DNA from: Acidimicrobiaceae bacterium
Lineage (GTDB): Bacteria > Actinomycetota > Acidimicrobiia > Acidimicrobiales > Aldehydirespiratoraceae
Length of the DNA: 64,000 nt
Assembly (NCBI GenBank): GCA_028819005.1
Contig: JAPPMP010000005.1
Location: 212,246-276,245, forward strand
Direction: 5' to 3'
The notes beneath the pieces were generated by a model that was not told the origin of the DNA, ran no database searches, and was given only the letters and a program-made list of their open reading frames with translations. The translations under genes were made by a program, and so were the position numbers. Of this stretch, positions 1 to 64,000 are shown piece by piece. Positions within the stretch are counted from its first letter, which is position 1; every line of letters starts with the position of its first letter.

Positions 1-140
1 AGGGCGCCGCCGTGTTTCGGACTTGGGCCGCCGAAACGGAAGTGTTGCCACATTCTTCGCGCAAACCGTTCTCAGCGCCCCCCGAATCGCCTAGTGTGGT
101 CGGATTGTTTCTGCGAATGCATTACGACGAGGAGCTACCG

Positions 141-437
141 ATGCCGATAATCGCCAGCGTCAGCCTCACGGCAACCGATGCCTCCGTGTTCACAGACAGT
201 CTTGACCGACTGATGGTTCTGGCTGAGAGTGCGACGGATTATGGAGGCCGGTATCTGGCCAAGGGAGGCACAATCGAAACGGCGTCGGAGGCTCCTCAGC
301 CGGACCGGGTTCTGCTTCTGCAGTTCGAGCACCTGGGTGAAGCCCGTTCGTGGATGCGGTCGGCAGAGTTCGCTCAGTTGCGCGACCTCGCCGGCTCTTG
401 CTCCCGACTGCAGACCACGGTCTTGGAGGGCTTGTGA
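141..437 (+). CDS. DUF1330-like small protein
   Basis: A 98-residue protein that I place in the DUF1330 (dimeric alpha/beta-barrel) group, from its pattern of an N-terminal beta strand, a central GGRYLAKGG stretch and a C-terminal FxxxxxARxWxxSxEF-like segment. No enzymatic role is established from the sequence. I chose the ATG at 141 because GAGGAG lies just upstream at a good distance; an upstream in-frame start at 12 would add a tail without domain character. The gene overlaps the next one by 4 bp (GTG at 434 inside the TGA region), which suggests translational coupling with the acyltransferase and SDR that follow. An EthD-like or monooxygenase-like fold is an alternative. Confidence 0.65.
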   Translation: MPIIASVSLTATDASVFTDSLDRLMVLAESATDYGGRYLAKGGTIETASEAPQPDRVLLLQFEHLGEARSWMRSAEFAQLRDLAGSCSRLQTTVLEGL

Positions 438-1357
438 GCGCAGAGCCCCGCTCTGAGGGGGCGGAACCGACTGGGACCAGTTCGCGTGAAGTCGTGATGT
501 TCCCCGGTGGTGGGATCGACATGGACAACATGCGGGACACCCCTCTGCGCGACACCAGCTACATGAGGCGGATGAGCGGTTTCTTGGGCGTCGATTTCGT
601 CTCCAAGTTGGCGAACGGCGAGGTGGGATCAGACCCCGGCCCGTATCAGGCCAGCGTGGCGGCGCTGACTTACGCATGCACCCGTCAGCGTTTGAGCGGC
701 GCCCGGCCGATGGCGGTCATCGGCCAGTCGAGCGGGGTTTGGGCTGCTGCGGCGTTGATGGGCGCCATTTGGATTGAGGATGCCTGCAACTTGTTGATGA
801 TCCGGGGGGACCTGATAGCTGAGGCCAGTGCCCGACACGGAGAGGGTCGGATGCTGTCGGTGGTGGGGCCGTCCCCAGATGAAACCACCGCGCTGGTGGA
901 GGAGATCGACGGCTGCTGGGTCTCTGGAGTGATGACCCGCAGTTCGGTGACGCTGGGATGCCGTTTGGAGGTCCGCGAAGACGCAGAGCGCACTTTGGCC
1001 GACGAACTCGGCGCTAACGTCGTGCGGCTTCCCATAGATTTCGCCAGTCATTGCCCATTGATGGCCGGGGTGGCAGGCGAACTTCGCAAGGCCATGAGCG
1101 ATATCGAGATCATCGACAGCCCCGATGCGGGTGCAGTCGAGTTCTACGACTGCTTCATGGGTGATCCAGGCCCGGTGAGCCTCAGCGATCTGGGGCACCG
1201 GTTGGCGCTCAACATCGAGCAGCCCTTCGACTTGATGGCCACAGTCCAGTCCTTCGATGAGGATGCGCTTTTTGTGGAGTCTCTGCCCAGCGCGGGCATC
1301 TTCAACATGATCCGCTACTGCGGTATTGCACGCAAGCGAATCATCAAGGCCGCATGA
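434..1357 (+). CDS. FabD/MdcH-like acyl-CoA:ACP acyltransferase
   Basis: A 307-residue acyltransferase-domain protein. It shows the nucleophile elbow GQSSG (family pattern GHSxG, so the usual His before Ser is Gln), a conserved Arg in MIRGDLIAEA, and the FASHCPLM segment that carries the catalytic His (AFHSPLM in malonyl transacylases). The opening VMFPGGG corresponds to the FPGQG motif, also slightly altered. The family moves malonyl or other acyl groups from CoA to a carrier protein. Start is GTG at 434 with GGAGGG six bases upstream, overlapping the preceding stop; the 3' end overlaps the SDR by 4 bp. No acyl carrier protein is seen nearby, so substrate and pathway are unknown. It may be a specialised stand-alone transacylase rather than the housekeeping FabD. 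Confidence 0.75.
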   Translation: MSAEPRSEGAEPTGTSSREVVMFPGGGIDMDNMRDTPLRDTSYMRRMSGFLGVDFVSKLANGEVGSDPGPYQASVAALTYACTRQRLSGARPMAVIGQSSGVWAAAALMGAIWIEDACNLLMIRGDLIAEASARHGEGRMLSVVGPSPDETTALVEEIDGCWVSGVMTRSSVTLGCRLEVREDAERTLADELGANVVRLPIDFASHCPLMAGVAGELRKAMSDIEIIDSPDAGAVEFYDCFMGDPGPVSLSDLGHRLALNIEQPFDLMATVQSFDEDALFVESLPSAGIFNMIRYCGIARKRIIKAA

Positions 1358-2112
1358 GAAGCCTGCCGGCCGCGCAAACGCCGGTGGTCGTGTCCTGCGG
1401 TTCGACCGCGACGGGGGCCGCTATTGTGCGATCCCTGGCCCGAGCAGGCCACCCGGTTTCTTTCGGGCGTCGCCCCGGAACCGATGACGGCGCAGACCTG
1501 GAACGGGAGCTGGCCGACGCGGGATTCAATGGCGCTGCGTTCGACTTGGATCCGTCGGATTCGGAGTCGTTGAACCGTTTCGCCGGCCTGAGCAGCACTC
1601 GGTTCGGTCCTGCGCTTTGCCTGGTGGTCGACTCATCGGCGGGTCCATCGGCGGGTCCGGGTCCCCAAGAAGGCGACAGCCCGGACTGGGTCCGGGTGAT
1701 GGACGCCAATCTCTCAGCAGCGTTCCGGCTGGTTCAGCAGTTCGTGCCTGAAATGCGGTCCCGGGAATACGGCCGGGTGGTGTTGGTCGGCTCGGCGGCG
1801 GCAGTGGTGGGCCGACCCGAACAGGAGGCGTTCTGCGCTGCCAGCGCCGCATTGGAGGGGCTGACAAGGTCATTGGCTGTGAAATACGGCCCCTGTGATG
1901 TGCTGGTGAACGCGGTGGCTCCAGGCTACATCGAAGAAGACGGCGACGGTCTGACCCCAGTGGTACGCGACAAGCAGGTCCTGTCCAGCACGGCGTTGCG
2001 GCGAACGGGCAAGGCAACAGAGCTGGCCGACGCAGTCCGCTTCCTGTGCGGGCCGGACTCCAGCGCGATGACGGGATGCGTCTTGCGGGTGGACGGCGGC
2101 TTGAGCGCCTGA
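1354..2112 (+). CDS. SDR-family oxidoreductase, probably catalytically degenerate
   Basis: A 252-residue short-chain dehydrogenase/reductase fold that resembles FabG in its C-terminal half (LVNAVAPGYIEED, then a GCVLRVDGG ending typical of FabG). The active-site pattern YxxxK is replaced: the usual AYSASKAAL is here AFCAASAAL, so the catalytic Tyr is Phe and the Lys is Ser. The N-terminal glycine motif TGxxxGxG is also eroded (CGSTATGAA). The Ser of the catalytic set appears to remain (VLVGSAAAV). The ATG overlaps the stop of the acyltransferase, so the two are probably co-expressed. The missing residues argue against ordinary ketoreductase activity; a structural, binding or altered-chemistry role is possible. 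Confidence 0.8.
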   Translation: MRSLPAAQTPVVVSCGSTATGAAIVRSLARAGHPVSFGRRPGTDDGADLERELADAGFNGAAFDLDPSDSESLNRFAGLSSTRFGPALCLVVDSSAGPSAGPGPQEGDSPDWVRVMDANLSAAFRLVQQFVPEMRSREYGRVVLVGSAAAVVGRPEQEAFCAASAALEGLTRSLAVKYGPCDVLVNAVAPGYIEEDGDGLTPVVRDKQVLSSTALRRTGKATELADAVRFLCGPDSSAMTGCVLRVDGGLSA

Positions 2113-2289
2113 CGTCACAGGAGCCAGAGGTGTGGCCGATGGAGTCTGGGTCCTCCGCCGTGGTCCTGCTCACGCGGACCGACAACCCGGCAGTGTCGAT
2201 GCTCTTCGTCGATGCTCTCCGACTCGTCCGGGAGCGATTCTTTGAAGCGTCGCCTTGCAGCGTCACACCCATGGTGTAGAACTACATGA

Positions 2290-3210
2290 GTGAAACTCGA
2301 CTCCGACTCCACTGTATCCACTAGTTCCGCCTCCAACGAGGGGGGGGTCTCGGCGTCTCCCGACTTCGCCGGGCCGACGATTCCATCGATCCCCGCGCCC
2401 CCGCCCCGCCTCTCGCCCTCGGGGGCGGGCACGTTCAACCAATGCCCCCGCCGATGGAAATTCCGCTACATCGATCGTCTGGAGGACCCTCCAGGTGAGG
2501 ACGCGCTCGCGGGGAGCTTCGCCCACCGGGTTCTGGAGCTGCTGATGCAACGCCGACCCGCTCAGCGCACTGTCGACGAGGCTCGCCTGATCGCCCGCAC
2601 AGAGTGGCCGGAGACCGAGGCGATGAGCGACTATCAGGCACTGGGGCACAACGAGGAGGAGTCCCGTCTCTTCCGCTGGAAGGCATGGGCGGCAATCGAA
2701 GGCCTTTGGCGCCTCGAAGACCCCGCCGCAGTGGACGTGCGAGCTACAGAACAAGACGTGGAAGCCGAACTGGCCGGAGTGCCCTTCCGTGGAATCGTCG
2801 ATCGGCTCGAAGAAGAAGGCGACGGGATGATCGTCACCGACTACAAGTCGGGGAAAGCACCATCGCCGCGTTTTCGCCGGTCACGCCTCGATCAGGTTCT
2901 GCTGTATGCCGCGGCGGTTGAGGCGTCCACGGGCGAGATGCCGGTGCGAGCACGCCTGCTCTACCTCGGCCAGCGCACCGTCGGTATGGATGTGAACCGT
3001 CGCGAGATCGAGGCTGTCACTGAAAAGTTGGCCGGCACCTGGGCAGACATCCACACGGCTTGTGCCGATGATGAATTCGAGCCGCGGACCGGCCCGCTGT
3101 GCGGATGGTGCCCCTACGTGTCGATGTGTCCCCAAGGCACCGCCGAAGTCGCCAAAAGAGCTGACAGCAAAGCCGATCGAGAAGCCGAGTTGCTGGCGAT
3201 GGCGAGCTGA
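2290..3210 (+). CDS. RecB-family PD-(D/E)XK nuclease with Fe-S cysteines
   Basis: A 306-residue nuclease of the RecB/AddB-C/Cas4 type. The core shows GIVDRLE (metal-binding Asp) followed by IVTDYKSGK (the D-x-K motif) and a downstream QVLLYAAAVE segment (QxxxY motif). One Cys near residue 54 (FNQCPRRW) and three near the C-terminus (LCGWCPYVSMCP) form the pattern that holds a [4Fe-4S] cluster in AddB and Cas4. The first 40 residues are low complexity. Start is GTG at 2290; an overlapping ATG at 2286 is in another frame and closes after 12 codons. It is a stand-alone gene with no helicase partner or CRISPR array nearby, so a general DNA-repair exonuclease role is the simplest reading. Confidence 0.85.
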   Translation: MKLDSDSTVSTSSASNEGGVSASPDFAGPTIPSIPAPPPRLSPSGAGTFNQCPRRWKFRYIDRLEDPPGEDALAGSFAHRVLELLMQRRPAQRTVDEARLIARTEWPETEAMSDYQALGHNEEESRLFRWKAWAAIEGLWRLEDPAAVDVRATEQDVEAELAGVPFRGIVDRLEEEGDGMIVTDYKSGKAPSPRFRRSRLDQVLLYAAAVEASTGEMPVRARLLYLGQRTVGMDVNRREIEAVTEKLAGTWADIHTACADDEFEPRTGPLCGWCPYVSMCPQGTAEVAKRADSKADREAELLAMAS

Positions 3211-3304
3211 GACGCAGTGACCGGCGCATAGACGGTTTAGAGGCCCCGCAAATTGGCAGAGGATTTCCATGTGCGAACGGCTTGATTTGCGGGGCCGTGG
3301 CCGA

Positions 3305-3485
3305 GCGGCCCGCCCGCGTCCGAGCGGCTGGTGCTGGTTCGCTGTCGACCTCGACTGGGCGGTGTGCGGCCCGCCCGCGTCCGAGCGGCCGGTGCGGTGA
3401 GCGCAGCGAACAAGAGCGGGGGGTGGAGCGAAGCGAGCCAAGAGCGGGGAACAACGGGCTGCAACTCGAAGGCCTGCCTATTTGC
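3305..3485 (+). repeat. Left arm of inverted repeat, with internal direct repeats
   Basis: The gene-free stretch 3211-3516 is filled by repeats. A 23-bp GC-rich direct repeat occurs at 3305-3327 and 3366-3388. Bases 3423-3485 are the reverse complement of 4658-4720 with a single mismatch over 63 bp, and the similarity continues with divergence outward to about 3370. Inside are two imperfect copies of an AGCGAAGCGAGCCAAGAGCG-like unit. A degenerate third copy of the element lies at 11864-11941. The two arms bracket the ParA and membrane-protein genes. Confidence 0.85.
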
Positions 3486-3516
3486 TCGCCCTTGATTCTC
3501 AGCAGCTGCTGAGCGC

Positions 3517-3855
3517 TTATCGTGGACGGTCGTTTTGAAACCATCGCTTCCATAGGAAACGCAGCAACAACGCACCGACAAGTGTTCCAACGGCACTGAT
3601 GAGAGCGCTGTTGAGCAACAACTTGTCAGGAGGCGGGTTGGCGGGCTCGGGGGTGACAGTGGGAGTGGGAGGCAGGTCCTCGGCAGCTGGCGGGGACTCT
3701 CCGTTGCTGGTATTCGCGTCTGGCGCCGGCGTGTCCGCGACCGTGTTTCGGTCATTGGTTTCGGCGGCGTCGGCGAGCAGCAGCGCGTCGACCGGAGCGG
3801 GACTCTCTGGTGCCGGTCTCGGACGTCGACGCTCGGCTTGCGGGTCATATACCAT
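3517..3855 (-). CDS. Small membrane-anchored protein downstream of ParA
   Basis: A 112-residue protein without a recognised family. The first 75 residues are Pro/Ala/Asp/Glu-rich and look disordered. One hydrophobic segment near the C-terminus (about residues 85-103, SALISAVGTLVGALLLRFL) is followed by a short basic tail, which suggests a tail-anchored membrane protein with its disordered part in the cytoplasm. The ATG at 3855 overlaps the 3' end of the ParA gene by 11 bp, so the two are translationally coupled and probably act together, with the ATPase possibly recruited to the membrane. Longer starts upstream would run deep inside the ParA gene and were not used. Confidence 0.6.
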   Translation of the reverse strand: MVYDPQAERRRPRPAPESPAPVDALLLADAAETNDRNTVADTPAPDANTSNGESPPAAEDLPPTPTVTPEPANPPPDKLLLNSALISAVGTLVGALLLRFLWKRWFQNDRPR

Positions 3856-4633
3856 CGGATGCCTCGGTGTTGACGATGAGATCGAAAAGGGCGTCGAACT
3901 CAGCGGCGGCTTCGGCAGCACCGGGCCGGGATCCGAGTGCGTGGACCGGCAGAGAGTTGGCGGCCGCTTCGGTGACTGCGGCGCGAAGTCGGACCGCCGG
4001 CAGCACCATGCTGCCATGGTCACTTCGGAGCTGCTCGTCCCAATATCTGGCGTCTCGGGTGCGGCCCATGCGGTTGACGGCGACTCCCGCGACGGAGAGC
4101 GGTACGGTGCGGCGCGCAGAGATTCGCTCAACTGTCCTGAGGATCTGGTTGACGCCGTCTGATGCCCAGGCCCCGGGCTCGGTGACGATCAGGGCTTGGT
4201 CTGCAGCAAACAGACCGTTGACGGTGAGCAGGCCCAGAGATGGAGGACAATCGATGATCACGATGTCGTGATTGACTCCTTCAAGTGCGACTGAGAGACG
4301 GTTGTTGGCGCCGATGGGGTCGGTCATCAACTGTGGTTCACGGGCCGCGAGCGCAGGCGTGGCGGGGACCACCGATGGGGGCCGCCCGCCGTCTGCGGGC
4401 CAGGTGGAGGTCGCTCTAAGAGTCGCGATCGAACCGGGGCGCTCCTCTGCCAGAGCATGGTCGATGCTGAAAGGCGGATTCCAGATTCCGAGCCCGGTCG
4501 TGGCGTTTCCCTGAGGGTCGGTATCGACAACGAGGCAGTCGACATGGCGAGCCCATGCGGATGCTGCCAGGCCCAAGGCCACCGTCGTCTTGCCGACTCC
4601 GCCCTTTTGGTTGACCAGCGTGAGGACTTGCAC
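3845..4633 (-). CDS. ParA/Soj-family ATPase
   Basis: A 262-residue ParA-type ATPase. It starts with LVNQKGGVGKTTVALGLA (deviant Walker A with the signature Lys, residues about 10-17), then DTDPQGNATTG (Walker A') and HDIVIIDCPPSLG (Walker B). These proteins dimerise on ATP and bind DNA or membranes to position plasmids, chromosomes or protein complexes. No ParB gene or parS-like site is adjacent; the partner here is a small predicted membrane protein. It is therefore an orphan ParA, unlikely to be the chromosomal segregation ParA. The gene pair lies between near-perfect inverted repeats (3423-3485 and 4658-4720). Confidence 0.9.
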   Translation of the reverse strand: MQVLTLVNQKGGVGKTTVALGLAASAWARHVDCLVVDTDPQGNATTGLGIWNPPFSIDHALAEERPGSIATLRATSTWPADGGRPPSVVPATPALAAREPQLMTDPIGANNRLSVALEGVNHDIVIIDCPPSLGLLTVNGLFAADQALIVTEPGAWASDGVNQILRTVERISARRTVPLSVAGVAVNRMGRTRDARYWDEQLRSDHGSMVLPAVRLRAAVTEAAANSLPVHALGSRPGAAEAAAEFDALFDLIVNTEASDGI

Positions 4634-4657
4634 ACAGACAAGGTACTAAGAACGCGC

Positions 4658-4770
4658 GCAAATAGGCAGGCCTTCGAGTTGCAGCCCGTTGTTCCCCGCT
4701 CTTGGCTCGCTGCGCTCCACCCACCGCTCTTGGCTCGCTGCGCCCACCGGCCGCTCGGGCGCGGGCCGGA
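4658..4770 (-). repeat. Right arm of inverted repeat beside parA
   Basis: Bases 4658-4720 are the reverse complement of 3423-3485 (62 of 63 identical by eye). The similarity extends more loosely to about 4770, where a CCGAGCGGCCGGTG-like block matches the outer part of the left arm. The arm sits immediately upstream of the ParA start codon, so it may contain the promoter of the pair. Confidence 0.85.
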
Positions 4771-4791
4771 GCCGCGGAGAATTCTGTCGGT

Positions 4792-5103
4792 TCAGGCAGC
4801 GCGTCTGGCTTTGTTCGCACCCCTCAGAATGTCGTCGAGGGCGTCGACCAAGTCGGGACGGTTCTCAAACAGCTCGTCCACCGCAGGTCCGCTCCAGGGC
4901 ACACACAGTTCTGTCGGTTCAAGACCGGCCTTGGTCCACGATTCGGCGATTCGGCGGATCGCTCCGTCCACCTGAGGGTCGGCCGCAGTGACCGATGCGA
5001 CAGCAAGTTCCTCAACGTTCCACTCGTCGTCTTGCACAAGCGGGGCTTGTACCAGTTTCAAGCGATAGCGCAGCGCTTCGGCAGTGATCATTGCGTGATT
5101 CAC
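4792..5103 (-). CDS. Hypothetical protein, 103 aa
   Basis: I do not recognise a family. The protein is acidic, with alternating helices expected, and reads as soluble: no signal peptide or membrane segment, one Cys, and an Arg/Lys-rich tail (ILRGANKARRAA). I chose GTG at 5103 because a perfect GGAGG lies nine bases upstream (complement of 5113-5117). The ATG four codons later has no such site, and the upstream in-frame start at 5181 would add an unconvincing Tyr/Cys-rich extension. It is on the same strand as ferrochelatase upstream and ParA downstream, separated from ParA by the repeat arm. Confidence 0.55.
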   Translation of the reverse strand: MNHAMITAEALRYRLKLVQAPLVQDDEWNVEELAVASVTAADPQVDGAIRRIAESWTKAGLEPTELCVPWSGPAVDELFENRPDLVDALDDILRGANKARRAA

Positions 5104-5228
5104 CGGCGGGGGCCTCCAGTAGATCGTGCCTGTGGACAACCCACAAACGTATGGGTAAATACGCCGCAAACAATAGATCACGTTCGGCGAATTCTGGTGG
5201 ATGCCTGATCGCGCCAGTTGTCTTTACC

Positions 5229-6278
5229 TTACATTTTGAACACGCAACAACCGGGCGCACAGTCGCGAGGCCGAGCAGGCAGAGCGCTGAGAGCCCGAGG
5301 ACTCAGACGGCCCAGTCGCTCTTCTATCAACTCGCGGGCCATTGCGATGAATTCGGGGTCCGGAGCGGTTCCAGGCGTGGCCGCGCGTTCAATGCGGAGC
5401 CCGGATTCATCGGCTGTTGACGCCGCTTGATGGTCCAGATCCCACAGCACTTCGATATGGTCGGAGATGAACCCGATCGGTATCAAGACCGCTTGTCTGT
5501 GACCCTGAGCGCCGAGTCGTCGTAGGTGATCGTTGACGTCGGGCTCAAGCCACGGCACTGCAACAGACCCCGAGCGGCTCTGCCAGACGAGATTGCAGAC
5601 ACTGTCGGGCGAAGCCGCGTCGGCAACCAGGTCCATGGTCGCTCGCAGCTGGGCTTCGTAGTCGCATGCTTTCGCCATCGCCACGGGTATGGAATGAGCT
5701 GTGAACACCAGCGGCGGCGGATCAGTGGCCCCGAGACGAACCAGCGCATCCCGAGTTGCGCGAATGAACGGTTCGACGAACCCGGGGTGGTCGAAGTAGG
5801 GGCGGATCTTGTCGATTCGCAGAGCATCCGCGCCGACGGCTGATCTGGCGTGCTCTATGTCCTCGATGTACTGCCGACAACTCGAATAGGAGCTGTAGGC
5901 CGATGTCACCAGAGCGACCGCATGGCGGACTCCGTCGTCGGCCATCTGCGCGACCGCCTCGTCGAGCAGAGGATGCCAGTTGCGGTTTCCCCAATAGACC
6001 CGAAGCGAATAACCCGCCGAGTCGAGTTCGGATTGCAATGCTTCGCGAATGGCTCGACACTGCTCGTTGATCGGGCTGACGCCGCCGAAATGTGCGTAGT
6101 GGGCGCCTACCTCGGCCAACCGCTCTGGTCCAATCCCGCGACCGGCCGTGACCCGCTCAAGAAACGGCACGACGTCCTCTGGGCCCTCCGGACCGCCGAA
6201 GCCGACCAGCAGCACCGCGTCGATATCAGACTCGTCAATATCGGACGCGTTGTTCCCTGACGCGTTGTTCCCTGACAC
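5229..6278 (-). CDS. hemH: Ferrochelatase (probably coproporphyrin ferrochelatase)
   Basis: A 349-residue ferrochelatase that inserts Fe2+ into a porphyrin in haem synthesis. The catalytic His is in FTAHSIP (residue 195) and the acidic partner in IGFISDHIEVLWD (Glu276). Cys134 in YSSCRQY and the C-terminal CAPGCC (Cys340, 344, 345) match the four-cysteine arrangement that binds a [2Fe-2S] cluster in actinobacterial enzymes. In actinobacteria the family substrate is coproporphyrin III, so CpfC function is likely. The start is GTG at 6278. The first residues contain a duplicated GNNAS from a 15-bp tandem repeat (6245-6259, 6260-6274), so the true start could lie a few codons downstream. Confidence 0.93.
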   Translation of the reverse strand: MSGNNASGNNASDIDESDIDAVLLVGFGGPEGPEDVVPFLERVTAGRGIGPERLAEVGAHYAHFGGVSPINEQCRAIREALQSELDSAGYSLRVYWGNRNWHPLLDEAVAQMADDGVRHAVALVTSAYSSYSSCRQYIEDIEHARSAVGADALRIDKIRPYFDHPGFVEPFIRATRDALVRLGATDPPPLVFTAHSIPVAMAKACDYEAQLRATMDLVADAASPDSVCNLVWQSRSGSVAVPWLEPDVNDHLRRLGAQGHRQAVLIPIGFISDHIEVLWDLDHQAASTADESGLRIERAATPGTAPDPEFIAMARELIEERLGRLSPRALSALPARPRDCAPGCCVFKM

Positions 6279-6466
6279 AATGCGAGGCTACCGACGCTGG
6301 TCTCGGATCCGGGGCCGAGCAAAGTGCCTTTTGATGACTGGTCCGCAGGTTGCGAAGACTTGGCTGATAGGGAGCCAAGCGGTTAACCGGTTGAGTAGCG
6401 TCCGTTGCAGTGGCTCGTAGGTGACGGATCGGTGGGATTTCGAGCCATTACTGGGACGGGATGAGA

Positions 6467-6554
6467 CTCTCGGCGATTGCCCAGGGGATGAACTACATGC
6501 TGGTGTGGTTCTGGGTGTGGTGTCTGCTCTCGGCGATTGCCCAGGGGATGAACT
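6467..6554 (+). repeat. 28-bp direct repeat at the 3' end of the PIN gene
   Basis: A 28-bp sequence (core CGGCGATTGCCCAGGGGATG) occurs at 6467-6494 and again at 6527-6554, exactly 60 bp apart. The second copy encodes the FIPWAIAES segment of the PIN protein; the first overlaps the PIN stop codon, so the gene tail looks like a partial duplication. Confidence 0.9.
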
Positions 6555-7044
6555 CTCCGGGCTTGAAGGGGAGCCGGTAATCGGTTTCAATGAGATCATC
6601 GGCGACGGCGCTGACGAGTTCAGCCGTCAGCAGGCCATTGCGAATGGATTCACACAACAGAGCGAGGGTGCGGATGCAACGAACCCCTTCTCGTTGTGCG
6701 GCCCTGTATCCCGCAGAGTCGTCGAGCACCGCTTGTGCGGGCATAGTGGCAGCCACAGCGAGAACCGCGGTCTCGCCCTCGTTCCGACCCTCAGACATTA
6801 GATACGCGGCGAATCTCGCGAAGACGCGGAGTTCTTCTTCGGTGTTCAATTCATGAAGTTCAATCCAGGTGGCATCAAGCACGGTGCCTACTGCCTGTTC
6901 GTGCCCCGATGCTTGTCGAAGTTCCAAGGAAACCTGAACGGGGATGATTGCGCGGCGCGAGCCGACAAGGGTCTTGAGCACACCAAGCCATCCAGCTCGT
7001 GCGAAGTGCGCCAGCGGGCCAGTGTCGAAGACGAGGATGTCCAT
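6493..7044 (-). CDS. PIN-domain protein, putative toxin
   Basis: A 183-residue PIN-like protein. Asp7 (LVFDTGPLAHF), Glu41 (QVSLELRQ), Glu91 (NEGETAVLAVA) and Asp108/109 (AVLDDSAGYRAA) fit the acidic metal-binding set of PIN ribonucleases, with the GExxAxxLA helix characteristic of toxin-like members. It starts 24 bp after the stop of the XRE-ImmA gene on the same strand and is probably co-transcribed with it. That arrangement resembles toxin-antitoxin or phage-element immunity modules. The last ten residues (RHHTQNHTSM) fall within a duplicated stretch and may not be ancestral. RNase activity is inferred from the family only. Confidence 0.75.
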   Translation of the reverse strand: MDILVFDTGPLAHFARAGWLGVLKTLVGSRRAIIPVQVSLELRQASGHEQAVGTVLDATWIELHELNTEEELRVFARFAAYLMSEGRNEGETAVLAVAATMPAQAVLDDSAGYRAAQREGVRCIRTLALLCESIRNGLLTAELVSAVADDLIETDYRLPFKPGEFIPWAIAESRHHTQNHTSM

Positions 7045-7068
7045 GCGTTGAGACGGGCACTGTCCCGT

Positions 7069-8169
7069 CTAGGAGACGAACGACCAGATGGCGTCTGCGG
7101 ATAGCGGGGCGAGATCGGGCAGGTCGTCTTCGGTCCAAGTATCCAGCAGCAATCCCAAGGCGCGGGCAGCGGAGACCTCTTCGCGGCGGTACACATTGAG
7201 CACCGCCTTGACATAGGCATCTGGTAGGAGCGGCGGGGCGAGTTCGTCGGCCACGAGAAGACCTAGCTCCACGATATCGGCGCGACCGGTGTTCGTCGAA
7301 CGTACCCGGGCTGATTCCTCCGGTGTCGCAATCCCAAGTTCGTCCAACCGCCTCGCCAATGTTGTCATGTCCACTCGGTACTCACTGGCTAGCCTCACGG
7401 CGTCAACGCGAGTGTCCTCCCCTCCGCGCCAGTTGTGCTTCAAGACTGCTGAAGGCAAAAGCAACGCGCGAGCGAACCTGTCAATGCGCCCCTCTCGCTT
7501 GGCAACAGGCGCTTCTGCCACTCGCCAGTCTGTGGTGAATTCATCACCGAATAGGTAGTGGCCCAGTTCGTGGGCAAGTGTCAGGCGCCGACGGCCGGTC
7601 TGGTTGCTGCCGTTCACTACCGCCACTCCGCCACGCTCGAGCAGGACAGAGGCCCCGTCAGCTCCGTCCTCGCCAAACTCCCAGGAGAAAGCCAACAGAC
7701 CTACGTTGGCAACGCATGCACCCAGCCCAACGGCGGGTTCTTCGCGGTCGTAGCCCAGCCTTCCCCGCGCATCGTCCGCCGCGGACTCAGCTCCCTCAGT
7801 GGTGTCGGGAAACTCCAGCGCAGGAGTCGTTGACAACTCAAACCCACCGATGCGCCCAAGGAACTCGACCTCGCGGGCGATCCGTTCGGTGAAGCGATCA
7901 ATCCCAGGGCTGGGAGCGCCTGGCTCTGCCGCGTTTCGTCTCGACAGAACTGCTTGAGGCGCGTCTTCGAAGAACCACTCCACCCGCATGTCAAAGACCT
8001 TGGCGAACCTGACCAACTCCGTCGCGCTGATGCTCCGCTTGCGAGTCTCGATTTTGGCCAGAGCGCTGCGATCCAACCCGACCCGCGTAGCACACTCCGC
8101 TTGTGTGAGACCAGCATCGCGTCGAGCGGCGGCCACGCGAGTCCCCAAGTGCTCGCTATCTCTGCTCAT
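7069..8169 (-). CDS. XRE-family regulator with ImmA/IrrE metallopeptidase domain
   Basis: A 366-residue two-domain protein. Residues 8-62 form an XRE helix-turn-helix (LGTRVAAARRDAGLTQAECATRVGL and onward). A central ImmA/IrrE-type zinc peptidase carries HELGH at 200-204 (RRLTLAHELGHYLFGDE). Such proteins repress their own operon and can cleave a partner or repressor under stress. The ATG at 8169 was chosen over an upstream in-frame start at 8214 because the HTH begins directly after it and the upstream part lies over the predicted promoter. A perfect TGTTC-N7-GAACA inverted repeat sits two bases upstream of the ATG. The gene is followed by a PIN-domain gene. Confidence 0.88.
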   Translation of the reverse strand: MSRDSEHLGTRVAAARRDAGLTQAECATRVGLDRSALAKIETRKRSISATELVRFAKVFDMRVEWFFEDAPQAVLSRRNAAEPGAPSPGIDRFTERIAREVEFLGRIGGFELSTTPALEFPDTTEGAESAADDARGRLGYDREEPAVGLGACVANVGLLAFSWEFGEDGADGASVLLERGGVAVVNGSNQTGRRRLTLAHELGHYLFGDEFTTDWRVAEAPVAKREGRIDRFARALLLPSAVLKHNWRGGEDTRVDAVRLASEYRVDMTTLARRLDELGIATPEESARVRSTNTGRADIVELGLLVADELAPPLLPDAYVKAVLNVYRREEVSAARALGLLLDTWTEDDLPDLAPLSADAIWSFVS

Positions 8170-8170
8170 A

Positions 8171-8204
8171 TGTTCGATTGTAGAACAAAGATGGTGGGAA
8201 CCAA
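8171..8204 (-). promoter_or_regulatory. Promoter and operator of the XRE-ImmA/PIN operon, probably leaderless
   Basis: On the minus strand, TTGGTT (8199-8204) and TACAAT (8177-8182) are separated by 16 bp and fit a sigma-70-type promoter. The ATG begins only eight bases after the -10, so the transcript would have little or no leader. The inverted repeat TGTTC-N7-GAACA (8171-8187) covers the -10 completely, as expected for autorepression by the XRE protein. Confidence 0.6.
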
Positions 8205-8295
8205 GCGGAATCATGGGTAATCAGCACTGATGCCGAAGGCACTGCTCCCCGAGCACGCGAGGCTACCTTCAGCGAAGCGCCGGTAGCGTCGGCGG

Positions 8296-9237
8296 ATGGC
8301 TGCAATTCAGGTGGAGGGACTCGTTCGCTGCTTCGGTGAGCTTCGCGCGGTGGACGGCATCGATCTTGAAGTTCCCGAAGGACAGATTTATGGATTCCTC
8401 GGTCCCAACGGCGCCGGGAAATCAACCTTGGTGCGGATGCTGTGCACCTTGCTCCTCCCGACCAGTGGCCGCGCCAGAGTCGCGGGTTTCGATGTCGTCT
8501 CCCAAGCAGCTCAGTTGCGGTTCTCGATCGGCGCAGCGCTGCAAGAAGCGGCCCTCGACGACCGTATGACCGGTCTTGAGATCCTGCAAACTCAGGGTCG
8601 TCTGTTCGGATTGCGCTCAAGCGAGATCACTCAGCGAATCGAAGAACTCGCGCCGATCCTCGACATGGGAGCCCTCCCCGCGCTCGTTTCGACATATTCG
8701 GGAGGAATGAAACGACGCCTCGACTTGGCGGCCTCATTGATGCACAGCCCATCGGTTCTGTTTCTCGACGAGCCGACAACGGGCTTGGACCCTCAGGGAA
8801 GGCTGCGTGTCTGGGAGGAGGTGCGGCGACTCAACCGCGAGCACGCAATGACGGTGTTTCTCACCACGCAGTACCTCGAAGAAGCTGATGAGTTGTCGAA
8901 CCGAATCGGCATAATCGACCAAGGCCGGCTCGTAGCTCAGGGAACTCCCGCAGAATTGAAGCGCGCCGTCGGGACCGATGTCGTCATTGCTCGCCTCGAA
9001 CAGGGCCACGAAACTGCAGCAGCAGCCCTTGTCGGCATCGAAGGGCTTGATTCGGTTGAACACCACGGCGACGAACTGATCATCAACACCAGTGACGGCA
9101 ACCGAGCACTCAGCCCGGTCGCCTTGGCCTTTGACCGAGCCGGTGTCTCGGTGACCGAACTGGCGCTTCGAACACCGACCCTCGACGACGTTTTCTTGGA
9201 GGTCACAGGCCATCGCATGGAAGGAGTCGATTCATGA
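8296..9237 (+). CDS. ABC transporter ATP-binding protein (DrrA-type)
   Basis: A 313-residue ABC ATPase of the multidrug/daunorubicin export class. Walker A is GPNGAGKST, the signature is YSGGMKRRLDLAASL, and Walker B is VLFLDEPTTGLDPQGR. The C-terminal 90 residues are the regulatory extension seen in DrrA-type proteins. It powers the membrane protein encoded immediately downstream (ATGA overlap at 9234-9237). The substrate cannot be read from the sequence. The gene is divergent from the XRE-ImmA operon, with about 125 bp between the two starts. Confidence 0.92.
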   Translation: MAAIQVEGLVRCFGELRAVDGIDLEVPEGQIYGFLGPNGAGKSTLVRMLCTLLLPTSGRARVAGFDVVSQAAQLRFSIGAALQEAALDDRMTGLEILQTQGRLFGLRSSEITQRIEELAPILDMGALPALVSTYSGGMKRRLDLAASLMHSPSVLFLDEPTTGLDPQGRLRVWEEVRRLNREHAMTVFLTTQYLEEADELSNRIGIIDQGRLVAQGTPAELKRAVGTDVVIARLEQGHETAAAALVGIEGLDSVEHHGDELIINTSDGNRALSPVALAFDRAGVSVTELALRTPTLDDVFLEVTGHRMEGVDS

Positions 9238-10037
9238 CCACCACAATCACACCCCATCATCACATTCAGGCGCGACCAACGGGGTTCTTGCGAGACGTCG
9301 GCAGCATCGCCGTTCGGTCGGTCCGACAGTTGCCCCGTGATCTTGAAGCGGTAGTCCCAGCGCTTCTCATTCCGTTGTTCTTCCTGGTTATCAACGTTGG
9401 TTCTTTGCAGGACGTCGCCAACTTCACATCGATCGAGATCGACTACAAGGCCTTCCAGTTGCCAGTCGCGATCATCTTCGCGGTCACAGGAGTGTCGCGT
9501 GCGCCGGCGCTGGTGCTCGACATCCAGAACGGGTACTTCGACCGTCTGATGCTCACTCCGGTGTCCCGCCGGGCGCTGTTGATCGGCCATATCGTGGCCG
9601 ACTTCGTGCTGGTCGTGATGCTGGTGATCCCAGTGCTCGTGCTCGGCTTCATTATCGGTGTTCGTTTCCCGACCGGGCCGTTGGGAGTGGTCACGTTCAT
9701 CGTAATGGGCGCCCTCTGGGGGGTTGCCTATACGGGTTTGCCCTACGCCATCGCCCTTCGCACGGGCAACCCGGGAGCCGTTAACTCCTCATTCCTGTTG
9801 TTCTTTCCCTTTGCCTTCATTACTTCTTCATTCGTCCCGATCGACGCCATGACCGGCTGGCTGGGTGAAGCTGCGAGATACAACCCGGTGACGTATCTGT
9901 TGGAAGGTCTGCGTTCACTCTTCCTTGAATGGAACAGCGAGTCGCTCTTCGAGGGTTTCTTGGCAATAGCGTGCGTCGCGCTGATCAGTCAGACGCTGGC
10001 GTTCCGCGCCCTGAAACGTCGGGTCGCCCGCGGTTGA
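9234..10037 (+). CDS. ABC-2 type transporter permease (DrrB-type)
   Basis: A 267-residue ABC-2 permease with about six hydrophobic segments (for example VVPALLIPLFFLVINVGS, FVLVVMLVIPVLVLGFIIG and the SSFLLFFPFAFITSSFVPI segment near the C-terminal third). The last of these, followed by MTGWLGEAARYNPVTYLLEGLR, is a characteristic ABC-2 pattern. It pairs with the upstream ATPase, whose stop codon it overlaps, to form a two-gene exporter that acts in the cytoplasmic membrane. The substrate is unknown; drug, lipid or polyketide export is typical for the class. Confidence 0.9.
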   Translation: MTTTITPHHHIQARPTGFLRDVGSIAVRSVRQLPRDLEAVVPALLIPLFFLVINVGSLQDVANFTSIEIDYKAFQLPVAIIFAVTGVSRAPALVLDIQNGYFDRLMLTPVSRRALLIGHIVADFVLVVMLVIPVLVLGFIIGVRFPTGPLGVVTFIVMGALWGVAYTGLPYAIALRTGNPGAVNSSFLLFFPFAFITSSFVPIDAMTGWLGEAARYNPVTYLLEGLRSLFLEWNSESLFEGFLAIACVALISQTLAFRALKRRVARG

Positions 10038-10065
10038 AATCGTGCCCAGCGCTTAGTCTTCGCTC

Positions 10066-11832
<1,767 letters not shown>

Positions 11833-11863
11833 GGTACCCGGCTCTAGCGGCCCGCCCGGGGCT

Positions 11864-11941
11864 CAAGCGGCCCGGTGAGCGCAGCGAATGAGAGTGGGAG
11901 GAGAAGCGAAGCGAACAAGATCGGGAAACAACGTTCTTCAC
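11864..11941 (+). repeat. Degenerate third copy of the parA-flanking repeat
   Basis: This intergenic stretch contains GGTGAGCGCAGCGAA followed by GAAGCGAAGCGAACAAGA and GGGAAACAACG. It aligns along its length with 3393-3462, including the two-subunit structure, but with several substitutions. It shows that the element bordering the parA pair is a dispersed intergenic repeat. Confidence 0.65.
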
Positions 11942-11991
11942 GCTTGGGCGTCGGCGCTAGTCCACCTCGCGGGCCGGTAGTCTGATGTTCT

Positions 11992-12633
11992 ATGACGGAA
12001 ACGGAACTTGCTGTCGCCGACACTGATCAGGGTGAAGTCTTGATTGTCACCGACGCCGCCCGCGCGACCGTGCTCGACATCCGTTCCAACGAGGACGATG
12101 CAGAATCACTGGGGCTTCGCGTAGAGGTGACCGGCGCCGGCGGGGTGGACTACACCTACGACCTGTCTCTTGAGCCGATCGCCGAAAAAGCCGAAGACGA
12201 CCACACCCATACCAAAGACGGGCTGACGGTGATCGTTCCAGCGCTCAGCGTCTCGGCTCTGACGGGCGCAACGCTCGACCTTCCGACCAACGCGGCCCAA
12301 GGGGGCTTGGTGATCCGCAACCCGAATCGTCCGAATCCGCTCGGCGATATGGGTCAACTCGAATTGACCGGCGACGCAGCCGACAAAGTGCGCACTCTTC
12401 TGGCCGAGCGGATCAATCCCGCGCTTGCCTCACACGGTGGTTACGCCGAACTGGTCGGCGTGGAGGGTGACCGGGCGTTTGTGACCATGGGTGGGGGCTG
12501 TCAGGGGTGCGCTATGAGTGCAGCCACTCTGCGCGATGGGATTTCCAAGGCGATCCTTGAAGCCATCCCCGAGATCACAGAAGTGATCGACACCACCGAA
12601 CACGACCAGGGCGATAACCCCTACTACACGTAA
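11992..12633 (+). CDS. nfuA: NfuA-like Fe-S cluster carrier
   Basis: A 213-residue protein with a degenerate A-type (HesB-like) N-terminal domain and a C-terminal Nfu domain. The Nfu cysteines are in GGGCQGCAMS (Cys170 and Cys173), which bind a [4Fe-4S] cluster between two subunits. The N-terminal domain lacks the conserved cysteines of true A-type proteins, as in NfuA. It delivers Fe-S clusters to target enzymes; this window encodes several (MoaA, formate dehydrogenase subunits, RecB-like nuclease). The stop codon lies within a 7-bp tandem duplication (12627-12640). Confidence 0.9.
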   Translation: MTETELAVADTDQGEVLIVTDAARATVLDIRSNEDDAESLGLRVEVTGAGGVDYTYDLSLEPIAEKAEDDHTHTKDGLTVIVPALSVSALTGATLDLPTNAAQGGLVIRNPNRPNPLGDMGQLELTGDAADKVRTLLAERINPALASHGGYAELVGVEGDRAFVTMGGGCQGCAMSAATLRDGISKAILEAIPEITEVIDTTEHDQGDNPYYT

Positions 12634-12640
12634 CACGTAA
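12627..12640 (+). repeat. 7-bp tandem duplication spanning the nfuA stop
   Basis: CACGTAA is repeated directly (12627-12633, 12634-12640); the first copy contains the TAA stop at 12631-12633. Confidence 0.8.
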
Positions 12641-12654
12641 CTTTTACCACTTTT

Positions 12655-12673
12655 GCCGGGCGTAGCCGGAGCC
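12655..12673 (+). repeat. 19-bp intergenic repeat shared with 24319-24337
   Basis: GCCGGGCGTAGCCGGAGCC matches 24319-24337 with one substitution (T to C). One copy lies between the convergent nfuA and dxs genes, the other just after tRNA-Ala. Function unknown. Confidence 0.6.
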
Positions 12674-12762
12674 ACCTCATCCCAAATCTGCGCGAAAACC
12701 GACAAAGATTGTAGCTGAACGCGCAAATTTCGGGTTGGTGGATGGGGTGAGCGGGGGTTGGG

Positions 12763-14592
12763 CTAGGGGCCGAGCAGGGCCCGGACTTCGGTGGCGATGC
12801 TCCTTGCGTCGAGACCGAATCGGGCGTGGATGTCGTCGGGTTTGGCGTGAGGGACGTACTCCACGGGGATCCCCAACACCCGAATACGGCAGTCAGTGTC
12901 ACGGTCGCCGAGCGTGTCGCGGACTGAGGCGCCGGCACCGCCGATCCGCAACCCGTCCTCGACGGTGACAACCACATCGTGTTCAGCGATGTCGTCGATC
13001 ATCCTCGGATCGAGCGGAACCACCGCTCGCGGGTCGTACACCGTCGTCTCAATGCCGTCGGCCGCAAGCAAATCAGCAGCACCCATTACCGCGCCCAGCA
13101 TCTGACCGAATCCGAGCAACGCAACCCGCCCGTCGCCGACGCGAGTCTTGTGAGCGTTGAGGCCGGCGCCGACCTCATTGTCGGCCACGTGTGCAGCCGG
13201 ACTGCGCGACCAGCGGATAGCCACGGGACCGTCTGTGAGGTCCATGGCGTCCTCCATCATCTGTTGGAGTTCCTGGTAGCTCGAAGGAGCCAGCACAGTC
13301 ATTCCAGGCACCTTCGTGAACAACACCATGTCCAACAGCCCGTGGTGCGATGCGCCGTCGGGACCGGTCACTCCAGCTCGGTCCACGCAGAAGATCACGG
13401 GTTGGCCATGCAATCCGACATCAAGGTTGACCTGATCAAAAGCCCTGCTCAGGAAGGTCGAGTACACTGCGACGACGGGGCGAAGGCCGCCCATGGCCAT
13501 CCCCGTCGCAGCAGTAACGGCATGCTGTTCGGCAATGCCCACATCGAAGCACCGCTCTGGGAATCGATCCCGGAAAGGCAGTAGACCGGTTGAATCGGGC
13601 ATTGCGGCGGTGATCGCCACGAGTTCGGGATGTTGATCGCCCAGCTTCACCAGGGTCTCAGAGAACGCAGCCGTGTAAGACCCCTCCTTCACCGACCCGA
13701 TGTCGTGCATGTTCTTGATCGCGTCGTTCTCTGCGGGAGCGTAACCACGGCCCTTCTGGGTCAGCACATGCACCAGGACCGGTCCGTCGAACTCGGCGGC
13801 GTTGTGCAGCGCCTCCTCTAGAGACTCGATGTCGTGGCCGTCGAACGGACCGATGTAGCGGATACCGAGGTTCTCGAAAAAAGCCGGCGGTTCCCACATC
13901 TCGCGGATCGCGGCCTTCGACATCTTCACGCCGCGCTTGATCTGCTCGCCAACCCAGGGGATGCGCTCAGCGATCTCCTCGACCTTCGCCTGTCGGCGCA
14001 TGTAGATCGGATTGCTGCGAATCTTGACCAGGCTCTCGCTCAAACGGGAGACCGTGGGAGCGTAGGAGCGGCCATTGTCGTTCAAAACGATCACCACATC
14101 GCGCCCGCTGTGCCCGAGATTGTTCAGCCCCTCGAAAGCCATGCCGCCGGTCAGGGCGCCGTCACCGACGACAGCCACCACCCGCCGACGCTCATCATTG
14201 GCGTGAAACGCGGTTGCCAGGCCGTGGGCATAGGACAACACCGTTGATGCATGACTGTTCTCAATCCAGTCATGCTCGGACTCCGCCCTCGACGGATACC
14301 CCGACAACCCGCTTTCCTGACGCAGATGACGGAACCCGGCGAGTCTTCCCGTCAGCATCTTGTGGACGTACGCCTGGTGCCCGGTGTCCCACAGGATCGC
14401 GTCATGCGGTGAGCGGAACACGCGGTGCAAGGCAACGGTCAGTTCCACAGCGCCGAGGTTGGATCCCAGGTGACCGCTGTGCTCATTGACCGCCGAGACG
14501 ATCTCGGCCCGGATCTGCTCGCAGAGATCGTCGAGTTCTTCGAAGCTGCGGCCTTGCAGATCAATTGGGCCGTGGATGGCATCAAGGCGCAT
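12763..14592 (-). CDS. dxs: 1-deoxy-D-xylulose-5-phosphate synthase
   Basis: A 609-residue thiamine-diphosphate enzyme that condenses pyruvate and glyceraldehyde 3-phosphate in the first step of the MEP isoprenoid pathway. It shows the N-terminal HLGSNLGAVELTVALH segment, the GDGALTGGMAFEGLNN thiamine-diphosphate motif, DVGIAEQHAVTAATGMA with the catalytic Glu, and DRAGVTGPDGASHHG of the pyrimidine domain. ATG at 14592 (MRLDAIHGP) is the usual family start; longer in-frame starts run into the 3' end of the PAP2 gene. The PAP2 gene upstream on the same strand ends 43 bp before it. Confidence 0.96.
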   Translation of the reverse strand: MRLDAIHGPIDLQGRSFEELDDLCEQIRAEIVSAVNEHSGHLGSNLGAVELTVALHRVFRSPHDAILWDTGHQAYVHKMLTGRLAGFRHLRQESGLSGYPSRAESEHDWIENSHASTVLSYAHGLATAFHANDERRRVVAVVGDGALTGGMAFEGLNNLGHSGRDVVIVLNDNGRSYAPTVSRLSESLVKIRSNPIYMRRQAKVEEIAERIPWVGEQIKRGVKMSKAAIREMWEPPAFFENLGIRYIGPFDGHDIESLEEALHNAAEFDGPVLVHVLTQKGRGYAPAENDAIKNMHDIGSVKEGSYTAAFSETLVKLGDQHPELVAITAAMPDSTGLLPFRDRFPERCFDVGIAEQHAVTAATGMAMGGLRPVVAVYSTFLSRAFDQVNLDVGLHGQPVIFCVDRAGVTGPDGASHHGLLDMVLFTKVPGMTVLAPSSYQELQQMMEDAMDLTDGPVAIRWSRSPAAHVADNEVGAGLNAHKTRVGDGRVALLGFGQMLGAVMGAADLLAADGIETTVYDPRAVVPLDPRMIDDIAEHDVVVTVEDGLRIGGAGASVRDTLGDRDTDCRIRVLGIPVEYVPHAKPDDIHARFGLDARSIATEVRALLGP

Positions 14593-14635
14593 GGGTGTCC
14601 TATGGCGGCGGCGAGGGCTGTGCGAGTAAGAGATC

Positions 14636-15496
14636 TTAGCCATTCGGGACCGCACTTGTGGAACGGCTCCGGTGGGATCCGCCGGGCAAGAACGGGGTGA
14701 GTATCGGAGCCAACAGCAGTCCCAGAGCCACAGACACAAGCCCGCCCACGGCGTCAATCCAGTAGTGGTTGGCTGTGACCACGATAGAAAAAAGCGTCAG
14801 AAGCGGATAGGACGCCATGACCGCCCGTGTTGTACGCCGCTTCAACACCGGATACAAGCCGATCATGCACCAGACTGACCAAGCGACATGCAGGCTCGGC
14901 ATTGCCGCGTACTGATTCGAGATCGCCTCCATCGTCCCCGACTCGAAAGACCACAGCCCACCGGGATCAACCAGCGTGTCGACATAGTCGTGATAGTCGT
15001 GTCCCGGCCTGCAAATCCCGTACTGCGAAGCACAGTTCGACAACAGTCGTGGCGGCATCAGCGGATACAGCGCAAAACCGATGAGGGCCGAAGCCGTGGT
15101 GACCGCCAGAGCCGACCGCATCAAGATGTAGCGGGCCGGGAAACGGACGAACAGATACACCATCACGAAGATCGTGACGATGAAATGGAACGACCCGTAG
15201 AAGACGTTCCAGAACACGATGAACCATTCCCAGTCGAGGAACTGTCGTTGCACCCACTCCTCGAGGTAGAGCCCCATGGCTTTCTCAATGGCGATTATGT
15301 CGAGGGCGTTCTCGTAGGAGCGCTGCCGGACACTGTCGCCGAGGGCTGAACCGAACTGGTTCCTGATAGCGGAATAGACGATGTAGAAGGCCAGCGTCAT
15401 CCCGGCCTCAAGCCACCACTTCAACACTGGCCCCGACGACGGGTTGCCTTCGACACTGGCGGCGTGCTCTGCTTCGACGCGCATTGGCGGTACCAT
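14636..15496 (-). CDS. PAP2-family membrane phosphatase/phosphotransferase
   Basis: A 286-residue integral membrane protein of the PAP2/AUR1-like group. Motifs are PPRLL, AMPSLHVAWS (PSxH, catalytic His) and TANHYWIDAVGG (His-x3-Asp). About six hydrophobic segments are visible. Actinobacterial members act on lipid phosphates or transfer inositol phosphate groups; which applies here cannot be told. The ATG at 15496 was chosen because AGAGG lies five bases upstream; an in-frame ATG follows at 15484. The gene is divergent from tldD, with less than 50 bp between starts. It lies upstream of dxs on the same strand, so a role in isoprenoid or envelope lipid metabolism is plausible. Confidence 0.85.
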   Translation of the reverse strand: MVPPMRVEAEHAASVEGNPSSGPVLKWWLEAGMTLAFYIVYSAIRNQFGSALGDSVRQRSYENALDIIAIEKAMGLYLEEWVQRQFLDWEWFIVFWNVFYGSFHFIVTIFVMVYLFVRFPARYILMRSALAVTTASALIGFALYPLMPPRLLSNCASQYGICRPGHDYHDYVDTLVDPGGLWSFESGTMEAISNQYAAMPSLHVAWSVWCMIGLYPVLKRRTTRAVMASYPLLTLFSIVVTANHYWIDAVGGLVSVALGLLLAPILTPFLPGGSHRSRSTSAVPNG

Positions 15497-15506
15497 AGCG
15501 ACCTCT

Positions 15507-15540
15507 GGACCTTGGAGTTGCACGGACCTTGGAGTTGCAC
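15507..15540 (+). repeat. 17-bp tandem repeat carrying the tldD ribosome site
   Basis: GGACCTTGGAGTTGCAC occurs twice without a gap (15507-15523, 15524-15540) directly before the GTG start of tldD. Each copy contains TTGGAG, so the ribosome binding sequence is duplicated; the second copy is at the correct distance from the start. Confidence 0.85.
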
Positions 15541-15541
15541 A

Positions 15542-16933
15542 GTGCTTGACCATGAGTTGATCAACCGCACCCTCAGCACTGCGCTGAGCACGGGGGCGGA
15601 GTTCGCAGAAGTGTTCGTGGAGGACAAGAAGTCATCGTCGGCCATGCTCGACGACGGACGGGTCGAAGAATTGACGAGCGGCCGGGACCGAGGCGCCGGC
15701 ATTCGTGTGGTGGTCGGAGACACAACCGGTTTCGCGCACACAGCCGATCTCTCCGAAGCCGGACTTGCTGGGGCGGCCGAGGTCGCAGCGGCCGCGGCCC
15801 GGGGCGGAGGAGGCGGAACACGCACTGTCTCAGTCGGCAGTCACGGTACCTCGGCCGGCGCAACCGCCAAGATCCCGCCCGAAGACGTGGCCAAGACCGT
15901 CAAAGTTGAGCTGCTGGCGCGAGCGGACGCCGCAGCACGAGCGGAGGGGTCGCAAATCTCGCAGGTCGCGGCTCGCTACGGCGACAGCCGACGCCGGATC
16001 CTGGTGGCCAACAGCGACGGACTCCTCGCCGAAGACGACCAGATCCGCACCCTGTTCTCGGTATCGTGCGTGGCCACAGGCGACACCGGCCTGCAGACCG
16101 GGCGCGAATCGGTTGGGCGAACCATCGGCTTCGAGCTCTTCGAAGAGACCGACGTAACCGAACTGGCCCGGCGGGCAGCCAACCGGGCGATAACCAAACT
16201 GAGTGCACGCCCTGCACCCTCCGGGACGATGCCTGTGGTTGTCGGTCCCGGCGGCGGGGGAGTGTTGTTCCACGAAGCGTGCGGCCACGGCCTCGAAGCA
16301 GACCTCGTAGCCAAATCGGCGAGCGTCTTCGCCGATCGGGTCGGTGAACAGGTGGCCACGCCCCTCGTCACCCTCATCGACGACGGCACCATGGCCGGCG
16401 AATGGGGGCACTTTGCGATCGACGACGAAGGTCGAGAAGCCGCACACAACGTATTGATCGATCGAGGCGTGCTCACCGACTACATGTGGGACCACCTGCG
16501 TGCTCGCAAGCAGGACCGGCCGAGTTCGGGCAACGGTCGACGCCAGAGCTACCAGCACCTGCCGATGGTGCGGATGACCAACACCTACATCAGCAACGGC
16601 GAAGACGACCCGGACGACATCATCTCTGGAACCGAATCAGGCGTTTACGTAGCGCAGCTCGGTGGAGGACAGGTCAACACGGCCACCGGCGATTTCGTAT
16701 TCGGCATGACCGAGGCCTATCTGATCGAGAACGGCGAGATCGGCGATCCGATACGGCAGGGAAACCTCATCGGCAACGGACCCGAAACCCTCCGATTGAT
16801 CGAAGCCGTCGGCAATGATTTTGCGATGGGCTCACCCGGCACATGCGGCAAAGACGGCCAAGGCGTGCCGGTCGGGGACGGGACCCCGACACTGCGGGTG
16901 AAGGCTCTCACTATCGGCGGCACCGCGGCCTGA
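15542..16933 (+). CDS. tldD: TldD metalloprotease subunit
   Basis: A 463-residue TldD protein, the catalytic half of the TldD/TldE peptidase that degrades unfolded or ribosomally synthesised peptides in the cytoplasm. The zinc site is HEACGH (residues 244-249), followed by GLEADLVAK. The C-terminal MTEAYLIENGEIGDPIRQGNL region is typical. The GTG at 15542 has GGAG eight bases upstream; an in-frame ATG at 15464 would read through the divergent promoter region and was rejected. The tldE gene follows after 9 bp, so both subunits are co-expressed. Confidence 0.93.
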   Translation: MLDHELINRTLSTALSTGAEFAEVFVEDKKSSSAMLDDGRVEELTSGRDRGAGIRVVVGDTTGFAHTADLSEAGLAGAAEVAAAAARGGGGGTRTVSVGSHGTSAGATAKIPPEDVAKTVKVELLARADAAARAEGSQISQVAARYGDSRRRILVANSDGLLAEDDQIRTLFSVSCVATGDTGLQTGRESVGRTIGFELFEETDVTELARRAANRAITKLSARPAPSGTMPVVVGPGGGGVLFHEACGHGLEADLVAKSASVFADRVGEQVATPLVTLIDDGTMAGEWGHFAIDDEGREAAHNVLIDRGVLTDYMWDHLRARKQDRPSSGNGRRQSYQHLPMVRMTNTYISNGEDDPDDIISGTESGVYVAQLGGGQVNTATGDFVFGMTEAYLIENGEIGDPIRQGNLIGNGPETLRLIEAVGNDFAMGSPGTCGKDGQGVPVGDGTPTLRVKALTIGGTAA

Positions 16934-16942
16934 GGCGCTGTC

Positions 16943-18310
16943 ATGGCTGGAAGAAACGGGTCGACCAACACTCATTTGTTGGACGTCGCCACCCGGGTCG
17001 CGGGATGGGCGGACCGCGGTGAACAGGTGGAGGTCTTCGTCGCTGAAGAACTCGAAACCGAGGTCCGTGCATATGCGGGAGAAGTCGAATCGTTCACGTC
17101 GGCCCGAAGCCAGGGGATAGGCGTGCGGGTTGTGGCCAACGGACGCCAGGGGTACGCCTACGCGGGGACTCTCGATCCTGCGGCGTTGTCGGAGACGCTG
17201 CAAGAAGCCCGTGACAACGCATCCTTCGCGGAGGCCGACGAATTCAACGGCGTGGCAGAGCCCGACGGTGTGGATCCCGTCGAGTTCGACCTGTTCGACC
17301 CGTCGCTGGACGACTTCTCAACCGACGACAAGGTGGCGCTCGCAGTCGAACTCGAACGCTGCACCCTCGGGGCGGACCAGCGTATTGCCGGGATCGAGAC
17401 TGCCGAATACGCCGACACGCGTTGCGAGTCGGCCATCGCCACGTCCACGGGAATCACCAGCACGAGCCGTGAAACAGGCTGCTACCTGGCCACATACGCG
17501 ATGGCCGAAGCCGCCGGCGAAACCCAGACGGGTTTCGGGTACTCGATCGGCAGGGGGCCAGAATCCCTCGACGTTGAACTTGCTGCCAGCGAAGCGGCCG
17601 AGAGGGCTACCCGGCTCTTGGGGGCGACCAAACCCCAGACGAGCAAACTCACCGTGATACTTGATCCGTGGGTGACGGCCCAGTTGCTGGGAATCATCGG
17701 CGGTACGTTGAGCGGTGATGCGGTGCAGAGGGGTCGCTCATTTTTTGCTGATCGAGTAGGTGAGCAAGTGGCAGTAGACGACTTCTGTCTTGTTGACGAC
17801 GCCACGAACGTCGACGCTTTCACAGCTTCCGCGGTCGACGGCGAGGGGCTTGCCACGCGTCCGAATTCACTGATCGACTCGGGGGTGCTGCGCGGTTTCC
17901 TCCACAACTCCTACACGGCCCGGCGCGGGGCGACCTCATCCACCGGGTCAGCCGTTCGCGCCGGTTTCAAAGGAGCGCCGGGAGTCGGCTCTCAGGCGTT
18001 GGCGCTTCGCCCGGGCACACACAGCCAACAAGAACTCATCGCCGGCATCGACGACGGCCTCTTGGTCCAGGGGGTCAGCGGACTGCATTCCGGCGTCAAT
18101 CCGGTTTCGGGGGATTTCTCCACCGGCGCCGAGGGCCTTCGTATTCGCAAAGGCGCTCTGGCCGAACCGGTACGAGAGATCACCATCGCCTCGACCCTCC
18201 AGCGGATACTGCTCGACGTCACCGAGATAGGCGACGATCTGCAGTGGCTTCCGATGAGCGCTGCGGGCGTCTCTTTGGTGGTCGCCGATGTGATGATGTC
18301 GGGCGCCTGA
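16943..18310 (+). CDS. tldE: TldE/PmbA peptidase subunit
   Basis: A 455-residue member of the PmbA/TldE group and the non-metal partner of TldD. It has the family's duplicated architecture (SFTSARSQGIGVRVVANGRQGYAYAGT in the N-terminal part and GVNPVSGDFSTGAEGLRIRKGALAEPV in the C-terminal part) and lacks the HExxxH motif. The spacing to tldD and the joint presence support a functional heterodimer. A target peptide or modification cluster is not visible in the window. Confidence 0.93.
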   Translation: MAGRNGSTNTHLLDVATRVAGWADRGEQVEVFVAEELETEVRAYAGEVESFTSARSQGIGVRVVANGRQGYAYAGTLDPAALSETLQEARDNASFAEADEFNGVAEPDGVDPVEFDLFDPSLDDFSTDDKVALAVELERCTLGADQRIAGIETAEYADTRCESAIATSTGITSTSRETGCYLATYAMAEAAGETQTGFGYSIGRGPESLDVELAASEAAERATRLLGATKPQTSKLTVILDPWVTAQLLGIIGGTLSGDAVQRGRSFFADRVGEQVAVDDFCLVDDATNVDAFTASAVDGEGLATRPNSLIDSGVLRGFLHNSYTARRGATSSTGSAVRAGFKGAPGVGSQALALRPGTHSQQELIAGIDDGLLVQGVSGLHSGVNPVSGDFSTGAEGLRIRKGALAEPVREITIASTLQRILLDVTEIGDDLQWLPMSAAGVSLVVADVMMSGA

Positions 18311-18321
18311 GCTGATGACTG

Positions 18322-19131
18322 ATGTCGGTCCTGCACGCCATTGTTCTCGGCATTGTGCAAGGGCTGTCTGAGTTCTTTCCCGTATCGTCGAGCGCGCATC
18401 TGGAACTGACCCGCTGGCTGTTCGGCTGGGAGGAACTCAGCGGTGAGCTCGAGACGTCGTTCGACGTTGCCGTGCATCTCGGAACGCTCGTCGGTGCGAT
18501 CGCATACCTCCGTGCTGACATCGTGAAGTACGTCGTTGCGGGGTTGGCGCCGCTGCGCGGGCAGCCGCTGTCCAGCGATGGGCGTATCGGTTGGCTCTTG
18601 GTCGCTTCTGCGGTTCCGGCGGGGTTGGTTGGTGTGCTCCTGGCCGATCAGATCAACGACTTGGAGGGGATAGCGGTGATCGCGGTCGTGTTGATCGTGT
18701 GCGGGCTCCTGTTGCTGTTGGCTGATCGGATGCCCGAACGGCGCGGCCAACACGAGTTCACGCTCCGTGACGCCCTGCTGATGGGCGTCGGCCAAGCTCT
18801 GGCTCTGCAGCCCGGGGTCTCACGTTCCGGAGCAGCCCTCACGGTCTCGCGTCTGCTCGGTTTCGAGAGGGACGCGGCGGTCCGGCTGGTCTTTTTGATG
18901 AGCCTTCCTGTCATTGCCGGCGCCGGATTGTTCTCGTTTTCGGACGCGGACATTCCGTCGTCGTTCTTGGCTCCGTTCGTGTGGGGAGCCGCAACCTCTG
19001 CGGCAACCGGCTGGGTGGCTGTGTGGGGGATGCTCCGCCTGGTCCGGAGCCACAGCTTCGCTCCGTTCGTTTGGTACCGGGTGATCCTCGGTCTCGGCGT
19101 GCTCGGCATTCTGGCCACCAGCTTGCGCTGA
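18322..19131 (+). CDS. uppP: Undecaprenyl-diphosphatase
   Basis: A 269-residue UppP/BacA-type membrane enzyme that dephosphorylates undecaprenyl diphosphate to recycle the lipid carrier for cell-wall synthesis. Motifs are GLSEFFPVSSSAHLEL (family: EFLPISSTGHL) and QPGVSRSGAALT (PGxSRSGxT), with about eight hydrophobic segments. It follows tldE by 11 bp on the same strand and may share its transcript. Loss of the usual Thr-Gly in the first motif (here Ser-Ala) is a conservative variation. Confidence 0.95.
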   Translation: MSVLHAIVLGIVQGLSEFFPVSSSAHLELTRWLFGWEELSGELETSFDVAVHLGTLVGAIAYLRADIVKYVVAGLAPLRGQPLSSDGRIGWLLVASAVPAGLVGVLLADQINDLEGIAVIAVVLIVCGLLLLLADRMPERRGQHEFTLRDALLMGVGQALALQPGVSRSGAALTVSRLLGFERDAAVRLVFLMSLPVIAGAGLFSFSDADIPSSFLAPFVWGAATSAATGWVAVWGMLRLVRSHSFAPFVWYRVILGLGVLGILATSLR

Positions 19132-19139
19132 TCCTGGCG

Positions 19140-19763
19140 TCAGCCGACAAGGACCGGCACGACGCCTCCGACGGTCAAAGATTGAATGACAGCCTGGATC
19201 TGCTGATCGGCTATGGCGACGGTGACGAAACCATCGTGTACCCCGATCACCCGCGCATCGTCGGCCAATCGCCTGCCGTCGATGAGGCCGTGCAGATCGA
19301 CCAGGTCGCCTGCTTCCAAGGGCGTCCCGTCGGTTGCGATGGTCAGCCCTCCCGCAGCCTCGCCGAGTTGAGCGGCCAGTTGCCCTGCGGCGGTGGTGAG
19401 CCTGCCGTCTCGGACGATCTCCCCGGCAGCCATGGAGTCTCTCAGCGTCAGCCCGGTCGGATCGGTGAGCGTTGCGTCGCGAGGTGTTCCCGCCGTTGGG
19501 AGCCGTGTTGATGCGAGATCATCGGTTGTGAGGGTTGTGCCGGCTGCCAGGTCTCTGGTTGCCACCCATCCGTCGATTTCGGTTTGCCACTGCGCCCGTG
19601 CGGTTGCCGCGTTGTCGTAGATCCCGACGAGCCACAGTCCGACGCCCACCCCGATCGCTGCGGTCAGGACGAGTCTCGGCCAGCGACTGCGACCGACAGC
19701 GACCCGGCAACTGCCGATCGTGGCACGCACCGTCTCGATTGGCGGCCGGTCCAACAAAAACAT
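19140..19763 (-). CDS. SAF-domain protein (CpaB-like)
   Basis: A 207-residue protein with a single N-terminal membrane segment (about residues 28-48, LVLTAAIGVGVGLWLVGIY) followed by a SAF domain (WVATRDLAAGTTLTTDDLASTRLP, then AAGEIVRDGRL). SAF domains occur in CpaB/RcpC pilus-assembly proteins and in flagellar FlgA; here no other pilus gene is adjacent. The ATG at 19763 is preceded by GAGGAG at good spacing. In-frame starts further upstream would read through the FmdB gene and the tandem repeat. Convergent with uppP. Likely exported or membrane-anchored; the precise partner is unknown. Confidence 0.75.
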   Translation of the reverse strand: MFLLDRPPIETVRATIGSCRVAVGRSRWPRLVLTAAIGVGVGLWLVGIYDNAATARAQWQTEIDGWVATRDLAAGTTLTTDDLASTRLPTAGTPRDATLTDPTGLTLRDSMAAGEIVRDGRLTTAAGQLAAQLGEAAGGLTIATDGTPLEAGDLVDLHGLIDGRRLADDARVIGVHDGFVTVAIADQQIQAVIQSLTVGGVVPVLVG

Positions 19764-19791
19764 GTTCGCTCCTCGTTGAGGCTCGACAATC

Positions 19792-19860
19792 GTTGGGGGA
19801 AGTTGCGCGAAAAGTGTCAGGCGGCTGTTGGGGGAAGCTGCGCGAAAAGTATCAGGCGGC
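19792..19860 (-). repeat. 35-bp tandem duplication spanning the fmdB-like stop
   Basis: Two 34-bp copies (19792-19825 and 19827-19860), one base apart, differ at two positions. The stop codon of the FmdB-like gene (19852-19854) lies in the right-hand copy, so the left-hand copy is extra sequence downstream of the gene. Confidence 0.88.
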
Positions 19861-20208
19861 GCTTGAAGCGCTGCTCTTGGAGGTTTTCGAACCGTTCGCG
19901 GACGCCCCGGAATCGCTGCTCGAAGAACTCGAATCGGTTTTGGCCGTGCTTGATTCGCCCGACGACGAACTCGATTTGGACTTCTCCGACGCTCTGGCAC
20001 GGGCGTTCGAGCCGTGATCGTTCTTGTAGAAGCCATCTCCCTTGAACGAGATGCCAACCTTGGAGAACACCTTCTTCACGGGCGCGCCGCACTCCTGACC
20101 CTCGTTGTCATGGACCTGAGTGCAGACGGTCAGGGCTTCGTCGCGAAAGGACTGCCACATCTCGAACATCTCTCCGGTGCGCTGACAGCGGTAGTCGTAC
20201 GTGGGCAC
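19852..20208 (-). CDS. FmdB-family zinc-ribbon protein
   Basis: A 118-residue protein with an FmdB/CxxC-type zinc ribbon at the N-terminus (MPTYDYRCQRTGEMFEMWQSF; the Cys of the second knuckle are in VCTQVHDNEGQEC). A GISFKGDGFYKND motif follows, typical of the family. The last 45 residues are almost pure Ser/Ala/Lys/Thr and probably disordered. FmdB proteins are small regulators or adaptors found next to formamidase, folate and membrane-channel genes; the role here is open. The SAF-domain gene lies downstream on the same strand. Confidence 0.85.
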   Translation of the reverse strand: MPTYDYRCQRTGEMFEMWQSFRDEALTVCTQVHDNEGQECGAPVKKVFSKVGISFKGDGFYKNDHGSNARARASEKSKSSSSSGESSTAKTDSSSSSSDSGASANGSKTSKSSASSAA

Positions 20209-20259
20209 AGCGACAGAGGATACCTGTACCGGCGGCGCTCGCCACCGTACGATGGTCGG

Positions 20260-20823
20260 GTGATTGAAGTTGTCGCCCTGGTGGTCGGCGCCTACATCGT
20301 TGGAATGTTCCCGACGGCGACGATCGTGGGACGTCGGATGGGCGTCGATCCGTCACGTGAGGGCTCGGGCAATCCGGGTGCGTCCAACATCTATCGACTC
20401 GGGAGCCGCAAAGCCGGCGTGATCGTCGGGTTGATCGACATGGGAAAGGGCGCCGGCCCCGCGGCGGCGGCCCTCGCACTGTCCGGTCGGCCGGCGGCCC
20501 ATGCGGTGTGGATCGCGGCTGTGGCGGGCCACGTCTGGCCGGTTTTGCGACGCTTCCGCGGCGGCAAGGGTGTGGCCACCGCAGGCGGTGCGGGTCTGGT
20601 GATCAGCCCTGTGATCGGCTTGTTGTGCGCGCTCTGCTTCCTCTTCGTTGTGAAGGTGAAGAGGGTCGCCGCGTTGGGTTCGCTGTCCATTGCGTTCTCG
20701 TATCCGGTGCTGGCGACCATTGCGGGTCTCCCGGCCTGGGAGATCCTGGTGTCGATCGGGGTTGCCGCCATTCTCGTCGTACGTCACGAGTCCAACATCC
20801 GCCGCCTGCTGTCGGAGCGCTAG
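20260..20823 (+). CDS. plsY: Glycerol-3-phosphate acyltransferase PlsY
   Basis: A 187-residue membrane acyltransferase that makes lysophosphatidate from acyl phosphate. The three family motifs are visible: GSGNPGASNIYR, FRGGKGVATAGG and HESNIRRLL at the C-terminus. Several hydrophobic segments match the expected topology. I chose GTG at 20260 because the first membrane segment starts immediately after it; an upstream in-frame start at 20014 would lie on top of the divergent FmdB gene. Total length is normal for PlsY. The next gene (moeA) starts 58 bp downstream. Confidence 0.92.
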   Translation: MIEVVALVVGAYIVGMFPTATIVGRRMGVDPSREGSGNPGASNIYRLGSRKAGVIVGLIDMGKGAGPAAAALALSGRPAAHAVWIAAVAGHVWPVLRRFRGGKGVATAGGAGLVISPVIGLLCALCFLFVVKVKRVAALGSLSIAFSYPVLATIAGLPAWEILVSIGVAAILVVRHESNIRRLLSER

Positions 20824-20881
20824 CTGCCGGCGACGCACACAGGCGGTGGCATCTGGTCCCGCGTTGGGGCACGCTTTAGGT

Positions 20882-22096
20882 GTGATATCGCTTGATGAAG
20901 CTCGTTCGCACGTTCTAGACCGCATCGACCGTCTACCGGCGCTGCCGGTTCCGTTGGCCGAGGCGGGTGGCCTGGTGCTGGCGGAGCCCATCGTCGCACA
21001 GGAGTCGGTGCCGCCTTTCGCCAACACCGCAATGGACGGTTTCGCGGTGATCGCTGCGGACACGACTGACGCGCCTGTCACTCTCGAAGTGGCTGGCACG
21101 GTGGCCGCAGGCGCTCCCGCGGCCGGGCCCCTGGGCCCGGGCCAAGCCATGCGCATCATGACGGGGGCGCCGATGCCAGAAGGCGCTGATGCGGTTGTGA
21201 TGGTTGAGCGGACCTCCTACGACGCCGAGAACGCACTGGTTGATGTGGAGATCTCGGTGGGCGAGGGCAATCATGTGCGCGAGGCGGGCGAGGACGTACG
21301 GCCCGGCGATGAGCTGTTCGGCGCGGGCACGGTGCTGGCCGCAGGTCACCTCGGTGTGCTGGCCAGCGTCGGCGTTGATTCGGTGCGGGTTCATCGCAGG
21401 CCGGTCGTGGGAGTCGTATCGACAGGCGACGAGCTGGTCGACGACGGTCGACCATTGAAGCCCGGAGAGATCAGAGACTCGAATCGCCGAACCTTGCTGA
21501 CGATGCTGGACGAATCCGGTATGGAACCTGTTGATCTCGGTATCGCACGCGACAATGAGACCGATATAGCCGAAGCGTTCACCGAAGGTGCGGCCCGCTG
21601 TGATGCAATCCTCTCGTCGGGCGGTGTGTCGATGGGAGCTTTCGACTATGTGAAAGTCGTACTCGACCGCCTAGGCGACATGCGCTGGATGCAAATCGCC
21701 ATCAAGCCTGCGAAACCGTTCGCATTCGGGCTGATCGGAACGACTCCGGTGTTCGGGCTTCCCGGGAATCCGGTTTCGTCGATGGTCAGCTACGAGCTAT
21801 TTGCCCGTCCCGCGTTGCGCAAGATGGCCGGGCACACGCTTTTCAATCGACCGGTCCGGCGTGCGATCAGCAAGGACCCGCTCGGCCGTCACGATGACGG
21901 CAAGACCCATTTCATTCGAGTCACGGGCGGTCCGGATGAAACCGGGCGTTGGCACGTCCGCAAACTCACCGGGCAGGGTTCGCATCAGCTCACGGCCATG
22001 GCCCGCGCGAGCGCGTTGGCGATTGTGCCCGAGGGGGTGGAGATCGGAGCCGGCGATGAGGTTGAGATCATCGGTTTGGGTACGGTGGTCGCATGA
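20882..22096 (+). CDS. moeA: MoeA-like molybdenum insertase (Glp-type possible)
   Basis: A 404-residue gephyrin/MoeA-family protein. It shows PPFANTAMDGFAV, MRIMTGAPMPEGADAVV, VGVVSTGDEL, SGGVSMGAFDYVK, AFGLIGTTPVFGLPGNPVSSMVSYELFARP, and a C-terminal beta domain ending in VEIIGLG. It inserts Mo into adenylated molybdopterin; the formate dehydrogenase in this window needs such a cofactor. GTG at 20882 gives the normal length. Its stop overlaps the moaA start by 4 bp. In corynebacteria a MoeA paralogue called Glp works in cell division with a membrane partner; the gene at 23693 resembles that partner, so this copy could serve as Glp, alone or in addition. Confidence 0.92.
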   Translation: MISLDEARSHVLDRIDRLPALPVPLAEAGGLVLAEPIVAQESVPPFANTAMDGFAVIAADTTDAPVTLEVAGTVAAGAPAAGPLGPGQAMRIMTGAPMPEGADAVVMVERTSYDAENALVDVEISVGEGNHVREAGEDVRPGDELFGAGTVLAAGHLGVLASVGVDSVRVHRRPVVGVVSTGDELVDDGRPLKPGEIRDSNRRTLLTMLDESGMEPVDLGIARDNETDIAEAFTEGAARCDAILSSGGVSMGAFDYVKVVLDRLGDMRWMQIAIKPAKPFAFGLIGTTPVFGLPGNPVSSMVSYELFARPALRKMAGHTLFNRPVRRAISKDPLGRHDDGKTHFIRVTGGPDETGRWHVRKLTGQGSHQLTAMARASALAIVPEGVEIGAGDEVEIIGLGTVVA

Positions 22097-23076
22097 CCTC
22101 GCAGTTGATCGACGGATTCGGTCGCGTTCATCGAGACCTGCGAATCTCCGTCACCGACCGTTGCAACTTTCGCTGCACCTATTGCATGCCCCAAGAAGGG
22201 ATGCAATGGCAGCGACGTGAAGACCTGCTCTCGTTCGAGGAGATCGAACGCGTGGCTCGGATTCTGGTTGAACGCTTCGGGGTGAACACCATCCGTTTGA
22301 CCGGTGGCGAGCCGACAGTACGCGCCAAGTTGTCTATGCTGGTGGTCAAGCTCGCAGCCCTCGACGTTGATCTGGCAATGACGACCAACGGAGTCATGCT
22401 GCCGTTGCTGGCCGACGAGTTGCGGGCCGCTGGTCTCACAAGGATCAACATTTCGCTGGATTCGCTGCGACCTGATCGTTTCGAGCAACTCACCCGACGC
22501 AATGAACTCCCGCGGGTGTTGGAGGGAATCGACGCCGCGCTGAGTGCGGGGTTCAGCCCTGTGAAGCTCAATGTCGTCGTGATGAAGGGCGTCAACGACG
22601 ACGAGATTGTGGACTTTGCCCGCTTCGGTCGGGAGCGGGGTGTAGTCGTCCGCTTCATCGAGTTCATGCCCCTTGACGCGGAAGAAATCTGGAGCAATGA
22701 CCGGGTGATGACCCAGAGCGACATCCTCGATTGTCTGTGGGGCGAATTCGATCTGGTTCGCGTCGAACGCACGTCGGCGCCGGCCACACGTTGGCGCCAT
22801 GCCGACGGTCTCGGCGAGATCGGGATCGTGTCCAGCGTGAGCGAATCGTTCTGCGATTCGTGCGACCGGGTTCGCATCACCGCTGACGGACAGTTCCGCA
22901 ACTGCTTGTTCGCCACCACCGAGACCGATGTTCGGGCGCTTTTGCGCAATGGAGCGTCCGACAACGACGTCGCCGAGGCTCTGCAACGGTCTGTGTCATC
23001 GAAGTGGGCTGGTCACAGCATCAATCAAGTGCACTTCATCCGTCCCAACCGTTCGATGTCAGAAATTGGCGGTTGA
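22093..23076 (+). CDS. moaA: GTP 3',8-cyclase MoaA
   Basis: A 327-residue radical-SAM enzyme that starts molybdopterin synthesis by converting GTP to 3',8-cyclo-GTP. The N-terminal cluster is CNFRCTYC (Cys24, 28, 31). The second cluster ligands are in SFCDSCDRVRIT and the later NCLF. The LTGGEPTVR motif binds SAM, and the protein ends in Gly-Gly, which is required for function in the family. It overlaps moeA by 4 bp and precedes moaC by 4 bp, forming a tight operon. Confidence 0.97.
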   Translation: MTSQLIDGFGRVHRDLRISVTDRCNFRCTYCMPQEGMQWQRREDLLSFEEIERVARILVERFGVNTIRLTGGEPTVRAKLSMLVVKLAALDVDLAMTTNGVMLPLLADELRAAGLTRINISLDSLRPDRFEQLTRRNELPRVLEGIDAALSAGFSPVKLNVVVMKGVNDDEIVDFARFGRERGVVVRFIEFMPLDAEEIWSNDRVMTQSDILDCLWGEFDLVRVERTSAPATRWRHADGLGEIGIVSSVSESFCDSCDRVRITADGQFRNCLFATTETDVRALLRNGASDNDVAEALQRSVSSKWAGHSINQVHFIRPNRSMSEIGG

Positions 23077-23080
23077 CACG

Positions 23081-23566
23081 ATGGCCGATCACGGGTTCAC
23101 GCACCTGGATCCCGCCGGCCGTGCTCGAATGGTGGATGTTACGCCCAAAGACCCGAGCCATCGCAGGGCGATTGCACGAGGCCGGGTGTTTATGACGGCT
23201 GAGACGGCGCTGGCTGTGGCACAGGGAGCAATAAAGAAGGGCGACGTTCTGGCGGTCGCCCGCGTCGCTGGGATTCAAGCCGCGAAGCGTTGCTCTGACC
23301 TGGTTCCCCTGTGCCATCCGCTGCTCGTGGGGGCAGTCACGGTCAACTTCGAGATTCTCGACACGAGCATCGTGATCGAGTCGCAGGTTGAAACAGTCGA
23401 CCGCACCGGAGTGGAGATGGAGGCGCTCACGGCCTGCAGCGTCGCCGCGTTGACCGTGTATGACATGTGCAAGTCGAAGGATCGTTCAATGGTGATCTCA
23501 GACATCGCGCTTTGGGAGAAGACTGGTGGCCGCTCCGGCCATTACCGCCGCGAAGATTCCGATTAG
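23081..23566 (+). CDS. moaC: Cyclic pyranopterin monophosphate synthase MoaC
   Basis: A 161-residue MoaC that converts the MoaA product to cyclic pyranopterin monophosphate. Typical segments are MVDVTPKDPSHRRAIARG, CSDLVPLCHPLLV, VETVDRTGVEMEALTACSVAALTVYDMCKS, and the final KTGGRSGHYRR. ATG at 23081 is four bases after the moaA stop. The remaining pathway genes (moaD/E, mog) are not in the window. Confidence 0.97.
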   Translation: MADHGFTHLDPAGRARMVDVTPKDPSHRRAIARGRVFMTAETALAVAQGAIKKGDVLAVARVAGIQAAKRCSDLVPLCHPLLVGAVTVNFEILDTSIVIESQVETVDRTGVEMEALTACSVAALTVYDMCKSKDRSMVISDIALWEKTGGRSGHYRREDSD

Positions 23567-23586
23567 AGTCGGGGAACTCGAAAGCG

Positions 23587-23615
23587 TTGCCTTTGCGTTT
23601 CGATTGTAGTATAAC
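23587..23615 (+). promoter_or_regulatory. Predicted sigma-70 promoter for the SepX/GlpR-like gene
   Basis: TTGCCT (23587-23592) and TATAAC (23610-23615) are separated by 17 bp in a locally A/T-rich stretch after moaC. The downstream gene starts at 23693, which would leave a leader of about 70 bases. Confidence 0.6.
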
Positions 23616-23692
23616 TGTAACTTAGATCTAGGGTACCTGCCCTTCGGCAGCCGCGTTCACACAGCCGCAACCCACTGGGAGTTCAACACCAC

Positions 23693-24169
23693 ATGTCGGA
23701 GTCGATCATCATTGTGGCTTTGGCCGCCTGTTGGGCCGGCTATCTCGGCTGGTACTGGCGGCAGCGTTTCCAGAGCTCCCAGCGGGAGAAAGATCGGGTG
23801 AGTTCGTTCTCCTCCGGACTCGGAACTCTGGGATCTGCCCGACGGCTCGGCGACCAGTCGCCGACGGCTGTGCATAGATCGTCGCCGTTGGCGCCCCGCG
23901 ACGCACACCAGGCGGCTCGCAGGCGCCGCGATGTCGGCATCACACTGGGCCTGCTCTGCCTGACGACACTGTTCGCGGCGTTGGCCTTCGGTCTGATCGT
24001 CTGGGTTGTCCATGTTCTGGTTGATATCGCTGCCGGGTTGTTCGCCTATTTCGCCTTCCAGCGCCGAAGCATCGCTGCTGAGCGCGAGATGAAGGTGCAT
24101 ATGCTCTATCCCGATCGAATGGCTGAGCAACCGCCGCTTGCAGGCGCCGGAAGGGCCGTCAACGGTTAG
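23693..24169 (+). CDS. Membrane protein resembling SepX/GlpR
   Basis: A 158-residue protein with one membrane segment at residues 5-22, a cytoplasmic linker of about 60 residues, and two closely spaced membrane segments (about 82-103 and 106-124) before a short tail. The N-terminal segment (IVALAACWAGYLGWYWRQRF, then SSFSSGLGTL) resembles, from memory, the start of Streptomyces SepX and corynebacterial GlpR, which have the same topology and bind the MoeA-like protein Glp at the division site. The location just after moeA-moaA-moaC agrees. If correct, the product acts at the septum and not in cofactor synthesis. The assignment rests on topology, position and a short similarity. Confidence 0.55.
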   Translation: MSESIIIVALAACWAGYLGWYWRQRFQSSQREKDRVSSFSSGLGTLGSARRLGDQSPTAVHRSSPLAPRDAHQAARRRRDVGITLGLLCLTTLFAALAFGLIVWVVHVLVDIAAGLFAYFAFQRRSIAAEREMKVHMLYPDRMAEQPPLAGAGRAVNG

Positions 24170-24230
24170 AGCGCATTCGAGAGTGGAAGGTCTGCACCTT
24201 GCCCGTGCGGCGCTACGATTGCCGGTCGCA

Positions 24231-24303
24231 GGGGGTGTAGCTCAGTTGGTAGAGCGCCTCGGTCGCATCGAGGAGGCCAGGGGTTCAATTCCCCTCACCT
24301 CCA
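24231..24303 (+). tRNA. tRNA-Ala (anticodon CGC)
   Basis: A 73-base cloverleaf. The acceptor GGGGGTG pairs with CACCTCC and includes the G3:U70 wobble that defines alanine identity. The D arm is GCTC/GAGC. The anticodon stem CCTCG/CGAGG encloses the loop GTCGCAT with anticodon CGC (reads GCG). The T arm AGGGG-TTCAATT-CCCCT and discriminator A73 are normal. CCA is not encoded. A weak TCTGCA-17-TACGAT promoter lies just upstream. Confidence 0.97.
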
Positions 24304-24318
24304 CTCTGCGTTGCTTTC

Positions 24319-24337
24319 GCCGGGCGCAGCCGGAGCC
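24319..24337 (+). repeat. Second copy of the 19-bp intergenic repeat
   Basis: GCCGGGCGCAGCCGGAGCC, one base different from 12655-12673. It lies just downstream of tRNA-Ala. No clear terminator hairpin with a T-run is visible here. Confidence 0.6.
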
Positions 24338-24412
24338 GTGGGGGCGCGTGTTGTGCTGGTAGCGGGGTGGGGCCGGGCCCAGCGGATCTAGGCCCAACCG
24401 AACCGGAGCCGC

Positions 24413-26074
24413 TTACCGGGGGGCGGGCCGGAAGTCGTTGCGTCCCGTGATGCAGATCGGATCCCCGCTGCGCCGCACGAACGGCAATGGCTGATCGCAC
24501 GGGAACGAGAAGTCCAGAGTCTGGATCGTGTCAGCCATCTGGGTCTTGCCTGGGCGGATCGACGCCGGTGACATCGCGTTGTTGTCGATGGGCCCCAGGT
24601 TGGTGATCGCCTCGCGGACGTCGGCGACAGTCGGGTTGTCACCCGCGTCGTACAGCCCGCGAGCCATTATGCGGACGATCCCGCAGACGCTGCCGACCAT
24701 CCCGTAGGCCGAATCGCCCAGGGTGCGCCAGTCATGGCTGGCGCCCGACGGACTGTTCTCGCTGTAGAGACGGTTGCACCCGTCGGCTATCGCGTTGGGC
24801 TCGTAGTCCGGATCCCGGTATTCGCCGGTGGTCCTGAAGTCGATGATCGTGGCGCCGTTGTAGAGGTTGCCGGCCTCGACGTTGTTGGCGATCTGGCCCG
24901 ACACGAGTTCAGAAGTCTGGGAGTTGAAGTCAGAAGCGAAGAAGCGCACATCTCCAGGCTCGTAGCCCTGATTGACCATTTCGCCTATGTAACCGGGGGC
25001 AGAAACCACGTTGAGGACGTTGAAGAAACCGTTCACGCCTGCGTCGACCATGTTGGTGACCGACTCGGCGACGCCACCGAAGCAGATCGTTCCGCCGCCG
25101 CAGTCGATCACATCGAATACGACCTCGAACCCGGCGTCGCGCAACGGAATCACGAGGCCCTCTTCAACAGCTTCAACCTGGCCTGGTGTGTTCGGTGCTG
25201 CGACTCCCAGCGTGAGGCCGTCGAGCTCACCGCTGTTGAGAAGGTCGACGACCATGAAGTGCAGGCTCTCCTCCAGGGTCGGAGACAGCGAGAGCAGCAG
25301 GTCGTTGGACCGGCTCATGAACTCTTCGGTCTGGCCCTGGGTCGAGATGAATATGGTCTCCTGCTCCTCGACTAGGCACAGATTGGCCGTGCCCTGGAAA
25401 CCGGTGCTGTTCATCACGATCACAGACTGATGGTCCTCGGTCATCGCCAAGCAGGCGGCGTTGCGGCTGCCGTCGACATCGGCGCCGAGAACTTCCGCCT
25501 CCGTGTAGCCGAGGTCGAGCATGCGGCCCCTGATCCCGCCGCACTCGGAGTTGATGTAGTCGATGAAGACCTCGAAAATCTCCTTCGGGTCGCCGACTGG
25601 GACGGCGAACCCGAAGTCGGTCAGGTCTTCGAGGCGGCTCCGAATGTGGCCGACCTTGATCGATTCGGCCGTGATCCCGTCGTCGGTGTCGACGCGGTTC
25701 TGAGCTGGATCGTGGCGCAAGCAGAAAACGTCGTGCTGCGCGAACGGATGGTCCCCACGATCAAAGCCCTGCTGGAACTCGGCGAAAATACCGCCCCGGG
25801 GATCCTCGTAGATGTTGGGCCTCGCTTCTTGTTCCTCAGGCGTCCCACTGTCGGTTTCATCACCAGCGTCGTCTCCGGTGGTCGTTTCGGGCGCGTCGTC
25901 ATTATCGCCGACGGTCGTTTCGGGCGCGTCGTCTCCGCTGTCGTCACCCTGTTCGGCTGTGTCTGCGTCGTCGGTGTCGTCGTCCGAGTCGCCGGTCGTC
26001 TCACCACCGCAAGCAGCCGCGAAAAATGAAAAAGCCAGCAGAATTGCAAGCCACCGTAACCGTAGGTTGTGCAT
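24413..26074 (-). CDS. Lipoprotein substrate-binding protein of a Liv-type ABC transporter
   Basis: A 553-residue type-1 periplasmic-binding-protein fold (branched-chain amino acid/amide class). The signal peptide ends in the lipobox FAAAC with lipid-anchored Cys22. An acidic Asp/Glu/Thr-rich linker of about 60 residues follows and contains a repeated DDAPETT, a common tether in Gram-positive lipoproteins. The binding domain begins near ESIKVGHIRS. ATG at 26074 is favoured by GGAGG just upstream. It is divergent from the two fused transporter genes at 26277-31378 and surely supplies them. The protein is longer than usual (about 400) because of the linker and insertions. The ligand is unknown; amino acids, amides or short-chain compounds fit the family. 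Confidence 0.9.
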   Translation of the reverse strand: MHNLRLRWLAILLAFSFFAAACGGETTGDSDDDTDDADTAEQGDDSGDDAPETTVGDNDDAPETTTGDDAGDETDSGTPEEQEARPNIYEDPRGGIFAEFQQGFDRGDHPFAQHDVFCLRHDPAQNRVDTDDGITAESIKVGHIRSRLEDLTDFGFAVPVGDPKEIFEVFIDYINSECGGIRGRMLDLGYTEAEVLGADVDGSRNAACLAMTEDHQSVIVMNSTGFQGTANLCLVEEQETIFISTQGQTEEFMSRSNDLLLSLSPTLEESLHFMVVDLLNSGELDGLTLGVAAPNTPGQVEAVEEGLVIPLRDAGFEVVFDVIDCGGGTICFGGVAESVTNMVDAGVNGFFNVLNVVSAPGYIGEMVNQGYEPGDVRFFASDFNSQTSELVSGQIANNVEAGNLYNGATIIDFRTTGEYRDPDYEPNAIADGCNRLYSENSPSGASHDWRTLGDSAYGMVGSVCGIVRIMARGLYDAGDNPTVADVREAITNLGPIDNNAMSPASIRPGKTQMADTIQTLDFSFPCDQPLPFVRRSGDPICITGRNDFRPAPR

Positions 26075-26151
26075 CGGACCCTCCATGTCTGAGCGCCGTG
26101 AGTATTCACGGCTCAGCCAGAATTGTTGCCTCAAGTGACGCGCGACACAAA

Positions 26152-26195
26152 TCACCTCACAGGTTTCCTGGACTCACCTCACAGGTTTCCTGGAC
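26152..26195 (+). repeat. 22-bp perfect tandem repeat in the divergent Liv promoter region
   Basis: The unit (core CACCTCACAGGTTTCCTGGA) occurs at 26152-26173 and 26174-26195 with no mismatch. It lies between the divergent binding-protein and transporter genes, about 80 bp from each start, where a regulator could bind. Each unit contains the imperfect palindrome CCTCACAGG. Confidence 0.85.
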
Positions 26196-26276
26196 AGATT
26201 TGCTTTCTCGATACTGGCGCGGCTCTGCTGGTGCGGTAATGATGTCGGCGCACCGAACCGTCAATCTGGAGGGCCG

Positions 26277-28511
26277 ATGACCAGCCAGGACCGAGATGTT
26301 GAATCCGGAGAGACCGCCGAAGAGTCGCCCGAAAGTTCAGCAGCACGGCTGGCGGCCGCGGTTCTAGACGAGGAAGCGCGTCGTCAGATCGAACAGGCGG
26401 AGAGGGACGAAGCCGTACTGTTCCCCGACGACCTGCTCCCCGGCGTGGGCGACGAGCCGATGTCGTTGCGCGAGGCGATGATCGTCGGAGGCAAGACCAC
26501 TGTGGTGATGATGTTCCTGCTGAACTTCATCGACGACCTGCCCAGGGCCGTGCGGGTGATCGGACCCGACATCCAGAACTCGCTCAACATCTCAGACACG
26601 GTGTTGGCCGGTGTGCTCGGCTTCGGCGGGGTTGCCCTGGTGCTCGGAGCGGTCCCGATGGCGGCGCTGGCGGATCGCGTCACCAGGGTCGCCATAATTC
26701 CCGTCGCCTCGTTGTTCTGGGCGTCGACGATGGCGTTGTCCGGGTTCATAGTCAATGCCTTCCAGCTTTTCTGGACCAACGCCGCAACGGGCTTCGGGCA
26801 GGCGTACAGAATTCCGGTCTCCAACTCGTTGATCAGCGACCGCTATCCGATACAGGCGCGCTCGCGTGTGTTTGCGTTCGAAGCCCTGGGTCGGCCGCTC
26901 GGCCAACTCCTGGGTCCGCTGGCGATCGGTTTGATCGCGGCGATCGCAGGCGGCGAGGAAGGCTGGCGCTGGGCGTTCTACATCATGGCGATCCCACCGG
27001 TGCTCGTCGGTTTGGCCTCGCTGGGGATGAAGGAACCGCCTAGGGGCAAGAATGAACAGACAGCGGTGCTCGAGGACGATGCCATCGACGTAGAGGAACT
27101 CGAGGCGTCGATGAGCACCGCTCTGGCCCGGCTGCGCAAGGTCCGCACCTTCTATTTCCTGGCCACTGGCGTCGGCGTGCTCGGGTTCGCGTTGATCGCG
27201 GTGCCCGGTCAGTTCAACCTTATGCTCGAGGACAAGTACGGACTCGACGCTCTCGATCGCGGAATTGTGGAATCGCTGCTCTGGATTCCCGCGTTGATCG
27301 GGATTCCGCTCGCGGGCCGGGTGTTCGACCGCAAGTTCCGCGAGGACCCCGAAGCTGTGGTCAAGCTGACCGGATCGTTGATCATCGCCGCAGGCCTCGT
27401 CTATCTGGTGGCGTTGCCGATCAAAGACCGTGTGCTGCTGATTGCGGGTGTCGGGCTGGCCCAAGCACTGATCTCGGCCGCGTTCGTGGCCGCCCCGACG
27501 ATCATCGCCCTGGTCTCCCCGTACCGGATCCGGGCACAGGCTTTCGCGCTGCTGCCGGTCTTCATCTTCCTCATGGGGGGATTCGTCGGCGGCCTGATCG
27601 CAGGACAGATATCCGACGCATACAACAACCGCACGGCCATGATCATCCTCGCGCCCTATACCGCCATGCTCGGCGGCTGGCTGATAAGGCGCGGCGCCGG
27701 CCACATACGCCGAGACATCTCCCTGGTGGTGGAGGAACTCCTCGAGGAGCAGTCCGAGGCTCGCAAGATCGCCTCGGGTGAAGCGGTCCCCGCGTTGCAG
27801 GTCCGCAACCTCGACTACAGCTACGGACCTGTTCAGGTTCTGTTCGATGTTGAGATCGAAGTGGCCAAGGGAGAGGTGCTGGCCCTGCTCGGAACCAACG
27901 GCGCCGGCAAATCCACGCTGCTGAGAGCCATCTCCGGTCTGGGCATTCCCGACCGGGGTGTGGTTCGCCTCAACGGGCGCACGATCACCTACGCCGAGGC
28001 CGAGACACGCTTCCGGGTCGGCATTGTGCAGTTGCGGGGAGGTGATGGGATCTTCCCGGCGTTGAGCATCGGCGACAACCTCCGTGCTGCGCTCATGGGC
28101 AAGGAAATGGAGTCCGAGGAAACAGAACTAAGGATTGCCAAGGCCGTCGAGACCTTCCCTGCGCTGCAAAGCAGGCTCGGAGAGCTCGCTGGCGACCTGT
28201 CGGGAGGCCAGCAACAGATGCTGGCTCTGGCAATGGCACTCATCCACGAACCCGAAGTGCTCCTCATCGACGAACTGAGCCTCGGCCTCGCGCCCGTGGT
28301 GGTCCAGGAACTGTTGGAAGTCGTGCAGGACCTCAAAGCGCAGGGTCAGACGATGATCATTGTGGAGCAATCGCTCAACGTCGCTCTGGCCTTCGCGGAT
28401 CGTGCTGTCTTCATGGAAAAAGGCGTGGTCCGTTTCGAGGGGCCCGCGCAGGAGCTCGCTGAGCGCGACGACCTGGCTCGTGCCGTCTTCTTGGGAGGCG
28501 AAGGCGGATGA
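26277..28511 (+). CDS. MFS transporter fused to LivF-type ABC ATPase
   Basis: A 744-residue fusion. After a charged N-terminal tail (1-60), residues about 70-475 form a 12-segment major-facilitator domain (GVLGFGGVALVLGAVPMAALADRVTR, then RPLGQLLGPLAIGLIAAIAGG). Residues about 500-744 are an ABC ATPase of the LivF class: Walker A GTNGAGKST near 538-545, LSGGQQQMLALAMAL near 641, VLLIDELSLGLAP (Walker B). An MFS domain joined to an ABC ATPase is unusual because MFS carriers normally use ion gradients. The stop overlaps the LivHMG gene start by 4 bp, so this ATPase probably serves as LivF for that permease. Whether the MFS part transports, senses or only anchors is unknown. One reading frame, no sign of a frameshift. 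Confidence 0.9.
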   Translation: MTSQDRDVESGETAEESPESSAARLAAAVLDEEARRQIEQAERDEAVLFPDDLLPGVGDEPMSLREAMIVGGKTTVVMMFLLNFIDDLPRAVRVIGPDIQNSLNISDTVLAGVLGFGGVALVLGAVPMAALADRVTRVAIIPVASLFWASTMALSGFIVNAFQLFWTNAATGFGQAYRIPVSNSLISDRYPIQARSRVFAFEALGRPLGQLLGPLAIGLIAAIAGGEEGWRWAFYIMAIPPVLVGLASLGMKEPPRGKNEQTAVLEDDAIDVEELEASMSTALARLRKVRTFYFLATGVGVLGFALIAVPGQFNLMLEDKYGLDALDRGIVESLLWIPALIGIPLAGRVFDRKFREDPEAVVKLTGSLIIAAGLVYLVALPIKDRVLLIAGVGLAQALISAAFVAAPTIIALVSPYRIRAQAFALLPVFIFLMGGFVGGLIAGQISDAYNNRTAMIILAPYTAMLGGWLIRRGAGHIRRDISLVVEELLEEQSEARKIASGEAVPALQVRNLDYSYGPVQVLFDVEIEVAKGEVLALLGTNGAGKSTLLRAISGLGIPDRGVVRLNGRTITYAEAETRFRVGIVQLRGGDGIFPALSIGDNLRAALMGKEMESEETELRIAKAVETFPALQSRLGELAGDLSGGQQQMLALAMALIHEPEVLLIDELSLGLAPVVVQELLEVVQDLKAQGQTMIIVEQSLNVALAFADRAVFMEKGVVRFEGPAQELAERDDLARAVFLGGEGG

Positions 28512-31378
28512 TCGAGCTTCTCGGTCTTGAGATAGGCCAACAGTCGATAGTGATCGGCATCATCGCGGGCCTCACCTATGCCGCGTTGGCGGCAGGTTTC
28601 GTGCTCATCTACCGCTCGACGGGGGTACTCAACTTCGCGCACGGTGAGATGGGCTTCTTCGGTTTGGCGATCTTCGTGATGATGATCATCAACTACGAGC
28701 TGAACTGGTGGATCGCGTTCGTACTGGCGATCGCCGGGACCGCGCTCATCGGGATGGCCGTTGAATTGATCGTGGTCAGGCGCCTGTTCGAATCGCCGCG
28801 CCTGGTGCTGCTGATAGCCACGATCGGGGTGGGTCAGATCCTGACTCTGGCGCGTGTCGGCTGGATCCCCGACATCACTGCCGGAGGAAACATCCCCACG
28901 GCCTTCGAGACGACCTGGGAACCGACGGACCACATCCGCCTGCAGGCACGCGAGATCACGGTGCTCGCGGTGGTCCCGGTTCTAATCGCTCTGCTCGGTT
29001 TGTTCATGACCAAGACCCGCTTCGGTCTGGCTGTAAGGGCTTCGGCGTCCAATCCCGACACCGCCCGGGTCTATGGCATCTCACCCCGTCGTGTGTCGAC
29101 GATCGTCTGGAGCATCGCAGGGGGGTTCGCGGCGGCGACCGCGATCCTCACCGCGCCGCTCCAGGGTTTCCAGGCGGCGACTGTTGACGACACCGGCAAC
29201 CTCTTGGTCGAAGAGCTTCTCCTGAAGGTGTTGGTTGTGTCATTGCTCGCCAAGATGCGGTCATTGCCCGGCGTGATCTGGGCGGGCCTCGCGGTCGGCC
29301 TGATCGAGAAGATCGTTCGAAGCAACGTCGATTCGACCAATCAGTCGATCGTCAATCTCTGGTTCTTCATCACCGTGTTGGTCGTAGTCCTGTGGTTTGT
29401 GCGTTCAAGCAAGGAAGATGTGGGCTGGTCGCTGTCGCCGACGCTGCGGCCGATCCCTGAGCGGCTCCGCAGCATCTGGTGGGTGCGCAACCTCAACGGC
29501 ATCGGGTTCTTCTTCCTGTTCGGGGCGTTGGCCCTGGTCCCGGTCTTTGTGACGAGCTCCTCGCCGATCCTGACCTGGAGCAACATTCTGTTGTTCGCCA
29601 TGGTGGCTCTGTCTTTGACGGTTCTGACCGGATGGGCTGGGCAGCTGTCCCTCGGCCAGTTCGCCTTCGTCGGAGTCGGGGGACTGGCCACCCTGGCGTT
29701 CACCGAAGGCCACGACATTCCGATACCGTTCAACCTGTTCGACCTCAGCATTGACGTGCCGTGGGGGATCGCAGTGATTCTGGCAACCGCGTTGGGCGTG
29801 CTGGTCGCGGTTCTGGTCGGCTTGCCGGCGTTGCGGGTGCGCGGCCTGTTCCTGGCTGTCACCACCCTCGCGTTCGCGGTCATGGCGGGCACTTGGATCT
29901 TCACTCAAGACTTCTTCAGCGGCGGCACGACCGCGCCCCGGCCACCAGACCGACCGGCGTTGTTCGGGATCGACGTCGGGGAGTCGCGGCGGACGTTGTA
30001 TCTGGTCTGCCTCGTCACGCTCGTATTGATGTCTTGGATCGTGACTCGCATCCGCGCCACAGGCATTGGACGCTCGTTCATCGCGGTGCGCGACAACGAA
30101 GACATGGCCGCGGCCTCCACGGTTCCGCCAGGCCGCATGAAACTCGCGGCTTTTGCGGTGGCCGGCGGGATGGCGGCGTTGACAGGCGCGCTCTATGTCA
30201 TCGTCCAACCCTCCCTCAGCCCCGGTACGCAGTTCGCACCGGCCAACTCATTGAGGGTGATCGTAATCGCCATTGTCGGGGGCTTGGGGTCCGTTGCCGG
30301 ACCGGTTCTCGGCTCGCTCTGGATTCTGGGCATTGAACGATTGGTCCCGGATCAGCTCCGCGATCTGCAGCAGCTGCTCACCTCCAACATCGGCCTGTTG
30401 GTGCTGCTCATGTACTTCCCGGGAGGATTGCTGCAAATCGTCTATTCGATTCGCGACGGGTTGCTGGCGGTGGCCGACCGCAAGCTCAGCGATCGCCAGA
30501 CCGGGGACCCACCCCAGGTTGTCGAGCGCAAGCCGGTTCCGACAACGGCGCGACCCGATCCGCCCGCGGTCGACGGTCCAACGCTCGCGGCGCGGGGAAT
30601 CACCGTTCGCTTTGGAGGCAACATCGCCGTGGCCGACGTTGATTTCGAGGTTCACCAGGGAGAACTGGTCGGTCTGATCGGCACCAACGGCGCCGGAAAG
30701 TCGACCCTGCTCAACGCGATCGGCGGATTCATTCCCTCCGAGGGCACGGTCGAAGTCCTTGGAGCAGACGTCACCGACCGCAGCGCCTCGGCCCGTCACC
30801 GTCTCGGACTCGGGAGGGGGTTCCAGGCAGCCCGCCTGTACCCGGGTCTCACGGTTCGCGAGGCGTTGATGGTCGCGTTGGAGGCCCGTCAGCATTCTCG
30901 GCTCGTGCCGTCGATGCTGGCGCTGCCACCGTCGGGCGCCCACGAGCGAGCCAAGCGGAGCGAAGCCGACGAGATAATCGACTATCTCGGGCTGGGCCGC
31001 TACTCGGACTCCTTCATCGAGGCGCTCTCGACAGGCACTCGCCGCATCGTTGAGCTCGGCAGCCTCTTGGCCGTCGACGCACGCGTGCTGCTGCTCGATG
31101 AGCCGACCGGCGGCGTGGCCCAGCGAGAGGCCGAAGCGTTCGGACCGCTCATCAAGCAGATCCAGTCCGAGCTCGAGGCTTCGGTGGTGGTGATCGAACA
31201 CGACATGCCGTTGGTCATGAGTATCAGCGACCGGGTGTATTGCTTGGAGTCAGGTGCGGTGATCGCCAACGGGCCGCCTGAGGAGGTCCGCAACGACCCC
31301 CTGGTTGTCGCTAGCTATCTCGGTACCAACGAGGCCGCCATCCAGCGGTCCGGCACCACTGAGAACGGGGACGACTAG
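28508..31378 (+). CDS. Fused LivH-LivM permease with LivG ATPase
   Basis: A 956-residue polypeptide that joins three normally separate subunits of a branched-chain amino acid/amide ABC importer. Residues about 1-300 are LivH (AAGFVLIYRSTGVLNFAHGEMG). About 325-645 are LivM (LTGWAGQLSLGQFAFVGVG). About 690-956 are LivG (RGITVRFGGNIAVADVDFEV; Walker A GTNGAGKST near 725; LSTGTRRIVELGSLLA as a variant signature; VLLLDEPTGGVAQRE). The canonical LSGGQ Gly-Gly-Gln of the signature is here STGTR, as in some fused homologues. With the MFS-LivF fusion upstream and the lipoprotein at 24413-26074, a complete importer is encoded by three genes. Confidence 0.92.
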   Translation: MIELLGLEIGQQSIVIGIIAGLTYAALAAGFVLIYRSTGVLNFAHGEMGFFGLAIFVMMIINYELNWWIAFVLAIAGTALIGMAVELIVVRRLFESPRLVLLIATIGVGQILTLARVGWIPDITAGGNIPTAFETTWEPTDHIRLQAREITVLAVVPVLIALLGLFMTKTRFGLAVRASASNPDTARVYGISPRRVSTIVWSIAGGFAAATAILTAPLQGFQAATVDDTGNLLVEELLLKVLVVSLLAKMRSLPGVIWAGLAVGLIEKIVRSNVDSTNQSIVNLWFFITVLVVVLWFVRSSKEDVGWSLSPTLRPIPERLRSIWWVRNLNGIGFFFLFGALALVPVFVTSSSPILTWSNILLFAMVALSLTVLTGWAGQLSLGQFAFVGVGGLATLAFTEGHDIPIPFNLFDLSIDVPWGIAVILATALGVLVAVLVGLPALRVRGLFLAVTTLAFAVMAGTWIFTQDFFSGGTTAPRPPDRPALFGIDVGESRRTLYLVCLVTLVLMSWIVTRIRATGIGRSFIAVRDNEDMAAASTVPPGRMKLAAFAVAGGMAALTGALYVIVQPSLSPGTQFAPANSLRVIVIAIVGGLGSVAGPVLGSLWILGIERLVPDQLRDLQQLLTSNIGLLVLLMYFPGGLLQIVYSIRDGLLAVADRKLSDRQTGDPPQVVERKPVPTTARPDPPAVDGPTLAARGITVRFGGNIAVADVDFEVHQGELVGLIGTNGAGKSTLLNAIGGFIPSEGTVEVLGADVTDRSASARHRLGLGRGFQAARLYPGLTVREALMVALEARQHSRLVPSMLALPPSGAHERAKRSEADEIIDYLGLGRYSDSFIEALSTGTRRIVELGSLLAVDARVLLLDEPTGGVAQREAEAFGPLIKQIQSELEASVVVIEHDMPLVMSISDRVYCLESGAVIANGPPEEVRNDPLVVASYLGTNEAAIQRSGTTENGDD

Positions 31379-31389
31379 AGCGGGGGAGC

Positions 31390-31595
31390 CTAGAGCCCGA
31401 GCGGCTCTGTGAGCGGAGCGAGCATGAGCGGGGTGTCTAGAGCCCGAGCGGCTCTGTGAGCGGTGCGAGCATGAGCGGGGTGTCTAGAGCCCGAGCGGGT
31501 CTGTGAGCGGTGCGAGCATGAGCGGGGTGTCTAGAGCCCGAGCGGGTCTGTGAGCGGTGCGAGCATGAGCGGGGTGTCTAGAGCCCGAGCGGGTC
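31390..31595 (+). repeat. 47-bp minisatellite, 4.4 copies, entering the ROK gene
   Basis: Unit starts at 31390, 31437, 31484 and 31531, with a partial copy at 31578-31595. Copies differ by a few bases (GGAGCGAGC or GGTGCGAGC; GGCTC or GGGTC). The partial copy encodes the last residues (DPLGL) and the stop of the ROK kinase, so the array grew outward from the gene end. The GTGAGCGGAGCGAGC core resembles the dispersed element at 3393 and 11874. No spacer-like unique sequence lies between copies, so it is not a CRISPR. Confidence 0.92.
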
Positions 31596-32522
31596 GGCGG
31601 CTACCAAAGCGGCGCCGAGAGCTCCCGACTCGGAGCCGAAGGCGGCCAGCACGACATCGACTCTGGGACGATGCTCTGACCCCAGAAGCAAGCGCTGGAG
31701 CCAGTCGTCGATTCCGGCTCTGAGCGGCTCGCCCACCTCCGCGAGACCGCCGCCGATCACCACACGGCTCGAATCGAGTATCAGTATGAGGTTGGCGATC
31801 CCGCGGGCGGCTTCGCAACAGAAGCCGTCGAAGATCTCCGCAGCGGTCGAATCCCCTTGGTTCAGCGCCACGATCACATGTTCACTGCGAATCTCGCTGA
31901 TGTCACCGACGAGGGCGACAGCTGCGGGAAAATCTCCTGCCGCGGCAGCCTCACGACCGAGACGGCCGAGCCCGTTCCCTGAGGCGAAGTACTCCCACGG
32001 CCCCGGTTCGCCGGTTATGTGTGCGGGACCGCGGGTGTCGACGGTCATATGCCCGGATTCTCCGGCAAAACCGTTGGCGCCCAGGAGCAGATGGCCACCG
32101 GCGACGAAACCGGTCCCGATGCCGCTTCCCAGAGCCACATAGGCGAAGTCGTCGGCGCCTCGCCCGGCGCCGAGCTTTGCTTCAGCCCAGGTGCCCGCAG
32201 TGGCGTCGTTGATTGTGATCACGTTCGTCTGGGTCGTCTCGGCCAAGAGTTGACCAACTGGAAACTCAACAAGGTTCGGCAGGTTGGGGGAGTAGCGAAC
32301 CACACCGGTGCGGGCGGCCAGACCCGCTATGCCGAGCCCCACTCCCTGCAGCGGCTCCGGGCTGCGCTCGGAAAGGTCAGCCACGATTTCCGTCAGTCGT
32401 GCGACGAGTTCATCGCCGCTGCCATGACTGGACTTCTTTTTTCTGGCCACAACCCGACCGTCGTCAGGATCGACGAGCAACCCCAGGGCTTTGGTCCCTC
32501 CAACGTCGATCCCGACTATCAC
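31578..32522 (-). CDS. ROK-family sugar kinase/regulator, zinc motif lost
   Basis: A 314-residue ROK protein. The N-terminal phosphate site is GIDVGGTKALG, the catalytic Asp lies in TINDATAGTWAE, and GSGIGTGFVAGG is the second glycine motif. The usual CxCGxxGC zinc loop is replaced: GESGHMTVDTRGPAHITGEPGPWEYFASG keeps the His of GHM but has no cysteine. There is no HTH domain, so it is of the kinase type (glucokinase, N-acetylmannosamine kinase or similar). The substrate is undetermined. Its stop codon lies in the 47-bp repeat array. It is divergent from the gene at 32577. Confidence 0.88.
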   Translation of the reverse strand: MIVGIDVGGTKALGLLVDPDDGRVVARKKKSSHGSGDELVARLTEIVADLSERSPEPLQGVGLGIAGLAARTGVVRYSPNLPNLVEFPVGQLLAETTQTNVITINDATAGTWAEAKLGAGRGADDFAYVALGSGIGTGFVAGGHLLLGANGFAGESGHMTVDTRGPAHITGEPGPWEYFASGNGLGRLGREAAAAGDFPAAVALVGDISEIRSEHVIVALNQGDSTAAEIFDGFCCEAARGIANLILILDSSRVVIGGGLAEVGEPLRAGIDDWLQRLLLGSEHRPRVDVVLAAFGSESGALGAALVAADPLGL

Positions 32523-32576
32523 CCCACGAATCTACTGTCGAGGGCGCCAAAAGTCCGATTAGCTATAGAGCCAACG

Positions 32577-34169
32577 GTGAAATACCTTGCGTGGATGCAG
32601 ACCGGACCCCGCAACCCGTTCCTTGCCGACTCCTCGAACGCGATGGCGCATGGTCGCTGCGACCAGCAGGACAACGTGGCATGGCGTGGACCCGAGGGAC
32701 CGACCGAGGTGCTGGGCGAGGACGACATCCAATATTCGTGGCTCGGACCGTGCCACTTCGGCTGCACGATCTCAGGTCCGTATCCCGGCGGCCGTCGGGT
32801 CGTGTGGAGCAACGGTCGCCAGAATATTGCGAAGCTCGACTACGAGACCCTAGAGGTATTGGCGGACCACGAAATCGTCGGGGGCGAGGGTCGCACGCCG
32901 ATAGCCGAACTGGAGGCGAACCTCGCCGGACTCGACAACAAGGAGGGGCAGGAAGCCATCGAGCATGCCATCGGCCTGTCCTTGCGGTTCATGACGGGTC
33001 TCGACGGCGTCTATGCGTTGCTGGATTGCGACAACACGTTCTTCCTCGGTCGCAAAGACCACGCGGTGGCCTATGTGGAAGCTGATTCAAGCGATCCGGC
33101 TTCGGCGATCAGCGAACGCGACCGCTGGTACAAGCCCGACCATATCGAAGGTTTTTTTGTGGGAGTGAACATGACCTTCGACGGTCGACTGGTGATGTCG
33201 ACTGATCACGGCTGGGTAGTGGTGCTGGCTCGCGACTTCAGCGAATACCAAGCCATCCAGGTTGCGGGCGGCGCCACCGAGGCCGCCGAGTACTGCGCCC
33301 TCAGAGAAGCTGAGTTCGGCCACACCGGGTTCGGCTGGATGCGCACCAGCATCTGCGTCGATGAGGACAACGGCATCTACGTCAGCTCCAACAATCACCA
33401 CCACAAGCTTCGCTGGACGGGCGAACGACTCTCGGACGACGAGGCAGACGGCTGTTGGTCGGTGCCCTATCGCAACGGCGACGGCTACGGATCCGGCACA
33501 ACACCGTCGCTCATGGGTTTCGGCCCCGATGAAGACAAGTTCGTGGTGATCGGCGACGGGGACAAGGTCGTCAACATCACGCTGCTTTGGCGCGAGGACA
33601 TCCCCGATGACTGGGAACAGCTCCCAGGCGCTCCACACCGCCGGATCGCAGGTATCGGTCCGGCCAACATGGGTGACCCAGACCTTGCAGAGATCAAAAC
33701 CGAGCAGTCGATAACTGTGTCGGGCTACGGGGCAATGACCGTCAACAACGAGCCCGCCACCATTCCCGCGAATTTCCCCCCTAGAGGCACGAGAATGCTC
33801 TGCTTCATGCTCGGCCACAAGGCCGAATACACACCCCACGGCATGCACAAATACCGGTGGGATCCAGAGGTCAGAGAATTCAAAGAGGCCTGGGTCAACT
33901 ACGACATCTCCTCGCCTAACTCGGTCCCGTTCGTGGCCGAGGAAAGCGGGCTGGTTTACACCTGCGGCGCGCGCGACGGCAAATGGACTGTTGAAGCGGC
34001 CGATTGGGAAACAGGCGAGAGCTGCTTCCATTTCGTTGTGGGCGGCTCGAAATTCAACACTGTGGGCGCTGGAGTCACGATCGACGAGGACGGCCGTGTG
34101 CTCATGGGCTCGATGTACGGCAAGACCCGAATCCTGCGCGGTCCGGGGCCGTCAGCGGGAGTCCCATAG
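32577..34169 (+). CDS. Unknown protein, probable beta-propeller
   Basis: A 530-residue protein without a family I can name. It is Asp/Gly/Trp/Tyr-rich and shows repeated blade-like strands (GGRRVVWSNGRQNIAKLDYET, MTFDGRLVMSTDHGWVVVLARD, ITVDEDG-like ICVDEDNGIYVSSNN, GVTIDEDGRVLMGSMYGKTRILRG). These suggest a six- to eight-bladed propeller of PQQ/SMP-30-like character. No signal peptide is evident. The GTG at 32577 or ATG at 32595 is the likely start; upstream in-frame sequence is antisense to the ROK gene. It is divergent from ROK and convergent with the threonine aldolase. The stop lies in a 12-bp tandem duplication. Confidence 0.6.
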   Translation: MKYLAWMQTGPRNPFLADSSNAMAHGRCDQQDNVAWRGPEGPTEVLGEDDIQYSWLGPCHFGCTISGPYPGGRRVVWSNGRQNIAKLDYETLEVLADHEIVGGEGRTPIAELEANLAGLDNKEGQEAIEHAIGLSLRFMTGLDGVYALLDCDNTFFLGRKDHAVAYVEADSSDPASAISERDRWYKPDHIEGFFVGVNMTFDGRLVMSTDHGWVVVLARDFSEYQAIQVAGGATEAAEYCALREAEFGHTGFGWMRTSICVDEDNGIYVSSNNHHHKLRWTGERLSDDEADGCWSVPYRNGDGYGSGTTPSLMGFGPDEDKFVVIGDGDKVVNITLLWREDIPDDWEQLPGAPHRRIAGIGPANMGDPDLAEIKTEQSITVSGYGAMTVNNEPATIPANFPPRGTRMLCFMLGHKAEYTPHGMHKYRWDPEVREFKEAWVNYDISSPNSVPFVAEESGLVYTCGARDGKWTVEAADWETGESCFHFVVGGSKFNTVGAGVTIDEDGRVLMGSMYGKTRILRGPGPSAGVP

Positions 34170-34184
34170 CCCGTCCCATAGCCC
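34161..34184 (+). repeat. 12-bp tandem duplication spanning a stop codon
   Basis: GTCCCATAGCCC occurs twice (34161-34172, 34173-34184); the first copy contains the TAG stop (34167-34169) of the propeller-like gene. Confidence 0.85.
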
Positions 34185-34198
34185 AATGCGTGGAGTGC

Positions 34199-35248
34199 TC
34201 AACGCACAGGGTCCAACGCGGCTGCAAAAGCGGCGGCTGCGGCAGCTACGTCGTCGTCGCTGACGTCGAGGTGGGTCACAAGCCTCGTGCCGACCAGCTG
34301 CGCATAGGGGCTCGGTCCCTTGACGCCCCTCGTTCTGAGCACATCACAGAGCACGCCCCGGTCCCAGAGACGCTGCTGGAGTTCGCTGTCGGCATCGTCA
34401 ATGGAGATGAACATCATGTTGGTGTTGACTGCGTTCACCTTGATCCCGTCTATGTCGGCCAGTGCCTCCGCTAGCGACTCCGCCCGAGCGTGATCATCAG
34501 CGAGGCGGTTGACATGGTTTTCCAGGGCGTAGACGCCTGCCGCTGCCAGCACCCCGGCCTGGCGCATCCCGCCGCCGAGCATCTTGCGCCACCTCCGGGC
34601 CTCGTCGATCAGCTCTCGGGGACCGCTGAGAACCGATCCTGCCGGCGCGCCGAGGCCCTTTGACAAACACATCGAGACGGTGTCGACCCCGGCGGTCAAC
34701 TCGGCGCCCGAGACGCCCGACTCGACACAGGCGTTCCACATGCGTGCACCATCGAGATGCACGCTCAGGGAGGCGTCTCGAGCCACCTTGATCGCCTCGT
34801 CCATGCGTTCGGGCGACTGCACCATCCCGTTCTTGGTGTTCTCAAGGCACAGCAGCCGAGTTCGGGCGAAGTGCGTGTCGTCGGGTTTGACAGCGGCGGC
34901 GACCGCCTCGGGGTTGGGGAGCCCGTCAGTCTCCGTCGCCACGGGCTGAGGAGAAATCCCACCGAGGACCGCGCCGCCGCCGGCCTCCAGCCGAAATGTA
35001 TGAGAAGTATCGCCGGCGATGTATTCGTCGCCTCGGCCGCAATGGGCCAGCAAAGCGCACAGGTTGGACTGGGTTCCGCTGGTGACGAACAGCGAAGCCT
35101 CCTTGTTGAGGCGTTCGGCCACCATGACCTCAAGCCTGTTCACAGTGGGGTCGTCTCCGAAGACGTCGTCGCCCACCTCTGCATCGGCCATCGCCCGCCG
35201 CATCGCCGGCGTCGGCTGCGTAACGGTGTCAGAACGAAGATCGATCAT
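34199..35248 (-). CDS. ltaE: Low-specificity threonine aldolase
   Basis: A 349-residue PLP enzyme of the beta-eliminating lyase group that cleaves (allo)threonine to glycine and acetaldehyde. The typical start MIDLRSDTVTQPTPAMR, the GDDVFGDDPTVNRLE block, the substrate segment FVTSGTQSNLCALL, and the PLP lysine in SMCLSKGLGAPAGS are present. The ATG at 35248 has GAGGG eight bases upstream and matches the usual family N-terminus; a GTG nine bases earlier is possible. It lies 15 bp after valS on the same strand. Glycine made here could feed the C1 pool. Confidence 0.93.
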   Translation of the reverse strand: MIDLRSDTVTQPTPAMRRAMADAEVGDDVFGDDPTVNRLEVMVAERLNKEASLFVTSGTQSNLCALLAHCGRGDEYIAGDTSHTFRLEAGGGAVLGGISPQPVATETDGLPNPEAVAAAVKPDDTHFARTRLLCLENTKNGMVQSPERMDEAIKVARDASLSVHLDGARMWNACVESGVSGAELTAGVDTVSMCLSKGLGAPAGSVLSGPRELIDEARRWRKMLGGGMRQAGVLAAAGVYALENHVNRLADDHARAESLAEALADIDGIKVNAVNTNMMFISIDDADSELQQRLWDRGVLCDVLRTRGVKGPSPYAQLVGTRLVTHLDVSDDDVAAAAAAFAAALDPVR

Positions 35249-35263
35249 CCGAGTCACCCTCGA

Positions 35264-37900
35264 TCATCCTTGGGATTCGGGTTCGAGGTCGGCGCTGACG
35301 CGGATCTCGCTTTGGCCGGTGACTGTGCCGGGCGCAACCGCAAGGATCACACCAGCGGCTTTCACATCATCGATCACCTGATCAAGCATATCCAACTGTG
35401 GGCCGGAGGTTGCAAAAGACGCTGAAAGAACCGCGGTGCGCAATTTGCGCTTGTTCTCAGACTTCTTGCGGCGGACAGCGCTGAGAGCGTCTGCAGCCAC
35501 CCCGCTCGTGGCCGCACCGATGCCTCCCGCGGCCGCTCGCAGGCTGTCGCTTCTGGGCCAGTCAGCGGCGTGAACCGAGTCGTCATGCCACCAGCTCCAA
35601 ACCTCTTCGGTGACGAACGGCAGGAAAGGAGCGAACATTCGTTGCATCGTCGACAGGGCGAAACGAAGCGCGTGGCGGGCCGACTCGGCGCGCTGCGGGC
35701 CGAATTCGCCGTAGGCGCGGGCTTTCACCAGCTCCAGATAGTTGTCGGTGAACCACCAGAAGAACGCTTCGGTCCTTTCAAGGGCCCTGGCGTAGTCGAA
35801 GCGCTCGAACGCCGCGGTGGCGTCGTCGACGAGATCGGCGAGCCGGTCCAGCATTGAGCGGTCGAGGGGTTCGCTGACCTTGCTCGCATCATGGTCGCCT
35901 GTATAGGGGACGTCTGTGTCGCCCGTGCCCGAAGCGCCGAAACCGAGTGTGAACTTCGAAGCGTTCAACAGCTTGATCGCTAAGCGCCGCCCGATCTTCA
36001 TCTGCCCCTGATCAAAGGCAGTGTCGGTGCCGGGGCGGCCCGATGAGGCCCAGTAGCGAACAGCATCAGCGCCGTACTGTTCCAACAGATCGGTGGGGAC
36101 CACCACGTTGCCCTTCGATTTGGACATCTTCTTGCGGTCAGGGTCAAGGATCCAACCTGAGAGCGCGGCGTTGCGCCAGGGAGCAGCACCAGCGTCGAAA
36201 TGAGCCCGAACCACGGTGGAGAACAGCCAAGTACGGATGATGTCGTGTGCTTGCGGACGAACGTCCATCGGAAACGTGGCGGCGTAGAGGTCGGCGTCGG
36301 TTCTCCAGCCGGTCGCTATCTGGGGAGTGAGCGATGAGGTGGCCCAAGTGTCCATCACGTCGACCTCGCCGACAAAACCGTTGGGCTGACCCCGTTGCGC
36401 CTCTTCGAAGCCGTCGGGCACGTCGGTCGAAGGGTCGACCGGGAGTTGATCCTCGCGTGGACAGATGGGCTGGTCCCATCGTGGCTCTCCGTGGCCGTCG
36501 AGGGGATACCACAGCGGCAGCGGCACACCGAAGAAGCGCTGCCTGCTGATCAGCCAGTCTCCGTTGAGTCCCTCAATCCAGTTCGAATAGCGGGCCTGCA
36601 TGTAGTCCGGTATCCAGTTGATCTCATCGCCCCGAGCCACCAGAGCCTCACGCAGATCGGCGTCGCGGCCGCCGTTGCGGATGTACCACTGACGGCTCGA
36701 CACGATCTCGAGCGGTTTGTCGCCCTTCTCGAAGAACTTCACGGGATGAACGATCGGTCTGGGCGCGCCCCGCAGATCCCCTGATTCGCTGAGGATCTGC
36801 ACGATCTCTTCCTGTGCCTGCTTGACCCTTCTGCCGGCGAGCCGCTCATAGGCCGCGCAGCCGTCGGGCGAGCCCAGCCAATCCGGGGTCTCAGCGGTGA
36901 AACGGCCGTCCCGACCGATGACAGTGCGCACAGGGAGGTCGAGCTCCCGCCACCAGGTCACGTCGGTGGTGTCGCCGAAAGTGCAGATCATGGCGATACC
37001 GGTGCCCTTTTCGGGATCGGCGAGATGGTGGGGATGCACGGGCAGTTCAACACCGAAAACTGGGCTCAGCACCGTGACGCCGTCGAACAGAGGCTGGTAG
37101 CGCTCGTCATCCGGATGAGCAACCAGAGCGACACAGGAGGGAACCAACTCCGGGCGGGTGGTGTCGATCCATACTGGCTCGCCGCCGTCAGACCGTTGAA
37201 AGCGAAGGTTGTGATAGGCGCCCGGCACTTCCTTGTCTTCCAACTCAGCTTGAGCCACGGCGGTTTGGAAAGTGACGTCCCAGAGGGAGGGAGCCTCAAC
37301 CTGATATGCCTCACCGCGAGCAAGGTTGTCGAGAAAGGCGAGTTGGCTGACCCGTCTGCAGTGGTCGTTGATCGTCGTGTAGGTGCGGGTCCAGTCGACT
37401 GAGAGGCCGAGGTGGCGAAACAGTTGCTCGAAGACCTTCTCGTCCTCGCCTGTCAGCTCCAGGCACAGGTCGATGAAGTTCGGACGACTGATCGAGATCG
37501 GGCGGCGCTTCGAAACCTCTTTGGGGTTGCCGGCATCGGCGGGCGCTCTGAAATCGGCGTCGTAGGGCAGCGACGGGTCGCATACCACTCCGTAGTAGTT
37601 CTGCACACGCCGCTCGGTGGGGAGGCCGTTGTCGTCCCAACCCATGGGATAGAACACTTCACGGCCGGCCATGCGTTGATACCGGGCGACCGTGTCGGTG
37701 TGGGTATAGCTGAAGACGTGACCCACGTGCAGCGAGCCGCTGACCGTCGGCGGCGGGGTGTCGATCGAGAAGACTTCATCGCGCGGTCTGCCGGGGTCGA
37801 AATGGTAGATGCCGGCGCGATCCCATACGGCATCCCACTTCTTCTCCAGACCGACCAGATCAGGCTTTTCGGGAAGTCGCAGCGTAGCCATATGGGCCAT
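35264..37900 (-). CDS. valS: Valyl-tRNA synthetase
   Basis: An 878-residue class I synthetase that charges tRNA-Val. The HIGH-type motif is in SGSLHVGHVFSYTHTDTVARYQRM, KMSKS is in DPDRKKMSKSKGNVVVP, and an editing domain lies between. C-terminal residues form the anticodon-binding part; the long coiled-coil tail is short or altered here, which is common in actinobacteria. ATG at 37900 is my choice; an ATG at 37891 and a GTG at 37945 are also in frame and no start has a convincing ribosome site. The start region of ltaE and the valS stop share the decamer TCGATCATCC (35241-35250, 35260-35269). Confidence 0.95.
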   Translation of the reverse strand: MAHMATLRLPEKPDLVGLEKKWDAVWDRAGIYHFDPGRPRDEVFSIDTPPPTVSGSLHVGHVFSYTHTDTVARYQRMAGREVFYPMGWDDNGLPTERRVQNYYGVVCDPSLPYDADFRAPADAGNPKEVSKRRPISISRPNFIDLCLELTGEDEKVFEQLFRHLGLSVDWTRTYTTINDHCRRVSQLAFLDNLARGEAYQVEAPSLWDVTFQTAVAQAELEDKEVPGAYHNLRFQRSDGGEPVWIDTTRPELVPSCVALVAHPDDERYQPLFDGVTVLSPVFGVELPVHPHHLADPEKGTGIAMICTFGDTTDVTWWRELDLPVRTVIGRDGRFTAETPDWLGSPDGCAAYERLAGRRVKQAQEEIVQILSESGDLRGAPRPIVHPVKFFEKGDKPLEIVSSRQWYIRNGGRDADLREALVARGDEINWIPDYMQARYSNWIEGLNGDWLISRQRFFGVPLPLWYPLDGHGEPRWDQPICPREDQLPVDPSTDVPDGFEEAQRGQPNGFVGEVDVMDTWATSSLTPQIATGWRTDADLYAATFPMDVRPQAHDIIRTWLFSTVVRAHFDAGAAPWRNAALSGWILDPDRKKMSKSKGNVVVPTDLLEQYGADAVRYWASSGRPGTDTAFDQGQMKIGRRLAIKLLNASKFTLGFGASGTGDTDVPYTGDHDASKVSEPLDRSMLDRLADLVDDATAAFERFDYARALERTEAFFWWFTDNYLELVKARAYGEFGPQRAESARHALRFALSTMQRMFAPFLPFVTEEVWSWWHDDSVHAADWPRSDSLRAAAGGIGAATSGVAADALSAVRRKKSENKRKLRTAVLSASFATSGPQLDMLDQVIDDVKAAGVILAVAPGTVTGQSEIRVSADLEPESQG

Positions 37901-37993
37901 GAGGTTACCGTCCAAGCCGCCCACCCGGATCACTGTTGCAATCACCGCCCCGCCGTCCGGGGCGGCTGTGGCCGATGCAGTTGCTCAGTTTGG

Positions 37994-38908
37994 CTATTCG
38001 GCGACTTTGGGTTGCTCGGCAGCGGTCCGGTAGTCGTCGTAGGGCTCGTCCCTCTCGCTGAGCGCGGCGGTCAGACCCTTCTGTTTGATGTTGCCGATGA
38101 ACAGCTTCATCGATTCGCTGTGCACACCCAGCGCGCACAGCTCGGTGCCGGCTCGGATACCGGTGCGCAGGCCCATCACCTCCATCTGCCGATGAACCAC
38201 ACGTTTGTTGAGTTGGACCACGTCAGTGGGGGTCTGCGTGATCCGCTCGGCAATCTTGAGCACCTCAGCAGACAGATCCTCAGCAGGGAACGCTTTGTTC
38301 GCCCATCCGTACTCGACTGCTTCGACGCCGCTGACTGAATCGCCGGTGATCATCATCTCCATGGCCTTGCGCATCCCCATGAACCAGGCATGGAAGTGCA
38401 TGTCAGGCACGCCGAAACGAGTTGCCGGGTAACCCATCTGGGCGTCTTCGGCTACGTAGACGAGATCACAGCAAGTTGCGAGTTCGCTGCCGCCTGCCAG
38501 GCAGTATCCGTGAACCTGGGCGATCACCGGCTTGGCCAGATCCCAGATGCTCATCCAACCCTCGGTGACATGGCGCGGCCATTGCCCCTCGCCTTGGGCG
38601 GTGAAGAACGGCAGCTCATAGTCGGCGTTGCCGCCGGCGAGGTCGTATCCGGCAGAGAAGGACGGGCCGTCGCCCCTCACGACCGAAACCTTGATGTCGT
38701 CGTCATCGTCGGCGTCTCGAAGCGCACCGAGTATCGCGCCCCGCAAAGGGTGGATCAGTGAGTTGCGCTTGTCGGCCCGGTTGAAAGTAATCCTGCGGAC
38801 TCCAGGTATCGGATCGTCGAGCAGAACCCACTGATGTTCGTCTGCTGCTTGGGGGTCACCATTGTCCGCAGCGCTTGGATTGGCCGTTTCTTGGCTGTAT
38901 TCGCTCAT
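37994..38908 (-). CDS. Enoyl-CoA hydratase/isomerase family protein
   Basis: A 304-residue crotonase-superfamily protein. The oxyanion-hole segments are SFSAGYDLAGG and QVHGYCLAGGSELATCCDL. The first 30 residues are an acidic Ala/Asp-rich extension. A stretch of His/Met/Phe residues (FGVPDMHFHAWFMGMRKAMEMMITG) replaces the more usual catalytic loop, so the exact reaction (hydration, isomerisation or hydrolysis) is uncertain. It is an isolated gene upstream of valS on the same strand and divergent from folD. Confidence 0.85.
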   Translation of the reverse strand: MSEYSQETANPSAADNGDPQAADEHQWVLLDDPIPGVRRITFNRADKRNSLIHPLRGAILGALRDADDDDDIKVSVVRGDGPSFSAGYDLAGGNADYELPFFTAQGEGQWPRHVTEGWMSIWDLAKPVIAQVHGYCLAGGSELATCCDLVYVAEDAQMGYPATRFGVPDMHFHAWFMGMRKAMEMMITGDSVSGVEAVEYGWANKAFPAEDLSAEVLKIAERITQTPTDVVQLNKRVVHRQMEVMGLRTGIRAGTELCALGVHSESMKLFIGNIKQKGLTAALSERDEPYDDYRTAAEQPKVAE

Positions 38909-39029
38909 GGCTCGACTCTACGGCGCGCGGCCGCATCGGCGAAATTCGGACAGGACTGAGATACGGACAAAATCACAGATGTTGTGCCGGCGGGGGCGGG
39001 TGATCTTGTGGCCGGACTAGCCTACGGGC

Positions 39030-39926
39030 GTGACTTCTTACGATGACTTCGAGCGCACGCCCGGCGGGGCTGTTCTCATGGACGGAAACCTGCTGCGCGA
39101 TGAGATTGTGGCAGCCATACGCGCAGAGATTGAATCGCTGCGCAACCCCGAGGTTTGTCTTGCCACCGTGCTGGTGGGCAGCGACAGACCGAGCCAGATC
39201 TATGTTCGCAACAAGCATCGCAAGGCCCAGGAAGCGGGGATGGCGTCGCGCCATGTGGAACTGGGCGAAGATGCGACGCAGGACGAGGTCGAAGCAGCGG
39301 TCGGCGATCTGGCGGCTGACCCGTCGGTCCACGGCATTCTTGTGCAACTTCCCGTTCCCGTCGGGATCGACGCCGAAGCGGTGCTCGATTTGATCCCACC
39401 CGAGAAAGATGTCGACGGCTTGACCGAACGGTCGATGGGCCGACTAGTCCGCGGTCGTTTGGGGCACGTTCCCTGCACGCCGTTGGGAGTGATGGAACTT
39501 CTGGAGCGTTACGGAATCGAGACCAGCGGCAAACGGGCAGTCGTCATCGGACGCTCCACACTGGTCGGCCTGCCTCAGGTGCTGTTGCTGGGCCGCAAGG
39601 GCTGCGATGCCACTGTGACGCTCGCCCACAGCCGAACGGCCGATCTGGCAGGATTGTGCCGACAGGCAGACATCATCATCGCTGCGGCGGGAATGGCCCG
39701 ATTGGTGACCGCAGACTTTGTGAGCCCAGGTGCGGCTGTGGTCGACGTGGGCATCTCCCGCACCGAGGCGGGCATCGTCGGCGATGTCGACTTCGACAGT
39801 GTGCAGGACGTCGCGGGAGCAATCACCCCGATGCCGGGGGGCACCGGTCCCATGACGATCGGCTGCCTGCTCAAGAACACGCTGGCCGCAGCCCGGATGA
39901 TGGGTGCAATCGGGTCCGGAAGCTAA
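39030..39926 (+). CDS. folD: Methylenetetrahydrofolate dehydrogenase/cyclohydrolase FolD
   Basis: A 298-residue bifunctional enzyme that interconverts 5,10-methylene-THF, methenyl-THF and 10-formyl-THF. Signatures are VGSDRPSQIYVRNKHRKAQEAG (catalytic Lys), GILVQLPVP, PEKDVDGL, PCTPLGVMELL, VVIGRSTLVGLP (NADP site) and MPGGTGPMTIGCLLKNTL. GTG at 39030 gives a short extra N-terminus (MTSYDDFERTPGG) before the fold; an ATG at 39078 is an alternative. Together with fhs (42122-43819) it links methylene-THF to formate and ATP. Confidence 0.96.
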   Translation: MTSYDDFERTPGGAVLMDGNLLRDEIVAAIRAEIESLRNPEVCLATVLVGSDRPSQIYVRNKHRKAQEAGMASRHVELGEDATQDEVEAAVGDLAADPSVHGILVQLPVPVGIDAEAVLDLIPPEKDVDGLTERSMGRLVRGRLGHVPCTPLGVMELLERYGIETSGKRAVVIGRSTLVGLPQVLLLGRKGCDATVTLAHSRTADLAGLCRQADIIIAAAGMARLVTADFVSPGAAVVDVGISRTEAGIVGDVDFDSVQDVAGAITPMPGGTGPMTIGCLLKNTLAAARMMGAIGSGS

Positions 39927-39929
39927 CGT

Positions 39930-41189
39930 TCAGCTCGGACTCAGGTGGTCGGTGGCGCCTACTCCGAATACCTGCAAGAACACGCCGGCCGGCGCCTTCG
40001 GGTAGAGGAAACTCGATTTCGGGGGCATCAGTTCTCCGCTCGCGGCGACTGCCATGATGTCGGTGATGTCTGTCGGGTAGACCAGTAGGCCCACGAACCC
40101 GTCGGTGTCGCAACGAGCCGTCAACTCCTTGACTCCAGTCGGCGCCGGAACGTAGTCGATGTCGCTGTCCTCGCGCAGCTCGTCTACGCCGAGAACTCTG
40201 CCGATGACTTCGACGCGGAGCCTCTCGACATCGAGCGAAGCCAGAGTGCTGGAGCTGTCCGGGGGATCGAGGCGCAGCCGGAACCAACAACCCTGGTGGT
40301 AGACGCCGACTTCGCCTCTTGAACGCGGTTGAGCCGCCCAGGCACTGTCGACCGCGCTGATGGTTCCCACGGCCTGCAGGGCGGCGACCAACTCTGCTGT
40401 GGAGCGTCGCGCCGAATCGGGTGCTCTGCGATGAAAGGCCTCGACCCGCAGATGGTCGTGGGGAAACAATACTGCGAGGGTCCGAGAGAAGGAGATGTTG
40501 CCCTGATGCGCGTTGCGGGCCCCGATTGCCGCAGCGCATCGATGATGGCCGTCCGTGACGAACAACTCCAGATCCTCTAGCAGCGGTTGGATGCTTGAAG
40601 TTTCCTCTGTGCCTAGAGTCCACACTTGGTTCCTGATTCCCTCTGTCACGACGTCGATGTCTGGTGTGGCCATGGACGCTGCTGTGAGCAGCTGCTGCAG
40701 TTCCGGCATCGCCACATGGGTCAGAGATATCGGCGATGAAGTCGCGCCGACGGAGTTGAGATGGTCGGTCAACAGAGAGGCCCGTTCGGGACGCACGTTC
40801 TCATGGGTGAGAACCCGTCCATCGTGCAGCCCTTCGATGTCGAGGGCTCCTACAATGCCGATCTGTGAGAAGGGCTCTTGAGATCGTCCGTCTCCAGAGG
40901 AGCTCATCCGGTAAACGTAGAAGGCGGCGTGGTCGCTGGGTTTGAAGGCGTCGGCGGAGAGGATCTGTCGAAAGGTTCCTGTGCTGAGCGCGACGAGTTC
41001 GTCTATATCGCATTCCGGGGACAAGTCCTCAGGAGAACGTGTCACCCCCAGGTAGCTGAACGGGTTGCCTTCGACGACGCCTCGGCGCTGCTCGGGGGTT
41101 TTGGAGTCGGTTGCGCTCGCGATCACCCTCTCAGCCCATTCGGGTCGTATCAGCCAACCCTGGAACGGCGCAAGAAGGGGGGAGCTCAT
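39930..41189 (-). CDS. DUF1015 family protein
   Basis: A 419-residue member of the DUF1015 family, which has been linked with ParB-like serine kinases. Diagnostic segments are LFVTDGHHRCAAAIGARN (family: ADGHHRYETA) and the C-terminal LMPPKSSFLYPKAPAGVFLQVF. The family is often found near phosphoserine or serine/glycine genes in bacteria; that would fit the one-carbon neighbourhood, but function here is inference. It is convergent with folD (3 bp between stop codons) and 12 bp downstream of the metF-like gene on the same strand. Confidence 0.8.
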   Translation of the reverse strand: MSSPLLAPFQGWLIRPEWAERVIASATDSKTPEQRRGVVEGNPFSYLGVTRSPEDLSPECDIDELVALSTGTFRQILSADAFKPSDHAAFYVYRMSSSGDGRSQEPFSQIGIVGALDIEGLHDGRVLTHENVRPERASLLTDHLNSVGATSSPISLTHVAMPELQQLLTAASMATPDIDVVTEGIRNQVWTLGTEETSSIQPLLEDLELFVTDGHHRCAAAIGARNAHQGNISFSRTLAVLFPHDHLRVEAFHRRAPDSARRSTAELVAALQAVGTISAVDSAWAAQPRSRGEVGVYHQGCWFRLRLDPPDSSSTLASLDVERLRVEVIGRVLGVDELREDSDIDYVPAPTGVKELTARCDTDGFVGLLVYPTDITDIMAVAASGELMPPKSSFLYPKAPAGVFLQVFGVGATDHLSPS

Positions 41190-41201
41190 GGTGTTGCGGG
41201 G

Positions 41202-42077
41202 TTATCTGAGCGTGGCTTGTTGCCACCGAAGCGTGGCGGCCACCTGGTTGAAGGTGAACATATGAAGGCCCTCGATGCCCAAAGAGCCGAACTCGTCGGC
41301 TAGGGGGTCGATGACGTCGCTGGGGTTGTAACCGGCCGAAGAGAATAGCTTCAGCAGGCCAGTCCTGTTCTTCTGGACGTATCTCAGAGAGGCTCCCACG
41401 CCTAGCCGCATACCCATGCGGATGAGCTTCGCTCGGTCCACGACGCCCGCGACCCCGAGATGCACCGGCATGGTCAGGCCTTCGGTGCGTTGCGAGGTCA
41501 GCCAGGAAACGATCGTGTCAGTCGAAAAGCACATCTGCGTGGACGCGTGTCCCTTGATTCCCGCCTCGCCGAACAGCTCCTGTTTGTCGATCAACGCTTG
41601 GCGCAATGCCGAATCGTCGATGAAGGCGTGACCGTCGGGGTAGGAGGACACGCCCACCGCAGTGATGTCTCCGGCGCCGATTTCGAGTAGGGGCTTCAGC
41701 AGCGACATGGCGTCGGGATAGTCGCCTGCGTCCTGCGCATCGCCTGCGATGCAGAAGATCTCCCGGAGCCCGAGTTGCTTGATGCGCGCTGCTATCGAGC
41801 GCAGGTGTGCCGCGTCGGCGACCTTGCGAGCCGCGAGATGGGGAATCGGGCGATGACCAAGGTCGAGCAGTTCGGCACACACGTCGAGGGTGTCCTCGAG
41901 AGGCTTGACCGGGGATGCGGTCACACTGACACGGGCATTGGCGGGAAGCTGCTGGATCGCCTCGGGCAGGCTCTTCAGCGGGATGACTTCATAGGTCATG
42001 TCGGAAATCGCGGCCCGCGCCGCTGGGGAGCTGATCGCTTGGGGGCCGGGGCGCAGGATCTTGGCGAGTGGGTTCAC
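41202..42077 (-). CDS. Methylenetetrahydrofolate reductase-like protein
   Basis: A 291-residue TIM-barrel protein of the MetF type. The segments ISDMTYEVIPLKSLPEAIQQLP, ARVSVTASPVKPLEDTLDVC, REIFCIAGDAQDAGDYPDAMSLLKPL and GHASTQMCFSTDTIVSWLTSQR align with the flavin- and folate-binding strands of MetF. The classic TWGAGG-type segment is replaced, so activity is less certain than for E. coli MetF. The GTG at 42077 has GGAG four bases upstream. It lies 44 bp downstream of fhs on the same strand and is probably co-transcribed, consistent with a folate-linked role. Confidence 0.8.
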   Translation of the reverse strand: MNPLAKILRPGPQAISSPAARAAISDMTYEVIPLKSLPEAIQQLPANARVSVTASPVKPLEDTLDVCAELLDLGHRPIPHLAARKVADAAHLRSIAARIKQLGLREIFCIAGDAQDAGDYPDAMSLLKPLLEIGAGDITAVGVSSYPDGHAFIDDSALRQALIDKQELFGEAGIKGHASTQMCFSTDTIVSWLTSQRTEGLTMPVHLGVAGVVDRAKLIRMGMRLGVGASLRYVQKNRTGLLKLFSSAGYNPSDVIDPLADEFGSLGIEGLHMFTFNQVAATLRWQQATLR

Positions 42078-42121
42078 TTGACTCCAGTGTTCAGGACAGG
42101 CCCTCTGATGGGGCGTTGGTT

Positions 42122-43819
42122 CTAAGAAAGACCGACGACGTTGCCGTCGGCGTCAATGTCGATGGACTTGGCGGCCGGGATCTTTCCCAGGCCGGGCATG
42201 GTCCGCATATCGCCGCAGAGGGGGTAGATGAAACCGGCGCCGACACTCGCTCTTACCTCGCGTACAGGCAGGGTCCAGCCGGTGGGGGCGCCCTTCAATG
42301 CGGGGTTGGAACTGATGGAGAGATGCGTTTTGGCTATGCACACGGGCAGATCGGCGAAACCCGCCTCCGTATAGGTGGCCAGCTGTTTGTCAGCCTGGGC
42401 GGTGTACTCCACATCGTCTGCGCCGTAGACCTTGGTGGCCACCGCATGGATCTTGTCCTTGAGCGATGCCTCGCTCGGATACAGCAGTTGGAATTCGCTC
42501 GGTTCAGCCGCCGCCGCAGCCACCGCTTCGGCCAACTCGGCAGCCCCGCGTCCTCCATCTGAGAAGTGAGTGGACACCGCCGCGCGGGCGCCGTACTCAT
42601 CGGCAATCTCACCGATCGCAGCTATGTCGCCGGGATGGTCCTCGGGGAAGACATTGATAGCGACCACCGGCGTGCAACCGTGTACCTGCATGTTCTCAAG
42701 CTGTTTGCGCAGGTTGTCGCCGCCCATGTGGACTTCGTCGGGATTCTCGGCCAGCAACGCCTCGGGCAGAGGCCTTCCTGCAACGATCTTGTGCTTGCCG
42801 GAGTGGGCTTTGAGGCCTCGCACCGTGGCGACGAGCACGGCGGCGTCGGGCGCGATCCCGGAGTAACGACACTTGATGTTGAAGAATCGCTCCGCTCCCA
42901 TGTCTGCGCCGAATCCTGCCTCGGTCAGCAGGAACTCGCTGGTATGGATGCCGATCTGGTCGGCGATGATCGAACTGTTGCCGGTGGCGATGTTGCCGAA
43001 AGGCCCGGTGTGAACCAGCGCCGGAGTGTTCTCCAGCGTCTGCATCAGGTTGGGTTTGATGGCCTCTTTCAAGATCACGGCCATCGAGCCCGCCGCGCCG
43101 ACGTCTTCGGCGGTGATCGGAGTCCCGGCCTTGTTGTAGCCCAGCACGATCCGCCCCAGCCGGGAACGCAGGTCTTGGAGCGAAGTGCACAGCGACAGGG
43201 CGGCCATGACTTCGGATGCGGCCGTGATGTCGAATCCCGTTTCACGGGGGACGCCGTCGAGCCGTCCGCCGAGACCGATCACGGCATTGCGCAGGGCGCG
43301 GTCGTTGACGTCGAGCACGCGTCGCCAGGTGATGTTGTGAACGTCGAAACCTGCTTCGTTGCCGTGGTAGATGTGAGCGTCGAGCATTGCCGAGCAGAGG
43401 TTGTGGGCCGCGGTGACGGCGTGCATGTCGCCGGTCAGATGGAGGTTGAACAGCTCCATGGGCACGACCTGGCTGTAGCCCCCTCCCGCGGCGCCGCCCT
43501 TTATCCCGAACGTCGGCCCCATCGAGGGCTGGCGGATGGCGATCGTGGCCGTTCTGCCGATGTGCTGGAACGCTTGGCCGAGACCGACCGTCGTGGTCGT
43601 TTTGCCTTCGCCAAGCGGCGTCGGGGTGATGGCTGAAACGACGACGTACGCCGCTCTGGGGCGGTCGCTCATCTTCTCGATGGCGTCGAGCGAGATCTTG
43701 GCTGCGCCCACGCCATAGGGCTCAAGACACTCAGCCGGGATACCGGCGCTGTGCGCGATGTCGGTCAGAGGTTTGAGCTTTGCCTGGTTGGCTATTTCTA
43801 GGTCGCTGGGAAAGGCCAT
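42122..43819 (-). CDS. fhs: Formate-tetrahydrofolate ligase
   Basis: A 565-residue formyl-THF synthetase that interconverts formate, THF and ATP with 10-formyl-THF. The P-loop is ITPTPLGEGKTTTTVGL, followed by QPSMGPTFGIKGGAAGGGYSQVVPMELFNLHLTGD, NLMQTLENTPALVHTGPFGNIATGNSS and the C-terminal SVGAGFIYPLCGDMRTMPGL. AGGAG lies five bases before the ATG. In a catabolic setting it would run toward formate and yield ATP, handing formate to the dehydrogenase at 55122-59819. A 27-bp palindrome lies upstream. Confidence 0.97.
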   Translation of the reverse strand: MAFPSDLEIANQAKLKPLTDIAHSAGIPAECLEPYGVGAAKISLDAIEKMSDRPRAAYVVVSAITPTPLGEGKTTTTVGLGQAFQHIGRTATIAIRQPSMGPTFGIKGGAAGGGYSQVVPMELFNLHLTGDMHAVTAAHNLCSAMLDAHIYHGNEAGFDVHNITWRRVLDVNDRALRNAVIGLGGRLDGVPRETGFDITAASEVMAALSLCTSLQDLRSRLGRIVLGYNKAGTPITAEDVGAAGSMAVILKEAIKPNLMQTLENTPALVHTGPFGNIATGNSSIIADQIGIHTSEFLLTEAGFGADMGAERFFNIKCRYSGIAPDAAVLVATVRGLKAHSGKHKIVAGRPLPEALLAENPDEVHMGGDNLRKQLENMQVHGCTPVVAINVFPEDHPGDIAAIGEIADEYGARAAVSTHFSDGGRGAAELAEAVAAAAAEPSEFQLLYPSEASLKDKIHAVATKVYGADDVEYTAQADKQLATYTEAGFADLPVCIAKTHLSISSNPALKGAPTGWTLPVREVRASVGAGFIYPLCGDMRTMPGLGKIPAAKSIDIDADGNVVGLS

Positions 43820-43873
43820 TTTTGCTCCTGCGCGGGCGGCGCAGTCGGCGCCGCACGCTCATTGCTTCCGGTT

Positions 43874-43920
43874 GAATCGTTCCGTATTGCGGAACGATTC
43901 CGCGATACGGACCCATTGTA
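43874..43920 (-). promoter_or_regulatory. fhs promoter with tandem palindromic operator
   Basis: Bases 43874-43900 form a perfect 11-bp-arm inverted repeat centred on GTTCCG-TATTG-CGGAAC (43879-43895). A second, weaker half-overlapping site TCCG-CGATA-CGGA lies at 43899-43911, its centre 18 bp away. On the minus strand TACAAT (43915-43920) is a good -10 placed so that transcription would start within the operator, a position suited to repression. The motif resembles IclR-family operators; similar sequences lie upstream of formate dehydrogenase and of the IclR gene. Confidence 0.65.
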
Positions 43921-44202
43921 GCCCTTTCATGCTGGTCGTGTGTTTGCCAGATCTGCAGAAATTTGCGCGTTGTTGAAACCGTCCGGAATGAACGTCTCAC
44001 GGCTTTGCAACGGCTCTGCCTGCTAGGGGCAATATCTCGTCCGTTGAACGCAGTGCTGAAAAAAGCGAGCTTCTAATCCTGCTGTCGCGTGCAAACTGAA
44101 CGATCGTCCAGTATTGTTTCCGCGGGTTGTGCCGCAACGCACGCACTGCGATGCCGGCGGCACCGACCGGCACGACAATCGACTTCAGAATAGAGTCCAA
44201 CC
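43921..44202. other. Gene-free stretch upstream of the DMGDH-like gene
   Basis: About 280 bases without a convincing coding region on either strand. It holds the upstream part of the fhs promoter and must hold the promoter of the divergent gene at 44203. I looked for a glycine or folate riboswitch core and did not see one. GAATAGAGTCCAACC precedes the GTG start and offers only a weak ribosome site. Confidence 0.5.
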
Positions 44203-46752
44203 GTGAGCGAATTCCCCACCAGAGCTAATGTCGTAGTGATCGGCGCAGGGATCGTCGGCAACTGCCTCGTCGGACATCTCGCCCGACTCGGCTGGCAAGA
44301 CCTCGTCCTCGTTGAGAAAGGGCCGCTTCCCAACCCCGGCGGCTCGACCGGGCACGCATCGAACTTCATCTTCCCGGTCGACCACAACAAGGAAATGGCT
44401 CTGCTCGGTGAGCAGAGCGCCAACCAGTACCGCGACCTGAACCTGTCGGTGGACTCCGGGGGCATCGAAGTAGCCCGCACCCAGGAGCGCATGGACGAAC
44501 TCGAGCGGCGCATGACCTCAGCGGTGGCATGGGGTATCGAAGCTCACCTGCTCACCCCCGCCCAGGTGAAGGAACTGGTGCCCTACATCAACTCCGATGT
44601 CATCCTCGGCGGCTTCTACTGCCCCACGGTCTCGGTGGTCGACTCGCTTGAAACGGGCACCGTCATGCGCAAGGAAGCCGTCGAGAAAGCTGATTGCAAG
44701 GTCTTTGCCAACACCGAAGTGCTCGACCTCGTCACCGACGACACGCCCCGGCCCAACGGCCGCCGCAAGATCAAAGCAGTGGTCACCGACAAGGGCGCCA
44801 TCGAGGCCGAATACGTGATCATCGCCTGCGGCGTCTGGTCCAATCGCATCGCCAACATGGCCGACGCCTACATCCCGCTCGTGCCCGCCGTGCACCAGAT
44901 GGCTGACGTCGGCCCGATAGACGTCCTCGCGGAGACCAACAACGAGATCGGCTACCCGATCGTGCGCGACATGGACACCTTCTGCTACGAGCGGCAGTCG
45001 GCGGGATCGATGGAGGTTGGCTCCTACGGCCACCGGCCCATCCTGCACCACCCCGACGAGATCCCCTCCAACGAGGAGGCCGCGCTGTCTCCAACGGAGA
45101 TGCCGTTCACTCCCGACGACTTCGACCAGCAGATGGAGGAAGCGATCGAGCTGATGGACATGCTCGGCGACGCCGAGATCAAGTACGCCATCAACGGCCT
45201 GCTGTCGCTGACACCCGACACCATGCCCTGCCTCGGCGAGATCCCCGACGTGGAGGGCCTCTGGTCGGCCGCTGCCGTGTGGGTCAAAGAAGGCCCGGGC
45301 ATGGCCGAGGTGGTAGCGGAGTGGATGACTCACGGCTACCCGCGGGTGATCGACGCCCACGGCGCGGACATAGCTCGCTTCTACGACGAAGAGAAGAGCG
45401 ACGAACACATCTGGGCGAGGGCCCACGAGCACTTCAACAAGACCTATGGCATCGTCCACCCCGCCGAGCAGTGGGAGTCTCGCCGTCATCTCGTGGAGTC
45501 GCCGTACCGTTCCCGCCAGGAGGCGCTCGAAGCGGAGTTCTTCCAAGCCCGCGTGTGGGAACGGCCCCAGTGGTACAACTCCAACGCTGATCTGTGCGAG
45601 CGCTACGACCTCGAGCCGCGTCAGGTCGAGTGGGACAACCGCTGGTGGAGCCCCATAACCATCGGTGAGCACCTGAACCTGCGTGAGAACTGCGGTGTGG
45701 TCGACCTGTCGGCCTTCCAGATCTACGAACTGCATGGGCCGGGAGCCGTCGAGTACGCGGACCGACTTGCCGTCAACAAGATCGATGTTGCCGTGGGCCG
45801 GTCCATTTACACGCCGTGGCTCAACGCCGACGGCGGCTTCCACTCCGACCTCACCATGATGCGCATGGGCGAAGACCGGGTGAGGATCGTCACCGGCGTG
45901 TTCGACGGTGGACGCGACGAGTTCTGGACCCGCAAGCACATGCCCAACGACGGTTCGGTGACCTTCACCAACGTCACCACACAGATCACCACCCTCGGAC
46001 TCTGGGGTCCCAAAGCTCCGCAAGTCTTGGCACAACTCACAGATCACGACCTGAGCCAAGCCGGCTCGCCCTATGGCTCGATCATCCCGATCGAACTCGA
46101 CTGCTCTGCAGGCGGAGGACAGGCCCGAACGATCCAAGCTCACCTGTTCCGCATCTCCTACGTGGGCGACACAGGCTGGGAGATCTACACGGATTGGAGC
46201 AACGGCCCGGCGCTGTGGGATGCCCTCTTCGCGGCCGGCCGAGAGCTCGGCATCCGTCCAACCGGCGGCGGCGTCTACGGCACCTCGGGCCGGATCGAGA
46301 AGGGCTATCGCTTGATGGGCGCTGAACTCGAGAGCGAATACAACCCGGTTGAAGCGGGACTCGCCCGGCCCAGGGTAAAAACCTCGGATTTCATTGGCCG
46401 CGAGCCCTATCTCAAAGCCCGTGAAGCTGGAGCGGAGGTCCAGTGTGTGACGCTTGCTGTCGAGGATCAAATCGACAGCGCTGGGCGCACCCGGCACATG
46501 ATGGGGGGCAACGAACCCATCGTCGACCTCAACGGCGAGCGCATCGTGGATTCCCACGGAAGGGTGTCGCGGGTGACCTCGGCAGGGTATGGGCCGTCGG
46601 TCGGCAAGCACCTCCTCATGGGGTATGTGCCCAACGAATTGGCCACAGGGGGCACCCAACTTCAAGTCATGTACATGAACGAGTTGTTCCCGGTGACTGT
46701 CGTAGGCCCGGGTTCCGCCTTCGACCCCGAAGACTCACGTCTCAAGAGCTGA
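44203..46752 (+). CDS. DMGDH/SARDH-like FAD oxidoreductase with GcvT domain
   Basis: An 849-residue flavoprotein. Residues 1-390 are an FAD-dependent amine oxidoreductase (VVVIGAGIVGNCLVGHLARLG dinucleotide motif; GSTGHASN where related enzymes attach FAD to His). A short FAO_M linker domain follows, and residues about 470-849 form a GcvT-like aminomethyl-folate domain (GVVDLSAFQIYELHGPGAVEYADRL, DTGWEIYTDW, GYRLMGAELESEYNPVEAGL). Family members demethylate dimethylglycine or sarcosine and transfer the methylene group to THF. The etfBA genes follow directly and would accept its electrons. The exact substrate is not readable. GTG start at 44203. An antisense open frame of about 700 codons on the other strand is a compositional shadow. 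Confidence 0.9.
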   Translation: MSEFPTRANVVVIGAGIVGNCLVGHLARLGWQDLVLVEKGPLPNPGGSTGHASNFIFPVDHNKEMALLGEQSANQYRDLNLSVDSGGIEVARTQERMDELERRMTSAVAWGIEAHLLTPAQVKELVPYINSDVILGGFYCPTVSVVDSLETGTVMRKEAVEKADCKVFANTEVLDLVTDDTPRPNGRRKIKAVVTDKGAIEAEYVIIACGVWSNRIANMADAYIPLVPAVHQMADVGPIDVLAETNNEIGYPIVRDMDTFCYERQSAGSMEVGSYGHRPILHHPDEIPSNEEAALSPTEMPFTPDDFDQQMEEAIELMDMLGDAEIKYAINGLLSLTPDTMPCLGEIPDVEGLWSAAAVWVKEGPGMAEVVAEWMTHGYPRVIDAHGADIARFYDEEKSDEHIWARAHEHFNKTYGIVHPAEQWESRRHLVESPYRSRQEALEAEFFQARVWERPQWYNSNADLCERYDLEPRQVEWDNRWWSPITIGEHLNLRENCGVVDLSAFQIYELHGPGAVEYADRLAVNKIDVAVGRSIYTPWLNADGGFHSDLTMMRMGEDRVRIVTGVFDGGRDEFWTRKHMPNDGSVTFTNVTTQITTLGLWGPKAPQVLAQLTDHDLSQAGSPYGSIIPIELDCSAGGGQARTIQAHLFRISYVGDTGWEIYTDWSNGPALWDALFAAGRELGIRPTGGGVYGTSGRIEKGYRLMGAELESEYNPVEAGLARPRVKTSDFIGREPYLKAREAGAEVQCVTLAVEDQIDSAGRTRHMMGGNEPIVDLNGERIVDSHGRVSRVTSAGYGPSVGKHLLMGYVPNELATGGTQLQVMYMNELFPVTVVGPGSAFDPEDSRLKS

Positions 46753-46786
46753 TGTTCCGAGCTAATGATTCAAGGTTGACCAGGCC

Positions 46787-47566
46787 ATGAGGATTCTCTG
46801 CTGCGTCAAGCGCGTGCCGGCGCCCGGTGCCAAGATCAACGTCACTGCCGACGGCTCCGATGTCGATGCCGCTCATTTGGGTTTCACGACCAGTCCACAC
46901 GAAGAATGCGGTGTCGAAGGGGCTGTACAACTCCGTGAACAACACGGTGGAGAGGTCACCGTGCTCACAGTCGGCCCTGTCGAAGCAGCAGAACAACTGC
47001 GCTACGCCGCCTCGGTCGGGGCAGATCACGGCGTCTTGATCCCCGGCGACGGAGCGTGGGATCCGCAGCGGACCGCGGCCGTCATCGGCGAGGCGATCGA
47101 TGTGCTCGAGTCCGAGAACGGAGAGCCGTTCGATCTCGTCCTCTTCGGCAACGAGTCGGCAGATTCCGGTGGCTTCCAGGTCGGGATACGGGTGGCGCAT
47201 TCGCTGGGGAGGCCCATCGTCAACGGAATCAAGGGAATCGAAGTGTCCGGTGACGGGAGCGGAACCGGCACGGTCACGGCCCGTCGGGCGATCGACGGCG
47301 GCTTCGAGGTTTACGAACTCCCACGGCCATGCGTCCTAGGGGTCAAAGAAGGGCTCAATCTGCCCCGATACCCGACTATGAAGGGCCGCCTGAAGTCCAA
47401 GAAACTTGAGATCCGCTCGCTCGACATTGACGCCGCTCAAGGTGGTCAAGGCCGGATTCGGCTGCATCGCCCGCCCGAGCAGGTGTCCGAGACGGTCATC
47501 CTCGGAGACGGCCCTGATGCGGCCGCCGCGGTGGTCGACGTGCTCGAAGAGTTGGGGGTGCTCTGA
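46787..47566 (+). CDS. etfB: Electron transfer flavoprotein beta subunit
   Basis: A 259-residue EtfB. Characteristic segments are MRILCCVKRVPAPGAKINV, SPHEECGVEGAVQLRE, LVLFGNESADSGGFQVGIRVA (family: GxxxxDxxxxQVGxxxA) and LPRYPTMKGRLKSKKLE. With EtfA it forms the soluble FAD/AMP heterodimer that carries electrons from dehydrogenases to the quinone pool. It starts 34 bp after the DMGDH-like gene, which is its likely electron donor. The stop TGA overlaps the etfA ATG by one base. Confidence 0.94.
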   Translation: MRILCCVKRVPAPGAKINVTADGSDVDAAHLGFTTSPHEECGVEGAVQLREQHGGEVTVLTVGPVEAAEQLRYAASVGADHGVLIPGDGAWDPQRTAAVIGEAIDVLESENGEPFDLVLFGNESADSGGFQVGIRVAHSLGRPIVNGIKGIEVSGDGSGTGTVTARRAIDGGFEVYELPRPCVLGVKEGLNLPRYPTMKGRLKSKKLEIRSLDIDAAQGGQGRIRLHRPPEQVSETVILGDGPDAAAAVVDVLEELGVL

Positions 47567-48531
47567 TGCTGCTGGTAGTGCTCGAACATGACCGAGGAGC
47601 GCTTGCTGAAGCGGCCCGTGAGGCTCTCACCTTCGGCCGGACATTGGCCGAGAAGATGGATGAAGACCTTGAAGCCGCTCTTATCGGCGCAGACGATGAC
47701 GCGCTGGTCACCGAGGCCGGCGACTATGGCGCTGAGGTGGTCCACACCTGTGTTCATGAAGTGCTGAGCGACTACGGGCCGGATGCGTACGGTGCTGCGG
47801 TGGCCCAAATGGTCGCGGAACTCGAACCTTCCGCTGTGCTGGCCTGTGGATCGGATCGAGGCAACGAGGTCATGGCGCAGGTTGCGGCCCGTCTTGATGC
47901 TCCGTTCGCGGCCAACTGTGTTGACGTCACCCCCGGTATCCCCTGGACTATGACACGGGTGCAGTGGGGTGGCTCTCTGCTTGAAGACTCCAGCCTCGAC
48001 GTCGACGTTGCGCTCCTCACCTGCGGCCTTCATGCGGTGGCCGCTCAACCCGGAGACTCTGTCGACGCCGACACGGAGACGTTCGACGCTGACCTCGACG
48101 AGAGCCACCGCGTGACCGTCGTCAAGGATCGCACGGTGCTCCAAGCCGGTGTGACTCTGCCCACCGCTCCGGTTGTGTGCGGCGGCGGCCGCGGGGTCGG
48201 TTCAGCTGAGGGTTTCGCGCAACTCGAGGAATTGGCTGAGCTTCTCGGTGGACGGGTCGGATGCTCCAGGGCTGTGACCAACCTCGGCTGGCGCCCCCAT
48301 TCCGACCAGGTCGGTCAAACCGGCACACGCATCGCCCCGGAGATATATATCGCCTCGGGAATCTCGGGGGCGATCCAGCATTGGGTGGGAGCGATGGCCA
48401 GCAAACACATCTTGGCCATCAATACCGACCGGGAAGCCAACATGGTCGTGAAGGCCGATTGGGCGGTGATCGCCGATCTCCACGAAGTGATCCCTGCCAT
48501 CACCGCCGAAATCCGCAGCCGGAAGGGCTAG
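47566..48531 (+). CDS. etfA: Electron transfer flavoprotein alpha subunit
   Basis: A 321-residue EtfA. The C-terminal FAD domain is clear: VVCGGGRGVGSAEGFAQLEELAELLGGRVGCSRAVTNLGW, QVGQTGTRIAPEIYIASGISGAIQHWVGA, and INTDREANMVVKADWAVIADLHEVIPAI. It is translationally coupled to etfB (TGATG). The membrane acceptor ETF-quinone oxidoreductase is not in the window. Confidence 0.95.
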   Translation: MLLVVLEHDRGALAEAAREALTFGRTLAEKMDEDLEAALIGADDDALVTEAGDYGAEVVHTCVHEVLSDYGPDAYGAAVAQMVAELEPSAVLACGSDRGNEVMAQVAARLDAPFAANCVDVTPGIPWTMTRVQWGGSLLEDSSLDVDVALLTCGLHAVAAQPGDSVDADTETFDADLDESHRVTVVKDRTVLQAGVTLPTAPVVCGGGRGVGSAEGFAQLEELAELLGGRVGCSRAVTNLGWRPHSDQVGQTGTRIAPEIYIASGISGAIQHWVGAMASKHILAINTDREANMVVKADWAVIADLHEVIPAITAEIRSRKG

Positions 48532-48589
48532 AACTCCGGCCAGATTTCGGCCGGGCGGCTGTCACAGGGGTTCGGTATCCTGCGCTGGC

Positions 48590-50719
48590 ATGACGACAGA
48601 CGCTGGACAGTCACCTCACACAAGTGATGTCGGCAACGGTGATCGAGCCGAAGAGTCGGTGCCACTCAACAGTGAGGTGCTCAGTCTGCTGCGTCGACTC
48701 ACTGGCGATCAGACCAGCGTGTTCCGTCCGGACCAGTTCGACGCGATTATGCGCTTGGCAGTCTATCGACAGCGTGTTCTGTTGGTTCAGCGCACTGGCT
48801 GGGGCAAGAGTGCTGTGTACTTCATATCCACGCGGATGCTCCGCGACAAGGGGTTGGGGCCGACTCTGCTCGTATCGCCACTTCTCGCGCTGATGCGCAA
48901 TCAGATCGAAGCCGCCGAACGGCTCGGAGTTCGCGCCGAGACAATCAACAGTTCAAACACTGATGAATGGAGCGATGTTCGAGCGAGGATTGAGGCCGAT
49001 GAATTAGATGTCCTGTTGATTTCGCCTGAGCGTTTGGCGAACCCTGAGTTCCGAAGTGAAGTCCTTCCGGTGGTTGGTCGGCGCAGCGGGTTGTTGGTGA
49101 TCGACGAGGCTCATTGCATCTCGGATTGGGGCCACGACTTCCGGCCCGACTACCGGCGCTTGGTTCGAGTCTTGGAGTTGTTGCCGCAGGGAGTCCCTGT
49201 CCTTTGCTGCACCGCTACGGCCAACGACCGGGTTGTGGCCGATGTCAGGGGGCAGCTCGGAGCGGACTTCTCGCCTGTCCGAGGCCCGCTCGCGCGAGAG
49301 GGTTTACGCCTGCATGCGATCAACAAGCCGTCACAGGCGGAGCGGTTGGTGTGGCTGGCCGCCATCATCGAGGAACTGCCGGGTACCGGCGTCGTGTACT
49401 GTCTGACGGTCGCCGACACCGAACGTGTAGCAGGTTGGTTGCGGACGAGGGGCATCTCCGCGGAGGCCTACAGCGGCGAGAACGACAACGAGGACCGCCA
49501 ACGGATCGAGCAGCGACTTCTGGCCAACGAGGTGAAGGTCGTTGTGGCCACGTCTGCTCTCGGGATGGGTTTCGACAAGCCCGACCTGGCATTCGTCGTT
49601 CACTATCAGTCGCCGGGTACTCCGATCGCGTACTACCAGCAAGTAGGCCGTGCCGGACGGGCGCTGTCTGAGTCGTGGGGTATTCTCCTGCGTGGGACCG
49701 AGGACGCCGATATCCAGGACTATTTCATCGAGGGAGCGTTTCCGTCGCCGCGTCCCGCCGAGCATGTCGTCGACTTTCTTGCCCGCAATGCCGTACCGAT
49801 GACGAAGAGGGAGATGCTCGAAGCGGTGAATCTGCGGCCCGGCCAACTGGACCTGCTTCTGAAGGTGCTCGAGGTTGAAGGTGCCGTGGAACGCGACGGC
49901 GGTCGCTGGCTGCGGACGCTGACCCCTTGGTCCTTCGACCACGAGCGGGTCGCTTCGGTCACTTCATTGCGCAGGAGCGAACAACAACAGATGCTTGATT
50001 ACATCAACACGGATCAGTGCCGGATGATGCTGTTGAACGGTTACTTGGACGACTACAGCAGTGGTCCGTGCGGAATCTGCGGCAACTGCAGCGGCGACAG
50101 CATGGATCGGACGTTCGACCCGGCCGAGGTGCAAGAGGCGATCGACTTCCTGCGATCCGCGGAGAGGTCTATCAAGCCCCGCAAACGATTGCCGGACGGC
50201 AAGACGATAAAGGCGGAACACCGGCTCGAAGAAGGCCGTGTCCTGGCTCGATGGGGCGATGCCGGTTGGGGGAGCTTGGTACGGAGCGGCAAGCAAGGTG
50301 AGGGAAGGTTCGACGATCAACTGGTGACCGCCGCCCGAGAGCTTATTGTTGACCGATGGAGGCCGGACCCCATGTCCGAGTGGGTGACCTTCGTGCCCTC
50401 GTTGCATCGGCCCGAACTTGTGGCCGACTTCGCGGCCCGACTGGCCGCAAGTCTTGGGCTAGCCTGCGAGGAAGTGGTATTCAAAGTCCGAGACGCGGAA
50501 CCCCAGAAATCCATGCAGAACAGCCAACAGCAGCACCGCAATGTCCATGGTGCATTCGAGGTCAGAGGGCTGGTGCCCTCCGGCCCAGCGCTTTTGGTCG
50601 ACGACATGGTCGACTCCTGTTGGACTATGGCTGTCGTCGGAGCAAGCCTTCGTGAGGCAGGTGCCGGTCCGGTGCTTCCGTTCGCGCTTGCAGAAACGGC
50701 GGGTAGATCGGGCCGATGA
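48590..50719 (+). CDS. RecQ-type helicase fused to a phosphoribosyltransferase-like domain
   Basis: A 709-residue protein. The RecQ helicase core has TGWGKS (69-74, motif I), DEAHCISDWGHDFRPDYRRL (172 onward, motif II and aromatic loop), ATSALGMGFDKPD and QQVGRAGR (motif VI). The zinc subdomain shows CRMMLLNGYLDDYSSGPCGICGNC. Instead of an HRDC domain, the last 140 residues form a ComF/PRTase-like domain with the phosphate-binding pattern LLVDDMVDSCWTMAVVGASL (DDMVDS near 671-676). The stop overlaps the dprA-like gene by 4 bp. Housekeeping RecQ lacks this tail; the RecQ-PRTase/DprA pair suggests DNA uptake, repair or defence. Confidence 0.88.
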   Translation: MTTDAGQSPHTSDVGNGDRAEESVPLNSEVLSLLRRLTGDQTSVFRPDQFDAIMRLAVYRQRVLLVQRTGWGKSAVYFISTRMLRDKGLGPTLLVSPLLALMRNQIEAAERLGVRAETINSSNTDEWSDVRARIEADELDVLLISPERLANPEFRSEVLPVVGRRSGLLVIDEAHCISDWGHDFRPDYRRLVRVLELLPQGVPVLCCTATANDRVVADVRGQLGADFSPVRGPLAREGLRLHAINKPSQAERLVWLAAIIEELPGTGVVYCLTVADTERVAGWLRTRGISAEAYSGENDNEDRQRIEQRLLANEVKVVVATSALGMGFDKPDLAFVVHYQSPGTPIAYYQQVGRAGRALSESWGILLRGTEDADIQDYFIEGAFPSPRPAEHVVDFLARNAVPMTKREMLEAVNLRPGQLDLLLKVLEVEGAVERDGGRWLRTLTPWSFDHERVASVTSLRRSEQQQMLDYINTDQCRMMLLNGYLDDYSSGPCGICGNCSGDSMDRTFDPAEVQEAIDFLRSAERSIKPRKRLPDGKTIKAEHRLEEGRVLARWGDAGWGSLVRSGKQGEGRFDDQLVTAARELIVDRWRPDPMSEWVTFVPSLHRPELVADFAARLAASLGLACEEVVFKVRDAEPQKSMQNSQQQHRNVHGAFEVRGLVPSGPALLVDDMVDSCWTMAVVGASLREAGAGPVLPFALAETAGRSGR

Positions 50720-51744
50720 GACGCGACGACGACTCGTTGGCGACGATTCTGCTTGTGAGCCGGCTTTGCGGCGATGGTGTTCGACCGTTGAAGGCCTCTG
50801 AGTTCTGGAGTCTGATGGCACGGATTCGAGCCGGGGGTGAGCTCAATTCTGGAGACAGTGCCACCTTCGACTCCAGCGATGGGCCTGGGGTGTTCTTGGG
50901 GCTGGGTCAGGACCGGCTCGTGGCTGATTACGGCCTGGCCGACGACTTGGCGGGCCGAGTAGCGGAGCTTGTCGGGCGTGCTACTGCAATTGCATTCGAG
51001 TTGGACCGCTTGGAACAATCGGGAATCAGGGCGCTCACCGTTTTCGACGAGCACTATCCCCGCGAGTGGATTGTTCGGTTGGGGAGCAAGGCCCCGCCGC
51101 TGATGCATGCCGCCGGAGCCGTTGAGTTGTTCGATTCACCCGGGTTGGGTGTGGTCGGCAGCCGCGATGTGTCGGAAACCGGTGGCGAAACCAGCAAGGA
51201 ACTGGCCGTTCGTGCGGCTTCACTGGGTTTGCCGCTCGTGTCAGGGGGAGCCCGGGGTGTGGACCAACTGGCCATGAATGAGGCCTTCGAGGCAGGCGGA
51301 ACTGTCGTGGGGATTCTGGCCGAGTCGCTACTGCGCAAGCTCAAGCGTCCCGACGTTCGCCGAGCTGTCCTCGACGGGCAAACGGTCATGTGTACGCCGT
51401 ACGCGCCGGGCGCACCGTTCAGCGCGGGCAACGCTATGGGGCGCAACAAGCTGATCTACGCGCTGGCCGCGCTCACCGTGGTGATCGCCAGCGATCACGG
51501 AACCGGTGGCACCTGGTCAGGCGCTGCCGAGGCGCTCAAAGGGGGATTCGGGCCAGTCGCTGTGTGGAGGGGAGCCGGCGAAGGACCCGGAAATGAGCCT
51601 CTGCAACAACTGGGCGCGACGGCGATATCGAACCTCCGCGACCTCGAATCCCTTCTTCACGACTCACACTTCGAACTGACGTCGGCGATTGAGGCACATG
51701 CTGGTGCGGTCGACCAACCGTCGCTATTCGGGACCATCGGATAA
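50716..51744 (+). CDS. DprA-like (SLOG/Rossmann) protein
   Basis: A 342-residue DprA-family protein. The N-terminal part is divergent. The Rossmann domain shows LTVFDEHYPREWIVRLGSKAPPLMHAAG, LGVVGSRDVSETGGETSKELAVRAASLGLPLVSGGARGVDQLAMNEAF and GNAMGRNKLIYALAALTVVIASDHGTGGTWSGAAEAL, with the (N)R-x-I/L-typical RN pair retained. DprA binds single-stranded DNA and loads RecA in transformation; SLOG proteins in defence sense nucleotides. The usual C-terminal winged helix is not obvious. Coupling to the RecQ-PRTase gene (ATGA) implies joint function. The stop lies in a 35-bp tandem repeat. Confidence 0.87.
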   Translation: MRRDDDSLATILLVSRLCGDGVRPLKASEFWSLMARIRAGGELNSGDSATFDSSDGPGVFLGLGQDRLVADYGLADDLAGRVAELVGRATAIAFELDRLEQSGIRALTVFDEHYPREWIVRLGSKAPPLMHAAGAVELFDSPGLGVVGSRDVSETGGETSKELAVRAASLGLPLVSGGARGVDQLAMNEAFEAGGTVVGILAESLLRKLKRPDVRRAVLDGQTVMCTPYAPGAPFSAGNAMGRNKLIYALAALTVVIASDHGTGGTWSGAAEALKGGFGPVAVWRGAGEGPGNEPLQQLGATAISNLRDLESLLHDSHFELTSAIEAHAGAVDQPSLFGTIG

Positions 51745-51827
51745 TCGGCTACCGACCGCTATTCGGGACCATCGGATAATCGGCTACCGACCGCTATTCG
51801 GGACCATCGGATAATCGGCTACCGACC
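51723..51827 (+). repeat. 35-bp perfect tandem repeat, three copies, spanning the dprA-like stop
   Basis: Copies at 51723-51757, 51758-51792 and 51793-51827 are identical. The TAA stop of the DprA-like gene is in the first copy (51742-51744); the other two lie in the 3' spacer. Confidence 0.95.
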
Positions 51828-51841
51828 CGATCGGTCGGGTC
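51824..51841. terminator. Possible bidirectional terminator hairpin
   Basis: GACCCGA-TCGG-TCGGGTC forms a 7-bp stem with a 4-base loop between the convergent dprA-like and IclR genes. It overlaps the IclR stop codon. There is no clear T-run, as is common in high-GC actinobacteria. Confidence 0.5.
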
Positions 51842-52586
51842 ATTCAGAGGCGAGGTTTTCGGCGAGGCTGGCGGCGGCGTTTATCACCAGGTTGCCGAGG
51901 TCGTGGGTGCGTTCCGGGTTGGGGAAGCGATAGGCCGGTCCGTGTATGTGCAGCGCAGCCTCAACCGTGCCGTCGGCCTCGATGATGGGTGCTGCCACGG
52001 AGTTGATGCCCTCGGCGAACTCTTCATAGACCCAGGCGTAGCCGAGGCTGCGGATGGTGGCGAGTCGCTTGCGGATCTCCTCTGGGTCGGTGACGGTCCA
52101 AGGGGTCGAAGCCGTGACCGGACCCCGCAGGTAGGCGTCGAGTTGCTTGTCGTCGTAGTGGGCGAGCAATACCAGGCCCGACGGCACCGCATGGAGCGGA
52201 GCGAGTTCACCGGTCCAGCTCCGTACCTGCACGTCGCTCTCGGCCTCCACATGGTCGAGGTAGTAGACGCAGCGCCCGTCGAGCACCGACACCCCTGCCG
52301 CCTCTCCGGCCTCGTCGCAGAGGTCGATCAGATGCGGGCGGGCGGTGGCCACGAGATTGCGTCCGGGTTGGGTTGCGCCGGCGATGTCGAGCAGTCCCTC
52401 GCCGAGACGGTATTCCCCGCCGATGTCGTCTTGGGTGACCGCACCCTCGTTCTCCAACGCCGCAAGGATCCGCGCGACAGTCGATTTCGGCAGTTCCACC
52501 CGTTCAGCCAGTTCCGTGACCCCGACCGGGCCGACCGCGAGGGCGCGCAACAGTGCGAAGGCTCGTTCAATCGACTGCACAGACAT
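51840..52586 (-). CDS. IclR-family transcriptional regulator
   Basis: A 248-residue IclR regulator. The N-terminal winged HTH is VQSIERAFALLRALAVGPVGVTELAERVELPKSTVARILAALENEGAV. The effector domain follows (LGEGLLDIAG, GEAAGVSVLDGRCVYYLDHVE, HAVPSGLVLLAH, GYAWVYEEFAEGINSVAAPI with the conserved E-x3-G-x3-A-P). Such proteins repress or activate catabolic genes in response to a small ligand. An imperfect TGTTC-N8-GAACA palindrome lies just upstream (52608-52625), and related sequences occur before fhs and formate dehydrogenase, so it is a candidate regulator of formate and C1 metabolism. Confidence 0.9.
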   Translation of the reverse strand: MSVQSIERAFALLRALAVGPVGVTELAERVELPKSTVARILAALENEGAVTQDDIGGEYRLGEGLLDIAGATQPGRNLVATARPHLIDLCDEAGEAAGVSVLDGRCVYYLDHVEAESDVQVRSWTGELAPLHAVPSGLVLLAHYDDKQLDAYLRGPVTASTPWTVTDPEEIRKRLATIRSLGYAWVYEEFAEGINSVAAPIIEADGTVEAALHIHGPAYRFPNPERTHDLGNLVINAAASLAENLASE

Positions 52587-52607
52587 TACCTAGCGACTAT
52601 AGGAGCT

Positions 52608-52625
52608 TGTTCGCATGACGGAACA
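52608..52625 (-). promoter_or_regulatory. Candidate IclR autoregulatory site
   Basis: TGTTC-GCATGACG-GAACA, a 5-bp-arm palindrome about 22 bp upstream of the IclR start codon. It reads like the fhs operator GTTCCG-N5-CGGAAC with one base missing from the left arm. Confidence 0.45.
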
Positions 52626-52652
52626 GCAACTATGGCGCTTCGCTGCGGTGCG

Positions 52653-53195
52653 TCAGAGTTTGACTACCAAAGTTTTGGCGACCATGTCGTGCCATCCCTG
52701 GCGATTCTTGCCCCACAACAAAGAGAGATAGATCAGCAGCGAGACAAGTCCGAGCGGGGCCAGAGCCGGAACCAGGGTACCAACAATACTGATCACACCC
52801 GGAAGAGCCCAGCGGTAGAACGAAGCGTCCCAACCAGGCGGCATGTTCGCTTCGGTCTTGATCACTTTGATCCGGGTGGCCATCTTTCCGACGGTTTGGC
52901 CTTTGTTCGCGATCATTGAGACCTCGTAGACGAGGCCGAACACGATGGCTGTAGCGGTGACCAGCACTGCCCCTCCGATCACGCCGACAATAATCGCGGG
53001 GACCAGAACGATTATCGCGTCCACAATCCGTGCCAAGAGGCGGTGTCCAGCGCCTGCGAGCTCCACGTCCTCGCCTATGTTGGTCGTTGCCCGACCTTTG
53101 GCCGGTTGCGGCGCCTGCGACGGTTCTGGCGGCGGAGGGTGGTGGCTGGACGACTCGGATTCGAACTCGGGTGGGGGCGGGGGCAGGTCGGACAC
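52653..53195 (-). CDS. RDD-family membrane protein
   Basis: A 180-residue protein with a Pro/Ser-rich N-terminal tail (residues 1-35) and an RDD domain: AGAGHRLLARIVDAIIVLVPAIIVG with the name-giving Arg-x-x-Asp, a second membrane segment (GGAVLVTATAIVFGLVYEV), NKGQTVGKMATRIKVIKTE, a third hydrophobic region and the ending WGKNRQGWHDMVAKTLVV. RDD proteins may act in ion transport; most are uncharacterised. GTG at 53195 has AGGAG at good spacing. It lies between IclR and proS on the same strand, probably as its own unit. Confidence 0.88.
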   Translation of the reverse strand: MSDLPPPPPEFESESSSHHPPPPEPSQAPQPAKGRATTNIGEDVELAGAGHRLLARIVDAIIVLVPAIIVGVIGGAVLVTATAIVFGLVYEVSMIANKGQTVGKMATRIKVIKTEANMPPGWDASFYRWALPGVISIVGTLVPALAPLGLVSLLIYLSLLWGKNRQGWHDMVAKTLVVKL

Positions 53196-53266
53196 GGTCA
53201 GCTCCTACTAGTTGGATGTTTGAAAGCAAAGTATCACAAGGCGTTGGGGTGGTAGGAGAATGCTGG

Positions 53267-54976
53267 CTAGCCGCGTTCGCGGTTGACAGTGTCGACGAGC
53301 AGCGCAGCGATGGAGTCAACGCCGACGCGGGTTGTGTCACCTGTGGCTCGGGAAGTGAGTTCGACATCCCCGTCGGCCAATGCTCTCGGGCCGACGGTGA
53401 CCCGGTAGGGGACGCCGATCAGCTCCGCGTCGGCGAACTTCACACCCGCACGGGCATCACGGTCATCCAACAAAACGTCGACGCCTGCAGAGCGAAGATC
53501 GTTGTAGAGCGATTCGCCTGCTGCTGCCGATGCGTCGTCTTTGGTGTTCACGATGGTGATCACCACCTCGAACGGGGCAACGTTCAAGGGCCATAACAGA
53601 CCCTTGTCGTCATGGTGGATCTCGGCCACCGCGGCGACGTTGCGGCCGATGCCGATGCCGTAGCTGCCCATCACCAGCGGTTTCTGGTTGCCATTGGGAT
53701 CGAGCACCGACGCACCCAGCGCGTCGGAGTATTTGGTGCCGAGTTTGAAGATGTGGCCCGCCTCTATGCAGCGGACGATCTCAAGGGGAGTGCCGCAATT
53801 CTGGCAGGGCTCGTCGGCTTGGACTCTGCGCAGGTCGGCCCACTCGTCAACGGCGACGTCGCGGGCGATATCGACTCCGGACCAGTGCCAGTCGTCCTCA
53901 TTGGCGCCGGTGGTCAGACCGCGCCGGCCCTCGAGCGCGGGGTCGCAGACGACGCGCAAGCCGTCGACGTGTACGGCGCCCAGCGAACCGGGATTGGCGC
54001 CGAGGTGCTGAAGCGTTTCCTGAGCAGTCGCGGGCCGGACGTCTGCGGCTCCCGTGAAATCGGCGAGCTTCTGGATCTCAAGTTCGTGGTCGCCGCGCAG
54101 CAGGGCCAACGTCACTTCACCGTCGAGCACCATCACCATGGTCTTGATCTGGTGTACGGCCGAGGCCCCGCCCTCGATCGTCTCCAAATCGGCGATCGTG
54201 CGCACACCCGGGGTGGGGAAACGGGCCAACTCTGAGAGGTCCCGATCCTCAACGACAGACAGACGGGCTTTCGCTCGTTCAACGTTTGCTGCGTAGCCGC
54301 AATTGCCGCACAGCGCGATGTCGTCTTCGCCGGCGCTCGAAGGGACCATGAACTCGGTGGAACCTGAGCCGCCCATAGCCCCCGACGAGGCCTCGACGGG
54401 TATAGCGGGCAGGCCCAGGGCAGCGAAGATGCGCACATACGCATCGTGGTGGACGTCGAAACTGCGATCGAGGCCCGCTTCGTCGATGTCGAACGAATAC
54501 GAGTCCTTCATAGCGAACTCGCGAACCCTCAACAGACCACTCTTGGGGCGGGGCTCGTCGCGGAACTTCCACTGGATCTGATACCAGATCTGAGGCAGCG
54601 ACCTGTATGAGGTGATCTCCTGGGCGACGTCGGTGAAGATCTCCTCATGGGTCATCCCCAGAACGTTGTCGGCCCCCTTGCGATCGACGAGGCGGAACAT
54701 CTCCTCGCCCACCGCGTGCCAGCGGCCCGACTTCTTCCAGACCTCGGCGGGATGCATAGCCGGCAGCAGGAACTCTTGGCCACCGATGGCGTCCATCTCG
54801 CGTCGCACGATGGCGGCGACTTTTTCATGCACCCGCAACCCGAGCGGAAGCAGCGAGTAGTGGCCTGAGTGGAGTTGGCGGATGAACCCGCCGCGGATCA
54901 ACAGTTTGTGATTGGCTGCTTCGGCGTCGGCAGGCGGCTCGCGCAGAGTGGGCACGAAAAGGTTCGACCAGCGCAT
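53267..54976 (-). CDS. proS: Prolyl-tRNA synthetase (bacterial type)
   Basis: A 569-residue class II synthetase with the bacterial layout: catalytic core, inserted editing (INS/YbaK-like) domain and C-terminal anticodon-binding domain. The start MRWSNLFVPTLREPPADAEAANHKLLIRGGFIRQLHSG is typical. Motif 2 is WKFRDEPRPKSGLLRVREFAMKDSYSF and motif 3 is MGSYGIGIGRNVAAVAE. The ATG at 54976 was chosen over an in-frame start at 55024 on family grounds. It is divergent from the formate dehydrogenase operon. Confidence 0.97.
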   Translation of the reverse strand: MRWSNLFVPTLREPPADAEAANHKLLIRGGFIRQLHSGHYSLLPLGLRVHEKVAAIVRREMDAIGGQEFLLPAMHPAEVWKKSGRWHAVGEEMFRLVDRKGADNVLGMTHEEIFTDVAQEITSYRSLPQIWYQIQWKFRDEPRPKSGLLRVREFAMKDSYSFDIDEAGLDRSFDVHHDAYVRIFAALGLPAIPVEASSGAMGGSGSTEFMVPSSAGEDDIALCGNCGYAANVERAKARLSVVEDRDLSELARFPTPGVRTIADLETIEGGASAVHQIKTMVMVLDGEVTLALLRGDHELEIQKLADFTGAADVRPATAQETLQHLGANPGSLGAVHVDGLRVVCDPALEGRRGLTTGANEDDWHWSGVDIARDVAVDEWADLRRVQADEPCQNCGTPLEIVRCIEAGHIFKLGTKYSDALGASVLDPNGNQKPLVMGSYGIGIGRNVAAVAEIHHDDKGLLWPLNVAPFEVVITIVNTKDDASAAAGESLYNDLRSAGVDVLLDDRDARAGVKFADAELIGVPYRVTVGPRALADGDVELTSRATGDTTRVGVDSIAALLVDTVNRERG

Positions 54977-55053
54977 TGGGCGACGATATCCGAACGCCGA
55001 CTGCAAACACGAACATTGCCACAACGCATGATCGGCTGGAGCGCGCTGCGAAG

Positions 55054-55111
55054 CGCGTGATAATCACACGCGATTCGGGGCGGAAAGACACACCTGTTCC
55101 GCATTGCGGTA
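55054..55111 (+). promoter_or_regulatory. Regulatory region of the formate dehydrogenase operon
   Basis: GATAAT (55059-55064) is a plausible -10 and lies inside the perfect palindrome GTGAT-A-ATCAC (55057-55067), itself inside CGCGTG-N7-CACGCG (55054-55072). Downstream, GTTCCGCATTGCGGTAT (55096-55112) resembles the fhs operator GTTCCGTATTGCGGAAC with a degenerate right arm, placed between the predicted transcription start and the GTG at 55122. Confidence 0.5.
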
Positions 55112-55121
55112 TTGTTCCAAC

Positions 55122-57176
55122 GTGGAGAACGTTGCTGTAGACGACAGCGAAGCGAACACCCGACCAGCCCCCGAAGGACCGACTCGACAGGGGCTCAATC
55201 GCGGCAACCGCCGTCAGCGTTACGTCAAGCCCACCGAGCGGATCACGACTCCGATGGTGCGAGAAAACGGCGAACTGCGTGCCGCTTCATGGGATGAGGC
55301 ACTCACCCGCGCGGCGCAGGGTCTCGCCCGGGTCCGGGACCGGTACGGCGGCGAAGCGTTCGGCATGTTCAGCTGCTCCAAGTCGACCAACGAGATGAAC
55401 TACGCGGCGCAGAAGTTCATTCGCTGCGCGATGCGGTCCAACAACATCGACTCCTGCAATCGAACTTGACACGCACCTTCGGTCGTCGGTCTGGCGACTG
55501 TGTTCGGAGCAGGAGGAGGAACATCTTCATATGAAGAGGTGGAAGAGACCGATGTCGTCCTGTTGTGGGGTTCCAACGCCCGGGAGGCGCATCCGATCTA
55601 CTTCCATCATCTGTTGAAGGGCCTCGACAACGGAGCGAGAATGTACTCGGTCGATCCCCGCCGCACGAGCTCCTCGAAGTTCGCGGACGCCTGGCTCGGG
55701 CTCAACGTAGGCACCGACATCGCGCTGGCGAATGCCGTCGGGCGCGAGATCATCGCTGCGGGACTGCACAACACCGACTTCATCGCCCATTCCACACAGG
55801 GTTTTGAGCACTACAAGGCCGCGGTCGAGCAATACACGCTTGAGGCGGCCGAGGAGATCACGGGTGTGCCCGCCCACGCCATCCGCGAACTGGCACACGA
55901 TTACGCGACCGCTGACACCGCGCAGATTCTGTGGACCTTGGGCATCACCGAACACCACAACGCGGTTGAGAACGTCCTGTCATTGTGCAACCTGGCGCTG
56001 CTCACCGGGCATGTCGGCCGCTGGGGATCGGGGCTGGTACCGCTGCGCGGCCAGAACAACGTGCAGGGAGGCGGCGACATGGGTGCGCTGCCCAACAAGT
56101 TCCCCGGATTCCAAGACGTCGAGGATCCGGTTGCGCTCGCCAAGTTTGAAGCCGCCTACCACATGTCGCTGCCGAACAAACCCGGACTGCACCTCACCTT
56201 GATGTTCGAGGCGATGGAGCGGGGTGAAATCAAGGGGCTCTATGTGATCGGCGAGAACCCTGCAGATTCAGAAGCAGATGTGGCACATGCCCGCAAACTG
56301 CTCGACGGACTCGACATTCTCGTCGTGCAGGACATCCTGATGACCCGAACAGCCGAAATGGCTGACGTCGTGTTGCCTGCAGCGGTGGGATGGGCCGAAT
56401 CCGAGGGAACGGTCACTTCATCAGAAAGACGGGTGCAACGGGTTCGCGCCGCCGTCTCGCCACCTGGAGAGGCTCGTCAGGACACCGACATCATCGGCGA
56501 CCTCGCGAACCGTCTCGGCGTCGATTGGGGCACACCTACTCCCCAAGACCTGTGGGACGAACTCCGATCGCTGTCGCCGCTGCACGCGGGGATGAGCTGG
56601 GAGCGCCTGGAGTCTGAGGGCGGGCTCCAATGGCCCTGCAGAGACTCAGACGACCCCGGCAGTGCGTTCCTGCACGGCTGGCTGTGGGCCGACGACCTCG
56701 AGGGCCGCAATCCGGCGTCGTTCAGTGCGTGCCACCATGAGGGTCCCAAGGAACAGCTCAGCGACGAGTTCCCGCTTCGACTCACGACCGGACGAGCGCT
56801 CGACAGCTACAACACCGGCGTGCAGTCAGGGGGCTACGCGTCACCGATCCGCTATGGAGCCGGCGTCGACGTCAATCCGGCCGACGCTGCGCGACTCGGC
56901 CTCGGCGATGGCGACCGGGTGCGGGTATGTTCTCCCCGCGGCTCAGTCGAGACCAGTGTCCGGATCCAGCCCGACATTCCCGAGGGGCTCACCTTCACCA
57001 CCTTCCATTTCCCTGAACTGGTCGATGTGAACCAACTCACCAACCCCGAATGGGATCCGCGGTCCGGCACAGCCGAATTCAAAGCGGCGGCCGTGCGGAT
57101 AGAACCTGTGGAGAACCAACGACCGGAGCAGCTGACTCCGAGCACCGACCCCGCGACCACACCTGCTGATGGCTGA
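55122..57176 (+). CDS. fdhA: Formate dehydrogenase catalytic subunit, selenocysteine-containing
   Basis: A 684-residue molybdopterin oxidoreductase read through an in-frame TGA at 55467-55469 as selenocysteine 116. The context is NNIDSCNRT-Sec-HAPSVVGL, which matches the active site of formate dehydrogenases (Sec or Cys followed by His). A SECIS-like hairpin follows the codon. Downstream segments VLLWGSNAREAHPIYFHHLLKG, GMGA-like cofactor strands, IGENPADSEADVAHAR and the C-terminal molydop-binding domain (LRLTTGRALDSYNTG) are normal. The protein lacks the N-terminal CxxCxxxC [4Fe-4S] domain; that domain is encoded at 58959-59819. Start GTG at 55122 is chosen; TTG at 55104 is possible. The stop overlaps the next gene by 8 bp. 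It oxidises formate to CO2. Confidence 0.9.
55467..55500 (+). promoter_or_regulatory. UGA selenocysteine codon and SECIS-like hairpin
   Basis: After the TGA (55467-55469), bases 55482-55498 fold as GUCGUC-GGUCU-GGCGAC: six pairs closed by the pentaloop GGUCU, with two further outer pairs possible. The loop sequence GGUCU and its distance of about 18 bases from the UGA agree with the SelB-binding hairpin of E. coli fdhF. All bases are also coding in frame. Confidence 0.85.
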
Positions 57177-58962
57177 TCTTTTTATCGGCGATGACATCGC
57201 GGACGAGATTGAGACTGCTGCAGTGAAAGCCGCCATCGGGGTACCGACCGCAGTGGTCCGCGAGACTGAGCGTCTCGTCTACGGCGGTGCGAACCGTCGC
57301 CATGACCACCGCCATCTGCTTCTTCCGGCCCTTCATGGGTTGCAGAACGCCAAGGGATGGATCAGCCCCGGTGGCCTCAACCACGTCTGTGAGCTGTTGC
57401 AGGTACCGCCGGCGGAAGCTTACGGGGTCGCAACGTTCTATGAGATGTTCCGCCTCGACGAACCCGATCACCCCTCCGAGGTCGCTCATGTCACTCATGT
57501 CTGCGTTGACGCGGCCTGCCAGATCGCGGCCAACGAAGAACTGATCGCCGAGCTTGAGTCGAACGGGGAGCACGTTCATCGCTCGCCCTGCCTCGGACAA
57601 TGTGAACGGGCTCCGGCTCAGTTCCGCCAAGGAATCGGCAGGCCTGATTCTGTGCCTGCGGATGCTGTAGAGGTTGCCAGGCAGATACCGCAGCAGGGGG
57701 ATCCGTCGCTGAGGCTGCTGCGCAATGTCGGCGTGGTGGACCCCACCTCGCTCGATGCCTACCGGGCCAACGGCGGTTATCTGGCGCTTGCCAAAGCGAT
57801 TGAGATGGGGCCGGCTGAGGTGTGCACTGCAGTGGCTGACTCCGGCCTCTCCGGTCGCGGCGGAGCGGCTTTCCCCACTGGCGTCAAGTGGCGAGCTGTG
57901 GCCGCTGAGCGGGGGCGACCCAAACATGTTGTGGCCAACTGCGATGAGTCCGAGCCGGGCACGTTCAAGGACCGGATCGTGATGGAGCAAGACCCCTTCG
58001 CGGTGATCGAGTCGCTCACGCTCGCGGGTTTCGCGACAGGCGCCGAGAACGGTTGGATCTATATTCGCGGCGAGTATCCATTGGCCACCGCAAGGCTTGA
58101 GAATGCTGTGATCCAAGCTCGTGAGGCGGGCTTGCTCGGCGACGACGCGGCCGGGTCGGGGCATCATTTCGACATCGAGATCCGCAGGGGCGCCGGCGCT
58201 TACATCTGCGGCGAGGAAACCGCTCTGTTCGCTTCACTCGAGGGGTTCAGGGGTGAGCCGCGCAGCAAACCGCCGTTCCCGACGACGCATGGCTTGTTCA
58301 GAGAGCCGACCGCGATCAACAACCCTGAGACGCTGATCAACACTCTCGGCATCGTGCTCCACGGGGCGGAGGACTATCGAAGCAGAGGGACGGAGCGATC
58401 GCCGGGAACGAAGCTGCTGTGTGTGAGCGGAAGGGTGTCCGAACCAGGTCTCTACGAGGTGGAGTTCGGCACAACGCTCGGTCAGGTGCTGGATCTCGCG
58501 GGTCCTCTTACTGGGAGCGGCACTCTGGCTGCGGTGCTGATGGGTGGCGCGGCCGGGTCATTCGTAGGACCTGACGCTCTCGACATGCCTCTCACGTTGG
58601 AAGACACGCGTGAACGCGGCACCACGCTGGGTTCGGGTGTGGTGATGGCGTTCACCGATGAGATCGATATGACCGGCGTGCTCGTGCGCATCGCGGAGTT
58701 CTTCAAGAACGAGTCGTGCGGTCAATGTGTGCCTTGCCGTGTCGGCACTGTCCGCCAACACGAGACAATGGTGCAGATTCAAGCGAAGGGTTCTTTGTCG
58801 GCACAGCGCCGCAGTCTGGTTGACGACATCGCCGAGGTGATGGTCGACGCTTCTATTTGCGGACTCGGCCACACGGCGGCTTCTGCTGTCAATTCTGCTA
58901 TGGACCTTGGCCTGCTGTCGAAGTCCAACGGGGAAGGCCCCCAATTCAGGGAGAGATCGTGA
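57169..58962 (+). CDS. Fused NuoE/NuoF-like (FdsG-FdsB) diaphorase subunit
   Basis: A 597-residue fusion of the two NADH-linked subunits of soluble formate dehydrogenase. Residues 1-160 are the 24-kDa thioredoxin-like part with [2Fe-2S] ligands Cys112, Cys117 (HVCVDAACQ) and Cys141, Cys145 (SPCLGQCERAP). Residues about 200-597 are the 51-kDa FMN/NAD part: SGLSGRGGAAFPTGVKW, NCDESEPGTFKDR, GAGAYICGEETALFASLEG, and the [4Fe-4S] ligands ESCGQCVPCRVGT plus SICGLG. It passes electrons from the catalytic subunit to NAD+. The ATG lies inside the end of the catalytic gene, and its own stop overlaps the start of the third subunit. Confidence 0.94.
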   Translation: MADLFIGDDIADEIETAAVKAAIGVPTAVVRETERLVYGGANRRHDHRHLLLPALHGLQNAKGWISPGGLNHVCELLQVPPAEAYGVATFYEMFRLDEPDHPSEVAHVTHVCVDAACQIAANEELIAELESNGEHVHRSPCLGQCERAPAQFRQGIGRPDSVPADAVEVARQIPQQGDPSLRLLRNVGVVDPTSLDAYRANGGYLALAKAIEMGPAEVCTAVADSGLSGRGGAAFPTGVKWRAVAAERGRPKHVVANCDESEPGTFKDRIVMEQDPFAVIESLTLAGFATGAENGWIYIRGEYPLATARLENAVIQAREAGLLGDDAAGSGHHFDIEIRRGAGAYICGEETALFASLEGFRGEPRSKPPFPTTHGLFREPTAINNPETLINTLGIVLHGAEDYRSRGTERSPGTKLLCVSGRVSEPGLYEVEFGTTLGQVLDLAGPLTGSGTLAAVLMGGAAGSFVGPDALDMPLTLEDTRERGTTLGSGVVMAFTDEIDMTGVLVRIAEFFKNESCGQCVPCRVGTVRQHETMVQIQAKGSLSAQRRSLVDDIAEVMVDASICGLGHTAASAVNSAMDLGLLSKSNGEGPQFRERS

Positions 58963-59819
58963 CCGTTACTGAAGTCAGCGTGAACCTCACGATCAACGGA
59001 CAGGCCGTTTCGGTGCCTGAGGGCACTTCGATACACAAGGCCTGTGAGTCGGCCGGTATCGAGACGCCGACCCTGTGTTGGGCCGAGAACCTCACCCCGG
59101 TCAACGTCTGCCGGGTCTGCGTGGTGGAGGTGGAAGGCTCTCGAGCGCTTGTTCCCTCGTGCGCGCGCGCCGTTGAGGACGAGATGGTTGTGCAGACCGA
59201 CTCCCCTCGGGTTCGTCACAGTCGCAAGATGGTGCTCGAGTTCCTCGGTTCGAGTGTCGACTTGAGCCAGGCGACCGAGTTGGCCGAGTGGATGCGCCAC
59301 TACGGCGCGGACCCGGATCGATATGACCAACCCGGCCTGGTGGCCGAGCGGATCAGCGAGGAGCCGAAGATTCAGGACGACCTCTACATCCGCGACTACG
59401 ACAAGTGCGTCTTGTGCTACAAGTGTGTTGAGGCTTGCGGCGACGACGCGCAGCACACCTATGCCATCGCGGTCAGCGGACGTGGTTTCGATGCGCGGAT
59501 TTCCACGGAGTTCGACACTGTATTGCCTGATTCAGCGTGCGTTTACTGCGGCAACTGCATCGGAGTGTGTCCGACCGGGGCGATCCAGTTCAAGACCGAG
59601 TTCGATATGCGGGCAGCGGGGGAGTGGCGCCCTGACGAACAGGACGTCACGACGACGGTCTGCTCGTTCTGCGGTGTCGGCTGCAACCTCGAGTTGCACA
59701 CCCAAGACGACAGGATTGTGAAGGTCACCTCGCCGGCAGATCACTCCGTCACTCACGGCCACCTCTGCATCAAGGGCCGTTTCGGCTGGCAATACGTCCA
59801 ACCCCCCACCCGCAAGTGA
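58959..59819 (+). CDS. Stand-alone N-terminal Fe-S half of formate dehydrogenase alpha
   Basis: A 286-residue electron-transfer subunit. In order: a [2Fe-2S] ferredoxin domain (Cys40, 51, 54, 68), a NADH-dehydrogenase-G-type segment, two [4Fe-4S] clusters (DKCVLCYKCVEACGD at 149-162; CVYCGNCIGVCPTG at 194-207), and a complete molybdopterin-type [4Fe-4S] domain (VCSFCGVGC with Cys235, 238, 242, and Cys270 in HLCIKGRFGWQYVQ). The last domain is normally the start of the catalytic chain; here the gene ends right after it (PPTRK). It is the exact missing half of FdhA at 55122-57176. GTG at 58959 has GGGAGAG upstream and overlaps the preceding stop. Confidence 0.92.
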   Translation: MTVTEVSVNLTINGQAVSVPEGTSIHKACESAGIETPTLCWAENLTPVNVCRVCVVEVEGSRALVPSCARAVEDEMVVQTDSPRVRHSRKMVLEFLGSSVDLSQATELAEWMRHYGADPDRYDQPGLVAERISEEPKIQDDLYIRDYDKCVLCYKCVEACGDDAQHTYAIAVSGRGFDARISTEFDTVLPDSACVYCGNCIGVCPTGAIQFKTEFDMRAAGEWRPDEQDVTTTVCSFCGVGCNLELHTQDDRIVKVTSPADHSVTHGHLCIKGRFGWQYVQPPTRK

Positions 59820-59825
59820 GTCAGC

Positions 59826-60053
59826 CTATAGCGGTGCTAGATCCCTCAACTTGCTTTGGAGTTTTGGCCCGAACTCCATTCGAAAGGATGAGGAGTAAAC
59901 CGAATTCGGGTCAACCGAGTAACCTAGCATGTAGAGTTCTGCAACAATTTCTGTCAGCCATTCCAGTGCGTCATCCGGTTCCAGAACGAGAGTTGCCGTG
60001 GTCGCCACCTCTCTTCCAGTTATCGGCCTTTGCTCCCTGCCTCTGTAGGACAC
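59826..60053 (-). CDS. Hypothetical protein in low-GC islet (75 aa)
   Basis: No family recognised. A 75-residue acidic-to-neutral protein (for example LEPDDALEWLTEIVAELYMLGYS) with a predicted helix and no membrane segment. GTG start at 60053 lies 12 bp after the stop of the small gene upstream on the same strand. Base composition is clearly poorer in G+C than in the neighbouring operons, which suggests acquisition from elsewhere. The pair could be a small two-gene module (toxin-antitoxin or immunity type), but nothing in the sequence proves that. Confidence 0.45.
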   Translation of the reverse strand: MSYRGREQRPITGREVATTATLVLEPDDALEWLTEIVAELYMLGYSVDPNSVYSSSFRMEFGPKLQSKLRDLAPL

Positions 60054-60065
60054 TGCAGATTCACT

Positions 60066-60233
60066 CTAGCCGCGGTCATCCTTGTAGACGACGCATTGGC
60101 CATCGCTCAGTTCAGCGAACTCCCGAAGTGAAAGTTCAAGCGTAGATTCACCGTTCTCCAGGTCTTGGCGAGGAATCTCCTCTCCGTCAAAGGTGGTGAA
60201 AAATTCGCGGGTCCGAATTGCCCGTTCTGACAT
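60066..60233 (-). CDS. Hypothetical protein in low-GC islet (55 aa or longer)
   Basis: No family recognised. The 55-residue version starts at ATG 60233 (MSERAIRTREFFTTFDGEEIPRQD); an in-frame start at 60353 would give 95 residues, but the extra part is poorly convincing. The sequence is acidic and soluble. Together with the gene at 59826-60053 it forms a tight pair on the minus strand, convergent with the formate dehydrogenase operon. Confidence 0.45.
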   Translation of the reverse strand: MSERAIRTREFFTTFDGEEIPRQDLENGESTLELSLREFAELSDGQCVVYKDDRG

Positions 60234-60453
60234 TATTGTAATCCGTTGATTTGATTTCTGTGTCGCGTGTCGGTCTTTTATTTCACAAATCGCTCCCAAA
60301 GCGACAACAGTATGTTCATAATCTATGCCGTTCTTCATAGTTTTGGAACTCATGATTTTGGCCCCGTTTGGCGTATCTCGGTTCGCTTCTGTAACACCAT
60401 CTTATTGAATATCTGTTATGAAATCGACTCCGGGAGAGGGCGGGAGGTGCCGT
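60234..60453. other. A/T-richer spacer between islet and MFS gene
   Basis: About 220 bases of visibly lower G+C than the rest of the window. No convincing gene; T-runs and A-runs (for example CTTTTATTTCACAAAT at 60275) could contain the promoter of the small minus-strand genes. No terminal repeats or transposase remnants are visible. Confidence 0.5.
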
Positions 60454-61740
60454 TCAGCGTCGCCGGGTGGTGACGAGGGGGTACAGGGCGGCGACCACGA
60501 GGCTGAGGGCGGCTACTCCAGCCCAGTGGCTGAGGCTTCCGAAACTGCTCCGCTCAACGATCACACCCGAAGCGAGTCCGGCGACAGCCCCCGAGGCGAC
60601 CATCGTGAAATCGGCTGCCCCCTGCACGTTCGCTCGTTCGTGTGCGGGGAATGAGCCTGTGAGCAGAGAACTGCCGGCGATCATCGCGAACGACCAGCCC
60701 AAGCCGATCAGGAACAGTCCGACGAACACGCCGAGGCTGTCGGCAGGGTCTGTGTGTGATGCCATTTCACCCCCGACAAAGAGGACCACGCCGGCAGCGG
60801 CCACCATTGCCTCGGTGGGCAACCGGTCGACGAACCAGCCGACAACGGGAGCAAAAAAGAACATGCCGACGATGTGAAGGCTGATGACCAACCCGATGAT
60901 TTGAGTCTCGTGGTGGCCGTCGTCCATGTGCAGCGGCGTGACGGTCATTATCGCAACCATCACTGCCTGGCCCACGGCCATGGCGCCGACTGCTATCAGA
61001 GCCGTCTGGTGGCGTCCAATGGCTGTGAAGCTGTCAACGAGCCTTGGTCGCGCGGCCGGGTCGTTCTGATCGTTGCGCGCGGGCCCGGCCGGTGCGGATT
61101 CGGACAGGCTTGCCGCCAAGGTCAGGGGATCCGGGCGGAGTTTGATCTGGACGACAAGCCCGGCTACAGCGAACACCAACGCGCCCATGAGGTACGGACC
61201 CGACAGGCGGGGCAGGTCGAGCTGTTCTGCGAACCAGCCGGTCGGGCCGAGAGCAACCGTCGGGCCGAGCACCGAACCGATCGACGACGCCCATACCAGC
61301 AGTCCGATCGTGCGGGCCCGACGATCAGGCGGGGCCAGATCCGCGGCGGCGTAGCGAGCCGCCAGGTTTGTGCCGTTGCCGACGCCGATTGCGAAAGCAC
61401 CCGCTACCAACAGGGGGTAAATGTCGGCGAGCACCGAGACGAAAGCGACAAGAGAACCGACCCCGGCGACGGTCCAACCGATCCGCAGACCCGGGCGTCG
61501 TCCGTTGGCGGTCATGTAACGGGCCAACGGGACTGCTGCTATGGCGCCGCCGATACTGATCATGGTGGCGGCCAGCGTCGCCAGGCCGTCGCTGCCGGTG
61601 ATGTCCTCGGCTGCCAGGCTGGTTGCCGAGAAGCCGCCGGCCATTCCCATGCCAGCAGGCCCCACCGACAACATCAACACGATCAATGTCCGGCGCTGGA
61701 TCGCCTCAGTGTCGGGAGTGGCAGTGATCACCGCAGTCAC
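60454..61740 (-). CDS. Major facilitator superfamily transporter
   Basis: A 428-residue MFS carrier with about twelve membrane segments in two halves separated by a charged loop (SESAPAGPARNDQNDPAARPRLVDSF). The usual MFS loop 2-3 motif is represented by IAAVPLARYMTANGRRPGLRIG. GTG at 61740 is the likely start; upstream sequence in frame lies over the divergent mttB-like gene. The substrate cannot be read; drug or metabolite efflux is common, and its position beside amine-catabolism genes allows import or export of such a compound. Confidence 0.85.
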   Translation of the reverse strand: MTAVITATPDTEAIQRRTLIVLMLSVGPAGMGMAGGFSATSLAAEDITGSDGLATLAATMISIGGAIAAVPLARYMTANGRRPGLRIGWTVAGVGSLVAFVSVLADIYPLLVAGAFAIGVGNGTNLAARYAAADLAPPDRRARTIGLLVWASSIGSVLGPTVALGPTGWFAEQLDLPRLSGPYLMGALVFAVAGLVVQIKLRPDPLTLAASLSESAPAGPARNDQNDPAARPRLVDSFTAIGRHQTALIAVGAMAVGQAVMVAIMTVTPLHMDDGHHETQIIGLVISLHIVGMFFFAPVVGWFVDRLPTEAMVAAAGVVLFVGGEMASHTDPADSLGVFVGLFLIGLGWSFAMIAGSSLLTGSFPAHERANVQGAADFTMVASGAVAGLASGVIVERSSFGSLSHWAGVAALSLVVAALYPLVTTRRR

Positions 61741-61823
61741 CCTAACGGTTGCGGAGAACAGCCGAAGATCACAGGCGGTTCGGGGCTCCTGACGAGGTTG
61801 GAACTGGTAGTGTGACGGGTCAC

Positions 61824-63365
61824 ATGCACACGGAGTCTTCACCTCGTCGCCGGGGTCGTCGGGAGCGACCATCCGGCCCGATTGCGCCTGCGCAACCTGA
61901 TTGGAATCTGCATCGACGACTTTTCGCTCCGACCGCTGTGATCTCCGACGATGAACTCGAGTCGATCCATGACTCTTCGCTGCTCGTGCTGAGAGACGTC
62001 GGCATGGATTTTCTCCATCCGAAAGCGACCGAGATGCTGGCCGCGGCGGGTGCTGACGTTGATGGTGAGAGGGTTCGTTTCGATCCGGAGATGGTCACTG
62101 AATTGATCAGCACCGCACCAGCGGAGTTTGTGATGCATGCGCCCAACCCTGCTCGCGATCTGGTGATCGGGGGGGACAGTGTGGTGTTCGGTTCGGTTGC
62201 GAGCGCGCCCAACGCAGCCGACCGCAAAGGAGGGCGCCGTACCGGCAACCGCGCCGATTTCCAGAGTCTCGTCAGGCTGGTTCAGTGCCTCAACTCGGTC
62301 CAGACCCACGGTGGTTATCCAGTGGAGCCGATCGATATCCACCCCTCGGTACGCCACTTGGAAGCGTTCCGTGACCTTCTGACGCTGTCGGACAAGGTGG
62401 TGGACGCATATTCGCTCGGCGCGCAGCGCAACATCGACTGTCTGGAGATGGTGCGAATTGTGCGCGGGGTCAGCGACGCAGAACTCGACGAGCAGCCGTC
62501 GATCCACTCGGTCATCAATGTCAGTTCGCCTCTGCGTCTCGACGGACCGATGATCGAGGGCATCTTGGAGTACTCGTCGCGCAATCAGGTGATTGTGCTC
62601 ACGCCGTTCACGCTGGCGGGAGCGATGGCTCCGGTGACTGTGGCAGGCGCGGTGGTGCAGCAGAACGCGGAAGCGTTGGCGGGAATCGCTTTCACCCAGC
62701 TGGTTCGGCCCGGTGCGCCGGTCGTCTACGGCGGTTTCACCTCCAATGTCGACATGCAGTCGGGTTCTCCCGCGTTCGGCACGCCCGAATACATGCAGTC
62801 GGCGATGCTCGGAGGGCAGCTGGCACGCCGTTACAACCTGCCGTACCGCTCGTCCAATGTGTGTGCTGCGAACGCGGTCGACGCCCAAGCCGGTTATGAG
62901 TCGGTGTTCTCGCTGTGGGGCGCGATCATGGGCGGCGCCAACCTCGTGTACCACGGCGCGGGTTGGATGGAGGGCGGGCTTCACGCAAGCTTCGAGAAGA
63001 TGGTCATCGACAACGACCTGTTGCAGAGCGTGGCCGCCTTCTTGCAGCCGCTGGTCGTCGACGCTGCATCGATGGCCCTGGAGGCGATTGCCGATGTCGG
63101 ACCCGGCGGCCACTTCTTCGGCACACAGCACACCCAGGACCGCTACCGGAGTGCCTTCTTCAAACCGGCGGTGTCTGACTGGCGCAATTACGAGTCTTGG
63201 GAGGAGGCCGGGTCGCCCACCGCACTGGATCACGCCGAACGCTTGGTTGCCGCCCACCTTGAGGCCTATCAGCCGCCTCATATGGACGATTCGATTCGAG
63301 AAGAACTGCATGCATTCGTTGATCGGCGCGTCGCCGAAGGCGGGGTGGAGACGGACTACCAATAG
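61824..63365 (+). CDS. MttB-family methylamine methyltransferase (non-pyrrolysine)
   Basis: A 513-residue member of the trimethylamine methyltransferase (MttB) superfamily. The TIM-barrel segments (SDDELESIHDSSLLVLRDVGMDFLHPKA, VFGSVASAPNAADRKGGRRTGN, TPFTLAGAMAPVTVAGAVVQQNAEALAGIAFTQLVRPGAPVVYGGF, GTPEYMQSAMLGGQLARRYNLPYRSS) are clear. There is no in-frame amber codon, so it is a non-pyrrolysine member. Such enzymes act on glycine betaine or other quaternary amines with a corrinoid protein, but no corrinoid partner is seen in the window. ATG 61824 is preferred; GTG 61812 is possible. A Rieske oxygenase gene follows after 38 bp. The stop lies in a tandem repeat. Confidence 0.88.
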   Translation: MHTESSPRRRGRRERPSGPIAPAQPDWNLHRRLFAPTAVISDDELESIHDSSLLVLRDVGMDFLHPKATEMLAAAGADVDGERVRFDPEMVTELISTAPAEFVMHAPNPARDLVIGGDSVVFGSVASAPNAADRKGGRRTGNRADFQSLVRLVQCLNSVQTHGGYPVEPIDIHPSVRHLEAFRDLLTLSDKVVDAYSLGAQRNIDCLEMVRIVRGVSDAELDEQPSIHSVINVSSPLRLDGPMIEGILEYSSRNQVIVLTPFTLAGAMAPVTVAGAVVQQNAEALAGIAFTQLVRPGAPVVYGGFTSNVDMQSGSPAFGTPEYMQSAMLGGQLARRYNLPYRSSNVCAANAVDAQAGYESVFSLWGAIMGGANLVYHGAGWMEGGLHASFEKMVIDNDLLQSVAAFLQPLVVDAASMALEAIADVGPGGHFFGTQHTQDRYRSAFFKPAVSDWRNYESWEEAGSPTALDHAERLVAAHLEAYQPPHMDDSIREELHAFVDRRVAEGGVETDYQ

Positions 63366-63401
63366 CGGACTAGCAATAGCGGACTACCAGTAAAGGACTG
63401 C
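63360..63401 (+). repeat. 14-bp tandem repeat, three copies, spanning the mttB-like stop
   Basis: CAATAGCGGACTAG (63360-63373), CAATAGCGGACTAC (63374-63387) and CAGTAAAGGACTGC (63388-63401). The TAG stop of the mttB-like gene is in the first unit (63363-63365). The third unit is diverged, which suggests the array is older than the perfect repeats elsewhere. Confidence 0.85.
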
Positions 63402-63403
63402 CA

Positions 63404-64000
63404 GTGAAGATCGAACAGATGCATCAGCTGTCAGAGGATCCGAGCGTCGGGCACTGGACCGATGAGTCGGTCTGGGCGGGCACAAGGGCGCCCTTGGCCG
63501 CGGCGACAGGACTGCCGCCGCAGATGTATACCGACGAGAGCTTCTTCGCGGTCGAACGCAGCCGGGTGTTCGAACGGGCGTGGGTGGCGGTCGGCAACGC
63601 GGCTGAAGTGGCCCAGGCCGGCCGCTTGCTGGTGCGCCAGGCCGGCGGGCGGTCGATTCTCATCACTCGCGACCAGCAGGGTGTGCTGCGCGGCTTTGTG
63701 AACTCGTGCCGTCACCGCGGAACGGAACTGGCCGTGGGCGACTGCGACGTCGGCGGGACGATCCGCTGTCCCTATCACCGTTGGGGTTATGGACTCGACG
63801 GATCGCTGCAGTCGACGCCCCTGTTCGAGGAGATTCCACGGGCGGGTTTCAGTCGGGAGGACTTCGGGCTCGTTGAGGTCCGCGTCGATACTTGGGGCTT
63901 GTTGCTGTTCGCCTGTGTCGACCCTGCGACTCCTCCGTTGCACCAGTGGCTCGGCGATCTCCCGGAACGGATGGGCGGGTACGGTTTCGACCGATGGCGG
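63404..64000 (+). CDS. Rieske non-haem iron oxygenase alpha subunit (partial)
   Basis: The first 199 codons of an aromatic-ring-hydroxylating-type oxygenase; the gene runs off the window end. The Rieske centre is CRHRG with Cys102 and His104, then CPYHRW with Cys122 and His125. The N-terminal MYTDESFFAVERSRVFERAWVAVGNAAEVAQAGR segment is typical of the family, including glycine betaine and carnitine monooxygenases. The catalytic His-His-Asp iron site lies beyond the edge. GTG start at 63404. The context with the mttB-like gene suggests demethylation of a quaternary amine. Confidence 0.9.
   Translation, partial: MKIEQMHQLSEDPSVGHWTDESVWAGTRAPLAAATGLPPQMYTDESFFAVERSRVFERAWVAVGNAAEVAQAGRLLVRQAGGRSILITRDQQGVLRGFVNSCRHRGTELAVGDCDVGGTIRCPYHRWGYGLDGSLQSTPLFEEIPRAGFSREDFGLVEVRVDTWGLLLFACVDPATPPLHQWLGDLPERMGGYGFDRWR

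Follow-up and report, generated by a model that had tools for sequence, protein, structure and literature searches.

The major facilitator (MFS) and ABC superfamilies, both among the largest of the transporters, are presented in teaching as alternatives, the first gradient-driven and the second ATP-driven. HAAT-type ABC importers, such as LivFGHMJK and the urea system UrtABCDE, are assembled from a Peripla_BP_6 substrate-binding protein (SBP), the LivH and LivM permeases, and the LivG and LivF ATPases. A conceptual precedent for an ATPase-energised carrier is ArsAB, in which a secondary carrier becomes a primary pump through its ATPase. ArsA lies outside the ABC proteins and ArsB outside the MFS, and neither has a sequence relation to the MFS-LivF fusion described here, which also differs in that a full ABC importer is present. 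Within the MFS, the Spinster carrier HnSpns has a proton-switch network of Asp41, Arg42, Arg122 and Glu129 and a cytoplasmic gate formed by Asp87-Arg91-Asp142 together with Arg390 (PMC9440201). The switch network is reported to be conserved across Spns proteins (PMC13192786).

The window is a 64,000-nucleotide stretch of DNA, and one of its loci holds all the parts of an HAAT-type system: SBP, LivH, LivM, LivG and LivF (Table 1). Unlike LivFGHMJK and UrtABCDE, the locus has a complete MFS domain ahead of LivF, its H, M and G components are also fused, and the scores of its LivF part fall far short of the LivF and UrtE cut-offs. The chain encoded immediately downstream of MFS-LivF contains BPD_transp_2 in two stretches together with ABC_tran (Pfam). 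The original prediction of a LivF ATPase with a Liv complex encoded next therefore stands, the downstream chain being LivH-LivM-LivG, and the linkage is conserved, as fusions adjoin LivH-LivM wherever the flanks are readable. The LivG signature is LSTG, and Walker A, signature and Walker B were judged intact in both LivG and LivF. MFS-LivF is translationally coupled to the LivH-LivM-LivG chain. The SBP of the window gave a weak score under the Peripla_BP_6 cut-off, and homologous SBPs scored above it. Read from its sequence, the locus spreads a full LivJ/K-H-M-G-F importer over three genes and adds an MFS domain ahead of LivF.

Table 1. Features of the MFS-LivF locus in window coordinates.
Feature	Coordinates	Strand	Basis
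Lipoprotein SBP, LivJ/K type, Peripla_BP_6, divergent	24413..26074	-	Start inferred at Met before lipobox
Ribosome-binding site GGAGGG, 5' of fusion ATG	26268..26273	+	Sequence
MFS-LivF fusion gene, 744 aa	26277..28511	+	ORF, Pfam, AlphaFold2
N-terminal cytoplasmic helix of fusion, residues 18-46	26328..26414	+	AlphaFold2; conservation moderate
Spinster-like MFS domain, 12 TM helices, residues 64-474	26466..27698	+	Pfam, structure matches, AlphaFold2
TM1 Asp86 (= HnSpns Asp41, kept) and Asp87 (= HnSpns Arg42, charge inverted; mostly Glu in family)	26532..26537	+	Alignments
Motif A Asp133-Arg134-Arg137, cytoplasmic gate	26673..26687	+	Alignments
Gln175 (= HnSpns Glu129 proton switch; mostly Lys/Arg in family)	26799..26801	+	Alignments
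Asp188 (= HnSpns Asp142, gate charge relay), near invariant	26838..26840	+	Alignments
Arg328, start of TM8, family-invariant, not in stand-alone sisters	27258..27260	+	Alignments
TM12 and putative coupling helix, continuous, 49 residues, 451-499	27627..27773	+	AlphaFold2, spacing counts
LivF-type ABC ATPase domain, residues 506-744	27792..28508	+	Pfam, NCBIfam, motifs
LivH-LivM-LivG fusion, 956 aa, start overlapping MFS-LivF stop	28508..31378	+	ORF, Pfam

The fusion is encoded by a single open frame with an ATG start. Pfam matched MFS_1 to residues 93-394 (E = 2.4e-33; 115.9 bits against a gathering score of 33.4) and ABC_tran to residues 524-666 (E = 9.7e-28). The AlphaFold2 model, built from an 80-sequence alignment, had a pLDDT of 92.4 and a pTM of 0.89 and consisted of twelve membrane helices plus an NBD; here and below, models come from one run per protein and are of single chains. 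These results bear out the original prediction of one uninterrupted frame for a full 12-segment MFS domain and a complete ABC ATPase. Its intact motifs were located at residues 539 (Walker A, GTNGAGKS), 641 (signature, LSGG) and 661 (Walker B, VLLIDE), and the H-loop position of the LivF part is VEQ. The LivF part scored 148 bits against PRK11614 (cut-off 441) and 183 bits against the UrtE model TIGR03410 (cut-off 286), and because both scores fall under the cut-offs the ATPase part is classed as LivF-like rather than as a LivF or UrtE equivalog. Among the solved-structure matches listed, where ATPase matches alone rank, none spans both the MFS and the ATPase.

A frameshift or mis-assembly joining two separate genes would also produce such a frame. 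The same frame was found at 94-96% identity in independent assemblies (L009, L010 and L050), the genome has, on a different contig, a second full-length copy with 47% identity that adjoins a LivHMG chain of its own, and over 130 other fusions were read besides the window copy. Split genes in close relatives combined with an assembly error at the junction had been named as grounds for abandoning the fusion; instead the frame recurs, and the only relative in which the gene seems split (L230) has a stretch of unknown bases in its linker, an assembly gap. Nothing was found in favour of an artefact, its probability is vanishingly small, and it was rejected.

The taxonomic range of the architecture, a check proposed with the original prediction, was surveyed in genome searches centred within Actinomycetota, and the fusion is recurrent across this group. 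A scan of 84,980 species gave 147 relatives, from which 77 distinct loci were kept; by title these are Acidimicrobiia or other Actinomycetota, save a few MAGs titled just "bacterium". Of the 296 genomes taken from the class, 89 contain the MFS part; about nine-tenths of the MFS matches listed for this set lie in frames long enough for the ATPase. In samples of 396 genomes from Actinomycetota and 297 from one further class, at least 18 and at least 27, respectively, had matches spanning both parts; both counts are lower bounds, since only two or three candidates were scored per genome. Among the best 5000 records of a plasmid search, one matched over the full length; it comes from Embleya (Streptomycetaceae), one named cultured genus with the fusion. 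Many importers in actinobacteria probably bear a plain ABC or plain MFS annotation and may be misread. The fusion is also kept in very small actinobacterial genomes of 1.4-1.7 Mb (L224 and L225, from genomes G705 and G681), where it sits in one tight four-gene operon in the order SBP, MFS-LivF, LivHMG, SBP.

The best solved match of the MFS part is HnSpns (6e8j; E = 2.2e-13, N-half best), and the other Spinster structures matched are SPNS1 (E = 1e-8) and SPNS2 (E about 1e-6 to 1e-5). A likeness to the DgoT/ACS branch of the MFS was also detected, with weak matches to DgoT structures and TIGR00893 as the best NCBIfam match. The MFS part differs from that branch in its score of 83 bits against a cut-off of 395, in a TM4 position 175 that is no longer acidic, and in its fusion to an ABC ATPase. 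With HnSpns, SPNS1/2 and mycobacterial MsSpns it shares the TM1 Asp, the TM4 Arg in most members, motif A and the charge relay; unlike them it has an inverted or lost Arg42-Glu129 pair, a new invariant Arg and the ATPase.

Conservation of the gating residues, also proposed as a check, was measured across 56 fused members. The Spinster motif A and charge relay are present in the MFS part: the HnSpns Asp87 position is Asp in 46 of the 56 (Asp133), and the others are near invariant (Arg137, 56/56; Asp188, 55/56; Arg419, 56/56). The proton switch has a different fate. The Asp41 position is Asp or Glu in 52/56 members, and the Arg122 position is Arg in most members and Asn in the window. HnSpns Arg42 is lost, as position 87 is Glu or Asp in most members, and Glu129 is lost, as position 175 is acidic in 1 of the 56. 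An acid occupies position 87 in 32 of the 33 members with Lys or Arg at 175 (60 family members; Fisher p about 1e-6, relatedness ignored). The window and its clade have Asp87 and Gln175; the titratable acid is gone and the reversed Glu-Lys/Arg pair is not installed. The Asp41/Arg42/Arg122/Glu129 switch by which Spns membership is judged is thus incomplete, and because Arg42 and Glu129 are lost the alignments place the MFS part as Spinster-derived and not a canonical Spns carrier. Arg328 is present in 60/60 family members and 0/6 stand-alone sisters, and an acid at position 98 has a similar pattern.

No helix of the MFS part is better conserved than TM1, and across the family the MFS parts are only about 30% identical. 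Comparison with three close relatives gave a dN/dS of 0.04-0.07 for the MFS part, and LivF was about equal. The MFS part is under strong purifying selection. A decayed passenger MFS was rejected on these values. The MFS could be a scaffold or membrane anchor that stabilises the heterodimeric complex via LivF; its attachment at the N-terminus is a possible anchor site, and where the MFS is missing, Liv systems have F fused to the membrane chain (LivHMFG). One helix would be anchor enough, however, and strong purifying selection with conserved gating residues, although the MFS parts have diverged so far, makes an anchoring role very improbable. Of the three functions originally offered for the MFS part, a second substrate path, a receptor or a scaffold, pure scaffold ranks last in likelihood, given the conserved alternating-access gate and a dN/dS of about 0.05; the sequence is compatible with both a second path and a receptor.

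In the AlphaFold2 model TM12 runs on with high confidence as a single helix almost to the first ATPase strand. The junction is predicted to be a rigid helix of fixed length, not a tether. The gap between MFS and LivF is 21-25 residues in 131 of 138 proteins. In the non-redundant set the interquartile range of this spacing is 21-23 residues, compared with 21-41 for LivF-LivG and 50-59 for LivM-LivG, and the spacing itself varies less than those of LivF-LivG (Levene p = 6e-5) and LivM-LivG (p = 0.0015). MFS-LivF spacing was not significantly less variable than LivH-LivM spacing in the same set, so constancy alone is no proof of mechanical coupling. In a model of the three-domain MFS-LivF-LivG protein of L134 the LivF-LivG linker is predicted to be disordered and the MFS-LivF junction is well predicted; the TM12 helix has one break, at 436-437, and the ATPase pair resembles the ATP-bound DppD pair. 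A keyword search limited to open-access papers, and hence weak evidence of absence, found no description of an MFS-ABC or MFS-LivF fusion; the MFS and ABC domain pair may be listed in domain databases. Each half is of a known kind, and as far as could be tested the conserved combination with a near-fixed junction and an altered proton switch is undescribed.

The reading tentatively adopted, with confidence somewhat short of even, is an HAAT-type ABC importer with a non-proton-driven MFS rocker-switch that is mechanically coupled to the ATPase and driven or gated by it. Such coupling is suggested because the proton-response residues are lost and the alternating-access gate is kept. The fusion would supply the LivF-position ATPase of an importer composed of the SBP, the LivH-LivM pair and the LivF-LivG pair, and the Spinster-like MFS domain would be a permanent extra membrane module on LivF, retaining its gate and lacking the usual Spinster proton response. 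The LivF ATP cycle would drive or gate MFS opening and closing via the TM12 helix, and the MFS would act as a second ATP-coupled substrate route or as a substrate-loading gate beside LivH-LivM. Substrate specificity would be set by the SBP and would differ among paralogues. A primary-active MFS, with its rocker-switch driven by the ATP cycle of LivF via the TM12 coupling helix and one LivF-LivG motor powering the LivH-LivM and MFS pathways in one complex, is unlikely. The original prediction started from the premise that MFS carriers are not ATP-driven; for this MFS part, a member of the Spinster branch without the usual proton switch, that premise may not hold. A conserved and widespread MFS-LivF weld makes ABC powering or gating of an MFS fold directly testable.

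Several observations count against coupling. Closely related Liv systems lack the MFS (the LivHMFG chains of L138, L187, L188 and L189), which indicates that the core needs no MFS. Separate-gene MFS members (L126, L137, L138 and L144, one of them beside an MFS-less LivHMFG operon) indicate that the coupling helix is not always required. The window clade has Asp87-Gln175 instead of Glu-Lys/Arg, and the L134 TM12 helix is broken once. The separately encoded members, one beside a Liv operon (L138), would suit two independent transporters in one polypeptide, with the MFS an ordinary facilitator or antiporter for low-affinity uptake or product export and the fusion fixing only co-location and stoichiometry. 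Conservation of the gate and of TM1 Asp86 fits such a carrier, and the closest relatives with solved structures, HnSpns, DgoT and SPNS, are themselves free-standing carriers. A helical junction of fixed length would be superfluous for mere tethering, however, and the proton-switch residues are inverted or neutral, which leaves an independent carrier somewhat unlikely.

The same altered proton network, the new invariant Arg328 and a predicted rigid helix able to carry a signal count in favour of a transceptor, an MFS that senses a substrate or membrane lipid and allosterically switches the LivF ATPase with no transport of its own. Fusion of an MFS with a signalling part has a precedent in the Sensor Kinase-MFS family 2.A.1.34, listed in PMC3924187. 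A pure sensor could dispense with the gate, whereas the full alternating-access gate is kept here, including the cytoplasmic charge-relay residues, and a transceptor is considered quite unlikely.

Six gene arrangements were read in total. Those with the MFS are MFS-LivF + LivHMG, as in the window, LivHM + MFS-LivF-LivG, and LivHM + MFS-LivF + LivG; those without it are a LivHMFG single chain, LivHM + LivFG, and four separate genes. In the LivF tree a supported group unites the fused LivFs with their closest relatives lacking an MFS and excludes the ordinary LivFs of the same genome. In the MFS tree the fused proteins form two large clades. The stand-alone MFS genes of L126, L137, L138 and L144 nest inside one fused clade, which points to later separation of these MFS genes from fused ancestors. 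A further clade comprises six other stand-alone MFS proteins, which were taken as sisters. The MFS gene of L138 (7962-9347) is a separately encoded member of the family, divergently oriented beside an SBP gene and a single-chain LivH-LivM-LivF-LivG without MFS (12361-16095); here the MFS-Liv partnership may be kept in trans. The H, M, F and G parts in one chain of about 1250 aa, found in L138, L187, L188 and L189, form an otherwise unusual full-length Liv polypeptide. In L186 (7648-9864) a LivF-LivG chain has a 200-residue N-terminal region with several hydrophobic stretches at the position the MFS takes in the others.

Gene context was inconsistent among loci as a guide to the substrate, and nothing specific lies beside the window operon. 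The neighbours in the Streptomycetaceae-like loci L227 and L228 are glycoside hydrolases (GH1 and GH78; GH2 and GH3) along with a galactokinase and a LacI regulator, a context that suggests sugar or glycoside import at those loci. Other fusion loci are flanked by AMP-binding/acyl-CoA enzymes, short-chain dehydrogenases (SDR) and luciferase-like oxidoreductases. As the SBP varies, substrates probably differ from one paralogue to another. The divergent promoter between the SBP gene and the fusion contains a 22-bp direct repeat, ACCTCACAGGTTTCCTGGACTC, with a second copy of 20 bp (window 26154-26195). The repeat has two copies only in the genome and no exact copy in the loci of other genomes, and is not conserved. 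A ROK-family kinase gene (31578-32522, minus strand) lies just downstream of the operon, and its position is kept in the four closest relatives, L009, L010, L011 and L050.

Follow-up and report, generated by a model that had tools for sequence, protein, structure and literature searches.

Can a formate dehydrogenase (FDH) place the [4Fe-4S] cluster closest to its active site on a polypeptide other than the one that binds the molybdopterin cofactor? Structures of FdhF and FdsA show the Fe4S4 and catalytic domains on a single chain. The question is raised by a three-gene locus in the window, the 64,000-nucleotide stretch of Acidimicrobiaceae DNA that was analysed. The features of the locus are as follows.

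55122..57176, + strand: catalytic subunit, predicted FdhF-type, with a bis-MGD molybdopterin domain; 684 codons including one UGA (Sec116); without an Fe4S4 domain
55467..55469, + strand: in-frame UGA, predicted to encode the selenocysteine that ligates Mo/W, with the active-site His next; TGA in 122 of 122 Sec-type loci
55467..55507, + strand: putative bSECIS element; stem 55482-55487 / 55493-55498 with the apical loop GGUCU between
57169..58962, + strand: NuoE-NuoF fusion with a [2Fe-2S] thioredoxin-like domain, an FMN/NADH domain and a [4Fe-4S] domain
58959..59819, + strand: iron-sulfur subunit with [2Fe-2S], two ferredoxin-type [4Fe-4S] and a C-terminal Mop-type Fe4S4 domain
59076..59162, + strand: [2Fe-2S] ligands Cys40, 51, 54 and 68 (A5 equivalent), invariant in 17/17 sequences
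59406..59570, + strand: two CxxCxxCxxxC motifs, Cys150-160 and Cys194-204 (A3/A2 equivalents)
59661..59768, + strand: Mop-type Fe4S4 ligands Cys235, 238, 242 and 270 (A1 equivalent), then Lys272; motif and Lys in 109/109 Fe-S halves

The 5' end of the NuoE-NuoF fusion overlaps the 3' end of the catalytic gene by 8 nt, and the Fe-S gene overlaps the end of the fusion gene by 4 nt (GTGA). The catalytic gene was assumed to start at GTG 55122, TTG 55104 being an alternative. Folate C1 genes lie in the neighbourhood of the locus. In Pfam searches, the catalytic half (P0004, 55122-57173) matched Molybdopterin and Molydop_binding only. The fusion protein (P0002, 57169-58962) comprised 2Fe-2S_thioredx, Complex1_51K, SLBB and NADH_4Fe-4S, and the Fe-S half (P0003, 58959-59819) comprised Fer2_4, a Fer4-type pair and Molybdop_Fe4S4, the last at residues 230-281. 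In NCBIfam TIGR01591 (Fdh-alpha), a model of 672 positions, the catalytic half covered positions 22-672 with 648.4 bits, under the cut-off of 666.25, and the Fe-S half covered positions 1-49 with 55.4 bits. No single protein of the locus attained the curated score across the full model, positions 1-49 being supplied by the third gene. Similarly, the catalytic half aligned with residues 296-932 of Rhodobacter capsulatus FdsA (6tg9) and the Fe-S half with residues 24-303. Together, the two halves covered both FdsA and TIGR01591 end to end in complementary fashion.

These searches bear out the coordinates and domain assignments that a first-pass annotation had given the three genes. The catalytic gene keeps its extent but is not a plain open reading frame: a TGA at 55467-55469 had been overlooked. 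Under translation table 11, 55122-57176 reads as two ORFs, 55104-55469 and 55500-57176, and it is one whole gene only if this TGA is read as selenocysteine. The two ORFs are what would be expected if the TGA were a sequencing error or a true stop in a pseudogene undergoing decay. That reading is exceedingly improbable given how the codon and its surroundings are conserved. TGA occurred at the same codon, together with the loop GGTCTG, in all 122 Sec-type relatives, which were drawn from many assemblies and represent 95 distinct 45-mers. The TGA of Escherichia coli fdhF occupies the same site, with a GGTCTG loop at equal spacing. The six stem pairs of the bSECIS were standard in 121 of the 122 loci and included compensatory changes from C-G to G-C in four loci and from G-C to A-T in two. 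Moreover, the Gly codon was GGT in 122/122 of these loci, as compared to 18% GGT usage in these genes. In the Cys-type relatives, the element was lost in 4/4, the loop being altered and the stem broken.

The folding energy of the region alone was unremarkable (z = -0.61), and the only above-threshold match in an Rfam scan of the window was a tRNA (tRNA-Ala by ARAGORN), with no bSECIS match; the element was therefore judged from conservation. As expected of a selenoprotein gene, the in-frame UGA lies at the site of a redox Cys and the bSECIS directly 3' of it. The trio required of selenoprotein users, tRNA-Sec, SelA and SelB, was present in the genome. Scores were all above cut-off: 64 bits for tRNA-Sec, 276 for SelB, 403 for SelA and 207 for FdhD. 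The same cut-offs were passed in 14 control genomes by tRNA-Sec in 5, SelB in 2, SelA in 1 and FdhD in 8. Based on the codon and loop conservation, the compensatory stem changes, the loss in Cys-type relatives and the Sec machinery, we conclude from sequence that TGA 55467-55469 is recoded as selenocysteine and is not a stop.

Read through in this way, the catalytic half has the residues of an FDH active site, namely Sec or Cys followed by His, and a conserved Arg. Indeed, N-R-T-U-H and RGQNNVQG were invariant in 18/18 sequences. A structural model of the subunit (pLDDT 80.7) superposed on FdhH (1fdi) and on FdsA (6tg9_A) with a TM of 0.88 in each case, and the eight best Foldseek matches of the model were all FDHs. 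The nearest structures, at 476-514 bits, were FdhF-type enzymes: HDCR FdhF (7qv7), E. coli FdhH (1aa6/1fdi), methanogen FdhA (7bkb) and an F420-linked FDH (9t1s). The active-site ligand of FdsA is Cys, as opposed to Sec in the window enzyme. Judging from database scores and the tree, the catalytic half is closer to FdhF than to FdsA. The N-terminus of FdhF itself carries the Fe4S4 domain; in the window enzyme, that domain is on another protein.

The best PDB match of the Fe-S half was R. capsulatus FdsA (155 bits); an AlphaFold model of this half alone was poor (pLDDT 54.8). In the sections covered of its structural description, the direct path of the R. capsulatus enzyme runs through clusters A1, A2, A3, A5 and B6 (PMC7171172). 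The window enzyme matches FdsABG(D) (6tg9) in these on-path clusters, A1-A2-A3-A5-B6, and in FMN and bis-MGD, all on-path ligand motifs being present. Among 109 Fe-S halves, the Fe4S4 motif was found in 109, the [2Fe-2S] motif in 108 and the two ferredoxin motifs in 108. The enzymes also differ as follows. First, FdsA carries the Fe-S, Fe4S4 and molybdopterin domains on one chain, whereas they are split over two proteins in the window. Second, NuoE and NuoF are fused in the window, unlike in R. capsulatus. Third, FdsA has an off-path His-Cys3 cluster, A4, at the dimer interface according to the same sections, and the window Fe-S half lacks it. The A4 motif was absent from the Fe-S halves surveyed, in which the segment between the [2Fe-2S] and first ferredoxin motifs contained no Cys in 100, one in 8 and was not evaluable in 1. 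A single regular-expression hit for His-Cys3, in locus L122, was rejected by eye because it falls inside a ferredoxin motif. Thus, the earlier description of the Fe-S half as complete does not hold in comparison with FdsA. The 572-residue beta subunit of MeFDH1 from Methylorubrum extorquens (7e5z/7vw6) aligns with residues 44-577 of the fusion protein, covering both its NuoE and NuoF parts; its alpha subunit, unlike the split form, is one chain of 989-995 residues.

The break between the Fe4S4 and molybdopterin domains coincides, as had been proposed, with a natural junction. Past GRFG, the Fe-S halves continue for a median of 10 residues (range 4-186). On the other side, the catalytic frames pick up again at RLTTP; potential starts precede this motif by anything from a few residues to a few tens, the distance being about 39 in the window. 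A 'YVxPxxR' motif present at both edges of the junction in the window was considered as a remnant of operon duplication; the idea was dropped, as most of the relatives examined have not retained the motif.

The three genes very probably encode a soluble, NAD(P)-linked, Sec-containing Mo/W-bis-MGD FDH of three subunits. Formate would be oxidised in the first subunit at Sec116-His117 and the arginine of RGQNN. Electrons would pass to the third subunit, entering at its C-terminal Fe4S4 domain (Cys235/238/242/270, Lys272) and moving on over the two ferredoxin-type clusters and the [2Fe-2S] cluster of that subunit, and then via the [4Fe-4S] cluster and FMN of the NuoE-NuoF fusion to NAD+. The C-terminal domain would thereby stand in for the N-terminal region of FdhF or the central region of FdsA, each of which occupies this place within a single chain. 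We infer complex formation, the docking geometry, NAD+ as the acceptor, the direction of the reaction and the position of the Fe4S4 domain beside the Mo/W cofactor. The neighbouring folate C1 genes suggest that the enzyme burns formate from methyl-group oxidation.

It is improbable that the three proteins form an FDH in which the Fe4S4 cluster of the third subunit is peripheral, electrons leaving by another route. In the parts of PMC7171172 covered, the equivalent cluster of Thermus thermophilus complex I, N7, is described as disconnected and interpreted as a remnant, which would be a precedent. Here, however, the Fe4S4 ligand motif and Lys are kept in every Fe-S half, and there are ferredoxin-type motifs through which A1 could connect to the chain. 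Furthermore, neither CxxCxxxC nor GRFG occurred upstream in the frame in any of 126 catalytic loci, which leaves that frame with no alternative proximal cluster. As the first-pass annotation had anticipated, the cluster nearest the active site would be carried by another polypeptide.

The spread of the split layout was surveyed in Actinomycetota using 126 loci (119 distinct) chosen by similarity to the catalytic half alone. The Fe-S half was a downstream gene in 109 (104 distinct). The remaining 17 were cut by a contig end, belonged to a genus with a distant Fe-S gene, or, in the metagenome-derived locus L130, had about 450 bases past NuoF without an Fe-S gene. In that genus, measured from the catalytic start, the distance is 9-13 kb to the beginning of NuoE-NuoF and 11-15 kb to that of the Fe-S gene. 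In the cultured strain Ilumatobacter nonamiensis YM16-303, the contig stops just past the catalytic gene. Among 80 named loci, the complete layout occurred in 68; 11 stop at a contig edge and there was one exception. A diaphorase of NuoE and NuoF is encoded alongside the catalytic gene in conserved order: catalytic half, NuoE, NuoF and Fe-S half followed one another in 29/32 loci, and in 12/12 outside the class, these being the ones read among 33 phylum-sample genomes with a split-type score. A plasmid search gave matches in 237 records, all below 60% identity.

The split-form sequences, from Acidimicrobiia and other actinobacterial lineages, formed one clade with support of 100/100. In separate trees, the catalytic halves (the window and 29 of the 126 loci) and the Fe-S halves (27 loci plus the window, four short sequences left out) each formed one clade. 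The split thus has a single origin among the sequences compared. Fused NuoE-NuoF-[FeS-Fe4S4-cat] operons also occur, in the same order, class and phylum. Together with the single clade of each half, they fit a history in which such an operon was duplicated and complementary halves were lost, a true permutation. We consider this history rather unlikely, as family f102, the group most closely related to the catalytic half, was FdhF-like with Fe4S4 in frame in 7/7 rows and did not consist of fused FdhA; in the stretch examined around these seven genes there was neither a NuoEF nor an Fe-S partner. Alternatively, a catalytic protein of the FdhF type may have joined a NuoG-type Fe-S protein and, in doing so, ceded or lost its own Fe4S4 domain. 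A tree of Fe4S4 domains alone (20 split loci) hinted at this mixed origin, but a topology test favoured neither history (p-AU 0.54). The original proposal of an FdsA chain split and permuted within its operon is not favoured: the catalytic half is FdhF-like by scores and tree, and catalytic half, NuoEF and Fe-S half is the standing order of the clade.

A Sec-FDH made of three subunits whose lengths match is already in print: FDH3 of Actinomycetospora chiangmaiensis DSM 45062, with FdhA3 (640 residues, with Sec), FdhB3 (614) and FdhC3 (316) (PMC7176365). In the parts of that paper covered, the subunits were detected by proteomics, the enzyme is described as cytoplasmic and NAD-dependent, and formate removal was selenium-dependent, an effect not specific to FDH3 because the organism has two other Sec-FDHs. 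FDH3 and the window enzyme are alike in having three subunits, in lengths, Sec and an actinobacterial host; they were matched by lengths, kind of enzyme and Sec, not by sequence. Homologues do share the gene order, and the documented complex is a Sec-FDH of the same kind, not the different one against which the first-pass annotation had cautioned. The split Fe4S4 domain is not discussed in the parts of PMC7176365 covered, nor is the split form mentioned in those of PMC10100899 and PMC8808070.

We consider it likely that these loci represent a clade-wide natural variant within the FDH/DMSO-reductase family: a selenoenzyme whose proximal [4Fe-4S] cluster, with the lysine after its last cysteine, is on a polypeptide other than the bis-MGD binder, whose first electron step crosses a subunit interface, and which lacks the off-path His-Cys3 cluster. 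Automatic annotation is defeated by the Sec codon as well as by the split, and counts of this FDH in Acidimicrobiia are probably too low as a result. If the reading is correct, a natural split at the Fe4S4/catalytic junction, retained throughout an actinobacterial branch, would suggest that the catalytic domain can fold and take up bis-MGD without Fe4S4, and the proximal cluster could be swapped or omitted via a separate protein. The split would also bear on the assembly history of complex-I-like and FDH modules.

Pfam searches bore out the first-pass placing of three FDH genes in the window and assigned the Fe4S4 domain to the third gene rather than to the catalytic one:

55122-57176, + strand, catalytic half (first gene)
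57169-58962, + strand, NuoE-NuoF fusion (middle gene)
58959-59819, + strand, Fe-S half (third gene)

The ATG of the middle gene (57169) precedes the stop codon of the first (57174-57176), and the GTG of the third (58959) overlaps the stop codon of the middle gene (58960-58962). Translated with TGA as Sec, the catalytic protein has 684 residues; translation table 11 yields two open reading frames (55104-55469 and 55500-57176), a point unreported in the first-pass annotation. Pfam detected Molybdopterin (residues 40-464) and Molydop_binding (residues 552-656) but no Molybdop_Fe4S4 in the catalytic protein. In the product of the third gene, Molybdop_Fe4S4 (residues 230-281) follows Fer2_4 and a ferredoxin pair. 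The two halves cover one-chain references in complementary fashion. The catalytic half matched positions 22-672 of TIGR01591 (NCBIfam Fdh-alpha; 648.4 bits vs a cut-off of 666.25) and the third gene positions 1-49 (55.4 bits). Similarly, residues 296-932 of Rhodobacter capsulatus FdsA aligned to the catalytic half and 24-303 to the Fe-S half.

Cluster ligands were evaluated in 126 loci (119 distinct) chosen by the catalytic half alone. Neither CxxCxxxC nor GRFG occurred upstream in the catalytic frame of any of the 126. The Fe-S half was visible in 109 loci (104 distinct): all 109 carried the Fe4S4 motif and the following Lys, while the [2Fe-2S] motif and the two ferredoxin motifs were each present in 108. 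Modelled alone, the catalytic half (pLDDT 80.7, pTM 0.82) superposed on FdhH (1fdi) and FdsA (6tg9_A), each with a TM score of 0.88; the model of the Fe-S half was poor (pLDDT 54.8). The complementary coverage and conserved ligands suggest that the Fe4S4 domain docks on the catalytic half.

The first-pass annotation had called the Fe-S half complete, which holds for the direct chain only. In R. capsulatus FDH, electrons pass through clusters A1, A2, A3, A5 and B6, A1 being the equivalent of this Fe4S4 cluster; A4, coordinated by His117, Cys121, Cys124 and Cys130, sits at the dimer interface, off this path (PMC7171172). Among the 109 Fe-S halves, the segment separating the [2Fe-2S] motif from the ferredoxin motifs had no Cys in 100 and one Cys in eight; the last half was not evaluable. 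A4 is thus absent, so the direct chain is complete and the off-path cluster is gone. FdsABG-like dimerization would not be expected for the split FDH.

The order catalytic, NuoE, NuoF, Fe-S was found on one strand in 29 of 32 loci from Acidimicrobiales, two of which end at a contig end inside the Fe-S gene. In the other three, from one genus, approximately 11-15 kb lie between the catalytic start and the Fe-S gene, which is on the same strand; the two loci read far enough show NuoE-NuoF next to the Fe-S gene. In L183 and L184 (genus g57, also represented by genome G056), approximately 7 and 11 kb separate the catalytic Sec gene from NuoE-NuoF-FeS on the same strand; thus, the third gene need not adjoin the first. 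Among the best 80 of 579 relatives from named genomes, TGA was present in all 80 and the full gene order in 68; a contig edge preceded the end of the Fe-S gene in 11. The one exception, L130, continues approximately 450 bases past NuoF to the contig end without an Fe-S gene; the gene was either truly lost, relocated or missed through an assembly error. Titles of 71 of these best 80 named an actinobacterial lineage, including Ilumatobacter nonamiensis YM16-303 and Candidatus Microthrix; nine gave only 'bacterium' or another group. By score, split-type matches occurred in 74 of 247 genomes of Acidimicrobiia and 40 of 396 in a sample of Actinomycetota. All 12 genomes read, out of 33 split-type ones outside the class, had the same gene order. 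A different lineage, fused FdhA preceded by NuoF and Fe-S domains, occurs in the same class and order. Separately, L208 and L209 (genomes G610 and G415) contain open frames of approximately 1390 aa with Fe-S pieces approximately 490 aa apart, Fe4S4 and a Sec catalytic domain, as well as a second Mop-type stretch on the opposite strand.

The TGA lies directly 5' of the active-site His codon (CNRT-U-HAPSVVGLA). The catalytic half had matches at E <= 1e-100 in 58 of 148 genomes of the order and at an identity of at least 58% in 39; TGA occurred in every one of the latter spanning the site, two contig fragments falling short of it. Across 122 loci of the Sec type, which comprise 115 distinct catalytic cores, the codon was invariably TGA and GGTCTG at positions 22-27 was identical. 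All six SECIS stem pairs were standard in 121 of the 122, and two of the pairs showed two-sided changes, from C-G to G-C in four loci and, together with amino-acid changes, from G-C to A-T in two loci. The loop Gly codon was GGT in all 122, vs a GGT share of 18% among the Gly codons of these genes; as the loci are related, no probability is claimed. In E. coli fdhF, GGTCTG is spaced identically from the TGA, but its bases at these six stem positions do not pair; its SECIS stem lies in another register. Four split loci from actinobacterial genomes of 6-10 Mb (L185-L188; G687, G500, G470 and G656) encode Cys for Sec. All four have GGG or GGA as the loop Gly codon and a stem broken at one pair or more, and the three placed in the tree fall inside the Sec clade. 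These represent a natural Sec-to-Cys conversion with SECIS decay. The genome encodes tRNA-Sec, SelB, SelA (adjoining SelB) and FdhD, each above cut-off; among 14 control genomes, the same cut-offs were exceeded in five, two, one and eight, respectively.

The catalytic half had been taken for kin of FdsA, and the data point elsewhere. Its best PDB scores were to HDCR FdhF (514 bits), F420-linked FDH (492), methanogen FDH (482) and FdhH (476), with one-chain alpha types at 431 bits and lower. In agreement, a midpoint-rooted tree of 64 catalytic sequences grouped the 30 split ones as one clade (100/100, 100% of 200 bootstrap trees). This clade adjoins seven FdhF-like proteins of family f102, whose Fe4S4 domain is in frame, and is distant from the fused proteins resembling FdsA. 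The Fe-S halves also formed one clade (100/99). Based on these clades and scores, the split most probably has a single origin, one that is ancient within this phylum. It may have arisen when a fused protein underwent fission and reordering, or when an FdhF-type enzyme was combined with a protein of the NuoG type; the 59 columns of the Fe4S4 domain by themselves do not discriminate between these routes. The f102 loci L197-L202 and L218 encode FdhF-like Sec enzymes, with no NuoEF or Fe-S partner detected in the stretch fetched; L197 also contains acetyl-CoA synthetase-like and GPR1/FUN34/yaaH genes.

The window also contains:

39030-39926, FolD-like
42122-43819, formate-THF ligase
44203-46752, FAD/GcvT-domain dehydrogenase, dimethylglycine/sarcosine-type
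46787-48531, ETF subunits
61749-63365, MttB-family gene (Pfam MTTB over 500/500 positions, no in-frame stop)

These genes are likely involved in methylated-amine or betaine oxidation. The set fits a scheme in which methyl groups would be oxidized via folate to formate and onward to CO2, yielding NADH.

FDH3, a cytoplasmic Sec-FDH of Actinomycetospora chiangmaiensis DSM 45062, is described by its authors as NAD-dependent; its subunits of 640, 614 and 316 aa were all detected by proteomics, and their levels on 2-hydroxyisobutyrate exceeded those on acetone 2.2- to 3.1-fold (PMC7176365). Formic acid accumulated without added selenite and hardly with it (PMC7176365). The subunit sizes match the split layout and differ from one-chain FdsA (957-958 aa) and FdhF (715-743 aa); these lengths suggest that FDH3 belongs to the same family. 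The excerpts of PMC7176365 consulted carry no remark on the Fe4S4 split, and no title or abstract describing the split form was found in the open-licence papers searched. The separation of the proximal cluster from the catalytic chain has apparently gone unremarked so far. The split FDH is real, conserved and functional-looking: a known kind of enzyme in a new form, whose protein, judged by length match, has already been detected in one cultured relative.
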